DNA of 64,000 nt. Origin: Turnera subulata (lineage: Eukaryota; Streptophyta; Magnoliopsida; Malpighiales; Passifloraceae). The stretch is taken from contig JAKUCV010000253.1 of NCBI GenBank assembly GCA_028386065.3, positions 1-64,000 of the forward strand, in the 5' to 3' direction. The notes under the pieces were generated by a model. The model saw only the letters and a list, made by a program, of their open reading frames with translations, was not told the origin of the DNA and did no database searches. Shown one piece after another: positions 1-64,000 of the stretch (its first letter is position 1; the number at the start of each line of letters is the position of its first letter). The translations under genes and the position numbers were made by a program.

Positions 1-547
1 GAAAACCAACAGTAAGAAACTCCTTGTAGAATCTCTCCTTGAAATCCTCCCAAGGCATCTCCACAGGCTTCGGTAGATTGGCCACAAGATCCTGCCACCA
101 TGACAAAGCATACCCAGTGAACTTATGTGCAGCTAATCGAGCCCTCTGCTCAGGTGCACAGGTGAACTTCTCCAGAACATTCTCCACCTGGCGAAACCAT
201 TCATCAAACTCCTTGACTTTGCCCCCTTCACCTGTGAATTCCTTCATAGCAGACTTATCCATATGCTTATACCCTCTCTCCATACCATCTGCTGCAGCTG
301 GTGCTACTGGCTGGGCACCCTGCTGCTGCTGGAACTGCTGAAACTGCTACCATTGCAGAAAAGCCTGATACTGCTGAAACGCCGGGTTCACAACAGGTGG
401 TACCGCATTCTGTCCTCCACCACCTGCAGCATTATTCTCTGCTGCGTTGTTGTTCCCCTGACCAATGGGAACCTGCATCACCGACACATTGTCGGAGACA
501 TGAGTAGCGGCGTCATCCTCAGCATTGTGCTGTCCCTCGTGATCCAT
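1..547 (-). pseudogene. gag N-terminal part of E1, truncated by window edge
   Basis: The structural capsid/nucleocapsid polyprotein of the element, starting at the ATG read from 547 on the minus strand. A glutamine-rich N-terminal region (PAFQQYQAFLQW) leads into a retrotransposon gag domain with FDEWFRQVENVLEKF and TGYALSWWQDLVANLPKP near the window edge. A TAG at 347-349 interrupts the glutamine-rich part where E3 has CAG, so the copy is not translatable as one protein. The frame is otherwise open to position 1. The zinc knuckle and pol lie off-window. Confidence 0.8.
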
Positions 548-671
548 ATCGACGCCTATATGAATGCAAATGAGTCAAAAACACTTTTTAAGTCATAAAT
601 CCGGAAACAGGCTTAAACACAGAAAACACTTTGAAAACAAGGTTTAAGACACTTTTAAAACCAAGGATCTG

Positions 672-689
672 AAGCCTGCTCCGCTACCA
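672..689 (-). other. Primer binding site of E1
   Basis: Read on the minus strand this is TGGTAGCGGAGCAGGCTT, three bases after the LTR end at 693. It resembles the plant initiator-Met tRNA 3'-end complement (TGGTATCAGAGC type) with a few mismatches. E2 has the same sequence, and copia1 shares its first 13 bases. Confidence 0.65.
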
Positions 690-692
690 AGC

Positions 693-3600
693 TGAAACAC
701 CCGTGTCCCAATTTAACAATAAAATACTAAAACTCAAGGAAATTACCAAAATACCCTTGAACCCCAGGACACGAAATCCAATATCAAAAATATCCAATAT
801 TCTTAATAAAAACGAGATGTCATAAAGAACAAAATAATTCGGCTCAACAAGCCACAAAACAACCCGGCATCCTGCCGAAACATCATCAATACATAAACCC
901 GGCAACCCGCCGATAATGTAAACCAAAATCAATAGACATCTCAATAAAAATCCAAAGCAGCGGAAGAAATAAATGGAATAAAAATATGAGAAACAAAACA
1001 GTATGCATGCCGACACTATGGATCCAACCGGGAGAACAAGCACGGCTACCTGCTGGGATGTCCACGTCCGTACTCCGGAAAAGAAGAAAATGACTGCACG
1101 CTTTCTATGGGTCTGAAAAACAACGTTGGCGATTATGTGAGTCGCCTACTCAGTGAGCAATATAAGTCTAATTATAAGAGTGTGCAGATCAAGTCCGAAA
1201 GGAAAGAAGAGCAACAAGACAAGTAAGCAACAAACAGCAACCAGTACTAACATGCCAACACAATCAAACAAACAGTTCATTATTCTCCATTTGTTGGGTA
1301 TTAAGCTTTCTTATTATGATTTATTATTCAGGGCCCCTACTGTGTGCGTCGAGCTCGGTCCCGTCTCATGAGACAACCAGGCATAAGCCCAAATAATACC
1401 AGGCACGAAGCCCAAACATATCCATAGAGAGAGAGAGAGAGACAGAGAGAAAGAGGGAGGTAGAAAGGGGGAGGTAGAAGGAGGGAGGTAGAAACCGGTC
1501 ATCACAGACCCATATGCAAATCCGCATACCACATGCTAACCCGCATGCAAACCCGAGGGGTATCACTTCTCGCTCGAAACAACCGGTCATCAGCACACAG
1601 TAGCCTACTTCTACTGTCCATTATCTTTATTCACAAATTATGAGTTTATGTGTGCCATTAGTTGTGATCTAACAGGGTAGTGTGATAAAAACATCTCAAT
1701 CAGATAACCGGGTCTCCGACCCACAACACATCACACAAAGCACCCAAAATCACATCACATGTTATAAACCATAACAATCCGAATATCCAGCTCTTAAGCA
1801 AAACAATACACTTAGGCACACAATACGGATCACAGCATGTTAGCAAACAAGCATGCAACTCAAACAAACCAATCCAACGAGCTCATGCATATAAACATAA
1901 AAAGACATATAAAGTCACCTCAACGACGATTGTCCTGTGGAGCCTTTCCCAAAACCGATCCTCCAGCTCCCGAGGTATTACCCGTGCCTGAATACCGGCA
2001 CACACAACAAATTACAAAAACAATAATCACAACTGTGCATGCATGGTACCTATATGCTCAACCGAGTTAAAACCCGTCCCTAGTTAGCCAATACGAAATT
2101 CCTGGGTCTAAACCCGACTTAATGTTCTCTCACCAAAACTCCAAGTATCGGGACCTAAGGTTCACCGGCTTACGCCCAACTAAGTCCAATAAGTAAATCC
2201 CGAGCCTATGGCCCACTCATTATGTCGTTTATGAATTCCCGGCCTAAAGTCCAATCTAAGCCCAATTACAATTTCCGGGCCTAAAGCCCACTTCCATAAG
2301 TCCTTATTTAATTAATTATAGGATTGGGCTCAAAGCCCGTAACCTAAGTCCAAGTCAATTCGATGTCCAAAGATTCCCGGCCTAAGGTTCTACCCGTGTC
2401 GGTAATATCCAGCCTCATACCACTCACCCTCTCGGTTTCCACTAAACTCAATTTAAGTACATAACTCAATTCCGAATTATAGTACATGCCATGAATGAAT
2501 ACAAACTGTACATCCGGTATACCGTTAAAATGCCGAAAATCAGGACCCGAGCCTTCGCCGGAATATTCCCGAGCCTCGCCGGAAAAATCCCGAACCTTCG
2601 CCAGAAAATTCCCGTGCCTTCGCCGGATTCCGGTGAACTCGCCGGAAGCGCCCAAAGCTGCCCACTAAGATTCCAACAGTTCTGCCATAACGGAACCAAC
2701 ATCCAACCAATCAACTCAACAATGCCACAACATCAAACAGAACTCTACACGGTACTTAGAATTTCAGAATTGAAAAGAAACGGATGGGAGAGAGAGTCCT
2801 TACCGGAAAATTCCACACAAACTGCCCACTGTCCAAACCGGCCAAGCACCCCACAACCACCTGCAAACCCCGAACCGACACTGCCCGGAAAACACCCACG
2901 GCAACCCGAGCACCTCACTGCCGACGAACCCGCAACCAACACCGACACAGACCCGCCGAGACAAAGGCCAACAACATCACGAACACCACACACCACACAC
3001 CACACAGAACCCAACAACAACGACCCCGACCACAACCCGTCGCCAACCACGACCCACAACCCACAACAAAAACAGAAACCAATTAACACGACGGTCATCG
3101 CGGGTCGAAGAGAAAGAAAACAAAAAAGAGGAAGGGGAACAGGAACGAAAGCTCACCTTCTTGTCACGGCGGCGGCAACGTGCTCCGGCCGCGACGAGTG
3201 GGACGGCAGTGGAGTCTTGTGTGTTTGTGAGCGCCAAGAAACGAAGGAGAGAAGGGAGACCGGAGAGGAAGAGGAGGGTGAGGGAAAAGAGAGAGAACGA
3301 GAAAAAGAAGGAAGAGAGGAAGATGGGAGGAAGAGAAAACGAAAGAGGAGGAAGAGAAGGGGAAGTAGGCGGCGGCGCCGGTTTTTGGAGAAGAAGAGAA
3401 AAAGAGATAAGAAAGAAGAAGAAAAGAAAAAGAAAAGATAAAGGAAGTGGCCGGCTAGGGTTGGTTGTTCCTAGTGGACGACATGTCGTTCCACTAGGCG
3501 CGGTCAACCCCCCCTGGTCAACACGGTTTCTTTTTTTTTTTTAAAACGTTACCAAAACGACGTAGTTTCGGGGAAATTACTTCAAAATTTAACTCTCAAC

Positions 3601-3782
3601 CCCGAAACCCGATTAAACTCCAACGAAAGCCGAACTCGTCGTACCATCGACTTAATTCACATTTAACCAAGGTAAATTAATTTATTTCCTTGTCCAAAAT
3701 CCGGAAATTCCTCAAGGGCAAAATTGGAATAAAAATTTCGAAAATTCCGAAAAATCAAATTATGAAAATTCGGGGCGTTACA
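693..3782 (-). repeat. 5' LTR of E1 (3090 bp)
   Basis: Long terminal repeat running from TGTAACGCCC (at 3782, minus strand) to the terminal CA at 693. It aligns over its length with the E3 LTR (36226-39368): shared blocks include the GA microsatellite near 1425-1450, the cluster of GGGCYTAAAGCCC palindromes near 2150-2345, a purine-rich tract near 3230-3440 and the CAAAACGACGTAGTTT motif near 3550. Small reading frames inside it are shadows of purine- or pyrimidine-rich sequence, not genes. Confidence 0.85.
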
Positions 3783-4795
3783 AATATAATTAGATCTTGA
3801 TCTAATTGATTCCTCCAATAACATCAAATGCTATTTTAAATATTATTTTCACCTTGGCCCCATAACCTTTTATGTGTGTGACCTTATGGGCTTCTAAACA
3901 CGTTGGCAATACTTAATGAATCATTATCCTTTACAAGATAATATAATATAACTCCTTATATTATTATTTAATCTCATTAAATAAATTCACTTAAGTATAA
4001 GTCATGAGAGGTGTCTAGTCATACATCAAGACTACCCAAGTACTAGAAGGTTAATGGTTTTAACCTCAACCCTTCCATAACCAGTTACCGTGTAATTACT
4101 CCTTTCACTATACTTTATCTCATCCAAGTTAGAGTATGGACATATGTCAACTCTTGCATATCATGCCTTGAATCCTCTATTGATCATTCAACTACCTTCA
4201 AGTAATTCATAATATATCCAATCTCCTCGCTATAAACGCTCCATGGTGGAGAATAAGGTTTGGAGTCAAAACATATTAATCCTTACTTAAGATACCTTGA
4301 TGATCTCCAGTCAAAGGATGCTTGCACCTACTGTTATGATGAGATCCATTCATTGACATAGATTATTATCCATATGATGATCTCATAACAGGTCTCCAAT
4401 GAACTTACTTCTCAAGTAAGCATCCACATGTTAACTCTAATCATCACAATGTCTATAGATAGTGAGAAAAATACTACCTGATCCTATCAAGAAGTATAAC
4501 ATGTGCTAGTCTATCCGTATTAACAATGTCTCTCCTTGTTAATACTATGACTAGGGATAATTTAGGTATAAACATATTTGCATGCAATATGAATCTCACA
4601 TCATGAACTCTTCATGATTTCTATTGCACTATGTATTTTATACCAAGGACTTTATTACGCAATTTAAGATTTTTAACCAACATATAAATAACATGCACAT
4701 TGTAATAAAGAAATGCCTTTATTGATATAAATATAAATATTTGCATGATTAAATCCCAAAGATAACTAGCTCTAGGCATACTTCTAATAAAATCT
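3783..4795 (-). other. 3' non-coding part of copia1 (probable start of 3' LTR)
   Basis: A purine-rich AAGTGGGAGA lies at 4790-4803 (minus strand), the usual polypurine tract directly in front of a copia 3' LTR. The following sequence down to 3783 has no coding potential. It does not resemble the 532-bp 5' LTR piece at 10612-11143, so either the 5' LTR is truncated and this is upstream U3, or this is untranslated sequence before an LTR off-window. The TG expected at the LTR start reads TT here. Confidence 0.45.
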
Positions 4796-4945
4796 CCCAC
4801 TTGCACTAGAGCCAACCATCCATATGCCTAATTCCCATAGAATTTATATGGTATTCAAACTTGGTTTGAGCTAGTGCTTTTGTGAGAGGATCAGCCACAT
4901 TGTGATCTGTAGGGACTCTTTCTACCTTCACATCATTTCTACCAA

Positions 4946-6553
4946 CTATCTCTCGAATAAGGTGGTAGCCTTAAGTACATGCTTGGATCGTTGATGAGAC
5001 CGTGGTTCCTTTGCTTGCACTATAGCTCCATTATTGTCACAATACAATGGTATTGGATCGTTAATGCTAGGTACCACTCCAAGTTTGGTGATGAACTTCT
5101 TGATCCACACTGCTTCTTTAGCTGCCTCAGAAGCGGCGATGTACTCTGCTTCGGTCGTTGAATCCGTAGTTGTTTCTTGTATGGAACTTTTCCAAGAAAC
5201 TGCACCTCCGCCTAACAGAAAAATGAACCCAGATTGTGACTTACAATCATTCTTATTAGATTGGAAGTTGGCATCAGTATACCCACTTACTTGTAAGTCA
5301 TCTTCTCCATATACCAAGAACATATCCTTAGTTCTTCTCAAGTACTTAAGGATGTTCTTTGCAGCCACCCAATGTTCCTCTCCATGATTGGATTGAAATC
5401 TACTTGCGGGACTTAGTGCAAATGCAACATCAGGTTGAGTACATATCATAGCATACATGATGGATCCTATGGCGGAAGCATATGGTATACTACTCATGCG
5501 TTCTCTTTCTTCTTGTGTTTTGGGGCACATAGATTTAGAAAGGTGCTTCCCATGAACCATTGGGATGAATCCTTTCTTGGAAAGATCCATGCTAAACTTC
5601 TTTAGCATCTTGTCTATGTATGTAGACTGCGAAAGACCAAGCAACTTCTTCGATCTATCTCTATAGATCCTAATCCCCAATATATAAGTTGCTTCTCCAA
5701 GGTCTTTCATGGAGAATTGCTTTGAAAGCCAAATCTTGACTGATTGAAGGATTGAGACATCGTTGCCTATGAGTAGTATGTCATCTACATATAGTACAAG
5801 GAAAATGATTGCACTCCTATTGACCTTTTGATAAACACAAGGTTCATCCTGATTTTGTGAGAAACCAAACTGTTTGATTGTCTCGTCAAGTCGGATGTTC
5901 CAACTCCTAGAGGCTTGCTTCAATCCACAGATGGATCTTTGAAGCTTGCAAACTTTATTGCTATCATTGGATGTAAAACCTTCAGCTTGTGTCATATACA
6001 CCTCCTCGGTCAAGTTTCCATTAAGGAAAGCAGTCTTTACATCTATTTGCCAAATCTCATAGTCATAATGAGCGGCAATAGCAAGCAAAATCCTAATGGA
6101 TTTGAGCATGGCTACAGGCGAGAAAGTTTCATCATAATCAACTCCTTGTTTTTGACGATAACCTTTCGCTACTAGTCGTGCTTTGTAAGTAATCACATTA
6201 CCATCCATGTCTTTCTTTTTCTTGAAGATCCATTTGCACCCAATGGGTTTTACACCTTTGTGTGGTTCTTCCAAAATCCAAACTTTGTTTTCATACATGG
6301 AATCCATTTCAGATTTCATGGCATTCAACCACAAGTCAGATTCTGAACTTTTCAGAACTTCCTCATATCTAGTCGGCTCATTATCTTCTACAAGAGCAAT
6401 ATTCTTGTCCTCGTCTATTAAGAGATTAAGTTTCTCAGGTGTAGAACGTACTCTTGTAGAACGCCTAGGAGCATGTATAACTTTAGGCTCAGTAATTACT
6501 ACATCATCATGAGTAATGTTTACGGGATTAATCGGTTGATCTTCTCCTATTTG
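4946..6553 (-). pseudogene. copia1 reverse transcriptase and RNase H
   Basis: C-terminal half of the copia polyprotein, which copies the element RNA into DNA in cytoplasmic particles. From the N side: a linker, then an RT domain starting near WLNAMKSEMDSMYENKVW and WIFKKKKDMDGN, VDYDETFSPVA, the catalytic YVDD (in YVDDILLIGND), then RNase H with YTDANFQ, SGFIFLLGGGAVSWKS and the acidic TEAEYIAASEA. The frame is open for 462 codons from the internal Met at 6334 and further upstream to a TAA at 6554-6556. It shifts frame at about 4960, inside the conserved KHVL...YHLIRE end. The catalytic motifs themselves look intact. Confidence 0.85.
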
Positions 6554-6681
6554 TTATTCTTGAATTTCTTCAAGATCTATTCTACTCCCACTATCTTCTT
6601 TTAGAAGAAACTCTTTCTCTAAAAAGATAGCATGCTTTGAAACAAACACTTTTTGTTCCAAAGGATTATAGAAATAATATC

Positions 6682-8758
6682 CTATAGTTTCTTTAGGATA
6701 TCCCAAAAATAGCACTTATCGAACTTAGGCTCTAACTTATCCGATACCACTTTCTTCACATATGCATAGCATCCCCATACTCGTATGAGAGAAAGTATTG
6801 GGTTCTTATTCGTCCACATCTCATATGGAGTCTTATTTACCGATTTAGATGGAACTCTATTCAAAGTGTAAATAGCAGTTTCCAGTGCAAAGTCCCAAAA
6901 TGACTTAGGTAAATCTGCAAAGCTCATCATGGATCGAACCATGTCCAACAAGGTTCTATTCCTCCTCTCTGACACACCATTATGTTGTGGTGTAAAAGGA
7001 GGTGTCCACTGAGATAATATGCCATTATCTCTAAGATAAATTTGAAATTCGTGACTTAAGTATTCACCTCCTCGATCGGATCGAAGTATTTTAATACTTT
7101 TGCCAAGTTGCTTCTCTACTTCATTCTTGAATTCTTTGAACTTTTCAAAGGCCTCAGATTTATACTTCATCAAGTACACATAACCATATCGAGAATAATC
7201 ATTGATAAAGGTAATGAAATAGAGATGTCCTCCTCTAGCATGTGTTGACATTGGTCCACATACTTCTGAATGTATTAGTTCCAATACATCAGATGCTCTA
7301 GCACCTTTACCACTAAAGGGTAATTTTGTCATTTTTTCAGATAAGCATGATTCGCATGTATCATATGATTCATAATCAAATGATCCTAAGTTACCATACT
7401 TGTGCAACTTAATCATGCGATTATCACCAATATGGCCAAGACGACAATGCCATAAATAAGAGGATTTCAAACTTTCTTTCTTTGCTCTCTTATTATCAAT
7501 GTTGAAACTTTCTTTATCATAATCAAGAACATAAATTCCATTCACATTTTTGCCAGAACAATAAAACATATTATTCTTGAATAAAGAACAACCATTGTCT
7601 TTACTAATGGAAACTTTGAAATCTTGTTCAACAAGACAAGAAATTGAAATAATATTCTTTGATAAAGAAGGAACATAATAACAATTATTAAGTTCTAATA
7701 CAAATCCAGAAGGCAAATATATTGAATATGTCCCTACAGCTAAGGCAACAACTCTTGCTCCATTTGCAACTCGTAGGTCCACTTCTCCTTTTTTCAGTTT
7801 CCTACTGCTCTTTAGATTCTGTAAATCAGAACATAAATGAGAACTGCATCCAGTATCTAATACCCAATAATGGTTAAAAGCAGTACAATTAGTATTTATT
7901 TCATTCATATTGATACCTAAAGTAGAAACTCCTTTCGACTTCTTGGATTTGACAGAGTTTAAGTAGACTTTGAAATTTCTCTTCCAATGTCGATCCTTTC
8001 CACAATGGAAGCAAGTCCCTTTGGGCTTAGTCTCTTTGGCAACAATCTTGCATTTCTTCTTGATACCCACTTTTGCCTTGATAGTTTTATTTTTCTTAGT
8101 CTTTCCTTTGTTACCTTTGGAAGACTCAATAACCATCACCTCAATTTGATCCTTCTTAAGGGTCGCTTCAGTAGTGTTAAGTATTTTAATCAATTCAAGA
8201 ATTGGTGGCGGTAATCCCATTCATTTGATAATTAAGCACAAATTGTGCAAAAGAATCAGGTAGAGATTGTAGAATTAAGTCTACACTTAACTCTTTGTCC
8301 ATCACAAAACCTAAAGTGGCAAGCCTTTGAATATAACCATGCATCATAAGTGCATGTGGCCCAACAGAGGAACCTTCAGCCATCTTAGAACGAAATAATA
8401 GTTTCGAAATATCATAGCGTTCGGTACGAGTTTGTTTCTGAAACAACTCCTTAAGATGGATGATTATCGTATAAGCATCCATTTCCTCATGTTGCTTTTG
8501 GAGCTCTGAAGACATAGAGGTAAGCATAATGCATGTTGCCTTCTCACTATCTTCAAAATGCTTCAAATAAGCCATTTGTTCCACTGCGGGAACATAATCT
8601 TCAGGCATAGGGGGTACTGGATCATCTAACACATAAGCGATTTTCTCGGATCTCAAAATAATTTTAAGATTCCTAAACCAGTCAGTGAAGTTTGACCCAA
8701 TCAACTTGTTAGCATCAAGTATGCTACGTAGGTTCAATTCAGCGTTGGACATTTTCAA
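6682..8758 (-). pseudogene. copia1 gag, protease and integrase
   Basis: N-terminal half of the copia polyprotein. Gag starts at 8758 or at the second Met, 8752 (MSNAELNLRSILDANKL), and holds a UBN2-type gag domain. A frameshift near 8215 separates it from the remainder. Then come a zinc knuckle (CFHCGKDRHWKRNF) whose last cysteine is Phe, the protease motif VLDTGCSSHLC, a GAG-pre-integrase domain (WHCRLGH...CESC) and the integrase core (LIHSEVCGPM, FINDYSRYGYVYL, LRSDRGGEYLS, NGVSERRNR). The first integrase aspartate, normally HSD, is HSE here. A second frameshift near 6700 cuts the link to RT. Confidence 0.85.
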
Positions 8759-10593
8759 TGACCTAAAATATGAAGCATAAAAAATAATAGAGTATGATCA
8801 TGCAAAAATAAATGCAAATAATAAGGTCTTAAATTATTGCATTTTACTCACACTATTTTATTACGAACTAATAGCCCTTACTATTAATTCGGGAAAACAA
8901 GCGCATAGTTTTCCTGGTGGGTCAATATCCATCTTGACTAAAATTAAACCTTGGGTTTACCCAACAAGCCAATTTTAGTTTTAATGGTAGGCATCTCATA
9001 CCGATTACATCTTATGTAACTATTGAATTCATTGGGTTATCAACTCTTGATAACATACATATCTCATATGTATACCCCAATCTTGCCTCAAGTTAATTAG
9101 CCTTGGGTTTACCCAACAAGCTACAAAAAAACTTGTTAAGACAAACCCATTAATATGGTTTAAACATATCCAATGTAGTATTGGGCTTGGGTTTACCCAA
9201 CAACCCAAAACTAAAGCGAACTCTAGTTATCTCCCTATTAACGGAAGGCTTTTCCTCTTTATTTCTTCATTAAGGGATTTCTTATTTTTAAAGTCTCATC
9301 ATACATGGTTGGCATCATTAGACATGCATCATCATATATATACAATAAAATAATGTGACCTAGAGATGGACTTGTCCTATATGCATGATTTTACAACCCA
9401 AAAAAATCAAATAAATCCTATCTACTTGATCACCATCTTTGGACTTGTCTTGGCATCATCTCCATGGCCTCCATTGATTATCTTCTCTAATCTATCCTAT
9501 GTAATCTAATTATATAATATTTGATAAGAAGCCTCAAGTTACATTTGAGGTGATTTACAATGAGAGAGAATTTTATAGAGAGGCAGGACACGCAGGTCCT
9601 ATTTACCAAAAATAATAAAATTATGCATATGTACAATCACATCGTATACTAAGTCCATATCTAATTTACTATGCCAAACATACACCCTTAGAAGCATTCA
9701 TCTAATGCAAAAATTAATTTATATGTCTAATAGCAATTTGGCAATATTAATATTTCTCAACTCTTGAAAAAAATATTTATACATGATTACTGTTGATGTT
9801 GACGAAATCATGATAACTTTTATCAAAATACCTATGTTAATCTCATTAACATAAAAATCACCTAGCTTGTATTATAACCCATATTGATCTCATCAATACA
9901 TAATATAAAGTTAATTAATCTCATTAACAACTAACTATACTATTTATGAGTAAAACATATATATTTTTTTTCGTTTAAAACAACATACCTTGCTAAGATT
10001 CAATCTTTTGTTTATTTTCAAATAAAAGAAACGTATTTCTTTTTTTAAAAAAATAATAATAACAATTATAATCGACATAATCATATTTTATGTATACTAC
10101 AACAATTGCAATAACCCAATACAACAATGTTTTATCTCTTGCAAACCAAATCATATCAGGTATACTATGCCTTAACTAATACAAACTAGGATTCACAATG
10201 ATAAAACCCTAACTCTTAGGATTTTTTTATCCAAGCCTCATGTTTATCTCTTCGTTACTTAATCAAACGTTTTAAACAGTAGTACAAGGTAAACAATTCA
10301 TTTATTACAAACTTTTTTTAATAATTTGAAAGAAACAACCGTTTAGACTATTATCAAATTGAAACCACTTTTGCCGAATAGACAAATCCCTCCCTTTTGT
10401 TTTTTAAAAAATCGATTTTTTTAAAAAAACTAGGAAATCGTTTTGACCATTAAAACAAAATAATACGATAATCATGTTAATCAAATCAATCAATCATTAT
10501 ATCACATATAATGAAAATCAATTTTTTTTTAAAGAAATAATATTGTCAAATTATTATCAAGCATATAAATCATCATGTTCAATTAATTGGTAA
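8759..10593 (-). other. copia1 5' leader, non-coding
   Basis: About 1.8 kb of AT-rich sequence between the PBS and the gag ATG, unusually long for a copia leader. No reading frame is credible. It contains three copies of the 17-base inverted repeat TTGGGTTTACCCAACAA at 8951, 9103 and 9188, plus homopolymer-rich stretches (9960-10560). Confidence 0.5.
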
Positions 10594-10610
10594 CATAGGC
10601 TCCGCTACCA
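10594..10610 (-). other. Primer binding site of copia1
   Basis: Minus-strand TGGTAGCGGAGCCTATG, one base after the LTR end at 10612. Same iMet-like class as in the chromoviruses. Confidence 0.6.
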
Positions 10611-10611
10611 C

Positions 10612-11143
10612 TGATGGAAGCAAAGGGAGTAAACAATCTAATTGCGCGGCGGAATATATACAGATTGATTCCATAACATCAATTGAACATATATTAGAGA
10701 GGGTATTCAGTACTTACCCTAATACCGAAGTTCGCAGCAAATCAGAAAAGAGCTCCTCTAATCACTCGTCACTTGGTTGTCGCAAACCACAGTGATCCTC
10801 TCTTGAGTATTACCTCCACAAGTAATCCACATAAGGCAGGAGCGAAGAACTCTTCACAAGAGAATTACAATTGCCAAGAACTCTAGAGATCTAGTTAGGG
10901 ATTTTGGCTGTAGGAGGAGAAGGAGGCTGGAGAACAATTCTCTTCATTGAGTGTTATGTGTGCATCAATACTATAAGATATGTATTTATATGCACCAGTC
11001 CATTGAGTTATAAGAAACCCTAATGGACTATTTAAATAACTAATTAGACCAAGCCCAAATAATTATTTAACTCATACATGGACTATTAAATAAAAGTCCA
11101 TATATATTATTATTTTGATTTAATATTGGATCAAAATCCAACA
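10612..11143 (-). repeat. 5' LTR (or its 3' part) of copia1
   Basis: Minus-strand TGTTGGATTTTGATCC... to ...GCTTCCATCA, directly abutting the PBS. It holds a TATA box (TATAAATA, minus, 10983-10990) about 150 bp into the LTR. No second copy is in the window, so the 5' boundary at 11143 rests only on a TG/CA match and could be internal. Confidence 0.6.
10983..10990 (-). promoter_or_regulatory. TATA box of copia1 LTR
   Basis: TATAAATA on the minus strand in the context GCATATAAATACAT, ahead of the presumed R region of the LTR. Confidence 0.5.
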
Positions 11144-12340
11144 CTTTTTTTATATAAAAGTAATGTTGACGAGACAAAAGCTGCACAGACTAGCAACCTT
11201 TAGTTCAGGAGAGTTTGCTAGAAAAGTAGACTCTATTCCATTTTGCACAGGATGGAGGAAGACAATTTTCCTCTTTTTTTTTCCGGGCGAGAGGGAGACT
11301 TAGGCTAAGTTTGGGAAACAAATGAGAAGGGAAAGAAAATGGAGAGAATGTGATGTGGGGAGAAGAATTTTTTTTTTTGATAAAAAGAGCCATTTTCATT
11401 AACATAAACAGATCTTATAGATCTAAGTTGTACATATCTAGATCTGGAAAGTAAAAATATGAGAAAAACTTACAATAAGAATCTCTCTTGATCTATTACA
11501 AAGTCAAAAAACAACAAATCATTATCCTTCGAAAAAGGATTAACAATAACACAATTATTCCAAATGGAGCATCTTTTCAGATCTAGCCCGTGCTGCAAAG
11601 ACTACACTTCAAAGTGGAGATTTTGTTGTTCTTGAGTTTCCATAAGAGACAGAAGAAATTCTTCTTGAAAAGATATTTCAACATGACTTTTGACTTCTTT
11701 TGGCTTCTTCACAAAAGATCCATCAACCTCACTAGGAAATGTGAGAACAAGCTCCATTAAAGGAGAAGAGAAACCCACAAGAAGGGAAAAAAAAAAACCC
11801 ACAAGAGGGGCAGAAGATCCAACTAAATAGAAAAATCTGGTGATAGATTATTAAACCAAGTAGGAAAGCAAAGAAAAAATAACAAATAGAAGAGAAAAGG
11901 AGGACAGGTTCTGGACAGAAGGGAGAGAAAAGTAAGGAGAGAGAGAGAGAGGGGAGAAAAATTTAGTAATCTCTCATCTTGTTTGAAAAGGAAAAAAGGT
12001 GGAGGAATGAAACTGAAGAGAAAAAAAATCAAATGTACAATAATAACCTCGTAAAAAGGGTATAATTATCATTGTAACATTATGTTTACTCCAAAGTTTC
12101 CGTTTTCTCCACTTTCTCTCCAATTTGGAGAGACTGAAATTGTGTGGATTTTTAATTTCTTCATATGAGTCCTATAGTGATATACCTACGAGACCTTTGG
12201 ATTTTAATTTTTTCATACAAGTCCTATCGTTACATATATTTTGCCCCTTCTAAATTTTGTTTTTTCACATAAACCCTTACTATTACAATCAAAATATTAT
12301 ATTGGCCCCCTCTAAAATTATATCTATCTCTGCCACTGAC
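11144..12340 (-). other. Unassigned spacer with LINE-like poly(A) tail
   Basis: No confident gene. On the minus strand a weak reading frame (11602-11802, continuing with stops toward 11400) ends in an AATGAAAATGGCTCTT stretch followed by a poly(A) run at 11371-11381, the layout of a truncated LINE or retrocopy 3' end. I could not find its target duplication. The 11830-12020 part is purine-rich with a short (GA)n run near 11940. The region near 12130-12310 repeats the phrase cayataagtccta loosely. Confidence 0.3.
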
Positions 12341-12960
12341 TGCTAACGTGGAAGGTTGTCTGATTTGGAGTTTAGGAGGTGTATTAAAAAAACATCATTT
12401 TCACGTGTTGAGTGAAAAATATTACACGACTTGTGCAACAAGCCTAGAAAAGTGCGGAACTCTCTAGAATTCTAAGGAATTCTCTAGGGTACCTTGTGAA
12501 TAAGCTTGTATAGTTATTTTCCTTGGAACATTCTACGTCTTGTAATATCCACCGTTGGATCTTGGATCTTTCTAGAGGAGCAAAAATCCTAGCAGTCTTT
12601 GATGAGGTAAGATCGGCCTATATAAACGTACTCCTCATTGTTATGATACCCTGCAAATTTGTACACACTTGAATTTTGCCTGCGGGAATTTATACGACGG
12701 GCTTACCTTCCAAACACATTGCTTGTTCACTTGTTGCCTTTCAGTTGTTCTTTCACCAAATGCATTTGTGGCTTGAGTTGGTGTGAAAATTGTGTATGTG
12801 TCGCATAGGCTAACATTCTAAGACTGTAAATCCGTGACAAAAATCACCATTATCTCCACTAAATGTTCCCTGCTTACTGATAATCCTGTTTTTCACAAGC
12901 TTGACCTTTTGATGATCTTGGTTTACAGCTTTCCTCGATAAGTGTTAGCACTTAAATTTG
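12341..12960 (+). other. LTR-like promoter fragment
   Basis: Non-coding. It contains CTCTAGAATTCTAAGGAATT, a TATA box (TATATAAA at 12619-12626) and a downstream leader-like stretch. The layout resembles the U3-R part of a Ty1/copia LTR, but I found no PBS, no partner LTR and no flanking duplication. A host promoter fragment is an alternative. Confidence 0.3.
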
Positions 12961-12964
12961 CCCA

Positions 12965-13795
12965 TACATTTTAAGATAGCAAAAAATGAAAAAATTTAAT
13001 GAATAATAACAAAAAATTTAAAAAACTTAAGAGACTAATTTTTATAAAATATAACTGATAAAAATAAATAAAACAATATTATTATGCAGAAAAAATTAAA
13101 ATAAAAAATAGAATATAAATTAGAAAAATAAATAATATAAATTATTTAATAATCATATAAATAATAATTAAATTTTTATATTTAAGCAGACATCATTGAG
13201 CCCTAGAACAAAAATTATATATTAAACAACAAAATAAAAATTAAAACAATTAATTAATATTAATCAAAAAAGAAAAATTAAGTGAGCAATTTTTAAAAAT
13301 AAAAATTTGAAAAAAATATAAAACTATTATTATGTAGAAAAAAATTAATAAAAAATATAAAATATAAATCAGAAAAATAAATAAAATAAAAATTCAATAA
13401 TTGTTGGGCCTAGATTGGCCTTCAGGCTAACAATAATAACATAAACAATAATTAATTTTGTATATTTAAACTTGCATCATTTGTTAATCCATTCTTGGGC
13501 TTACATAATTGACCCCTAAAACTAAAAAAAATATTGAATGCAAAAGAAAAAATTAGAAGAATTAATTAATAATAAACAAAAAAATAAAAAACATGATAGA
13601 GTAATTTTTTAAAATATGAATCATAAAAATAAATATAAAAGTCTATTATTATGAATAAAAAAACTTTTAAAACAAAAAATATAATATAAATAAAAAATAT
13701 ATATAAAAAATATATAATAATAAGATAAATAATAATTAAATTTGTAAATTTAAACATGCATCATTGAGTCCTAAAACAAAAAAATACAAGGGAGT
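12965..13795. repeat. AT-rich tandem repeat, about 285 bp x 3, degenerate
   Basis: Three successive units end in the same phrase: a TATTTAA-G/C-CA run, then GCATCATTGAGTCCTA-like sequence, then an A-rich tract. The phrase begins near 13188, 13474 and 13757, spacings of about 286 and 283 bp. Each unit also has AATTAATTAAT..., ...CTATTATTATG...AAAAA and ...AAATAAATA blocks in the same order. The second unit carries a GC-richer insert near 13402-13440. Nothing codes here. Confidence 0.6.
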
Positions 13796-14372
13796 TAAAA
13801 CTGGATCGGAGATGGGACATATACGTTGGGTTAAGTAATAATATGTACATTAGTGGTTAATTGATTACCAATTAGTGCTAATTAGTGATTTAATTTAATT
13901 ACTTAACTACGGGTTTAATTGATTTTGATTATGACAAACTATGATTAAGATTATTTTAATCCACCTTCCAAACCCCTAAATTAAATAATAAAATAAAATT
14001 TTTAGAGTGAGTGGAATAGGTGTGTATGCAAGTGGCATAGGCTTGTTGGAAAAGCAGCATGACATATCACTTTCAAGATGATTGAGACACCCACCTTGAG
14101 CTTGGTGAGCTTGGGATTTATGGCCAATTGTTGTAGATGGTCCCATGATCTATTAGCCTGCTACCTAGCTTATTTTGACTCAGAAAATGTTTGATTAAAG
14201 TTCTGGATAGGTCTCACAATGGAGGAATTTGAATATGACCAACCTAGGATCATCAAACCTAGGAGTCTGCTAGGCATGTAGTGGTTTTCTTGAACTTTTG
14301 GGCCACTTGTTGAAGGCGCTCCTATGTGCGTAAAACTTGCAAGCTTGTTTCTTTCTACTCTGCAGGTGTTTG
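13796..14372. other. Unassigned spacer left of the Mutator-like element
   Basis: AT-rich sequence with TTAATTGATTACCAATTAGTGCTAATTAG-type short repeats around 13855-13900 and no open frame. It is the left flank of the target site of the element at 14382. I recognise nothing in it. Confidence 0.4.
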
Positions 14373-14381
14373 TTTAAAGGA
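14373..14381 (+). repeat. 9-bp target site duplication, left copy
   Basis: TTTAAAGGA, repeated exactly at 16343-16351 on the far side of the inverted ends. Confidence 0.85.
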
Positions 14382-14630
14382 GGGTTTTTGGTACGGATGG
14401 TACCCATATTTTATGGTTTGAGACAATCATGTACCTACAACTTTTCTCGAGACATTTATGTACCTGGAGTTTTAGCGGGCAGGACAGTCATGGGTCTCGG
14501 GCTGGGTATCTGCTGACTTGGAAGCTGCCCAATTTTGGGCTGCTGCCCGTAACTCAAAACGACGTCGTTTCATCACGATACGACGTCGTTTTGACATCCA
14601 CATGGCAAAGGAGGATCCCATCATCCATAT

Positions 14631-14632
<2 letters not shown>
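14382..14632 (+). repeat. Left terminal inverted repeat of the Mutator-like element
   Basis: Starts GGGTTTTTGGTACGGATGG and ends ...CATCCATATTT, then enters a TAA microsatellite. It contains AAACGACGTCGTTT at 14557-14570 and a second ACGACGTCGTTTT shortly after. The apparent reading frames through it are repeat shadows. Confidence 0.85.

Positions 14633-14690
<58 letters not shown>
14633..14690 (+). repeat. (TAA)n microsatellite
   Basis: About 19 TAA units directly inside the left inverted repeat; a mirror (TTA)n tract sits inside the right one. Confidence 0.9.
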
Positions 14691-14819
14691 TGTATAGTGA
14701 GTCCCAGTTATCAAAATTTTATATTCTTATTCCATTTTTCTTTCTCCCAATTCCTTTTGTAAAACAAAAAAACTAAAATATTTATAATAAAAATTTGGAA
14801 TTAGGCCACATAATCAGAA

Positions 14820-15650
14820 TACAACAATCCTCCTCCATACTCTCCTCCTTGGTGCGATGGCCGGAAATCCTTCAATGGCCATTACTAGTCTCCCCGTCGT
14901 AAGAGAACACCAATCGTCGCCGCAACCACTGCCGCCAACATGAACCGCTTGTCAAATCCAAACCGATAGGGCTCCCTCCCATTGCCCATCCCCACCACTC
15001 ACAACCCCAACCAAAATGTCAACCATCACATATACAATCCGACACCGACAAATTCAACAACCACACTAAACCCGTTTTGCTTATCCCGTCACCGACCCGA
15101 CACCATCAAAATCCCAATTAGCAAAGCTCGATGTACGGGGTAAGGGAGAAAAAACACAATTTGGGGAAAGAAAAAAGAAATAAAAGGAGTGGCGGAGGCT
15201 TGCCAAGCATGCGGCGGTGAAGGAATCGACCTGAACTCCACAGGCCACCAACTCCAATTCTGGGTGAACCGGCTCATCGGAACTCAAGAACCTGTCAGCA
15301 CGGAGTTATCCTCGACAACCCGCCGGCCGGAGCATCCGCTCGTCGTACCTAAGTCGCACTCCTCGTCGTCGTTTCAACCGGAGTCCGACACCGGCTCCTC
15401 CGCCTTTGTTCTCACCACTGGTTCGTGAGTTCAATCTGAGTTATGGCACTGGTAAGGTAGTGATGGGGCTATTTCGAGAAAATAGAACTCGTCGGGATTG
15501 ACGTTGTGGTGGCACTGGGTGAGGGCGAAGAGGAATCGGTAGAGAAGGCCGGCGGATTTAGGCTCGGCGAGGAGGGGAGGAGTAAAGCAGGAGGAGGGGG
15601 AGAGGGGACGGTTGTAGAGGGTGGTGATATGTTGTTTGTGTGGGTTTAGA
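14820..15650. other. GC-rich interior of the Mutator-like element, possible captured exons
   Basis: G+C-rich sequence with many CG dinucleotides, unlike its AT-rich flanks. Short open stretches occur on both strands: plus 15189-15428 (79 codons, MAEACQACGGEG...) and a minus-strand stretch through 15430-15590 reading SAGLLYRFLFALTQCHHN and NPDEFYFLE. The latter looks like genuine coding sequence, but I do not recognise the parent protein. Consistent with Pack-MULE cargo. Confidence 0.45.
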
Positions 15651-15851
15651 CTTAATCTTTTCCTCTTTAATACTAATTAATTTTGTTTTTAAAAAATTGT
15701 AGTTGATTCAGAAAAAAAAATGGAAGGAAAAAAAGAGAACCTAGGATAATTTTGGGGATAATTTTTTATTCAAGTTAATACATAAAAATAGAATTAACGC
15801 CAAAATAGGGGACAATTCTTGCATCGCTAAATTTATGAACAATAGCCCCAT

Positions 15852-15883
<32 letters not shown>

Positions 15884-16041
15884 TTATTATTTTTATTATT
15901 ATTATTATTATATCATTATCAATATTATTAGTATTATTATTATTACTATTACTATTATTACTACTACTACTATTATTATTATTATTACAATTATTATTAT
16001 TATTATTATTATCATCATTATTATTATAATCATTATTATTA

Positions 16042-16091
<50 letters not shown>
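15852..16091 (+). repeat. (TTA)n-rich compound microsatellite
   Basis: Interrupted TTA/CTA/TCA triplets forming the mirror of the left TAA tract. It accounts for the poly-Asn and poly-Leu frames seen here, which are not genes. Confidence 0.9.
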
Positions 16092-16342
16092 AAATATGGA
16101 TGATGGGATCCACCTTTGCCATGTGGATGTCAAAACGACGTCGTATCGTGATGAAACGACGTCGTTTTGAGTTACGGGCAGCAGCCCAAAATTGGGCAGC
16201 TTCCACGTCAGCAGATACCCAGCCCGAGACCCATGACTGTCCTGCCCGCTAAAACTCCAGGTACATAAATGTCTCGAGAAAAGTTGTAGGTACATGATTG
16301 TCTCAAACCATAAAATATGGGTACCATCCGTACCAAAAACCC
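16092..16342 (-). repeat. Right terminal inverted repeat of the Mutator-like element
   Basis: Reverse complement of 14382-14632 with about two differences in 251 bp. Confidence 0.85.
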
Positions 16343-16351
16343 TTTAAAGGA
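16343..16351 (+). repeat. 9-bp target site duplication, right copy
   Basis: TTTAAAGGA, identical to 14373-14381. Confidence 0.85.
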
Positions 16352-17290
16352 CTAGAAAACTCTCTTAACGGATCATTTCGATTCAGTCCAACCTAGGAGA
16401 ATCGAACCTAGGTATCGGCTCAGTATGTGCTGACCACTTTCTGGAAAATGAGTGATGAACAATTTGGCGCGAACGATGCCAAATCCCGAGATAGCAGAAA
16501 GTGACAGCTAGCCGTTGGATGATGAGGCACTCACTTCCCCCAGCCTCTAAAAATTGAAGGAAGACTGAAGAACTCAAGCTAGAGCTGCTATTATGAAGTC
16601 TTGACATTATACTACTTGAGTTATACTTGCAGTTCTCCAAAAGAGCCGAATTTGAGTACTATCTTTAAGGCTAAAGTATTGAGCTTAATTGTACATCTTC
16701 TTGACTTCGTCGTTGAAGATTCCTTATTGTGAGATCAATCATACCTTAGTGGAAACTTGGGATTAGTTTGTTAAGGTGGGATTCAACAAACCGTGGAGTT
16801 TTGTGGTGAATGATAGGTTTGAGCTTAGCTTAGGAAAAAGCTTGTAAAAAGGTTGTGGTTGAACCTATAAAAGCCACGGTATAGTGAACGTTAGTAATCT
16901 CAAGGTGGACTCCTTGAATAGTGGATGTAGTCCTTAGTGGTGAACCACTCTAAATCGCTGTGCAAATCTCTCTAACCCTTCTCACTTAAGTGCGCATTAG
17001 TGTGTATTTTAGTATTCTTAGTGGCGAACCACTCCAAATCGCTGTGCAATTCTCTCTAATCCTTCTCACTTAAGTGTGCATTAGTGTGTGTGTTAGTGTT
17101 CTTAATCTGCAGATCTGAGTTCAAGAAGGATTTGACATCAACTGTGCCAAATCGGAGATTAATCGAAAAAGGGGCTTATTCACCCTATTGGGCCTACAAT
17201 ATATGCCTGCGATTGAAGCACACGTCGCACTCAGGCCTCAACCAGATTTTGATAATTAAAATGGGGATAGCTTAAACGTCTCTTCCATGC
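16352..17290 (+). other. LTR-like debris with an 84-bp tandem duplication
   Basis: Non-coding sequence resembling the R-U5 part of a copia LTR: a TATAAAAGCC box near 16869 is followed by leader-like text. An 84-bp unit starting AGTGGTGAACCAC is repeated in tandem at 16936 and 17020 with few differences. No PBS or partner LTR found. Confidence 0.35.
16936..17103 (+). repeat. 84-bp tandem repeat, 2 copies
   Basis: Each copy runs AGTGGYGAACCACTC... to ...TTAGTRTTCTT; the second starts at 17020. They differ by a handful of substitutions and one indel. Confidence 0.7.
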
Positions 17291-17299
17291 ACAAATTCT

Positions 17300-17454
17300 A
17301 AAGGCACCGACCAGAAATCACTTCTTGTGATTTAAAAATGAAAAAGGAGATGGAGAGGGCAATTAGGTAGTTCAAAATGCATGTTTAAATTTACAAAAAC
17401 GAAAAGGAGATGGAGAAGGCACCAACCAGAAATCCCTTCTTGTTGTTTTCAACT
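17300..17454 (+). repeat. Short imperfect direct repeat, about 116 bp apart
   Basis: AGGCACCGACCAGAAATCAC near 17302 recurs as AGGCACCAACCAGAAATCCC near 17418, with GAAAAAGGAGATGGAGA copies between. No gene seen. Confidence 0.5.
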
Positions 17455-19080
17455 CCCTCAAGGCACATGTGGGGGCATGCTGAAGGACAAAGAGGGTGTG
17501 TTGGTTGGCTTGGGACAAACTACACATGTCTAAGAAGCTAGGTGGGCTTGGCTTTCGAAAGTTAGCTAAGTTCAACCTTACGATGTTGGCAAAACAAGCT
17601 TGACGTCTACATTGGTTTCCGATTTTCCTCTTAGCTCAGGTTCTTAAGGCTAAATACTACAAGCGTGGCACCTTTCTCCAGGCGAAAGTGGGTCACTGCC
17701 CAAGCTACACTTTGAGGAGTATTATTCATGCGAGAGAGGCCATGCAGGATGGGTTTAGTTGGACTACCGTTGGGGGTATGGACTAACAGGTGGGCTGGGG
17801 AGAATTTATTGGTGCCGACTTCTTCTAATGGAGTTAGCTTAGTGGCAAACGTCGGGGTTAGCGAGCTTATTGATGAAGCATCACACACATGGGGAATAGA
17901 GTTTATTTCCGAGTTGCTTGGTCCACACATGAGGGATATCATCACATTAATGCCTTTGAGTATCCGCTCTCCGGAGGACCAACTTTCTTGGAGGTTCACA
18001 AAGCATGGCAGGTACTCTGTTAGGAGTGGGTACCATTTCCTCATGACGCAGATGGAGAATAATCACAACCAAGCAACAGCATCGCTGGCAACATGGTGGA
18101 AATGGGTGTGGTCTTTGTCAGTGCCACCTATGGTTTGAATATTCTTATGGAGGCTGAGTCACGACGCCTTGGCCACCAAAGATAACCTGTTACTTAGGCA
18201 AATCAGTGTCGACCCGGTCTGTCCTTTATGTGGTTTGGCACTTGAATCTAGCTTACACCTATGTAAAGATTGTCAGTGGTCGAGGAGTGCTTGGAGTGAA
18301 TCCACAGTGCAACTTCTTATGCTTCATGCCACATCCATTCGCGAATGGCTCCTTGCCTTGCGGCAGAACCTTGATGACAAACTCTTTGGGCTAGCAATCA
18401 TGACGATGTGGCTAATATGGAACACTTGCAACCAAACAGTTTTCTATTCCGACCCGGGAACTCAATGTTCTATTGCCCCCATGGCTCTGGTTATGAATCA
18501 GGAGTATACCAGCTACGAAGAGGCGGCTGCAGCGGGCAGGCAGGCTAATAACGGGAGGACCAAGGCACGATGGCAACGACCAGGGAGTGGGTGACTAAAA
18601 ATCAATTCTGACGCGGCATGCAGACCGCATGGAAGTGGTATAGGAGCTGTGGCGAGGAACTGTAGTGGTTAGGTCCTATTCCATGGATACCAACATATAC
18701 GGGGGTCTATGGATCCGTTATGTGGGGAAGCACTATCGGCCGTGAGGGACTTTGCCAAGCTCTCTGCCACGGGACACGAGTGATAAAATGGGAAATGGAC
18801 TGCCATATATTAGTGCACGCCATTCAAGCGAACTCGACACCCAAGCGGGATTAGTGATAAATGACATTGTATGGTTACTTTCGTAGTGTGATAATGCTTT
18901 TGTTACTTTTGTTAAACACAATATGAATAAGGTGGAACACCTCTTTGCATATGAAGGCTCCCGAACACCCAGCGGTTGTGCGTGGGAGGAAGAAGCTTTC
19001 GCATGTATTAAGGGTGCTCTAACATTTCATATTACTGAGTAATGCAAATGCTTGGTTTCTCGAGAAAAAAAAAAGAAGAA
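17455..19080 (+). pseudogene. LINE (non-LTR retrotransposon) ORF2, 3' part with poly(A)
   Basis: Broken C-terminal part of an L1-type ORF2 polyprotein. In order across three frames: the RT thumb region (MSKKLGGLGFRKL, FNLTMLAKQA, VLKAKYY), SWRFTKHGRYSVRSGYHFL, a zf-RVT zinc-binding domain (DPVCPLCGLALESSLHL), a MWLIWNTCNQ stretch and the start of RNase H (KINSDAACRPHGSGIGAVA at about 18600). Stops include a TGA near 17600 and one at 18136, both where Trp is expected, plus a frameshift near 17730. It ends in an A-rich tail at 19065-19080. The insertion interrupts element A. 5' truncation is usual for LINEs. Confidence 0.8.
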
Positions 19081-19172
19081 ACCTCCAATATGTTGTAATT
19101 TAGACAATAATCTCCGGCAATAAGAGAGCATGATGACAACAAAGAGGCAAAATTTCTTTTGCCTCTTGTACA

Positions 19173-19993
19173 TCAAATTGAATGCCACAATAATTTTCTA
19201 ACTTTATCTATACAAATCGATTGTGTGGGACTTTCATTGGAAGCGGTCCGTCCTTTTTTAGCTTTATTTTCCTCTAGATGATGCAATATGATCCCTTTCC
19301 ATTCCACAAGGTCTTGGATCTTGTGGCGGAGACGGAGACAATTATCCGTGGCGTGCCCAATCATTTGATGAAACTCACAATACTTGCTCGGATCTCCTCT
19401 AACGGGTAAATCGGGAATAGATTCCAAAGGTTGCAGCAGACTTTCCTCCACACATTTTCTAAACATCTCTCCCAAAGACACGGGTAAAGGGGTAAACTCC
19501 CTTAGTCTTAACGCAACTTGAAACGGCATTTCAGTGGTCACATGGTTCACCCCGGCTGACTTCTTTTCTTGAGTCCCACCGAAATTCTTTCTAGATGCTG
19601 AAGCGTCCGTCGAAACCTTAATTTTCGCCAAGATAATGACATCTTCCAATTGTATTCCTACCCTAATGAGTGCCCTGAAATTGGCATAGTAATTACCGAC
19701 CATGCGGTCATAGTAAACCGACTGAAGGTTCTTAATCACTGTCTGTATTTGATTTTCCTCGGTAGGTCTATTCACCATCAAGGAGGCCTTATTGCACCAT
19801 CTTGCTCCACCGAATCGTCATCTTAGACCATTACAGCACCATTCCCGACACCTTGCTTCGAAGCTTGTCCCCCATCACTCCTAGGGGACACAATATTTCC
19901 TTGCTTTAATGCTAACAGTGCATCCCTCACATCCTGATCCTTCAACATGAATTCCATGGCTGCATTCATCTCGGCAGTATTATCCTTACCCAT
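19173..19993 (-). pseudogene. Element A gag, internally deleted
   Basis: Gag structural protein. The start is at 19993 (MGKDNTAEMNAAMEFML); the frame meets a TAA near 19826 and then jumps at about 19785 to the middle of the protein (MVNRPTEENQIQTVIKNL), so the N-terminal half of the core domain present in C is missing. Further on are YYDRMVGNYYANFRAL and a CX2HX4HX4C zinc motif (CEFHQMIGHATDNC) followed by LRHKIQDLVE, typical of this gag family. Not functional. Confidence 0.75.
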
Positions 19994-20487
19994 CTTGCCC
20001 TAATATTAGGGAGAATATGTGTAAAGGTTTCGGGTACCCAATGGATCTCTTGACATACATTTTTGTTTGTTTTTTTGGGGTATGTAGAAATGAAAAGGGC
20101 ACTCTATTTACATTTACTTGAATCCACAACAATAATCACCCAAATGTACGTACCACTTATTGATTCATTATGCATGAGATGCTCAATGTATGCAGTTGGT
20201 TGAGGGCTAAGAGATTGCCGCTAGGGAATAGTTTGACCTACTCATGTGTGATAATGGATATCGCGTGAGGTCCAAGGCCCATTAATCCCCATCATTGCTA
20301 AGAAACGGGAAATGGATTCACTCAAGTCACTATTAGTTAAGGAAAGCATTGTAGCGGACTTGGATTCCCTCGCCCTCTTATGGTAGAGGCTTCACATCAA
20401 TCATCATAAATGGAAGGCACTTATGATGACACATAAAAGGGATACAAAGTTCAACAATTGCACAAAGCTTCTTAAACTCACTACATC

Positions 20488-20504
20488 CCTGGTGGAGTCG
20501 CCAA
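20488..20504 (-). other. tRNA-Arg-type primer binding site of A
   Basis: Minus-strand TGGCGACTCCACCAGGG, one base after the LTR terminal CA. It is nearly complementary to the 3' end of plant tRNA-Arg(ACG), whose terminal AGTCGCCA pairs with TGGCGACT. Confidence 0.75.
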
Positions 20505-20505
20505 C

Positions 20506-22190
20506 TGTGAGGACCTGACCCAGGAGTAATTGGGCCTTCTCACTTGTTCCTTTACACCTTCTTTCTAACCATCATCCAACACCTTTGGAGTCGCCACCCG
20601 AATTTTATTATAGGGAAAAATTCGAAAAAAAACCGTTCTTAAGCAACAATGACTCCATTTAAGACAACCGACTAGCGAACCAAAGATGCTGGACCCGGGG
20701 GTTCGTCATGGATGGGAAGGTGTTAGGCAACCACCCGTGTTAGGATGAAACTTTGTGCAATAGAAGAATAATTGTATGCCTTGTGAAAGTGTGTGTTGTG
20801 TGGAAACAAATCACATAAAACAACCAAAAATAAAGTGAAACAAATAGGAAAATGAAAACAACTGGGCTTGAGTTTCCACCACTAGAAACCACCTGCGTAC
20901 CCCGGCGACTGGGTTCAAAGCCCACGTAGTTCTTATCATGGCATCGCAACACTTACATCATCAAAAGCCTCATAGTCATCATCAAATCACCAACAAATAG
21001 TAGACAAATAGGGATCTAGGATTACCTCTTGTAGCCCTCCTCTAGCTCTATGATTTCGGTTGTGTTCTTCACTCACTTTCTTTCCACTCCTTAGCTCAAT
21101 CTTTAATCTCCTCTTGGTCTACCCTTTTTACCCTCTTGTTGATGCTTCTCAAGAAATTTCTCCATAATTTCTGCCTATATCAATACTTCTGGACTTGGAA
21201 AGATAAAGTTTCTTCAAGCACTAAAGATTATGGGGGGTATGTGTCAAAGAGATTGTGTGTCTTTTGGATGTGAATGGGAGGTCCTATTTATAAAGTTCTG
21301 GGGAGTGTAGGGGTTGTGGACCTTTTAATGATCAAGATTATGGCCAGAAATCTGGGCCAAAACCCTGTACATTTAAATTAGAAACAAAATCGGGGAAAAA
21401 TCACATTTCTGGGGTGCATGACTGCCGTGGCCGGCGATCATCTCTTGGATGGCAGTTAGGCCTGGCGGTCATCCATGTATGACCGCCCAGACCTGGCGGT
21501 CATCCCGAGATGGCTGCCCGACATCCTGGGTTTCACGCGTTCTTTCCTTTTTCTGATCCCAATCCTCCTAATTCCGCCCTGACTTGATCTAACCGTGTAA
21601 CGAACCCCTAATCAACCCAGAATATCCTCTTTTCTTTATTACTACTCCTCCTAAACCATCCATGACTGATTGATACACATTAAACCCCTCATTTTGTACA
21701 AAATCATACCAAAAACACATTTATCCTTAAAGAATGATTTAATTCTGATTTTCGTATTAAGATTAGTCTGCAAGGAATGTGTTTATGGGCCAAACAATTC
21801 TGGAGATTCCATACTCCATTAACCTAGGCCTCTAAATTCATTTCTAACCCAAAAAATAAACCATCTCATTATAATTGCGTTGAAATAAATAAGAAAATCC
21901 AAATAAATGAAATAAAACATATTTTAATAAGAAAATCCAAATAAATAAAATAAAATATATTTTAATAAATCAAACCTTAGCATATAATTTTATCTTAAGA
22001 TTAAATCATCTCATTAATCCTAAGGTTCAAGCACATAAAGGATCAAATTACCAAAAACATGTAAATTCTCATAAAATAAATCCCGAATATACTTTAGCCA
22101 AAGACCAAATCATCTCATTAACCTCATGATTTAAGCATACTTAAAATCTAATTTAAAAGAATATTCGTGGGTCAAATTTGGGTGTTCACA
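20506..22190 (-). repeat. 5' LTR of element A (1685 bp)
   Basis: Minus-strand TGTGAACACCC... to ...GGTCCTCACA. Conserved blocks shared with LTRs B and C include CTACGTGGGCTTTGAACCC, GGTACGCAGGTGGTTTCTA, GACGAACCCCCG and AAATTCGGGTGGCGACTCC. A TATA box lies at 21285-21292 and a cluster of GGCGGTCAT/ATGACCGCC inverted repeats at about 21415-21530. Confidence 0.8.
21285..21292 (-). promoter_or_regulatory. TATA box of element A LTR
   Basis: TATAAATA on the minus strand within AGAACTTTATAAATAGGACC. The same box occurs in LTR B (63218-63225) and LTR C (35729-35736), so its position is conserved between copies. Confidence 0.65.
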
Positions 22191-22549
22191 ATTATTTATT
22201 TAATTTTGGATTGAAAATAAATATTAAGTCTGGGCCGTTGAAATATGGATCCTCTAGTAGTGTCAGCCCATTTAAACACATGGTCTGCAACTAATTTTAA
22301 TTTTAATTTTCGTGTAAATTTAGGATTAAATGTATATTTTGCCTATTTTATGTTTTTATAGTAATTTGAATGGAAAAGAGGAATAATTTTATGTGGAGTT
22401 GATAAATAAGAAAAGTAATAGAGTCATATACAAGTTTGGAGTGTTTTCTGGGTCAGGGAATATGCTAAAGGGCGTGGAAACCAACTAGGAATCGGATTTG
22501 AGGAGAAAAAATCACAAAAAAGGAAAAATTACCTAGTCGGCGGCGGTCA
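22191..22549. other. Unassigned AT-rich spacer
   Basis: Lies between the end of LTR A and the truncated edge of the E2 3' LTR. No gene or recognisable repeat. If LTR A is complete, its first bases (ATTAT) would be the flanking duplication. Confidence 0.4.
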
Positions 22550-24906
22550 TGGGGCACACCCGTCAGTCCCCAAGTCGCCAGCTTTGTAAGGGGTGCTCTC
22601 ACCAAAAGAAATGGATGATAATAACAAATAACCAAGGGGTACACCCGACAAATCCCCAAGGCGCCAGCTCTATGAGGGGTACTCTCACTAATCTACAAAC
22701 CGAGGGCGTACCCATCAATTCCCTCTTCGTTGTCTCGGTGAATACAATTCACTATAATAACAGGACCCGAGGGGTACCCTCTCTTCCCTCTCAGTGCTAC
22801 CGGTCAACAGCCCCACAGTAGAACTTATTAATTATTCAGGTACGTTATGTTACCAATTATGAAATTGTACAGGTGTCAACTCAAGTCGTATCTAAGTTGT
22901 GTACCATAACAGAGGTTCTCTAAACAGAGCCTAAAGCTCACAGTAAACAGGATATAGCAAGACAGCATATATCACAAGCATGGCAATAACAGCTCAAAGG
23001 AGAATCACATGGCAAAACAGCACATATTTATTGTCATGGCAATTCAGCACATAAACAACCAGGTACACAACACAGTCAACAGTATGAAGCATACTCAGCA
23101 AGCAGTACTACCTAACCATACCAACAAGTATTCGCATACAGTTATGATGGCGCTCTGTCTGTCCACCACTAGTACCAGCCGCTCCTGAATTATGTCTCGT
23201 GCCTATACACATAGACACCATAACTCACAAGGATATTCAACAATAAATAAATTATGCATGCTTGTACAATGCAACCGTGAGTTAAATCCAACCCGACTAT
23301 TTTACTTCCACTCACCAAACTATAGCTCCAAGTCACGGGCCTAAGGTCACAGGCTTAAAGCCCAACTATGTCCAAAATCCTTATCCAGCTCAAAGTCCAT
23401 ATGGTCTCTAGGCCTAAAGCCCACTTCCCTAGAACTACTATAAAATCCAAATATGTCCTTGGGCTTTGAGCCCATCTTTTAATTAAGTCCAAATAATCAA
23501 ATTAAGTCATAACATCTCATTATTGGGCCTGAGCCCGATTTAAACTAACTACCATTTAAGGGTTTTACCCGAGCCCGAGTTACTCGGCCAAAGGTTCTAC
23601 TCGCGTCGGAAACAAACCGACCACATTCTACTAACTCCCCACTCTCGGTTTCTACTATACAAGATTTAATACATAACCCAATCTGAATAAATAATACATG
23701 ATGTGTACGAAATTTAAAATACACATCTTCGGAAGTAATACCGTGCAATGCCGGAGAAGATTTCTGCTCCACCGGAAATGTACTCACTTGTCGGAACAGT
23801 GTCCTCCCACCGGAATCTGATCAAACATCGCCGGAGGATCACACAACACTCCCAAACCAAACCAACAATCTGTCCAAACTCCAAAATCCAAATCCAACAT
23901 TCAAAACATCACAACAACACCCACAGCACATTCAAAACAGAAGCAACAAGCTATGGGGTCGGATTGCTTACCCAGAAAATAAGGGTCTCGATTCTGTCCA
24001 ACACAAACCCGAGCTTAAACAACACCGAGCAGATCCTACAACGACAAGCACCCAACCGGCCACTAAAACCACCACAGAACCCTGTCCCGAGTAGCCTGAC
24101 ACACACACGATCTGCCACCGCATAACAACTGACATGAACCCGCCATCGTCAGCCCCAGCCAAAACCAAAACGAACCCAGCAACAGTCGATTCGGGTTAGA
24201 TCCAAGACCACACAGCCCCGATTCATTCTGGGAAACAAAACACAGAGGAAGAGAATTGAGAGAGAGAGCAGCAGTGCCTTACCCGAGCACCGCGGTGATG
24301 ACGGTCGAAGCCCGAGACTCGTCCACGCGCACAGAGCCGACCCGAAGTGCAACCTCCTGCCACTGTGCTACCCTCTGGCTTGCAGCGACTACAACGACCA
24401 GCTCCTGTGCGGCGCTCGAAGGGGACGGCGGCGGCACGAGTGTGTTCGTGGGAGAGGACAAAAAAAAAAAGAGAGAAAGGAGGAAGAAGATGGGAGCGGC
24501 GGCCAAGAGAAAATGAAAGTGAAAAGAATGAGAGAAAAGAGAGAGAGGAAGAAGGGAAGAGGGTTAGGGTTAACCCAACTTGGCCCAAACGACGCCGTTT
24601 TTGGGTTAAGTCACGGTCAACCCGCCCTAAATGGTCAACCCCTTTTAGTTTTTCTTATATATATATAATTAAGCCCAAAACGACGTAGTTTCACTAAAAC
24701 TACTTAAAAACCCAACTTCCAACTTCAAAACCTGATTTAACTCCAACGAAGGCTCGATAAAGAAGGAACCCGACATAAAACTCAATAATTCGAGGTAATT
24801 AAATACCCTTAGGCCCAAAAACTCCGAAAAAACTCACTAGGGTAAAATTGGATTTAAAATTTTCAAAAATTCCATAAATAATATTATGAAAAATCGGGGC
24901 GTTACA
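22550..24906 (-). repeat. 3' LTR of E2, truncated
   Basis: Aligns with 30618-33378 of the 5' LTR from GGGGCACACCCG onward. The U5-side part (first ~800 bp on the plus-strand map) is missing; the break at about 22550 joins unrelated sequence. Relative to the 5' LTR it lacks about 28 bp and then about 388 bp near 23137-23152. Confidence 0.85.
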
Positions 24907-24920
24907 ATTCTACCCCACTT
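24907..24920 (-). other. Polypurine tract of E2
   Basis: Minus-strand AAGTGGGGTAGAAT immediately before the 3' LTR TGTAACGCCC; the plus-strand DNA primer site. Confidence 0.75.
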
Positions 24921-24955
24921 ATGAAAATTTCGTCCTCGAAATTACAAGATAAGAA

Positions 24956-26905
24956 TCAAAAAAGATGTGGATACTGCTCCCTCATATGGGACTCAACCTC
25001 CCAAGTAGCCTCATTCGGAGAATGACGGCTCCATCTAACTCGAACCATGGGTATTGTACGACTCCTCAACTGTCGTACTTCCCGAGCTAAGATCTCAACT
25101 GGCTCCTCGAGATAAGTCAAATTATCAGCAACTTCCAACTCCAAAGGTGATACCACATGACTCGGATCAGACCAATAACGTCTCAATATCGAGACATGGA
25201 ATACATCGTGTATACGGGACAGCTCCTCCGGTAAAGCCATTATGTAGGCCAGTGTACCAATCCGCTCCACGATCTCATAGGGACCGATATAATGAGGGCT
25301 CAACTTGCCCTTCCTCCCAAACCGGATAACACCTCTCCAGGGAGCAACACAGAGGAAAACTCTGTCACCAACACTGTATTCCATCTCCCGACGATGCTTA
25401 TCAGCAAAACTCCTCTATCGGTCTTGAGCAACTCTCATGCACCGCTTGACCACTTCAATCTGATCCACAGTCTCCTGGACAAGGTCTGGTCCAATCACCT
25501 GTTTCAGACCCTCCCCATCCCAACAGATCGGACTACGGCACTTCCGCCCATACAAAGCCTCATAAGGCGCCATACCGATACTGGAGTGATAACCGTTGTT
25601 ATAAGCAAACTCAACCAACGGTAATGTCTCATCCCAAAAACCACTGAAGTTGAGCACACAGGCTCTAAGCATATCCTCTAAAGTCTAGATAGTCCTCTCT
25701 GACTGTCCATCTATCTGCGGATGAAAAGCTGTACTGAAATTCAGCTTAGTACCCAAAGCTGACTGCAAACTCTTCCAGAAGTGGGAAGTGAACCTCGGAT
25801 CCCTATCCGACACAATGGATAGAGGAACTCTATGTAATCTGACAACACCTGAGACATACAATCTTGCCAGCTTATCCATCGTATCCGTCTGTTGGAAAGG
25901 TAGGAAGTGAGTTGACTTAGTCAACCTATCGACAATGACCAAGATGGCGTCATGCCGACCACGGGTCCTCGGTAACCCAATCACAAAATCCATAGTGATG
26001 TGCTCCCACTTCCACTGTAGAATAGAGAAAGATCTCATCTTACCGGCAGGAGCCTAATGCTCGGCTTTCACCTGCTGACAAGTCATGCAACAAGCCACAA
26101 ACTCCGCAACATCCTTCTTCATCCCAGGCCACCAATAGTGACACTTCATGTTCAGGTACATCTTTGTGCTACCCGGATGCATGGCATAAGGCGCGTTGTG
26201 AGCTTCATCCATAATCCACCTCCTCAGGACATCCACGTCCGAAACACAAAGACGATCACCCGTCATCAAAGCTCCATCCTCCCGGATGTAAAAACTAGAA
26301 CTCTCTCCACCGTGAGCCTTATCCCGCATCTCCGCTAGATGAGGATCACCGAACTGTAACTCCATAATCTTATTCCGCAATGTCGGTTGGATGCTCAAAC
26401 TGGCCATTAAGGCCCCGGTATCATCAACCTCCAACTGGGCATCCAAAGACCTCAACTCTAATAAAGATGGAAAATTAAAGGAAACCGACTCCTCATCTGC
26501 AGATGAAACTCTCTTCCGGCTCAAAGCATCTGCAATCACATTAGCCTTTCCTGGATGGTACTTAATAGTACAATCATAATCCTTCAGGAGCTCGATCTAA
26601 CGCCTCTGTCTCATATTGAGCTCCTTCTGGGTCACGATGTACTTCAAGCTCTTGTGATCCGTGAAAATCCGACACTTCTTCCCAAAAAGATGGTGTCTCC
26701 AGATCTTCAAAGCAAAGACCACAGTAGCTAACTCCAAATCATGGGTCGGATAATTCTTCTCATGAGTCCTCAACTGCCTAGAAGTATAGGCAATCACCCG
26801 ACCCTCCTGCATCAACACACAACCCAAACCCAAATCAGAAGCATCACTAAACACTGTGTACTCCACACCGGGTCTAGGAACTGTCAACACTGGTGCAGAA
26901 GTCAA
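24956..26905 (-). pseudogene. E2 RNase H, integrase and chromodomain
   Basis: C-terminal half of pol in one frame with in-frame stops. RNase [28 protein letters not shown]. Integrase zinc domain: [12 protein letters not shown]...[12 protein letters not shown]. Integrase core: [25 protein letters not shown] and DGQSERTI carrying the D, D, E triad. Then GPYEIVERIG and, at the C-terminus, a chromodomain (EEPVEILAREVRQLRS...VRWSRHSPNEATWE) ending at 24956. Stops lie near 26595, 26053, 25684 and 25414; those after KAEH, SERTI and AQDR replace CAG codons by TAG. This is the only complete chromodomain in the window. Confidence 0.9.
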
Positions 26906-26929
26906 CCGACTCTTCAGCTCCTTAAAACT

Positions 26930-28501
26930 CTACTGGCAACGATCATCCCACACGTAAGAGCAATCTTTCCTCAATAGCTTAGTTATGAGACCCGCTATCA
27001 AGGAAAAACCCTCAATGAACCTGCGATAGTAACCAACAAGTCCAAGAAAACTCCGCACCTCAGATGCATTCTTCAGTGGTTCCCACTCCATAACCGCCTT
27101 AACCTTGGCCGGGTCCACCTTAATACCCTCTCTCGACACTATATGCCCGAGAAAAGCCACTTCATCCAACCTAAACTCGCATTTGCTGAGTTTGGCATAA
27201 AGTTGTTTCTCCCGTAGTCTCTGCAACACCAGTCTCAAATGCTCCCCATGCTCGGCCTTACTCCTCGAGTAGACCGGAATATCATCAATGAAAACAACCA
27301 CAAACCGATCCAGAAACTCATGGAACACCCCATGCATCACACACATGAACACTGTAGAAGCATTGGTCAACCCGAAGGGAACCACAAAAAATTCATAGTG
27401 ACCATACCAAGTGCGAAAAGCAGTCTTTGGTATGTACTGTTCTGATCTCCTGACCTGATGGTATCCGAATCGCAAGTCGATCTTTGAGAACGGAGATGCT
27501 CCCTGCAACTGATCAAACAAGTCATCAATCCTAGGTAATGAATACTTGTTCTTCACAGTCACCTTGTTCAACTGCCTGTAGTCTACACACATCCGCATAC
27601 TACCATCCTTCTTCTCAACAAACAAGACCGGGGCACCCCAAGGTGAAGTGCTCGGTCTAATGAAACCCTTTTCTAGCAACTCCTCCAACTGCTTCTTCAA
27701 CTCTTGAAGTTCAGACGGAGCCATCCTGTAAGGTGGAATAGAGATAGGAGCAACTCCCGGTACCAAGTCCATTGTGTACTCAACCTCTCGCTTCGGAGGT
27801 AAACCTGGTAACTCGTCAGGAAAAACATCTGGAAACTCCCTCACTATTGGGATATCCTCCAACCCCGGCACTGGTACCGTAGAGTCCACCACATGGGCAA
27901 GGAATGCATCACATCCCTCCCGAATCATCCTGAAAGCCTGTATAGCTGATATACAACAAGCAGAAAGAGCTCTCCGCTCCCCAACAAACACCAATCTACG
28001 CCCTAAAAGAGAACACAAAGCCATTTCCTTGGCTCGCCAATCTACCACTGCTTGGTGTCTAGACAACCAATCCATGCCAAGAATCACATCAAACTCACTC
28101 AAATTCATAACACTAAGATCAGTGGGAAAACACTTACCATCATACTCAACGAATACGTTCCTATATACCCGATCCACACTAACTATACTACCCGTATGTA
28201 ACCGAACTCTCAAGGGTCTACCTAGGTCATCATCATCACAATCATGTCTAGTCATGTATGCACGTGAAATAAAGGAATGCGTAGAGCCTGGATCAACCAA
28301 AGCATGTGCATGATGACCAAAAACCGTAAATATACCTGCAATGACCTCTGGAGCATTAGTAGCCTCCTCTCTGGTGATGGCATAAACTCGAGGTGTAGTC
28401 GCCTGCGTCGCTCCACCTCTACACCCAGATCCATTACCACGACCACGACCTCTGTAACCATTGCCCCTGCCTGAGCCCGAAGCTACAGAACTCTGAACCA
28501 T
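26930..28501 (-). pseudogene. E2 protease and reverse transcriptase
   Basis: 523 open codons. An aspartic protease domain starts near [18 protein letters not shown] (the usual D-S/T-G is D-P-G) and continues to [19 protein letters not shown]. The RT follows: [53 protein letters not shown], the catalytic FIDD in [12 protein letters not shown], then [15 protein letters not shown] and [14 protein letters not shown] stop at 26930, just after WDDRCQ, separates it from RNase H. The frame upstream is continuous with gag, so this was one gag-pol. Confidence 0.9.
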
Positions 28502-29677
28502 GTATTGAGATCCTCCACTAGACTTCTCAGGGCAATTGGGCCTAATATGCCAGAACTTCCCACAACCCCAGCACTTGAGTGGAGGGTGCTCTGAAACATC
28601 CTATCCACGGGACACATCTTGATGCGACTAACCACCTGACGATCTACCTGATCTGCCTCGGTAGCCACCTCCCCAGTTCTTCTTAGACCCACGGAAAGAA
28701 GAACCACCCCAATAACCACCACTAGAAGCTGTATACTGCCTCTTTGGCTGACTACCACTGTCTGGAAAAGATGCATCCCGCTTCTTCTGTCCAGCTGCTT
28801 GAGCCTGCTATGTTGCCAAAAGGATCCTCTCCGTGTCCACTGCAGCCTCACAAACTGCATCCCAGGTCTTGTGCCTCCCACTAGCCATAGGTGCCCCCAC
28901 GGTGTGGCGTAGAGCATTCACAAACCGACTGCACTTGGACTCCTCATCTGGCACAAACTCCCTGGCATAGGAGAGAAGAGTGTTGTACCGAATCCGAAAT
29001 GCAGTGACTGACTCATCATCCCCCTGCCTGATATCAAGGAACTGCCTCTTCAATTCCTCCTAGTAACTGATTGAAAGGAACTCCTTATAGAACCTCTCCT
29101 TGAAGTCTTCCCACCGCATCACCACTGGTTTAGGCATATTTGCCACCAGCTCCTGCCACCAAGTCAGAGCACAACCAGTCAACATGTGGGCCACATACTT
29201 TGCCCGAGACGCTGGCTGACATGTGAACTTTTCCATCACATTCTCCACCTGTCGGAACCAAACATCTGCCAGCTTCTCCACTTTGTGCTCGCTCGAGAAC
29301 TCACCAATCCCCGACTTACTGATGTGCTTGTAGTCACTCTCTAAGCTACCCACCGTGGGATCTGCAGCAGGCACCGGCTGTGCCCCCTGCTAATGCTGGT
29401 GAAACTGCTAAAACTGCTGCCACTGGAGAAAAGCCTAATACTGCTGCAGCATCGCCGACTCCATACCAGGAGGTACTACATACTGTTGCCCAGCTCCCGC
29501 AGCACCACCCCCTACTGCATTGGCATTCCCCTGTCTAGCAGGAACCTGTCCTCCTGCTGCATCATCCTGCACCCCGTTATCGTTTCCTTGCCCAACGGGA
29601 ATCTGTATCACTGACACGTTGTCGGAAACATGACTAGGGGCGTGCCCTTCGGGATTGTGCTGATCCTGGTGTTCCAT
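28502..29677 (-). pseudogene. E2 gag
   Basis: Capsid/nucleocapsid precursor, start at 29677 (MEHQDQHNPEGHAPSHVSDN). A Q-rich N-terminal arm is broken by three CAG-to-TAG changes at about 29391, 29408 and 29435. The gag core has FRQVENVMEKFTC, TGCALTWWQELVANMPKP and FKERFYKEF. A TAG follows ISISY near 29060 and further stops lie near 28808 and 28628. A CCHC zinc knuckle ([14 protein letters not shown]) sits near 28560. Same frame as the pol part, consistent with a fused gag-pol. Confidence 0.85.
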
Positions 29678-29795
29678 GTCGATGCCTATATGAATGCAAC
29701 TTGTCAAAAACAGTTTTACAAAAACGACACAAAACTGGAACAGGCTTATGCACAAAAATCACAACAGACACTTGTTTGAAAACCCAGAAGACCTA

Positions 29796-29813
29796 AAGCC
29801 TGCTCCGCTACCA
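29796..29813 (-). other. Primer binding site of E2
   Basis: Minus-strand TGGTAGCGGAGCAGGCTT, three bases after the LTR end at 29817; identical to E1. Confidence 0.65.
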
Positions 29814-29816
29814 AGC

Positions 29817-32800
29817 TGAAACGACCGCATCCCAAAAACGACAATACAAAATATAAACAATTATAAAATGTACAAAAAGCCCTTAAAACCAGGGATGCCA
29901 AACTCTGTGTAAAAACATCAACTCAATATCTCAGAGTAACCAAAAATAAACATCGGGGTACAAGAGTCAAATATAAACCAGGCTTATCTAGCCAAAGTAA
30001 CACCAGTTTAACCTACCGGAACAACAACAGATCAAATCCAAGAAACCAAAACAGTATCCCGACAATAATATGCAGCGGAAAAATAACAATAAAGTCAATG
30101 ACAAGTGTAGAACATATGTGTCAACTCTATGGATCCACCAGGAAGGAAACACAGCTACCTGCTGAAATGAAAGAGTCTGATACCCGAGGTAAGACGAACC
30201 GTCAACAAGCTACTAATGATCTGTAAAACCATGGTGGCGATTTATATCAGTCCCCTACTCAATGTACAATATAAGACAAACATACAGGCACACAAAGACA
30301 GGCTCGTAGGGTGAGTAAGTCCACGAGCACAAGTATACACACAGAATCAACATGTGTCAAATACCACACATACAAGTGTTAGGTGATCTATCTGGTTATT
30401 ACATTCTTATCATTATTAAGGGCCCTCTACTGTGTGCGTCAGGCGCGGTAGCGACTGGCCAGCTCCCTAGGGCATATGCCCAAATATAGTCATATATATA
30501 CAGTATAAATATCAACACCGGAATGGGTAAGTTCCGACTAAGAAAACTACTATCAACAAGTGGTCGACAGCTCTAGGAGGGGTGCTCTCCTCAAAGAAAT
30601 TATAATACAAAATCTTGGGGCACACCCGTTAGTCCCCAAGTCGCCAGCTCTGTGAAGGGTGCTCTCACCAAAAGAAATGGATGATAATAACAAATAACCA
30701 AGGGGTACACCCGACAAATCCCCAAGGCGCCAGCTCTGTGAGGGATACTCTCACTAATATACAAACCGAAGGCGTACCCATTAATTCGCTCGTCGCCGTC
30801 TCTGTGAATACAATTCACTATAACAACAGGACCCGAGGGGTACCCACTCTTCCCTCTCGGTGCTACCGGTCAACAGCCCCACAGTAGAACTTATTAATTA
30901 TTTAGGTACGTTATGTTACCAATTATGAAATTGTATAGGTGTCACCTCAAGTCGTATCTAAATTGTGTACCATAACAGAGGTTCTCTAAACAGAGCCTAA
31001 AGCTTACAATAAACAGGATATAGCAAGACAACATATATCACAAGCATGGCAATAACAGCTCATAGGAGAATCACTTGGCAAAACAGCACATTTTTATTGT
31101 CATGGCAATTCAGCACATAAACAACCAGGTACACAACACAGTCAACAGTATGAAGCATACTCACCAAGCAGTCCTACCTAACCATACCAACAAGTATTCG
31201 CATATAGGTATATAACTCTTATAGAGTCACCTCAGTTATGATGGTATTTTTTTTCATTCCAAGTCAAGTAAAGAGTGAGTCCCATGCGTCAGTTTGTGGA
31301 TCGTGGTCTCACGCACTAATTCCTACAGGTGCCCATAGTAGCAGGAAGCTCCCATTGTGCCTCTCAAGATGGGCTAAAAAAGGTGGCCTACCCTGGTCAT
31401 CTGCGCGCTTGCTCCCATTGACCTATCTCATGCTCTGGAGTGGGCCATGGGTACTGGTCCGTGGGGTTGACAAACCTGGACTCTCTTTTAACCTCTCCTC
31501 TGAATTCCATACTACGGCTTCAACTAGTCCCCCAATTTCCCACTCCTTGACCACCTTTTTACAAAGCTATCTACCAATCTTTCTTTCACATTTCTCGGTC
31601 GGTCGTAAACAACCCTTTGGTCAATTAGCCCATCTCTGTCTGTCCACCACTAGTACCAGCCGCTCCTGAATTATGTCTCGTGCCTATACACTTAGACACC
31701 ATAACTCACAAGGATATTCAACAATAAATAAATTATGTATGCTTCTGCAATGCAACCGTGAGTTAAATCCAACCCGACTAATTTACTTCCACTCACCAAA
31801 CTATAGCTCCAAGTCACGGGCCTAAGGACACAGGCTTAAAGCCCAACTATGTCCAAAATCCTTATCCAACTCAAAGTCCACATGGTCTCTAGGCCTAAAG
31901 CCCACATCCCTAGAACTACTATAAAATCCAAATATGTCCTTGGGCTTTGAGCCCATCTCTTAATTAAGTCCAAATAATCAAATTAAGTCATAACAACTCA
32001 TTACTGGGCCTGGGCCCGATTTAAACTAATTTCCATTTAAGGGTTTTACCCGAGCCCGAGTTACTCGGCCTAAGGTTCTACTCGCGTCGGAAACAAACCG
32101 GCCACATTCTACTCACTCCCCACTCTCGGTTTCTACTATACAAGACTTAATACATAACCCAATCCGAATAAATAATACATGACGTGTACGAAATTTAAAA
32201 TACACATCTTCGGAAGTAATACCGTGCAATGCCGGAGAAGATTTTCGCTCCACCGGAAACGTACTCACTTGCCGGAACAGTGTCCTCCAACCGGATTCCG
32301 ATCAAACTTCGCTGGAGGATCACACAACACTCCCAAACCAAACCAACAATCTGTCCAAACTCGAAAAACCAAATCCAACATTCAGAACATCACAACAACA
32401 CCCACAGTACATTCAAAACGGAAGCAACAAGCTATAGGGTCGGATTGCTTACCGAGAAAACAAGGGTCTCGATTCTGTCCAACACAAACCCGAGCTTAAA
32501 CAACACCGAGCAGATCCTACACAGGCAAGCACCCAACCGGCCACTGCAACCACCACAGAACCCCTGTCCCGAGCAGCCTGGCACACATACGTTCTGCCAC
32601 CGCATGACAACCAACACGAACTCGCCATCGTCCGCCCAGCCAAAACCAAAACGAACCCACCAACAGCCGATTCGGGTTTGCTCCAAGACCACACAACCCC
32701 GGTTTATGCCGGGAAACAAAACACAGAGGAAGAGAATTGAGAGAGAGAGCAGTTGTGCCTTACCCGAGCATGGCGGTGACGACGGCCGAAGCCCGAGCCT

Positions 32801-33378
32801 TGTCCACGCGCACAGAGCCGACCCGAAGTGCAACCTCCTCTCACTGTGCTACCCTCAGGCTTGCAGCGGGATGACGACCAGCTCGTGTGCGGCGCTCGAT
32901 GAGGACGGCGGCGGCGCAAGTGTGTTTGTGGGAGAGGAGAAAAAAAAAGAAGAGAAAGGAGGAAGAAGATGGGAGCGGCGGCCAAGAGAAAACGAAGAGA
33001 AAAGAATGAGAGAAAAGAGAGAGAGGAAGAAGGGAAGAGGGTTAGGGTTAACCCGACTTGGCCCAAACGACGCCGTTTTGGGTTAAGTCACGATCAACCC
33101 ACCCTAAATGGTCAACCCCTTTTAGTTTTTTTTTATATAATTAAGCCCAAAACGACGTAGTTTCACTGAAACTACTTAAAAACCTAACTTCCAACTTCGA
33201 AACCCGATTTAACTCTAACGAAGGCTCGATAAAGAAGGAACTCGACATAAAACTCAGTAATTCGAGGTAATTAAATACCCTTAGGCCCAAAACTCCGAAA
33301 AAACTCACGAGGGTAAAATTGGAATTAAAAATTCCATAAATTCCATAAATAATACTATGAAAAATCGGGGCGTTACAC
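29817..33378 (-). repeat. 5' LTR of E2 (3562 bp)
   Basis: Bounded by TG at 33378 (minus) and CA at 29817. It contains direct repeats of a GGGGTGCTCTC...CACACCCG block (about 30575-30730), palindromes of the GGGCYTAAAGCCC type (31820-32010), a purine-rich tract (32930-33035) and AAACGACGCCGTTT near 33065. Confidence 0.85.
31245..31632. other. 388-bp insertion present only in the E2 5' LTR
   Basis: Absent from the 3' LTR at 23150, where flanking sequence is otherwise collinear. One edge is T8 on the plus strand (A-rich on the minus). G+C is higher than in the host LTR. A 143-codon frame (31238-31669) runs through it without recognisable motifs. It could be a small retroposed or captured fragment; no clean target duplication is visible. 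Confidence 0.5.
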
Positions 33379-33908
33379 CGAGCGAGCTAGACCAATAATA
33401 GTCAGCCTTCACTCCCTAGCCGTTCGAAAGAAGATAGGGAGAGACTGTGGGTAACCAGCACCAACACTAAACTTCACCTTCAAGTGGACGTCTATCCTAG
33501 TGACAGGGCGTAGATGGAAACTTAAGGAACTATCAATAAGATCGAAAGCCGTTGGTAGTACCTTAGGTTGGGAGACCCTTCAAGACATCTTATTAAACAC
33601 AGGCCATCAAACAGGCTTATCCTGTTGTGAGGCTGATGAGCAATTTAAAGCATGAAAAGGGGCATGTGAACCCTGGATGCCTAAGACTTCGCCAAATCTG
33701 ATCTTTTCCTACTTCAGCACTTTTATTACTTTCTACTTTTGCTCATTTTAAATTTTAATTGCACTCACCCAAATTTCACTTCTAATTTGCTGTTTCAAGC
33801 CTAATTTGTCTAAATTAAGGAGTAACAGGCTCATCCCAGTCCCTGTGGATACGACCTTGATAGAGTACTACAACTACCTTGTGCACTTGCAGGACTCACT
33901 CCACATCA
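33379..33908 (+). repeat. Fragment of LTR family S, plus orientation
   Basis: Reverse-complement homolog of 53618-54150, the U5-side quarter of solo LTR S: shared text includes GATAGGGAGAGACTGTGGGT, GATCGAAAGCCGTTGGTAGT and GATACGACCTTGATAGAGTA. It ends CATCA at 33908 like S. Its left part was cut off by E2. Confidence 0.7.
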
Positions 33909-34814
33909 TTATTCTGGAGAAATCTCGTGGAGAGGAGTAGCAGTAAATCAGTAGCAAGAGGAGAGCAAGAGAGGAGGAAGAAGGAGGCCAATGAAAGCAA
34001 ATCGTTGGAGAGGAAGTGTGATTCCGAGAGGAGAGTTCCTCTCTGTGCAGTCTCAGTAAAATCACGGTATCTGGAGCTGTAGATGTCGGATTGCTGCACT
34101 TTTTGTGTCTGTGGAAAGCTAAGAGAAAGATCTACAAAATTTTGCTGACGCCATATGTTGGCCTTCTTCTACATCGAATTCCTAACCCTTTTTAATCTCT
34201 GATTGTTGCTGTGACGTGTTGTTGTGTTGTTGATGTTGATGATTCTTTGATTGTTGATTGAAGCTATGTTAGAACAACGTGGCTTTGAACCCAGTCACAC
34301 GGGTACATAGGTAGTCTCAAATTGCAATGAGATGCAAGCCAAATTATGTGTTTTTGTTTTGTTTTGCTGCTGTGATGTTGATGTTTCGTTGCTGTGTTTT
34401 GTTGTGATGCCATGGAAGAACTATGTGAGCTTTGAATCCAACCGCCGGAGTACGTAGATGGATTCTAGTAGTAGAATCTCATGCTCAATTATGTGTTTAT
34501 TTTCTATTTTGTTTTTCGTTTTATTTTCGTTGTTGTGTTGTTGTTGCATAAGGGATACTTTGATCATCAATTGCACATGATTTCGCCCTAACACAGATGG
34601 GTGCCTAACACCTTCCCATCTGTGACAAACCCCCGAATCTAACATTTCTGGTTCTCTATGACTTGTTGCCTTACGGGGTTGATGGAAGGTTTCTTCTCAA
34701 ATTTCACCCTAAATAAAATTAGGGTGGTGACTCCATTGATGTTGGATTGACCCTAAGAAGAAGGTTTAGGAAGAGAGTGAGGGGATTAAGTAACCCTTAA
34801 TCCGGATCCTCACA
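33909..34814 (+). repeat. Ogre/Tat-like LTR fragment, plus orientation (R-U5 side)
   Basis: Matches the 3' part of LTRs A, B and C: AACGTGGCTTTGAACCCAG, CACCTTCCCATCTGTGAC, AACCCCCGAATC and the terminal GGATCCTCACA at 34814. An internal block of about 146 bp starting near 34262 is repeated in tandem. No PBS follows, so it is a detached fragment. Confidence 0.65.
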
Positions 34815-35100
34815 CCGCCATGGGCTGGTGGTCTTTACTCCTTGACTGCCCAGGCTTGGCGGTCATGTTGCCATGACCGCTAACATGACCGCCTGGGCTC
34901 GGGTACTATTTCTGTTCTTTTCCTTTTTTAGCTCAAAGCTCCTTTGATCAGGCTTTTACTTTCCACGCCCTCTAGAATGATCCCTAACTCAGAAACACTC
35001 CTAACTTATTGCCTACACCCTAAATTTTCCTATTGGCCTCTTTTCTACTCACTTTACTATAAACAACAAAAAAACAAAAAAAAAAGTATTTTCAATTCTG
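34815..35100 (-). repeat. Ogre/Tat-like LTR fragment, opposite orientation (U3 side)
   Basis: Carries the GGCGGTCAT/ATGACCGCC inverted-repeat cluster and the following TTCTTTTCCTTTTTT block in the same orientation as LTR A (21415-21600), i.e. opposite to its neighbours on both sides. This points to an inversion or to two rearranged insertions. Confidence 0.5.
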
Positions 35101-35149
35101 AACTTCGACGAAAATTTGAATCAAAATTGGCTAAAGTAATGTACAATTA

Positions 35150-36225
35150 TGGACTGCTATTGCTGGAGGGTCCACATCTTATTGGTCCAATGAATACCCA
35201 AATTCGGACTTCTACATTTTAATAAATTAGTCTTTTAGAATGTTTTAACCTAAGGTTAATTAGATGGTTTGATTTTGGCTCAAAGTGTTTTAGAAGTTTC
35301 ATTAATGAAATACGGATATCCACAAGCGTTTGGCCCAGTAGAAACTAATTCCTTGCAGTCCATTTTAACTCTGATTTTCATGAAAAATCAGAATTAAAAT
35401 TACCTTTTATAGGATATATGAATTTTTGGTAAAAAAGAGTGAAAAGGAGTTGATTTTGAGCTAATTAGGGTGTAATGATATTAATTGGAGTGATTGATAG
35501 GAGTAACCAGTAAGAATGGAGTGATTCTTGGTCTGAAAACTATAATGTCACGCTGCAAATCGATCAAAGCCAGAATTAATTACTACCCGAAAGTGGCAGA
35601 CATGCGTCCCTAGAACAAGATTTTTCCCAATTTTTAGCCTGTTAAATCAATCCCACACATCTTGGACCTGGTTTTAAGTAAGAATCCTGTCAATTATGAA
35701 GTCCACAGCCTGTATACTCCTAGAACTCTATAAATAGAGCCTTCCATTCACTTCAAACAGATACTAAGAGCTAATAGAATAGCATACACACACTCTTTGA
35801 AGCCTAGAAAAGCTTGGGGAAATTCTACTTCTCCAAGCTCTTAAAAGCTCTTTTCCTACTGTTACTCTGGCCAAATTTTTGTGGAGAATTGTGTCAACAA
35901 ACATCCAGCAAGAGAAGAATAAGAAGAAATCAAGATGGATCTTAGAGGAGGCAAGGTAGTTAGTGGAGAAAACAATCCAAATAAACAAGGAGCCAGAGGA
36001 GGACTACAAGAGGTAAGCTTGAATCTCTTTAAGTTTTATATATTGTTGATGTATTGAGATGCTTACTGCTGACATGATGATTTGATTGTTGATTGATGCT
36101 ATATTAAAACTACGTGGGCTTTGAACCTAGTTGTCGGGGTACGTAGGTGGTTTCTAGAGGTGGAGACTCAAGTCCAATTATATTTAATTTTTCATTTTGT
36201 TCTTAGATTAGATTTAATTTTTTTT
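35150..36225 (+). repeat. 5' LTR of element C, left part (split by E3)
   Basis: Plus-orientation Ogre/Tat-like LTR: U3 text ATTCCTTGCAGTCCATTTTAA, TATA box at 35729-35736 and TACGTGGGCTTTGAACC near 36110. It is interrupted at 36225 by E3 and continues at 44732. The left boundary is uncertain. Confidence 0.65.
35729..35736 (+). promoter_or_regulatory. TATA box of LTR C
   Basis: TATAAATA in CTAGAACTCTATAAATAGAGCC, the same context as in LTRs A and B. Confidence 0.65.
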
Positions 36226-38909
36226 TGAAACACCCGTGTCCCAATTGTACAAATAAAATACTTAATCAAAAGGAATTTACCAAAATGCCCCTGAAACCCG
36301 GGACACGAAATCCAATACCAAACACTATCTGAAAATCTTAATAAAGTGAGATGTCATAAAGAACAAGAGAAAACCGGCTTATCAAGCCATAAGTCAACCC
36401 GGCAATCCGCCAAAACATCATTAGGTATCAAATCCCTGCAACCCGCCGATAAAGTCATCAAAATCAATATTGACATCTCAACAAAATCCAATGCAGCGAA
36501 AGATAAGGATAAAATAAAAACAAAAGAAGAATATGATATGCAAGTCGGCACTATGGATCCAACCGGGAGAAAAAGCACAGCTACCTACTGGGATAACCAC
36601 GTCCGTACTCCGGAAAGGAAGAGGGAGACTGTACGCTAACTAAGAGTCTGAAAAACAACGGTGGCGATTATGTGAGTCGCCTACTCAGTGAGCAGTATAA
36701 ATCTAGTTACGTAGGTGTGCAGAGCAAGTTCGAAAGGAAAGTCGAGAAACAAACACAAGTAAGCAACATACAATAACCAGTACTAACATGCCAACCACAT
36801 AAAGCAAACAGTTTATATTTTTCATCTGTTGTGTGTTAAGTTTTCTTAATATATATATTATTCAGGGCCCCCTACTGTGTGCGTCGAGCTCGGTCCCGTC
36901 TCATGAGACAACCAAGGCGAAAGCCCAATATAACCAGGCATAAAGCCCAAATATCACCATAGAGAGAGAGAGACAGAGAGAAAGAGGGAGGTAGAAGGAG
37001 GGAGGTAGAACCGGTCATCACTGACCCATATGCTAAACCGCATATACCATGCTATCCCGCATGCAAACCCGAGGCGTATCACTTCCCGCTCGAACCAACC
37101 GGTCATCAGCACATAGTAGCCTATCTTCTACTGTACATTATTCTTGTTAACACTTAAGAGTTCATGTGTGCCAAGAGTTGTGATTTAACAGGGTTGTGTG
37201 AATTATTAACTCAATCAAGCATCCGGGTTTCCAACCCACAGCACATCACACAGATCACCCAAAATCACTCCACATGTTATATCCCATAACAATTTAAAAG
37301 TCATGCTCATTAGGCAACTAGTAACACACAGGCACACAATACAGATCATGGCATGTTAGCAAACAAGGCATCCAACTCAAACAAACCAACGTAACAAGCA
37401 CATGCATACAAACATAAAAAGACTTATAAAGTCACCTTAACGATGATGATTCTGTGGAGCTTTCCCAAAACAGATCCTCCAGCTCCCGAGGTATTACCCG
37501 TGCCTGCATACCGGCACACACATTAATTACCAGACAATTATAGCAAACCGTGCATGCATGATACTTATATGCTCAACTGAGTGAAACCCGACCCAAACTA
37601 CCCGGTTAAGAAATTTCAGGGTCTAAGCCCAACAGGGTATATCTCCTCACTAAAAACTCCAAAAGATAAGGACCTAAGGTTAATCGGACTTAAGCCCATC
37701 TAAATTCAAAATAACTTCTCAGGCCTAAAGCCCACTTCTACAAGTCTGCAATTATCCCAATTTATGAAAATGGGCTTAGAGCCCATTCCTTAAAGTCCAT
37801 AACGAGTCCCCGGGCCTAAAGCCCATCTAATTCCAAAACCGAACCCCGGGCCTAAAGCCCATTATGAAGTTGGGCTTAAAGCCCGTTACCCAAGTCAAAA
37901 GGTTATTCAATTAAGTCATTGGGCCTCAAGCCCATATCTTAAGGTCCATCAAAGTCTCAAGGTTTTTAAAGTCAGTTAGTTGGGCCTGGGCCTGGTTTTT
38001 CCTAAACACCGTTCTAAGGTCATTCCCGAGCCCAAGAGTTCATCGACATAAGTTCTACCCGTTTCAGTAAGTTCCCGGCCACACACACTCACTCTCCGCT
38101 CTCGGTATTCCCCTAAATCTCTTTAATGTTTAAATGTACATGTTTTACGAATCAACGAAGCATATACATAAGGTTGGACCCGGGACTAAGCCGGAATTAC
38201 CGTGCAAAAGCAGAAAAGAAATTCCGTCCGCCGGAACAGTACCCGAGCCTTCGCCGAAAAATTCCCGAGCCACGCCGGATTCCAGTCAACCACGCCGAAA
38301 TTCACCCAAACTGCCAGAAACAACCCAACAACAACAAACCAACTCGGATTCAACACAAACACCCACAGATCCACAAAACGAATTAAAAAGAAAATCACCG
38401 AATGGATCCTTACCTGGAATTCGAGTGCCCACTGTCCAACACAACCAAAATCCGAGCCTGCAACCTCCCTGCCCGGAAAGGACTCGCCACCACCGGTTCT
38501 ACACAGCCACTGTCGACCGAGACAACCACACACACAGTCCACCGGAACCAACACCAACACAGCACAACACACACATGAGCAACCCAACAAACCGCCAGCC
38601 CGTTAGCAAGCAAACGCCAGCCACCAAACAACAACATCCACGCGCACGCCACCGCCATGACGAGCCCAGCCGCCACCCACAACACCAAAGAACCCTTCAA
38701 CACAAAGACCCGAAATCGAGAAAAGAAAAAAGAAGAAAGGTAAATGGAAGGAAAGGGGAAAAGTCAGCTTACCTGACCAAGGCGACGGCAGCGGCGACTC
38801 GAGCTTTGGTCTCGGTCCCTCAGCAACCCGTGGTGGTCGTGGTTGCGGCGTTCTGAAGGAAAGGGGGAGGACTGCAGCGTGGAGAGAAGGGAGATGGGAT
38901 GTTGATGAT

Positions 38910-38945
<36 letters not shown>

Positions 38946-39368
38946 GCGTCGGGGTGAGGAGAAGAGAGGAAGAAAAGAGAAGTGAAGAGAAAAGAAAGAA
39001 AGAAAGAAAAGAGGGTTAGGGTTGGCCGGCCTGGTCCAAAACGACGTCGTTTTGGACTAAGGCGCGGTCAACTCGCGCTTGGTCAACGCCCGCTAGGGTT
39101 TGTGGGTTATGTTGTTTTTTTTCTTTTTTTTTTACCCAAAACGACGTAGTTTAATCTAAAACTACGATAAACCCCGCGTTTCCTCCCGAAACTCGTTTTA
39201 TCTCCAACAAAAGCCATACCCAACCTACAAACCACTTAATTCTGATATAACCAAGGTAAAATAATTTATTTTCCTAGTCCAAAAATCCGGAAATTCCTCA
39301 AGGGCAAAATTGGAATAAAAATTCCAAAAAATCCATAAATTTAAATTATGAAAATCCGGGGCGTCACA
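36226..39368 (-). repeat. 3' LTR of E3 (3143 bp)
   Basis: TG at 39368 (minus) to CA at 36226. Collinear with the E1 LTR. It holds a (GA)n run at 38920-38942, at least seven GGGCYTAAAGCCC-like palindromes at 37675-37935 and a 24-bp perfect palindrome at 39034-39057. Confidence 0.85.
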
Positions 39369-39382
39369 GTTCTACCCCACTT
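39369..39382 (-). other. Polypurine tract of E3
   Basis: Minus-strand AAGTGGGGTAGAAC directly before the 3' LTR. Confidence 0.75.
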
Positions 39383-39429
39383 TAGAAAATTTCGTCCTCG
39401 AAATTACAAGATATGAAAATCAGAACAGA

Positions 39430-42400
39430 TATGGATACTGCTCTCTCATTGGGGACTCAACCTCCCAAGTAGCCTCATTCGGAGAATGACGGCTCCATCT
39501 AACCCGAACCATAGGAATGGTACGACTCCTCAACATAGGTCAAATCATCAGAAACCTCCACCTCTGTCGGGGATACAACATGACTAGGATCAGACCAATA
39601 GCGCCTCAGTATCGAAACATGGATTACATCATGTATGCGCGACAGCTCCTCCGGTAAAGCCAACCTGTAGGCCAGCGGAGCAATCCGCTCCATGATCTCA
39701 TAAGGACCAATATAACGAGGGCTGAACTTGCCCTTCCTCCCAAATCAGATAACACCTCTCCAGGGAGCAACACGGAGAAAAACTCTGTCACCTGCACTGT
39801 ACTCCATCTCCCGACGATGCTTATCAGCAAAACTCTTTTGTCGGTCCTGAGCAGCTCTCAAGCACTGCTTAACTACCTTGATCTGATCAACAGTCTCCTG
39901 GACTAGGTCCGGACCAACCACCTGTCTCAGACCTTCCGCCCATACAATGCCTTATAGGGCGTCATACCGATACTGGAGTGATACCCGTTGTTATAGGCAA
40001 ACTCAACTAACGGTAACGTCTCATCCCAAGAACCACTGAAGTTGAGCACACAAGCTCTAAGCATATCCTCCAGTGTCTGTATAGTCCTCTCTGACTGCCC
40101 ATCGATCTGCGGATGGAATGCAGTATTGAAATTCAGCTTAGTACCAAAAGCTGACTGTAAGCTCCTCCAGAAGTGGGAAGTAAACCTCGGATCCCTGTCC
40201 GACACAATGGATAGTGGAACTCCATGTAGACTGACAATACCCGAAACATACAACCTCGCCAGCTTATCCATTGTATCCGTCTGCTGAATCTGTAGGAAAT
40301 GAGCTGACTTGGTCAACCTGTGAACAATGACCCAGATGGCATCATGTCGACCCCGGGTCCTCGGTAACCCGATCACAAAGTCCATAGTGATATGCTCCCA
40401 CTTCCACTGCGGAATAGTCAAATATCTCAACTTGCCGGCAGGAGCCTGATGCTCGGCTTTCACCTGCTGACAGGTCATACAACGAGCCACAAACTCTGCA
40501 ACATCTTTCTTCATCCTGGGCCACCAATAATGACTCTTCAAGTTCTGGTACATCTTGGTGCTACCAGGATGCATAGCATATGGCGCGTTATGCGCTTCGT
40601 CCATGATCCATCTCCTCAAATCATCGACATCCGGAACACACAACCGATCACCGGTCATCAAAGCACCATCCTCCCGGACATAGAAACTAGAACTCTCTCC
40701 ACCGAGAGCCTTGTCTCGCAACTCTGCTAGATGATGATCACCAAACTGCAACTCCATGATCTTATCCCGCAAGGTCGACCGGATGCTCAAACTGGCAAGC
40801 AACGCCCCAGTAACGTCCACCTCCAACTGTGCATCCAACGACCTCAGCTCCACCAAGGAAGGCAATGCATAAGAAACTGAGTCCTCATCCGCAGAAGCCA
40901 CTCTCTTCCGGCTCAATGCATCTGCAACAACATTGGCCTTGCCTGGATGGTACTCGATAGTACAATCATAATCCTTCAGAAGCTCAATCCAGCGTCTCTG
41001 CCTCATATTAAGCTCCCTTTGGGTCAAGATGTACTTCAAACTCTTGTGATCCGTGAAAATCCGGCACTTCTCACCGTACAGATGGTGTCTCCAGATCTTC
41101 AGAGCAAAGACCACAACAGCTAACTCCAGATCATGGGTCGGATAGTTCCTCTCGTAAGTTCTCAACTGCCTGGAGGCATAAGCAATCACCCGACCCTCCT
41201 GCATCAAAACACATTCCAAGCCCAAACCAGAAGCATCACTGAACACCGTGTACTCCACTCCGGGTCTCGGAACAGTCAAAACCGGTGTAGAAGTCAACCG
41301 ACTCTTCAACTCCTCAAAACTCTCCTGACAACGGTCATCCCAAACAAAAGTACAGCCTTTCCTCAACAGCTTAGTCATGGGACCCACTATTAAGGAAAAA
41401 CCCTTAATGAACCTTCGGTAATAACCAGCAAGTCCAAGAAAACTCCGTATCTCAGGTACATTCTTTGCTGGCTCCCAATCCATGACTGCCTTAATCTTGG
41501 CTGGATCCACCTTAATGCCCTCACCGGACACAATATGCCCGAGAAACGCGACCTCATCCAACCAAAACTCACACTTGCTGAGCTTGGCATAGAGCTGTTC
41601 TTCTCTCAACCTCTGCAAAACCTGTCTCAAGTGGTCCTCATGTTCGGCCTTACTACTCGAGTAGACCAGAATATCATCAATGAACACTACCACAAATCGG
41701 TCCAGAAATTCATAGAAGACCTGTTGCATCATACACATGAACACTGCTGGTGCATTCGTCAGACCAAATGGAAAACCACAAACTCATAATGACCATACTG
41801 AGTGCGGAATGCAGTCTTCGGTATGTCTTGCTCTACAATCCGAACCTGATGGTAACCAGATCGCAAATCGATCTTCGAGAATATAGATGCACCCTGCAAC
41901 TGATCGAACAAGTCATCGATCCTAGGCAAAGGATACTTGTTCTTCACAGTCACCTTGTTCAACAGCCTATAGTCCACACACATCCGCATACTGCCATCCT
42001 TCTTCTTCACAAACAAGACCGGGGCATCCTATGGTGAGATGCTCGGTCTAATGAAACCCTTATCCAACAACTCCTCTTGTTGTTTCTTTAACTCTTGAAG
42101 TTCTGTCGGAGCCATTCTGTAGGGCGGTATAGAAATAGGTGCAACTCCCGGTACCAAGTCAACAGTATACTCCACCTCCTGCTCCGGAGGCAACCCAGGT
42201 AGATCATCAGGAAATACATCAGGAAACCCCCCGAAAAATTGGAATATCCTCCACTCCAGGTACTGGTACCGAAGAATCGACGACATGAGCTAGAAAAGCA
42301 TCACAACCCTCTCGGATCATCCTGAAAGCTTGGATGGCCGAGATACAACACGCCGATAGGGCTCTTCGCTCTCCAACGAACACCAATCTACGCCCCAACA

Positions 42401-42647
42401 GAGAAGACAAAGACACTTCCCTGGCCCGGCAATCAACTACTGCTTGGTGTCTGGACAACCAATCCATGCCTAAGATAACATCAAACTCTCCCAAGTCCAT
42501 GACAGCAAGAACAGAAGGAAAACTCTCACTATCGTACTCTATCGATACATCTCTACAAACTCTATCAACAACTACTATATCACCAGTGGGTAAACGGACT
42601 CTCAAGAGTCTACTAAGGTTATCATCTTCTATGTTATGAGTGGTCAT
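39430..42647 (-). pseudogene. E3 pol: protease, RT, RNase H, integrase, damaged chromodomain
   Basis: Protease C-part ([18 protein letters not shown]) up to a frameshift near 42235. RT N-part follows ([16 protein letters not shown]), with a stop near 42029, then [16 protein letters not shown], and a frameshift near 41760. The longest stretch, 39927-41744 (605 codons), holds the RT catalytic FIDD, RNase H ([18 protein letters not shown]), the integrase zinc domain ([12 protein letters not shown]...CMTCQQ) and core ([31 protein letters not shown]). A deletion of about 31 bp relative to E2 after LYGRK ends it. The C-terminus is open at 39499-39693, but a second deletion (about 43 bp) removes the first part of the chromodomain after DDLTYVEE. 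Confidence 0.88.
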
Positions 42648-42779
42648 GAATGCACGTGGTACAAAAAAGTATGTTAGTATGTTGAACCTGGATCAACTAA
42701 AGTATGTGCATACTGACCAAAAACCATAAATGTACCTGCTATAACCTTTGGAGCATCAGCAGCCTCCTCCCCGGTGATG

Positions 42780-44036
42780 GCATAAACCCTAGGAGCTGCA
42801 GCAGACTGAGTCGCACCCCCGCGGTTCGAAGCTCCAGAACCCCCACGTCCTCGACCCTGTTGTCCGCCACCCCTGTTCGGACCAGAAGAAACAGCACCTG
42901 GCTACAGAACTCTGCACTGTATACTGGGAACCACTACCACCACTATCCTTAATCCACTTGTAACAAGATGAATTCTGGTGTCCCAGCTTATTGCAATACT
43001 AGCATGTATACGAGAATCGTGCCGAGGAACCCTGTCCTTGAGATCCAGACTGATAGGACCGTCCTCCAGAGGATCTTCCTGGTCCACCCTGATAGCTCTG
43101 CCCTTAGGACTTCTTCGAACCTCGGTAAGAAGAACCCTGTCCACTAGAATAATCTGCATCTCCGGCAACAGAGTAATGTCTCTTCTGTCCAGAAGCAGAT
43201 GACTGCTTCCTCTGCTCGGCTGTCCGAGTCTCCTTCCCAATCAACTGAGCTCTCTCAGCATCAAAAGCAGCCTCACAAACTGCCTCCCAAGTCTTATGCC
43301 CTCCACCAGCCACAGCTAGCGCCAACTCTGTACGTAAGCTTTTAACAAACCGCCTACACTTAGTCACCTCATTGGGCACAAACTCTCTAGCATAGGAGAG
43401 AAGGATGCTGAACCGGATCCTGAATGCTGACACCGACTCCTCTAGTCCCTGCTTCACCTCAAGAAACTGTTTTTTCTGCTCCTCCAGAAAACCAACAGTG
43501 AGAAACTCCTTGTAGAATTTCTCCTTGAAATTCCCCCATGGCCTCTCCACAGGCTTCGGTAGGTTGGCCACAAGTTCCTGCCACCATGTCAATGCATATC
43601 CCGTGAACTTGTGTGCCGCAAATTGAGCCCTCTGCTCAGGTGCACAAGTGAACTTCTCCAGAACATTCTCCACCTGGCGGAACCAATCATCAAACTCCTT
43701 GGCTTCGACCTCCTCACCAGATAATTCCTTGACCGCTGACTTATCCATATGCTTATATCCGCTCTCCATACCACCTACTGCAGCAGGTGCTACCGGTTGG
43801 GCACCCTGCTGCTGCTGCTGAAACTGTTGCCACTGCAAGAAAGCCTGATACTGCTGGAACGCTGGGTCCACAACAGGTGGTACGGGTGGCACAACATTCT
43901 ATTCTCCTCCACCTACAGCATTATTCCCTGCTGCATTATTGTTCCCCTATCCAACGGGAACCTGCATCCCCGACACATTGTCGGAGACATGAGTAGAGGC
44001 GTCATCCTCAGCATTGTGCTGCCCCTGGTGATCCAT
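42780..44036 (-). pseudogene. E3 gag
   Basis: Start at 44036 (MDHQGQHNAEDD). The best-preserved gag of the window: a 262-codon stretch (43104-43892) contains PAFQQYQAFLQWQQF, FDDWFRQVENVLEKF, TGYALTWWQELVANLPKP and FVPNEVTKCRRFV. A stop near 43950 splits the N-terminal arm. The zinc knuckle near 42980 reads C-stop-Y-C-N-K-L-G-H-Q-N-S-S-C, i.e. a CCHC box interrupted by TAG. Confidence 0.85.
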
Positions 44037-44093
44037 ATCAACGCCTATATGAATGCAAATGAGTCAAAAACACTTTTAAAGTCGTAAATCCAG

Positions 44094-44257
44094 AAGGAAA
44101 GGGGAAAAGTCGGCTTACCCGACCAAGGCGACGGCGGCGGCGACTCGAGCTTTGGTCTCGGTCCCTCTGCAACCCGTGGTGGTCGTGGTCGCGGCGTCCT
44201 GAAGGAAAGGGGGAGGACTGCAGCGTGGAGAGAAGGGAGATGGGATGTTGATGATGA

Positions 44258-44303
<46 letters not shown>

Positions 44304-44731
44304 CGCCGTCAGGGTGAAGAGAAGAGAGGAAGAAAAGAGAAGTGAAGAGAAAAGAAAAAAAGAAAGAAAAGAGGGTTAGGGTTGGCCGGCCTGGTCCAAA
44401 ACGACGTCGTTTTGGACTAAGGCGCGGTCAACTCGCGCTTGGTCAACGCCCGCTAGGGTTTGTGGGTTATGTTGTTGTTTTTTTTCTTTTCCTTTTACCC
44501 AAAACGATGTAGTTTAATCTAAAACTACCGTAAACCCCGCGTTTCCTCCCGAAACTCGTTTTATCTCCAAAGAAAGCTGTACCCAACCTACAAACCACTT
44601 AATTCTGATATAACCAAGGTAAAATAATTTATTTCCCTGGTCCAAAAATCCGGAAATTCCTCAAGGGCGAAATTGGAATAAAAATTTCAAAAATTCCATA
44701 AATTTAAATTATGAAAATCCGGGGCGTCACA
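44094..44731 (-). repeat. 5' LTR of E3, 638-bp remnant
   Basis: Matches 38745-39368 of the 3' LTR, including the (GA)n run and the 24-bp palindrome (44394-44417). It is joined directly to the gag leader at about 44090, so the PBS, R/U5 and roughly 2.5 kb of LTR are missing. A GAA microhomology is present at the joint. Confidence 0.85.
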
Positions 44732-45045
44732 TCTTTGCTGTGACTTTTTTTCCACACTTGTACACTTACAAATGGCATGCAATTTGATCCATTTATTGCA
44801 CAAAGTTTCGCCCCAACACTGGTAGGGTGCTAACCCCTTCCTACCCGTGACGAACCCCCGAATCCATCAATCTCTAGTTCGCTAGAACGATCCCTTATGT
44901 TTTTTGCCTAAGAAGGATTGATGCCTATGGTTTTTCCCTGAATTTTCCCAAGAAATAAAATTCGGGTGGCGACGCCTTTGATTGATGGATTGGATAAGAA
45001 GAAGGAATAAGGTGAGGAGGCCGGATTTCCAGTCGGGTCCTCACA
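44732..45045 (+). repeat. 5' LTR of element C, right part
   Basis: Continuation of 35150-36225 after E3: CCTTCCTACCCGTGACGAAC, AAATTCGGGTGGCGACGCC and the terminal GGGTCCTCACA. Confidence 0.75.
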
Positions 45046-45047
45046 AT

Positions 45048-45065
45048 TGGCGACTCCCCTGGGGA
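45048..45065 (+). other. tRNA-Arg-type primer binding site of C
   Basis: TGGCGACTCCCCTGGGGA, two bases after the LTR end. By my reading 17 of 18 positions are complementary to plant tRNA-Arg(ACG). Confidence 0.8.
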
Positions 45066-45535
45066 TTCTAAAGGGTTTATGAAATTTTGAGCAATCTATG
45101 GATTTGTTGCATGTCTTGCATTCATAATGAATTGTGTGAAGCCTTTACCGTAAGAGAGCGAGGGAATCCAAGTCCGCTACATACCGTCCTGCGGGGTTAG
45201 TGGCTTGAGTGCACCCGTTTCTCACTACATAGCAATGGTAGGGGTTAATAGGCCTTAGACCTCACGCAACGTCTGACGCCACATATGAGTAGGCCAAACT
45301 ATCCCTTAACGGAAATCTTTTGGCCCCCAACCAGCTGCATACCCTGAGCATCTCATGCATTATGAATCAATAAGTGGTACGTGCATTTATGTGATTGTTG
45401 TGGATTCAAGTATGTGTAAATAGAGTGTCTCTTGTTTCAATAAATCCAAACCAAAAAAAAGAGAGAGTGTGTTTCGTCATAACCCCACCATCATCCGAGG
45501 CCTTTATGCATCCGTCCTTCGAATAATAGGGCAAC

Positions 45536-46996
45536 ATGAGCATCGATAAGAATGTGAATGAGGAATTGGTTGTGTCTAAGGAGACCTTGTCCTTGTTGAA
45601 GGGAACAGATTTGAAGGAATTATTGAAGGGACTGGTCGAGTAGAAAGTTGCGTCCTCTAGGAGTAATGGGGGACAATCTTCAAGAGCGGAACTAGGGAAA
45701 GATGCTGAGGTAGTCCTAGATAATGACTCGGTGGTTTAAGCACCTAAGATGGAAGAGGAGAAGTTCAGAAAGCTTGAGGAATTGGTGAAAAGCATGAAAA
45801 GGAAAGAGGATGATTGGAACCTCGACCAATTGTCCTTATTTCCTAAAGCCTGATTGCCTGAGAAGTTCAAGATTCCGGACATGGAGAAATTCAATGGGAC
45901 CGGATGCCCCATTACTCATTTAAAGATCTTTGCTAGAATGTTGAAACCCCTAGGAGTAGGGCCCGGGATGATGGCCCAAATATTTCAAAGGACCTTGTCT
46001 GGTGCTGCCTTGAAGTGGTTCATGACCTTGGATGAGAACCGCTATAGCAAGTGGGAGGACATTTGCAAAGAGTTCTTGAAGCAATATAACTAAAACACAG
46101 AGGTGGTTGTAACCAAGAGGGATCTTGAGACAACCAAACAAGAGGCCCAAGAGACATTTTCTGCATTTCTTACAAGAAGGCTCAACAACTCCTGTTTGAT
46201 GGTAGATAGAGCCAAAGAGGAGGACCAAGTGCAAATGGTGATAAAGAACTTTCAGCCTGCTTACTATGATCACATGGTTGGCAATTATAATTCCAATTTT
46301 AGAGCTCTCAGTGGGGCGGGAACACAATTGGAAGATGCCATTGCTTTAGGTAGAATCAAGATGCCTATCGACACTTCAACCTCAAAGAGAATCTTTGGAT
46401 GAATGTAATACTGAAGTAAACCATGTGACTGCCCAAACTCCTCTGCACGTTGGATCAATTTTTAGCGAACTCACCCTCTCCCAATGACCTTGGGGAAAAT
46501 GCTCAAGAAGTGCATGGAGAAAAATTTGCTACAACCTTTGGAACCTAGACTTGGTCTCCCCATCAAAGGAGACCCAAATAAGTATTATGATTACCATCAG
46601 GTAGCTGGACATGCTATAGACACTTGCTTCAGGCTCCATCACGAGATTCAAGAATTGATAGAATGTAATCAGATAGTCTTGCCCTCAAAGCCTAATACTA
46701 AGACAAACCCATTACCCTTGCAAGGAGACATCGATGTCATATTAGTTGAATCTATGTCTGAGCAAGATTGCATGGTGCTTGACCTAAGTGAGTATGCAGA
46801 CTCAGATGAGGAGATTGATGTCATTATGAGGTCTAGGCGGGTAGCAAGAAGGACTCCTGTTAGGTTTGATGAACCTGAAGAGACAGTTAAACCCGAAGAA
46901 GACACAAAGATAAAGCAATTAAAGAAAACCCAAGCCAATATTTCAATTTCGAGTTTGTTGATGTCCTCTCGCCCCCACGGAGAGAAAGTGCTTTAG
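45536..46996 (+). pseudogene. Element C gag
   Basis: Gag of the Ogre/Tat-like family, start at 45536 (MSIDKNVNEELVVSKETL). One frame runs with stops near 45643, 45737, 45851 and 46091. The core reads KFKIPDMEKFNGTGCPITHL, LSGAALKWFMTLD, WEDICKEFLKQYN, FSAFLTRRL and YYDHMVGNYNSNFRAL. A frameshift near 46402 is followed by LLQPLEPRLGLPIKGDPNKY and a His/Cys box (YDYHQVAGHAIDTC) whose first Cys is Tyr. An acidic tail (YADSDEEIDVIM) follows. It belongs to the same family as gag A. Confidence 0.8.
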
Positions 46997-46999
46997 GTT

Positions 47000-47560
47000 T
47001 TAAACAAGGTGCATGTTTCCATTGACACGACACCTGATGAACTTGCCAATATGATAACTTCTTTGGAAATTAACAATTAGATCTTCTTTTCAGACAAGGA
47101 TTTAGTCCCGAATAGGGGCACGCATGTTGATGCATTATACATAACGGTCCTCACCAAGGGAAATCAAATATCTTCAGTATTGATTGGTAGCGGGTCCGCT
47201 TTGAATGTGTGCCCTTTGAAGGTGGCAAACCTATTGGGGATGGGAACTGGGGATTTCACACCTTCACGCACCATGGTTAAGGCATATAATAATGCCAAAA
47301 GGGAAGTGCTAGGAATCGTGAAGCTTGAAGTTCCCATTGGACCTGTACCTTTTACAATAGAATTCCAAGTGCTTGGCATTGCCTCCACTTTTAATTTGCT
47401 CTTGAGGAGACCATGGTTGCACCAAGCCTGGGCAATTGCGTCCACCTTACGTGAAATGCTGCGATTCCCGTGTAATGGAGGGATAGTGACGGTCAAAGGG
47501 CTGTTCTTATGCCCCCATATTATGACCCTTTTGGCAACTTGGTGGTAATGAGGATCATGA
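47000..47560 (+). pseudogene. Element C aspartic protease
   Basis: Retropepsin-like domain that would cleave the polyprotein. ISSVLIGSGSALNVCPL (about 47168) is the active-site loop, in which the usual aspartate of the DNGSALNV-type motif is replaced by Gly. Then come TRTMVKAYNNAKREVLG-like text, PFTIEFQVLGIASTFNLLL and RPWLHQAWAI, typical of Tat-branch proteases. Stops at 46994 and 47080 separate it from gag. Catalytically dead by this reading. Confidence 0.75.
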
Positions 47561-47632
47561 AGAACATTAAGTATCTCCCCATCCTAGTTTTTGGGTGGAA
47601 GACAAACAGGGCTGTTAGAAATTCCTCATGTA

Positions 47633-48028
47633 CCAAGCGCAGTGTCTAGGCTACAAACCGACACCATTGGAGCTGGAGATACAAGGAGAGAAGATGCGAG
47701 CAAGGGCACTGGCTAGAAAGAAGAATAAAAAATGGATGTTGCTATGGCACCAAATTTCCGAACCTTAAATGGTTATTTTGTGAAAGAAGGGAAAGACTTT
47801 CCTTATTGTGGCTTCCCGAAGCATTGGGTCCGTTGCATCACCAAGGTTAGGCAACCATGGTTCGAGATTTTCTTTGACTACCAGTTGGGAGATGATAAGG
47901 TTGAAGCGGTCTTGGTAAATGTAGAAGATGAATATTTCGGGCCCTTTCAATTTCAAGCAGCATGGCTTACTCATCCCTCTTTTAGTGAGTTTATTAAAGC
48001 CAAATGGGATGCTTTTTGTCGGGTATGA
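47633..48028 (+). pseudogene. Element C post-protease segment (G-patch-like)
   Basis: One frame near 47645-47730 reads LGYKPTPLELEIQGEKM followed by ARALARKK, a G-patch-like stretch. The next frame, 47732-48028 (98 codons), reads APNFRTLNGYFVKEGKDFPY, GFPKHWVRCITKVRQPWFEI and ends FSEFIKAKWDAFCRV. I recognise this as recurrent in this type of plant polyprotein but assign no function. A frameshift separates the two parts. Confidence 0.5.
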
Positions 48029-48619
48029 ACGAGATAGAAGAAACTATGTAAGATAGACAGACCGGATTCCAGTGTGAAGTATTTCCCCTACGAGCGAAGG
48101 AAAAGAAATGCTTTTTTTTCAAGCAAGTCAGGGAAGGATGAAACCTCACTGCAGGGTAAGGCTAGCAGGACAGTTCCCTGCTAAGTAATGTGCTCACGAA
48201 TTGGATTCGAACCAAGGCCGACTTTCCTTTTAGTCGATCATGATGTAAGTCTACCTTTCTTAATAGACGGAGCAATCCTCACTATTGTTCGAGTCTAGCC
48301 TTCTTCACTAACATTACAAGGGTCTTAGATAAAGCCCTATAGATCAATGAGGTTTAGATCGCCCACCGGCAGTCTAGAGAGTGGTAGAAACCATTTTTTT
48401 TTTATCTTGTCCTGTTCATTTAAAGAATTTCCAAGGGAATAAAGAAGAGGCATCTTTCTGGATATCTATTTTGTTAATACTATTTGCATATATGATGTGT
48501 ATGTGATGAATGAAGTCCCTAAAATCTATAAAAGATGACTCTAAGAATCCATACCAATTGATCAGATCGTTATAACCCTCGAAAATCTCAAGGAACGAGC
48601 CTATAGCTAAAACATTAGA
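48029..48619. other. Unassigned spacer, possibly organelle-derived
   Basis: No gene. Sequence 48060-48480 differs in style from the surrounding element: moderate G+C, and the phrases CCCCTACGAGCGAAGGAAAA and GGATTCGAACC (a T-arm-like box on the minus strand at about 48205). That raises the possibility of a nuclear mitochondrial fragment. I could not fold a tRNA cloverleaf. Low confidence. Confidence 0.25.
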
Positions 48620-48622
48620 TTT

Positions 48623-49425
48623 TGTTTAACAAACTTGGCTCGAATGACGAATACTCCACGTATGATCCTAAGGTTCATGATCAGCCCGCTAGAAAGATGT
48701 CTTTACATGGCCAAAAATACGAGGGCAGAATAACTAGATCATGTAGTTTCAAGACAACGAACTTCTAGGGTGAATTAGCCTAGATTGTTGGGAAAGAATG
48801 TTTTGTAAACAGTTAAATTATTATGACAAGAAAGACGTAGACCTGATTTTGTGAGCTTCAAAAAGAAAAAACAATAAAAAAACGATAAAAATATGAGACA
48901 TGAATACGTAGGAAGTCCAAGTTCGGTCCGGTCCTCTTTTATTCATAATATAAATTGAAGACATCACAAAGATTAAAGGTTTGGCAAAATAGATAGATGG
49001 GAGTTCATTCACTCACTTTTTCACATGCATTATAAATGTAAAGTAAATATCATTCTCCCCACTGTCTCTTGAGCTTCGGGGCATCACCACCCTTGTCGTT
49101 GACATCACTGATATACTTGAACCCTAGAGGAGCAGTCACCCATAAGTAGATGGATCTCAGAAATCGAAGATAGGTTTCAATCTCTTGTACATCACCCTTC
49201 AACCATTCTTGATATAGCTCACTTGGCTCCTCTTCATAGTGCCTACCAATGCCATCAGTTCTAAGTGTGGTCCAGTTGGTGCTAACAATCTTCATCATGC
49301 GACCATCCATCTTCCTTAAACCTAGGGGCATGCCATGCCCGAAGCTTGATTAGAATAGATCCCTTAAGCCCGATGGGCCTCCTCATATGGAATGGAATTG
49401 GAAGGCATAGAAGGGGCATGTTTGG
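48623..49425 (-). pseudogene. Antisense DUF7745/plant-mobile-domain-like gene, copy 1 (C-terminal remnant)
   Basis: Second, shortened copy of the gene at 50150-51398, with about 1.6 kb deleted. The frame 49050-49331 reads KMDGRMMKIVSTNW, DGIGRHYEEEPSELYQEWLK, TYLRFLRSIYLW and GFKYISDVNDKGGDAPKLKR. The Trp after IYL is kept here, whereas copy 2 has a stop. Downstream sequence (48623-49049) matches 49600-50150. The deletion joint at about 49320 leads into the 105-bp block repeated at 52005-52109. Confidence 0.6.
49321..49425 (+). repeat. 105-bp direct repeat, copy 1
   Basis: CCTAGGGGCATGCCATGCCC... to ...GGGGCATGTTTGG. Recurs at 52005-52109 with few differences and marks the edge of the tandem duplication. 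Confidence 0.75.
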
Positions 49426-50149
49426 CCCGTTTTGACAAGGGGCATGATGTGTCTTGAAACATAGAAAGTCGCAACCCCTCTCTTAGATTAGACCTAGATT
49501 AGATTAGAAGCTAAAGGGTTAGATGATCCCTACAAAACCTAGAATAGATTAGAAGCCAAAGGATTAGATGATCCCTACGAAACCTAGATCAGAAAAGATT
49601 TTGTTTAACAAACTTGGCTCGAATGACGAATAATCCACGTATGATCCTAAGGTTCATGATCAGCCCACTAGAAAGATGCCTTCAAATGGCCAAAAATACC
49701 AGGGCAGAATGACTAGACCAAGCAGTTTCAAGACAACGAACTTTGAGGGTGAATTAGCCTAGATCAGTTGGGAAAGAATGTTTTATAAACAATTGAATTG
49801 TTATAAAAAGAATTACGTAGACCTGATTTCGTGAGCACTAAAAAGAAAAAAGAAAAAAGAAAAAAAAACCAAAAAAAAAAAAGAAGAAGAAAAGAAAGAA
49901 AAAAAAACAGAAAAAAGGAAGAAGAAAAAAAAATATGAGCAACGAATATGTAGGAAGCCCAAGTTGGGTCCGGTCCTCTTTTATTAAAAATATAAAATGA
50001 AGACATCAAAAGGATTCAAGGTTTGACAAAATAGATAGATGGGAGTTCATTCACTCACTTATTCGCATGCGTTATAAATGTAAAGTAGTTTTTATCTAAG
50101 TAAATATCAATCTCTCCACTGTCTCTCGGGCTTTGGGACGTCACCACCT

Positions 50150-51398
50150 CTGTTGCTAACATCGTCGGTATACTCAAACCCTGGAGGAGTAGTTATCTAT
50201 AAGAAGATGGATCTCAGAAATCGAAAATAGGTTACAGTCTCTTGTACATCACCCTTCAACCATTCTTGATGGAGCTCACTTGGCTCCCTTTCATAGTGCC
50301 TACCAATGCCTTCAGTTCTAGTCGAGCTCCAATTGGTGCTAATATTCTTCATCATGCGACCATCCATCTTCCCTAAAGGTTGGAGTTCCACATCAGGAGG
50401 AACTGATTGAGCGTGGTCAAGTTGTCTCAGAACTCTGGCATGATAATAGTAAATCGATTCATTGATACTAGGGAGTAGCATGACTTCTCGAATAAGCAGA
50501 CCCAAGGTTGCGTCTTGCATCTCAAACCAACGACATAGCCACTTGATCTTGTCACTCCTAATATCCTTCAGATAAAGCACACAATCTCGAGAAGAAGGGA
50601 AGGAAACGATGAACGTACGATCTTGAAAATTTGTTGGAGTATAGGACTTCGCCTTTGGATGTTCAATCAGCGAGAGGTTCTCGCATAGCCATATCTGCAC
50701 ACAAAAGTACGATCATGAAAAAAGACAAAATATATGAATTTTTTCCAACAAAAGACGCAAGCTGTGGTTAAGGGAATTACCTGAAGGAGCAAAGGAGAAC
50801 CTGTTAAGGGGCAACCAAAATCCCTGGTCAGAGCATCTAAAAAATTGAGAGTCTCTCCCAAAACCATAGGAACAATGCTCTTTCCATCAAATAACCTAGC
50901 TTCCAAGGCAACTATGGGAAGGGAACAGGTTCCTGGTTCACCAACCAGCAAGAATTCACTCACCATTGCAAGAGCAAGGGTAGGATTCCGTTTGTTCCTC
51001 CATTCAACATCTGATTCTTGAGGATATAACGGATCACCCCCGAAGAATTATTGATACACAACCTTAGTCAAATCCAAGAGGTCACCTGAACCTAAAAGAG
51101 CTGACTTCTTTCTAGATAGGACCAGTAGTAGACACCATAGCAACTCCATCCATGGTTTTAGCACCAAGAAAAGGATTGAACTCATCAATTTTTGGGCATA
51201 ATTCTATCATATCCGGACCAAAATCAAAGAGATCGTGCTCCTTGTCCCAAATCTAGCAGCAACACGAATTAGGTCCTCATTCACCCTCACAAAATGGTTG
51301 AAATACCCTGTATAGCCCCTGTGGCTTAAAATCAAATCTACACTCTTGAGGGATGTTTTTCATCTAATAGAGCAATCCATCATGAAAATTCTCACTCA
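50150..51398 (-). pseudogene. Antisense DUF7745/plant-mobile-domain-like gene, copy 2, with an 86-bp intron
   Basis: Minus-strand gene with probable start at 51398 (MSENFHDGLLY). Exon 1 contains FWDKEHDLFDFGPDMIELCP and FNPFLGAKTMDGVAMV, then ALEARLFDGKSIVPMVLGET and FLDALTRDFGCPL. A GT-AG intron (50695-50780) joins LLLQ to IWLCENLSLIE. Exon 2 has IKWLCRWFEMQDATLGLLIR and YYYHARVLRQLDHAQSVPP, as in plant DUF7745/mobile-domain proteins. There are early stops in exon 1 and a TAG instead of Trp at 50197. Function unknown. It lies opposite to element C and downstream of its gag-pro, where Tat-branch elements are known to carry extra, often antisense ORFs. Confidence 0.65.
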
Positions 51399-52004
51399 TG
51401 TTTGCCCTAGATTTTTTTTGACGTATTTTAGATGAGTTGTGAGAGTCTCTAGGTGCCTAGGGGTTGTTTATAGAGTTTTAAAGTCCGTAGAATCGGGAAA
51501 ATCCCTAAAGCCCAAGTGGAAAGAAACAACACCCGATGACCACCATGACCGGCCACAAAATGACACTGTTCACCAGAGAATGGAAAGAGAAAAGAAAAAA
51601 AAAAGGAAAAAAAAAAGAGAGAAAGAAAAGGGAGAGTTTCCACTAACCAGAAAAATAAATCCTTAGAGCCAAGAGGCACTTTACATCCATGTTAACAATA
51701 GAGTTGATTGATTTGTTGCCTTAGATTGATTTGTTTGCAAAAATGTTATTGAAACTAGAGGCATGATGTCACCTCCAATACTTTTATTAGAATAAAATTT
51801 GCATAAATCAGGGGCATGGCTCCATCCCCAATTTTTTGATTAGATTAGAATTTGAATAGACCAACGGGCAAGCTATACCCATGTCGTAAAATTGATTTTT
51901 GATGATGCGCATATTATGTCCCCAAGCAACCTTCTTGATCCAGATTGGATGATGACATGTCATATACCCAAAAAATAATTGTTGCTGATTTTTGTGGATT
52001 GGAA
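51399..52004. other. Non-coding spacer upstream of the antisense gene
   Basis: Would hold the promoter of the minus-strand gene at 51398. A purine-rich run lies at 51580-51635. No box is convincing. The short frames here are shadows of that run. Confidence 0.35.
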
Positions 52005-52109
52005 CCTAGGGGCTTGCCATGCCCGAAGCTTGCTTAGAATAGATGTCGTGAGCCCGATGGGCCTCCTCATATGGAATGGAATTGGAAGGCATAGAAGTGA
52101 ACATGTTTG
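52005..52109 (+). repeat. 105-bp direct repeat, copy 2
   Basis: Homolog of 49321-49425. Confidence 0.75.
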
Positions 52110-52386
52110 TATAAGGAAACTCATTAATCTAGCAAATTTGTTTATACTTGTTCCTAAAGTTTAGCTCATGACTTGTATCTAAAGTTGTGCTTATTTCCAA
52201 CTGTATATTGTATTGACAGTATATTAATGCAATCTATTCCTGACCCATCCACACGGTCAGAGCTTTCCAATTCTATTGTTTTCTACATTGTAGCAGACTA
52301 CTAGGGACCTTTTCTTCTTCTGGCCTTTTTCCTTTTCCTAACCTCATTCTTCTCCACCCTTTTGTCTTCTTTTCTTTGTTGCTCTC

Positions 52387-53617
52387 ATGACGACCGAACT
52401 ATCTCCTCCAAACTCCAATGTCCATCAGCCTTCTCCTTTCTTTGGACGACCTTTTCCTCCTAATTCCTCCGGTGTTCTTGGCCCTTCTCCAATCACACCC
52501 AACGCTAATATGGTGGTTTGCCAACTCTGTGGTCAGATGGGACATATTGCCCGGTCTTTTTCCTCTATACTTCAGCAGTCATTCATTGCCATTCACCTCC
52601 ATGATAATTCTTGGTTTCCCGACACTGGCGCTAGTACCCACATGACCCCTAATTCTGGTATGTTGCTTAGCTCTTCCCCTTACTATGGCCGTGATAAAAT
52701 TTCGGTTGGTGATGGTTCAATTTTGGACATTGCAGCGATTGGCAGTTCTGTTTTACGTACCCCTCATGCTACTTTTCAACTCAAAACTGTTTTGCATGCT
52801 CCTTCTTTGTGCAAAAATCTCCTTTTCGTTCGCCAATTTTGTGCTGAAAATAATTGCATTGCTGAAATTACTAATGATAGTTTTTCTTTGAAGGAACGGC
52901 AGACACTGAAAACTCTTTTTCACTCTACTATTGGTGGTCCTCTCTACCCAATCCCTTCAAGTCTTGCATCTGTTGGATTTTCTACACCCCAATCCAACAT
53001 TTTTTCTCTTCCTGCATCCTGTCATAATGCGCAGCTTTAGCATCATCGGTTGGCACATACTAATAGTAGTGTCCTCTCCTTTTTATTTCAACATAAGTAT
53101 GTAAACGATTCAACCCGTAAATTTTATGATTTTTGTTCTGCATGTGCCTTTGGCAAACATCATCAACTCTCTTTTCCTATATCTACTTCTGTTTGTACTC
53201 ATCCTTTTGCATTAATTCATAGTGATGTGTGGCAATCCCCTATTTTATCTTCCTCTGGCTATCTTTATTATGTCTTATTTTTAGATGATTATACGAAATA
53301 TTCTTGGATTTATCCTATGCGTACCAAATCTGAAGTTTTCCACCATTTTTGCACTTTCTTTAATTTAGTTAAAAATCAATTTTCCACGACAATTAAGGTT
53401 TTCCAAATGGATGGTGGGGGAGAATATGTGAATCACTCTTTTTCACACTTTTTTTCAACAAAATGGAATTTTACATGAATTATTTTGTCCCCACACACCC
53501 CAACAGAACGGTGCTGCTGAACGCAAGCATCATCATCTCCTTGATGTTACACGTTCTCTACTTTTTCAAGCCAGTCTTACCTCTAAATTCTGGCTTGAGG
53601 CATTGCATTATGCTGTC
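52387..53617 (+). pseudogene. copia2 gag end, protease and integrase N-part
   Basis: The frame opens MTTELSPPNSNVHQPSPFF and goes straight to a zinc knuckle (CQLCGQMGHIARSF) in which the last Cys is Ser, so the gag core is deleted. Protease active site: WFPDTGASTHMT. A TAG at 53038 replaces the Trp usually preceding HHRLAH. GAG-pre-integrase: FCSACAFGKHH. Integrase: LIHSDVWQSPILSSSGY, LFLDDYTKYSWIYPMRTKS and QMDGGGEYVN carry the first two catalytic Asp. A frameshift near 53455 leads to HTPQQNGAAERKHH with the catalytic Glu and FWLEALHYAV, where S interrupts. Confidence 0.8.
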
Positions 53618-55705
53618 TGATGTATGCTGAAGTGTCCTGCAAGTGCACAGGGTAGTTGTAGTACTCTATCAAGGTCGTATCCATAAGGACTGGGATGAAT
53701 CTGTCACTCCTTACCTTAGATGAATTAGGCTTGAGATAATTAAACAAAAAAGGATTATGGGGTGAGTGCAAATTGAAATTAAATAAAGTAAGAGAATAAA
53801 AGTAATAGTAATGTTGAAGTAGGTGAAAATCAGGTTTTGGTAAAATCTTAGGTATCCAGGGATTCACATGTCATGCCCTTGTCCTCTAAATTGCTCAACA
53901 GCATCATCACAGGTTGGGCCTGTGTGACGCCCTGTGTTTAATTAGAAGTCTTGAAGGGGCTCCCAACCTAATGTACTACCAACGGCTTTCGATCTTATCG
54001 ATAGTTCCCAAAGCTTCCATCTACCCCCTGTCACTAGAGTAGACGTCCACTTAGAGGTGGAGCTCGGTGTTGGTGCTAATTACCCACAGTCTCTCCCTAT
54101 CTTCTTTCGAATGGCTCGGGAGGGAAGGCTGACTATTGTTGGTCTGGCACGCTTGGCTTCTCCTTTCGGTCCTTCACCAAGCTGCCACTAGATTGAAAAT
54201 AGGTTGCTCAATAATCAATCAAGAATCAGTTTAAAAGTGGTGTCATTCTTTCTTGACTGTGTTGTAACAGGCTGAGACACTGCTGAGTCCGTGACTGAGC
54301 CTGTCGAGAACACAAAGTCAATTACACAGATCAGTTCTTACAAGCGCTCACAACCTATAGTGAACCCATTTGTTTTCACTCACAGGTTCCTCCCAAGGTT
54401 CTCACTCATCCTAATGCTTTGGCATCGGTCAAACTAAGGGGATTAAGAATTGGTGTTGAGGCTAATTCCTCAATTAGTTCCTAATTTCTCTCGAAACTAA
54501 GAGCTAAGGGTTGGTTGTTGTTGTTCCAGCAACTATGGTTTCTCCTTTCGGTCCTTCACCTAGCTACCTATAATCATGTATGGGTTTGATCAAGACTCAA
54601 ACATGGAGCAAGTTTGCAACAACCAAACAAGAAAAAACGGTTAAGAACATAGGAAGAGCAATTTATTGCACTAAGAACAGAGACATGCTTCACCCCTTCA
54701 ACCTATGAGGGGTTGTTTAATTCATGCTTAGAATTACAAAAAGAAAGGGGGTAAAGGATAGCATGATGTTTGGAACAATCTGGAGGTTAGGGATAACACG
54801 ATTTCTGCCCAGAAAAAGGTGCAGAATCGTGTTTCCCCTTGAACCTTTTGTTCCAGAACTTCTGCAAGTTTTATGGGTGTTTGATCGAGGGTGAATTCGA
54901 TGCCTGTTCTTCCTTTCTCCTTCTCTTTTATGGTGCAGATTCCTCTCTTCTCTTCTCTCCTACGTGCTGGATGGTATGGCAGTTGGGTAAGTTGAGCTTC
55001 AGTTGCCCATCTTGCTCCTCGAGGTAAGGCAGCTTGGGAGGTGTGCCGAATGGATGAAATCTACAAATCTACAGATTTTAGAAGACTTAGGGGGAGGATA
55101 TTGGTTCTTTAATTGTTAAATTCTTTGGGTGTGATGATTATCCCCTCTTTCCCATGCTTAAAGTATTCTGAGTTGTTCAGGTCATAATTGCAGAGTTGAA
55201 AGTTCTGCTAAGTGGTAAAGCTCTGCAAGTGGCTGAGTTTAATATTCTTATTTTTGCATTCTGGTCATCTGCAGATTCCACAGGCTGAGCATGTGCTGGG
55301 CCTGTGCCTGAGGCTGTATGCGATTTCTTCCCATTTCCTGTGCAATTGATTTCAGCTCTTTTTGAGATTGATGGAGTGGCGTGATGGCTTCGTGGATCAA
55401 GGCAAAGGTGGTGAAATCCAGTGGATAACTTGTGATTGGAGGGGGATTCGTGGCCTTTTACTAATTCTGCAGAGAACAACAGGCTGTCAAACAGGCTCAT
55501 GCTGTGTCAGAGGTTGTTTCATCGAATTCTCCAATAAAATCTCCAAAATTCTTCAAAATACACCTGGAATCACTAATCATACAGCAAGGGATGGGATTTA
55601 AGGGAATATGATGAAATAATGCAAAGTTAGGCATATAGTCATGATAAATCGAGAGAAAGTATATCTAAAATTATGCCTAAAACTATGCATATTTCATGTG
55701 CATCA
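53618..55705 (-). repeat. Solo LTR S (2088 bp) inserted in copia2
   Basis: Bounded by TGATGTATGCTG at the left and ...CATGTGCATCA at the right, i.e. TG...CA with short imperfect inverted ends, and flanked by CTGTC (53613-53617) and CTATC (55706-55710), a 5-bp duplication with one change. The copia2 integrase reading resumes right after it (YIISRLPVPHLHYQ). It has no coding capacity and no internal domain, so it is a solo LTR. A 530-bp fragment of the same family is at 33379-33908 in the opposite orientation. Orientation is inferred from the shared U5-side end. Parent family not identified. Confidence 0.75.
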
Positions 55706-56097
55706 CTATCTATATCATTAGTCGGCTTCCGGTTCCCCATCTTCACTACCAAATCCCATATAGTCTTCTCTGTGGCATGCCTCCTCCATTCGATCATATT
55801 AAGGTTTTTGGTTGTCTATGTTTTCCAAATGTAACTGCCATCATGTCTCATAAGTTATCCCCACTTTCTGTATCTTGCATATTTCTTGGCTTTTTTGAAG
55901 GTTACAAAGGCTATCGTTGTTATGATTTTTTGCACGAAAAAGTCATTTTGTCGCGACATGTCATTTTTCATGAAGAAATTTTTCCTGTATTTACATATTT
56001 TTCATCTCCATTACCTAAATCTTCTTCTCTTGGAAATTTTGTCAATCCTGCTAATATGATTCCTATTTCCAGTTTTAGAACCCTCTCTCCACCGAAC
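55706..56097 (+). pseudogene. copia2 integrase C-part
   Basis: Continuation of the copia2 polyprotein after S: VYIISRLP-type start, then PYSLLCGMPPPFDHIKVFGC, KLSPLSVSCIFLGF, YKGYRCYDFLHEKVILSRHV and FHEEIFPV, the standard end of copia integrase before RT. The frame ends at 56097, where LTR B begins. Confidence 0.8.
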
Positions 56098-56270
56098 TGT
56101 GAATACCCGACCCAAAATCACTTGAGCCTATTCACCTAATCCTTTCACCTTCTTCCTCGGTTCAATCCCATGTCATTGGAGTCGCCACCCAAATTTTATT
56201 AAGGGCAAAATTTGGGAAAAACCTTTTTGGTTCTTGGGACAGGGACGGGCGCGTTGGGACTGAGTCCTAA
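56098..56270 (-). repeat. LTR B, left part (split by Harbinger)
   Basis: Ogre/Tat-like LTR end: plus-strand TGTGAATACCCGACCC..., GGAGTCGCCACCCAAATTTT and AAATTTGGGAAAAACC match LTR A from 20506. No PBS lies left of it; copia2 does, so it is a solo LTR or the edge of an element oriented into copia2. It continues at 62402. Confidence 0.7.
56268..56270 (+). repeat. TAA target duplication, left
   Basis: TAA directly before the Harbinger left end, repeated at 62402-62404. TWA is the usual PIF/Harbinger target. Confidence 0.65.
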
Positions 56271-56295
56271 AGGCGGGATGTTTGGAACGGTGGAC
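56271..56295 (+). repeat. Left terminal inverted repeat of Harbinger
   Basis: Shares G-TTTGGA and TGGAC blocks with the right end (62377-62401, minus strand). The match is imperfect, so the exact edge is uncertain by a few bases. Confidence 0.5.
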
Positions 56296-56456
56296 TTACT
56301 GTTCACGAGGGACGCGAGTCCAATCGGTTTGGGACAAAAATGAATTTTCTCGTCCACTCGAAATGCTGTGGACAGAACAGAGTCCCAAGGACAGCACTGT
56401 TCTCGTGCCGTCTTTGCCCTTGCCATTTTTTCATAATGCCCAAAAGACCAGGGCAT

Positions 56457-56464
56457 ATAAAAAT
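56457..56464 (+). promoter_or_regulatory. TATA box of the transposase gene
   Basis: TATAAAAA in GGGCATATAAAAATGAC, followed 50-150 bp downstream by a CT-rich patch (56510-56660), the common plant core-promoter pairing. Confidence 0.5.
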
Positions 56465-56829
56465 GACAACAAACCATACATTGAGCCTCATTCACAGGTA
56501 TGTTTTCTCCTCTCCTTCCTCTCTCCCGTCTCTCTCTCGTCTCTTTTCTCTCCCGTCTGCAGCTCTCTCCCGACCGATTTCTTCTCCTCTCTTCCTCTCT
56601 TCTCCACCTCAGCCTCTCCTCTTCCTCTGCCTTTTGTCACTGCTTGTCTTCCTCTTCCTTTCGTTTTGCTCTGTATGTGGGTGTGCGTTGTTTTGGTGAT
56701 GTGGGTTTTGTGTTGTTCTTTGCATGCTGTGTTGTGTAATTGCTTTGTTTATGGTGGGTTTGGGTTTATGACGGTGTATTGTGGGTTGAAACCTTATCTG
56801 CATAATTCGTAGTGTAAAGAGTCCGATCC

Positions 56830-57520
56830 CCAATTATCCAAGAACCCTAATTTGCAAATACCCTAAATTGCTTTGTCTGCACTGTAATTGGCATGTACCC
56901 TTTGAATTGACATTGATTATCGTTGTCCGATGCTTCATTTACCCTATATGCTTTGTGATTTGTCGAAATTCCCAAATTTTGCAGAATCCCTAAATTGATT
57001 TGTCTGACACTGTAATTGGCATGTATCCTTGGAATTGACACTGATTATCGTTGTCCGATGCTTCATTTACCTCAATTGCTCTGTGATTTGTCAGAATCCC
57101 CAAATTTTGCAGAAACCTTAATTTGCAAAAACCCTAAATTGATATATCCGACACTGTAATTGGCTTGTATCCTTGGAATTGACACTGATTATTGTTGTGT
57201 GATGCTTCATTTACCCCAATTGCTTTGTGATTTGCCGGGATCCTTAAATTGTCCAAGAACCCTAATTTGCAAATACCCTAAATTGCTTTGTCTGACACTG
57301 TAATTGGTATGTATCCTTGGAATTGACACTGATTATTGTTGTGTGATACTTCATTTACCCTAGATGCTTTGTGATTTGTCGTAATCCCCAATTTTTGCAG
57401 AAACCCTAATTTGCAAAAACCCTAAATTGCTTTGTCTGGCACTGAATTTGGCATGTATCCTTTCGATTGACACTGCTTATCGTTGTCTGATGCCTCATTT
57501 ACCCCAATTGCTTTGTTTGC
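56830..57520 (+). repeat. 144-bp minisatellite with telo-box motifs, about 5 copies
   Basis: The marker CACTGATTAT occurs at 56911 (as CATTGATTAT), 57039, 57183, 57327 and 57471 (as CACTGCTTAT): spacings 128, 144, 144, 144. Each unit also has TTCATTTACC, GCTTTGTGATTTGTC and ACCCTAAATTG. Exact AAACCCTAA telo-boxes lie at 57129, 57401 and 57417. It lies in the leader of the transposase gene. Confidence 0.8.
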
Positions 57521-57895
57521 TGTGATGTATAGTTTTCCTACACATGTTTCAATTTATTGATATGTTTACTGTGATGTATACATTGTGTTACCCTCAATTG
57601 ATATGGGAAACCTGTAATTGCTCTCTATGACAGTGTAGTTGTAGTATGTAATTGGATATATGGTATATAGGCTGGAAACTCATACATAGCTAATCCCCAC
57701 CTGGTTGGGTAGGCTGACTTTGTGCACAACGCCACGTACTAAATATCCATTTACATCGTCTTCATATTTTTTACTTCATGTGAGAACCCTGAGTTATGTG
57801 AAGCATGTGTGACTTGAGTTGCTCAATATGCATTCATGACTTTGTGCTGAAATTCTGCTTTCTGGGTGAACAGTTTCTGGTTGATAAAAGGGCTG

Positions 57896-58101
57896 GTAAG
57901 TTTGAGAAACTTCATACCAGGTTGCTGATAGGTTATCGTCAAGGTTATCCAAGGTATGCTGGTTCTTTTTTCCTGCTTTTGAATGATGTTTCTGTGGGGC
58001 TGAAATGTTGTTGTGGTGAATATGTTGTATTGTATTCTTTGTTAGCATGGTTGTCAATGTGCATATTGTAATTATTTTTTTCCTTTTGGTTGTTTTTATA
58101 G
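57896..58101 (+). other. Predicted 5'-leader intron of the transposase gene
   Basis: Donor GGCTG|GTAAGTTTGAG and acceptor GTTTTTATAG|ACCGACTATGG, seven bases before the ATG. T-rich, 206 bp. Prediction from splice signals only. Confidence 0.5.
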
Positions 58102-58108
58102 ACCGACT

Positions 58109-59426
58109 ATGGACCGCCGCGAACGTGCTAAACTTGCTGCTATGATGTGTGTCATATGGAGTATGAATTTAGAAATTTTGTTGAGTTGTGTTGCATTTGT
58201 AGTCGCATATATGCATACAATAGGTGAGAGAAATATGAATAGGAGAGCATTGAGAGATAGAAGCATGTCCACGTACCAAAGTAGGAGGAAAGTGATTGAG
58301 GACATGTGCAAGAGATCGGACCAAGATACAATTGCAAACCTTAGGATGGACATGAATGCATTTGCTAAATTATGTGAGTTACTTAGGGTGAAAGGTGGAC
58401 TTAAATCAAACGGTGCAGTAGAAGTAGAGGAGCAGGTAGTTATTTTCACACACATCTTAGCACACCATGAGAAGAATAGGGTGATGCAGACTAGGTTTGA
58501 GAGGTCTGGTGAGACAATAAGTAGGCATTTTCATGCTGTGTTGAAGGCGCTAATTCGTGTGCAGAAAGAGTTGTTTGTTAAGCCTGAACCTGTGCCTGAG
58601 GACTGCACCGATAGTAGGTGGAAATGGTTTAAGGGTTGTTTAGATGCATTAGATGGTTGCTACATAGATGTCACAGTTCCTGACTCTGTGAAGCCTAGGT
58701 ATAGAAGCAGAAAAGGTCACATATCAACCAATGTGTTAGGCATTTGCAATAGAGACATGAATTTCATTTATGTCTTCCCTGGGTGGGAAGGGTCTGCGAC
58801 TGATGCAAGGGTGTTGCGTGATGTGATTGGGAGAAGGGGCGGATTGCAGGTTCCCATGGGTAGGTTCATAAGTAACTTAACCTTTATAATTTGTTTATAT
58901 TTCATAAAAAACTAACTGACTTGATACTTAATAGCAAAGAACACTTGTAATTGTTTTAGGTAATTATTATTTGGCCGACGCTGGATATACACACGGTCCT
59001 GGTTTTTGTGCTCCTTACAGAGGGGTGAGGTACCACCTCAAAGAATGGGCTACTTCTGGGCCAAGAATGCCAAGAAACCGAGAGGAATTCTTCAACATGA
59101 AGCATGCAATGGCAAGGAATGTCATTGAACGTTCTTTTGGGTTATTAAAAAAAAGATGGGCAATTCTTAGGAGTCCATCTTTTTACCCAATTAGAACCCA
59201 GGGTAGGATAATCATGGCATGTTGCTTATTGCATAACTTTATTAGAGCTAACATGTCTGTTGATCCGGAGGAGAACACGATTAATGAGGCTCCTAACACG
59301 GATGGCGATGATTCAGAAGAGCCTACTGAGTACATTCAAAGTGTTCAGACAAGTGATGAATGGATAGCTTGGCGTGATGACCTTGCACAGGAGATGTTTG
59401 ATGATTGGACTGCCAACCGTGCATGA
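58109..59426 (+). CDS. PIF/Harbinger transposase (DDE_Tnp_4, HARBI1/ALP1-like), one intron
   Basis: Cuts and joins the transposon ends in the nucleus, with the Myb-like partner binding DNA. Exon 1 is 58109-58859 and exon 2 is 58960-59426; the intron has GT at 58860 and AG at 58958-58959 and keeps the frame, giving 405 residues, usual for the family. The N-terminal part (residues 1-120) has a hydrophobic stretch and LRMDMNAFAKLCELLR, as in plant ALP1-like proteins. Catalytic residues: D182 (LDALDGCYIDV), D232 (GWEGSATDARVL) and E307 (ARNVIERSFGLLKKRW). DAGYTHGPGFCAPYRG is a family signature. The tail is acidic (TDGDDSEEPTEY). The start is the first in-frame ATG after the leader splice site. 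No stop or frameshift seen. Confidence 0.9.
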
Positions 59427-59722
59427 GCCGTCTGGCTTAAAACAATTTTCCAAAATTACATTCATGTGTATTCAATATTTGTGTGGTGGACAATAATTAT
59501 AGATTCTCCATGACTGTATTATGATGATTCAATTCTGTTTGTTATTGATGGACTGCCAAACTTGATGCATTGTGTGATTGTTGTTGGACTGAATAATTTA
59601 TTTCATAAATGTCATTGATGTTTTATTGGACTACTTGTGTAATCTGATTGATATGTGATTGTTGGTGTGTTTGTTGGTTTACTCCACTGGTTGTATGATG
59701 TGATTATCGGTTTAGTGTAAGC

Positions 59723-60658
59723 ATGGGAGATAGGAGGGTCTGGACTGATCCAGAGGTCGATGCCTTAGTCGACATTCTGGAGGAATTGGTGGCTGAGGGT
59801 CACCAAGTTGATGCAGGGTCATTCCGCCCTGGGTCCATAACCCAGATTGTGACTCGCATGAAGAAAAAATTCCCCAACTGCGGGCTTGTCGCCAACCATG
59901 TCAGGAATAAGATGAAGCGATTGAAAGCTAAGTACTTCGCAGCTCAGGAAATGGCGAATACCAGCGGCTTTGGATGGAATTCAGAGAAGCACTGCGTTGA
60001 GGTGGATGCACCGGACATCCTTGAAGCGTATCTCATTGTAAGTTCAGACCTACACCATTCTTGTTGCTTGTTTTCATATTTTGCTAGTTTCAATGCTTGC
60101 TTTATTGTATTTAACATAATTTAAATGTGTTTGCCACTTGTAGAAATACCCTTCAAGGGAGTATGTGTGCGGCCGAGCCTTCCCGCAGTTCCCCAAGCTT
60201 CAGCTCATTTTCGGCGTGATAGGGCTATTGGAGACCATGCTGAAACCCCCGAGGAAGCAATGGCCAACATGCTGGAAGAAGAAGTTGCCGATACTGCAGC
60301 TGCATCCAACAATGACCCTACTCCAACTGTTACTGCCGCCAGTACAGCTGCACATGGCGGAGGTGCCGCCTCTTCCTCTGTTGCACCTGATGCAAGTATG
60401 GCGTCGGGTTCATGCGGCAGCAGGAAGAGGAAGGCCGTCCCTGCTGCAAATGAAGCACTGTGGGCATTGACAGACGCTATTGTGCACGGATTTGAGTCTC
60501 AGGGCGTGCACATGAGTGACATTGCTGCTGCAATTAGAGGAAAGGATTCGCCAGTGTCATTGGGCGAGGAGTTGAGGAAAATGGGCATTACGGCAACTGA
60601 TGTCGTCAAGGTTGTGATGGCGATGGGCAAGCAGCCTGAAGTTGCAGCGTATTTCTAG
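59723..60658 (+). CDS. Myb/SANT-like DNA-binding partner of the transposase, one intron, one frameshift
   Basis: PIF/Harbinger elements encode a second protein with a Myb/SANT-like fold that helps DNA binding and nuclear entry of the transposase. Exon 1 is 59723-60037 (105 residues: VWTDPEVDALVDILEELVAE, VTRMKKKFPNCGL, NHVRNKMKRLKAKY, SGFGWNSE). Donor GTAAGT at 60038, acceptor TTGTAG ending at 60143. Exon 2 starts KYPSREYVCGRAFPQFPKLQ. At about 60215, inside the conserved IFG-R/K-DRA motif, one base appears missing; the next frame continues DRAIGDHAETPEEAMANML to a stop at 60656-60658, with an Ala/Ser-rich linker and a C-terminal helix. It may be a real mutation or a base-call error. Confidence 0.8.
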
Positions 60659-61148
60659 GAGTTGGATGCAGAACAGAAAGTGGAGTTTGTCTCCAGCCTT
60701 TTGGGGAAGTAATATGGGTTGCTGATTAGTAGGTGCGGCCGTTTTTGGTACAGTATAACATTAGTAAATATGAAAGTAGCCTACTAACCTCTTAGCAAGT
60801 TAGGAATTAACCCCTCTAGCAGTTTAGATATTAACTGCATATTTAGTCATCAATGCTATGCAATTTTGGATATTCCAATGGTAGTTAGTCATGGCATTAT
60901 GCATTTTGTAGGCATGACATATTATGTGACATGGTTCACATCTGCACCCTTCTATATGTAGACATATTTGCAGGAATGGATGTTGGTTGTGGCGTAGTAA
61001 TGAATGCCATCTGTTTGCATTTAACTTGTGTGGAAATGTTGTGTATGGTTTGGGTGCTTCCATTGGCTGGATTGTTTGGTGGAGGGTGCATTTTGCAGGC
61101 CCTTCCTTCTGCTTATACAATGTGCTTTGTGTTGCATTGTTTGTCAAT
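60659..61148 (+). other. Intergenic part of Harbinger between Myb-like gene and third ORF
   Basis: T/G-rich, no convincing ORF. It may contain the terminator of the Myb-like gene and the leader or an intron of the third ORF: a TTCATTGTAG|GTGGGAACC acceptor-like site precedes the ATG. Confidence 0.4.
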
Positions 61149-61547
61149 GTTGTGCTTTCATGGTTGTACGTGTAACCATGATTTCGGTTCATTGTAGGTG
61201 GGAACCATGGGCAAATATAAGTACTACGTTGTGTATAACGGGAGACGCAATGGTGTGTATGACAATTGGGATGAGGTTAAGTTGCAAGTCGATTCATTTC
61301 CGCATGCAAGGTTCAAAGGTTTTAAAACCTTGCAGGAAGCACAAGTTNGTTGTGCTTTCATGGTTGTACGTGTAACCATGATTTCGGTTCATTGTAGGTG
61401 GGAACCATGGGCAAATATAAGTACTACGTTGTGTATAACGGGAGACGCAATGGTGTGTATGACAATTGGGATGAGGTTAAGTTGCAAGTCGATTCATTTC
61501 CGCATGCAAGGTTCAAAGGTTTTAAAACCTTGCAGGAAGCACAAGTT
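61149..61547 (+). repeat. Exact 199-bp tandem duplication around an N (likely assembly seam)
   Basis: 61149-61347 and 61349-61547 are identical as far as I can read, at a period of exactly 200 bp, with the only N of the window at 61348. The duplication repeats the first ~47 codons of the third ORF. Confidence 0.9.
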
Positions 61548-61787
61548 GCATATGTGCTCAGCGAGCAAAGATGGGTGCGTGATAATGCCCATATTTTCGA
61601 TGACAATCCGCCAACCCCGACTGCAAATACGTTCGAGCCTTCAAATATACCAATGCACAATGACACAGGCAATTTTGAGGTCTTGGGAGTTGCATTAGAG
61701 GGTCATGTGAAGTATGCAGACTTACTCAAAGTGGGAATTGGGTTTATTTTAGCATTATTAGTCATGGTGATTGTCAAATATTTGTAA
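61407..61787 (+). CDS. Small protein with RNase H1-type hybrid-binding (viroplasmin-like) domain and C-terminal membrane segment
   Basis: 126 residues. Residues 4-50 match the HBD/Cauli_VI fold found at the N-terminus of eukaryotic RNase H1 and in caulimovirus viroplasmin: YYVVYNGRRNGVYDNWDEV, with W21 and FKGFK (36-40) at the usual RNA:DNA hybrid-contact positions, and an LQEAQVAY helix. A Pro/Asn-rich linker (65-90) follows. Residues 106-123 (LLKVGIGFILALLVMVIV) look like one membrane-spanning tail segment. No RNase H catalytic domain. A second start at 61207 in the duplicated copy is probably the same gene. It lies inside the transposon ends, same strand as the transposase. Function unknown. 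Confidence 0.75.
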   Translation: MGKYKYYVVYNGRRNGVYDNWDEVKLQVDSFPHARFKGFKTLQEAQVAYVLSEQRWVRDNAHIFDDNPPTPTANTFEPSNIPMHNDTGNFEVLGVALEGHVKYADLLKVGIGFILALLVMVIVKYL

Positions 61788-62270
61788 GGGCTACTTAAAC
61801 GTATTGAGTACGAACTCGGATGTTTGTATTACCTATGAATCAAGCTTTTGTTATCAATACTTATATTATGAAATTATCGCAAACACAATTATTCATGTTG
61901 TAGATGGCATAAGCCGAATATTCATACTTGTCTTACCTCATGAAATACACTTACAATATAAATAGTATTCAAAACAAGTCAAGTAAGTACTAGTCAAATT
62001 TGGAGGAATAAAGTTTTAACATAACTCTTCAAATCAAATTTAAATACTCATAAATATCATATTTATTAGAGAGTAGTCAAAAAAATGTATTTTTATATTC
62101 AAACCAAATTAAATTAAGAGTGTTTTTATGTATCACTAAATTATAGTATCTATATTACATTCATTTATTAAGTCTAAAAAATCCATATACTTTATACTTA
62201 ACCACTTCTTTCAGCACCAAGGGCAATATAGACATTACTGCATTTAGTCTCGAGCTCTGTACAGCTAACC
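61788..62270. other. AT-rich 3' tail of Harbinger
   Basis: No ORF. Several ATATTA/AAATTTAAA stretches; presumably non-coding 3' region and transcript end for the third ORF. Confidence 0.5.
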
Positions 62271-62338
62271 AAACATGATTCAGTACAACAGTCCAGCGGA
62301 GTGTCCACCAATCCAAACGCTACATTGGACGACACTAT

Positions 62339-62384
62339 TGTCCAGTCCAGTCCAGTCCAGTCCAATCCAGTCCAGTCCCGTCCA
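62339..62384 (+). repeat. (TCCAG)n subterminal repeat
   Basis: About nine pentamers TCCAG/TCCAA/TCCCG next to the right end. Similar GGAC units appear singly near the left end. Possibly transposase or partner binding sites. Confidence 0.65.
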
Positions 62385-62401
62385 GGGATCCAAACGCACC
62401 C
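62377..62401 (-). repeat. Right terminal inverted repeat of Harbinger
   Basis: Minus strand GGGTGCGTTTGGATCCCTGG, followed on the plus strand by the TAA duplication at 62402-62404. Confidence 0.6.
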
Positions 62402-64000
62402 TAAGGCTACATGGTCGTGGCGAACGAAAGACATGGGATCGGGGGTTCGTCACGGATGGGAAGGTGTTAGGCACCCATCCGTGTTGGGTCGAAACCTTGT
62501 GAAGTTGCAAAGTACAAGTGTGCCTTATGCAGGTGTGCAAGTGGGGAAACAAATCACATAAAAATAACAAAATTGAATTGGAGGGGTAAGAGAAGAAGGT
62601 TCGGAACAAAAAGGTAAAATAAAAATATTTGGGATTGAGTCTCCACCACTAGAGACCACCTACGTACCCTGGAAACCGGGTTCAAAGCCCACACAGTTCT
62701 TGACATGGCATCATAGCAATCACATAATCAACAAAAGCATCATCAAGTAACGATCAATAAAGTGCGCAATAAAAAAAAAGGGTTGGAATACTTATCTCGA
62801 TTTTTGGACAGAATCTATAGTCGTCTTCTACTGGATTTTGGACAATGCAAATGGCCGATTCAACTTCTGGTCTCAACAGTAAAGTTGTAGGTCGCCCTCT
62901 TGGTTTTCCACAGAACCTAAGATCATAGCAATCTGACTTGTAGAACTAGAGATATGAATTATTTTCTATGACTGCTTGCATCAGGTCCTTCTACTCACAT
63001 TGTTCACCTTCTTGGCTCCTAGATTGCTTTTGATTGCTTCCTCCTCCTGGTTTCCTCCGGCTGGCTTTCTTTTTTATGCTCTCCCACAAAATTCCTCTAG
63101 AGTTTCTGCCTATAGAAATGTTTCTAGGCTGGGAGAAGTATAGTTTCTCCAAGCAAACAAAACTTATGGGGGGTGTGTGTGTAGTGAGTGATCCCCCGAA
63201 ATGTGAGTGAAGGGTCCTATTTATAATGTTCTGGGAAGCCTAGGGGCGTGGACTTGCTTAATGGTGAAGATTATGCCCGAAAATCTGGTCCAAGACCGCG
63301 TAGGATCGAATTAGAAACAAAATCGGAGAAAATCGGCAGTTCTGGGCACCTATGACCGCCGCTGCCGGCGGTCATGCTCTGGATGACCACCAGTACTGCC
63401 GGTCATGTGAGGAAGACCGCCAGCACCTGGCGGTCGTCGCGAGAGGACCGCCGGTCACCCCACGTGTCACTCGTTCTTTCCTTTTTTGACCCGCAATTCC
63501 GCCTAATTCAGCTCTAACTCGATCCTACCGCGTAATTAACCCAGAATCACTCAATTACTTGATCACCACTCCCCTAAATCATTCCTAGACTGATTGATTA
63601 CACATTGATACCCATTTTAAGCAAAATCATACCAAAAAACACAAAGTCTACTTAAATGATGATTTAACTCTGATTTTCCACGAATATTAGAGCTAAAATT
63701 AATCTGCAAGAATTGTGCTAATGGGCTAATCAAACTCTGGAGAATTAACTTGGCCTTTAAACCTATTTTTAACCTAAGAATAAATCATCTCAATATACTT
63801 GGATTAAAGAATAAATAAAAGGCCCAAATGATATATTCCATCCTAAATAAACCTTATTATATATTTTATTCTAAGATTAAAACATCTTATTAACCCTAAA
63901 GTTCAAATACATGAAGGTCTAAATTTACCAAAATACATCATTTCTACTAAGTTAAATTCATGACATGTCTTAATCCTAAGATTGAATCATCTCATTGATT
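62402..64000 (-). repeat. LTR B, right part, continuing off-window
   Basis: Collinear with LTR A from about 20680 to 22120: GGGGGTTCGTCACGGATGGG, AAACCGGGTTCAAAGCCCAC, a TATA box at 63218-63225, the GACCGCC/GGCGGTC inverted-repeat cluster (63354-63460) and the TCATCTCATT end block. The LTR start lies just beyond 64000. Confidence 0.75.
63218..63225 (-). promoter_or_regulatory. TATA box of LTR B
   Basis: TATAAATA (minus) in ACATTATAAATAGGACCC, same context as LTR A. Confidence 0.6.

Follow-up and report, generated by a model that had tools for sequence, protein, structure and literature searches.

Most groups in a survey of PIF/Harbinger transposons (PHIS) have two ORFs, the second encoding a Myb/SANT protein or, in ISL2EU, a YqaJ protein, according to the available part of that survey (PMC4482050). 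A PIF/Harbinger element near the right end of a 64-kb stretch of Turnera subulata DNA (contig C227 of this species' own 518.7-Mb assembly; hereafter, the window) raises the question of whether such transposons can have a third gene and, if so, what that gene might do. A first-pass annotation, made from the DNA letters alone, had pointed to a third same-strand ORF in this element and had suggested that it was either a captured host gene or an accessory. We find that the ORF is, with a probability of roughly 0.6, conserved as the third gene in a large lineage of plant PIF/Harbinger elements, that is, a three-gene lineage, with a putative tail-anchored product that would bind RNA:DNA hybrid or double-stranded RNA (dsRNA).

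The genes of the element and its right terminus lie on one strand in the order transposase, Myb-like gene, hybrid-binding-domain (HBD) gene, right terminus (Table 1), and the HBD ORF is thus indeed a third same-strand ORF, downstream of both usual genes. The two transposase exons score 29.8 and 50.1 bits with PF13359 (cut-off 24.8), and the Myb-like gene scores 45.5–46.5 bits with PF12776 (cut-off 23.6). The features that tie the element to PHIS are a DDE_Tnp_4 transposase, a second gene encoding a Myb/SANT protein (Myb_DNA-bind_3), and, in siblings, short terminal inverted repeats (TIRs) with a 3-bp TWA target duplication; in sibling L051, the TIRs start with GGG and the duplication is TAA. 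The feature that sets it apart from PHIS is the recurrent third gene.

Table 1. Features of the element and of its third gene, in window coordinates.
Feature	Position	Strand	Evidence or comparison
PIF/Harbinger element, left-truncated by ~7 nt relative to the intact 5962-bp sibling L051:1511-7472	56226..62402	+	blastn; element-free sites L057-L061
Transposase exon 1, DDE_Tnp_4 N-terminal part	58109..58859	+	PF13359, E 5.4e-07; splice sites by eye
Transposase exon 2	58960..59426	+	PF13359, E 3e-13; splice sites by eye
Myb/SANT-like gene exon 1	59723..60037	+	PF12776, E 7.5e-12; splice sites by eye
Myb-like gene exon 2, with a disrupting frameshift and in-frame stop codon	60144..60713	+	Translations; comparison with L051 and other copies
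Conserved non-coding block, ~190 nt, between Myb stop and HBD gene	60729..60916	+	Present in 27 of 30 loci
Assembly artefact, identical to 61349-61547, with one N (61348) between the two	61149..61347	.	Self-comparison
AG of conserved splice acceptor, 9 nt ahead of HBD start codon	61396..61397	+	46 copies compared
Third gene, HBD/tail-anchor protein (predicted anchor), 126 aa plus stop	61407..61787	+	ORF, PF01693, genome recurrence, dN/dS
RNase H1-type hybrid-binding domain, residues 5-46	61419..61544	+	PF01693; 3bsu by phmmer, E 6.4e-09; Foldseek probability 1.00
Hydrophobic C-terminal helix, ~residues 104-124, with small-xxx-small motif G112xxxA116	61716..61778	+	Kyte-Doolittle; predicted model
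Right terminal inverted repeat, reverse complement GGGTGCGTTTGGATCC..., then TAA	62382..62402	-	Same terminus in L003/L051, L004, L012

Comparison with siblings and with element-free copies of the host repeat defines the ends of the element. L051 (contig C2063), which is 98% identical to the window copy, has GGGTGCGTTTGGATC at both ends of its 5962 bp and TAA on both sides; both TIRs and the TAA on either side are intact also in L053, and the window copy has the right end only. Homology between the window copy and L051 in blastn (98.2% identity over 5129 aligned columns and 96.6% over 1058) begins only at 56226. A left end at TAA+GGGCAAAATTTGG, near 56201, was considered and rejected, as this sequence is part of the host repeat and also occurs in element-free copies. 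Specifically, ATTAAGGG and then a like stretch are present in all five transposon-free copies of the host repeat that were read (L057–L061), identical in L060 and differing in the other four. Because homology starts at 56226 and element-free repeats carry the supposed left end, the alignments indicate that the window copy lacks the outermost ~7 nt of its left terminus, together with the target duplication on that side and part of the flank. The first-pass annotation had placed the ORF inside TAA-flanked ends: this holds on the right, where the element stops at 62402 and TAA follows, but not on the left, where the proposed end belongs to the flanking repeat.

The ORF does not lie outside the true right end. 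The right terminus is located ~516–794 nt beyond the HBD ORF in 19 of 30 loci, and in the other 11 the end motif has no match there; the motif was matched in 21 loci, two of which (L006 and L010) were left uncounted, since their sole matches, at +135, are not ends. The base triplet following the 19 right ends is TAA or TTA in 17, TGA in L028, and TCA in L030. The window copy is probably non-autonomous, and copies free of its defects (the loss of the left end and the broken Myb-like gene) exist. The host repeat (56140–56225 and 62403–62560) is high-copy and, by its look, probably an LTR retroelement; the right flank of the element, searched against the own genome, gave 2830 candidates, of which the best 40 matches were scored. 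The 5′ leader of the element contains four to five tandem copies of a ~144-nt unit (window positions 56832–57557, spacing 127–144), and, by cross-matches, L051 has a similar array.

One irregularity of the window copy concerns the third gene itself. Positions 61149–61347 and 61349–61547 are identical over 199 nt (100%) around a single N at 61348, and the same 199-nt repeat was sought in sibling L051 and is absent there. A tandem duplication of the HBD gene, with a partial copy at 61207–61347, was rejected on the strength of the exact repeat around the N. Because this repeat flanks a single N, the partial copy is, most simply, an unmerged assembly joint and not a gene duplication.

The 126-aa product of the third gene has the PF01693 domain (E 4.4e-18; 65.7 bits, against a gathering cut-off of 21) as the sole domain found in a Pfam search, with no nuclease and no RNase H catalytic domain. 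The ORF thus is what the first-pass annotation had described, an HBD with W21 and an FKGFK motif (F36-K37-G38-F39-K40) and a C-terminal hydrophobic segment, without a nuclease. The first Foldseek match of the predicted model is the human HBD, 3BSU (probability 1.00; TM-score by target 0.73–0.76; E only 0.03–0.07), and sequence identity to four 3bsu chains is 46–51% over 44–49 columns. Confidence in the model is uneven (mean pLDDT 70.1, pTM 0.43): the block of residues 1–60, comprising the HBD, has pLDDT 81–91; the linker is disordered, with pLDDT <50 over residues 72–103; and a long C-terminal helix follows. In the phmmer alignment to human RNase H1, W21 corresponds to W43, K37 to K59, and G38 to K60. 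Among 22 diverse copies, which are 39–98% identical to the window protein, the W43 equivalent is present in 22, the K59 equivalent in 20, and glycine at the K60 place in 22; the 17 invariant positions all fall within residues 1–56, and the linker differs among copies in both length and sequence.

The resemblance to the RNase H1 HBD (human 3BSU and yeast 1QHK) therefore extends to fold, sequence, and the W43 and K59 equivalents, but the third-gene protein lacks the RNase H catalytic domain, has glycine at the K60 equivalent, and has an added C-terminal hydrophobic helix. The W43A and KK59/60AA substitutions are reported to compromise hybrid binding by human RNase H1 (PMC10639055, in the part available), and a second partly available source (PMC7657459) reports that the human and fly enzymes prefer hybrid and that the yeast domain is tighter on dsRNA. 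Judging from the conserved residues, the third-gene domain is likely to bind RNA:DNA hybrid or dsRNA, and with glycine in place of K60 its affinity or preference may differ. A protein database search returned no plant element protein, with two matches in one search; a second search gave 36 matches, of which 34 combine the PF01693 domain with RNase H, the others being PF01693 proteins of 78 aa and 188 aa.

The C-terminal segment forms, in the model, a helix over residues 91–125, with low confidence over 91–103. The maximum of the Kyte-Doolittle profile (19-residue window) lies near the C terminus and is 1.8–3.2 in the 42 open copies other than the window's; the helix of the window copy is identical to that of L002. 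All 22 aligned copies have a hydrophobic C terminus and a [GS]xxx[AG] motif, and across them the helix is kept while the linker changes. The C-terminal tail is short and in most copies contains one or two lysines. A single hydrophobic helix at the extreme C terminus is the arrangement found in both the Kyte-Doolittle profile and the model, and the product probably has the predicted anatomy of a tail-anchored protein. Of the earlier term "tail-anchored", then, the hydrophobic helix is borne out, and the anchoring itself is predicted. Two copies of the protein could pair through the small-xxx-small motif.

Recurrence in the genome argues for a gene that belongs to the element. We found at least 182 HBD places in the own assembly, the window's included, by a search with the 126-aa protein (the best 150 of 293 candidates scored, 149 being used after the artefact copy C227:61207 was dropped) and a PF01693 search (the best 150 of 279). 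These were compared against 150 Myb places and 143 transposase places among the matches listed, the latter being the best 150 of 187 matches less seven second fragments of places already present. The same-strand upstream partners of the 182 HBD places, among the matches listed, are transposase and Myb in 94, Myb only in 19, transposase only in 11, and neither in 58; an opposite-strand neighbour within 8 kb occurs, among the matches listed, at none of the 182. Seen from the transposase, at least 103 of the 143 places have an HBD no more than 8 kb downstream, against ~0.2 expected by chance (hand arithmetic from counts and genome size), and at least 96 of the 117 places with transposase and Myb have an HBD downstream, the other 21 being without one among the matches listed. 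Two places (C4297 and C5206) have the HBD upstream, not downstream, of a same-strand transposase, among the matches listed.

Three places scored as incomplete in the first lists proved, on reading, to comprise transposase, Myb-like gene, and an HBD gene whose product ends in a hydrophobic segment: C5878, which had no partner among the matches listed, and C1347 and C2851, where the HBD was absent from the matches first listed. The places read included one of the 21 transposase–Myb places without a listed HBD (C1347) and one of the 58 partnerless HBD places (C5878). The three-gene architecture holds down to 39% protein identity, and the HBD gene occupies the same position in elements with transposases only ~50% identical, which argues against the chance capture of a host gene that had been envisaged. 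All of these data, like those on selection below, come from one genome, and the place counts are lower bounds. With at least 94 places at which both partners accompany it, the ORF recurs in sibling elements and, as had been proposed, has the standing of a third gene in PIF/Harbinger.

Comparison between subfamilies indicates purifying selection. The median pairwise dN/dS of the HBD gene between subfamilies is 0.20 for the whole gene (190 of 703 pairs), 0.13 for residues 1–60 (145 of 703), 0.54 for the linker (229 of 703), and 0.29 for the helix (215 of 703). The set comprises 38 distinct ORFs with open frames only, from 43 of 50 loci, and pairs with dS of 0.05–1; omitted were L005, L010, and L027 (internal stops), L012 and L013 (cut short), L029 (start codon lost), and L050, which the motif missed and which is the same copy that is open as L052. 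In 11 elements with all three genes read, the median dN/dS is 0.12 for the transposase, 0.09 for Myb, and 0.20 for the HBD gene (31 of 55 pairs; the other 24 were unusable, with dS <0.05 or saturation in some gene). Among young copies the picture differs: in six chosen groups, 34 of 42 pairs have at least as many non-synonymous as synonymous differences. The sequences of the young copies thus appear close to drift, as expected for transposons, on which selection acts during activity and which decay after insertion. The neutral decay that the first-pass annotation had named as a sign of chance capture is absent between subfamilies (dN/dS ~0.2), although young copies come close to it. A chance ORF or one-off capture is rejected by genome recurrence and dN/dS together.

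The history of the HBD gene does not wholly follow that of the transposase. The Spearman correlation of identity with that of the transposase is 0.69 for the HBD (n = 80), against 0.90 for Myb. In deep pairs, HBD dS is well below transposase dS (window versus five elements: ~0.6–0.8 against 1.4–2.3). This mismatch in identity and dS could have arisen if subfamilies had exchanged 3′ parts or if synonymous sites were constrained. In five pairs from different subfamilies, the HBD ORF aligns end to end at 78–87%; in the same pairs, the ~200–290 nt before the ATG are unaligned in three and partly aligned, at 62–65%, in two, and 200 nt or more after the HBD stop are unaligned in four of the five. 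Because the flanks of HBD ORFs that align end to end mostly do not align, recent exchange of the whole 3′ half is disfavoured.

Signals upstream of the ORF suggest how it could be expressed. In 45 of 46 copies, a (C/T)AG followed by G precedes the HBD start by 7–16 nt; the exception, L013, has AG followed by T. Acceptor and start are most often 9 nt apart (31 copies); of 45 copies, 34 have a distance divisible by 3 and 11, drawn from several subfamilies, do not. Because the spacing is not a multiple of 3 in these 11 copies, an in-frame Myb–HBD fusion by splicing is unlikely as the common design. The conserved non-coding block has 86% mean column identity in 18 aligned copies, all from nearer subfamilies (18 of the 27 loci with the block; identical blocks and a few others were omitted), and the intron downstream of it is much less alike. 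At its end the block runs into a sequence resembling a splice donor (GTAAGT in some subfamilies). An RNA gene in the block was considered and rejected, the block having neither covariation indicative of RNA structure nor an Rfam match. We read the block as a candidate promoter and leader exon of the third gene, and, as far as these sequence signals tell, expression of the HBD gene probably involves splicing of an intron in the 5′ leader of its mRNA.

The role that we consider most likely, though at less than even odds, is the shielding of element RNA from silencing. The N-terminal RNase H1-type domain would grip RNA:DNA hybrid or dsRNA; the disordered linker would join it to the single C-terminal hydrophobic helix; and the helix would insert in a membrane, leaving the domain exposed to the cytosol or nucleoplasm. 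Duplex RNA or hybrids derived from the element would be held in this way at the ER or nuclear-envelope membrane and shielded from RNA silencing, and expression of the transposase would be protected. In such a scheme the protein could act on R-loops or on element transcripts, as the first-pass annotation had suggested for an accessory. This role comes first by analogy with VANC-carrying transposons and caulimovirus P6. P6 is a silencing suppressor. VANC proteins are described, in sources available in part (PMC10398659, PMC13317346), as anti-silencing proteins of VANDAL (Mutator-like) transposons; they resemble the third gene in being encoded by an accessory gene of a plant DNA transposon, and we propose them as analogues in purpose only, as, unlike the third gene, VANC recognises DNA motifs and acts on methylation, and a common domain is not claimed. 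If the anti-silencing role is true, it is a parallel to VANC of VANDAL by a different mechanism. As to molecular type, we tentatively suggest, by the same analogy, a new one: a membrane-tethered, probably dimeric sensor or sponge of duplex RNA or hybrids that counters silencing and has a module in common with caulimovirus transactivators.

The frequent linkage of the HBD to transposase and Myb, together with the conservation of the C-terminal helix, would also suit a transposition co-factor, which would tether the element to the nuclear envelope by way of R-loops or hybrids on its transcribed DNA and aid excision, repair, or reinsertion. The soluble part of a tail-anchored protein is commonly on the cytosolic side, however, which weighs against a co-factor, and we regard this role as doubtful even with the preference of the animal domain for hybrids (PMC7657459, in part) in its favour.

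Structure matches suggest a different comparison. Five of the first six viral structure matches of the model come from plant pararetroviruses (transactivator/viroplasmin or ORF VI proteins) and are weak (E 0.015–0.062), and the third viral match is a protein named transactivator/viroplasmin from a Lactobacillus phage. The third-gene product might, like the caulimovirus transactivator/viroplasmin (P6/TAV), be a translation or RNA-handling factor, helping element mRNAs at ER-bound ribosomes: contacts of the TAV domain with eIF3 and ribosomal proteins and a function in polycistronic translation are described (PMC7102451, in the part available), and the elements have three genes in series. P6/TAV has the PF01693 domain according to the same source, and shares the context of a plant parasite. 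We nevertheless consider a TAV-like role unlikely. The acceptor before the HBD start suggests that the HBD gene has its own spliced mRNA, which would make polycistronic translation needless for it, and the protein is far shorter than TAV (126 aa, against 420–531 aa for the matched full-length viral models) and does not have the full P6 architecture. A tail anchor is in turn absent from the available description of P6/TAV (PMC7102451).

A protein directed at the host and acting on an organelle or the endomembrane system, for example on mitochondrial or plastid nucleic acids, would be compatible with the short lysine-bearing tail, which could fit several membranes, and with mammalian RNase H1, implicated in mitochondria (PMC3750045, in part); there is no clear reason for a transposon to keep such a gene, and we rate this role as improbable. 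A captured host gene fragment or functionless passenger spread by hitch-hiking is very improbable and already largely refuted: the near-drift of young copies and the precedent of capE, a captured gene with a PF01693 domain within a Pleurotus Helitron (PMC4289320, in part), which is a fungal element without the Harbinger gene set, speak for it, and against it stand the presence of the HBD across subfamilies with ~50% identical transposases, the constraint on domain and helix (dN/dS ~0.2), and the kept splice acceptor.

Purifying selection on the third gene across subfamilies implies a part of the PIF/Harbinger life cycle that is still undescribed. In open-licence PMC full text, as far as the sources were available, we found no report of an HBD gene in Harbinger and no description of an HBD module with a hydrophobic tail in a transposon; an earlier notice in Repbase or in subscription papers is possible. 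The gene might also have a bearing on annotation. Short "RNase H1 N-terminal domain" proteins occur in annotated plant genomes, and the third gene might explain them.

The window also contains other mobile sequences. A retroelement polyprotein fragment (55696–56139; PF25597, E 1.1e-23) lies immediately to its left. Eight ORFs of at least 250 aa are present in the window: five match retroelement families, two are without a Pfam match, and one is the transposase. Retroelement genes of Copia type and Ty3 type, the type names being read from the Pfam families, are located on the minus strand at 4946–8220, 26930–28501, and 39927–43892.
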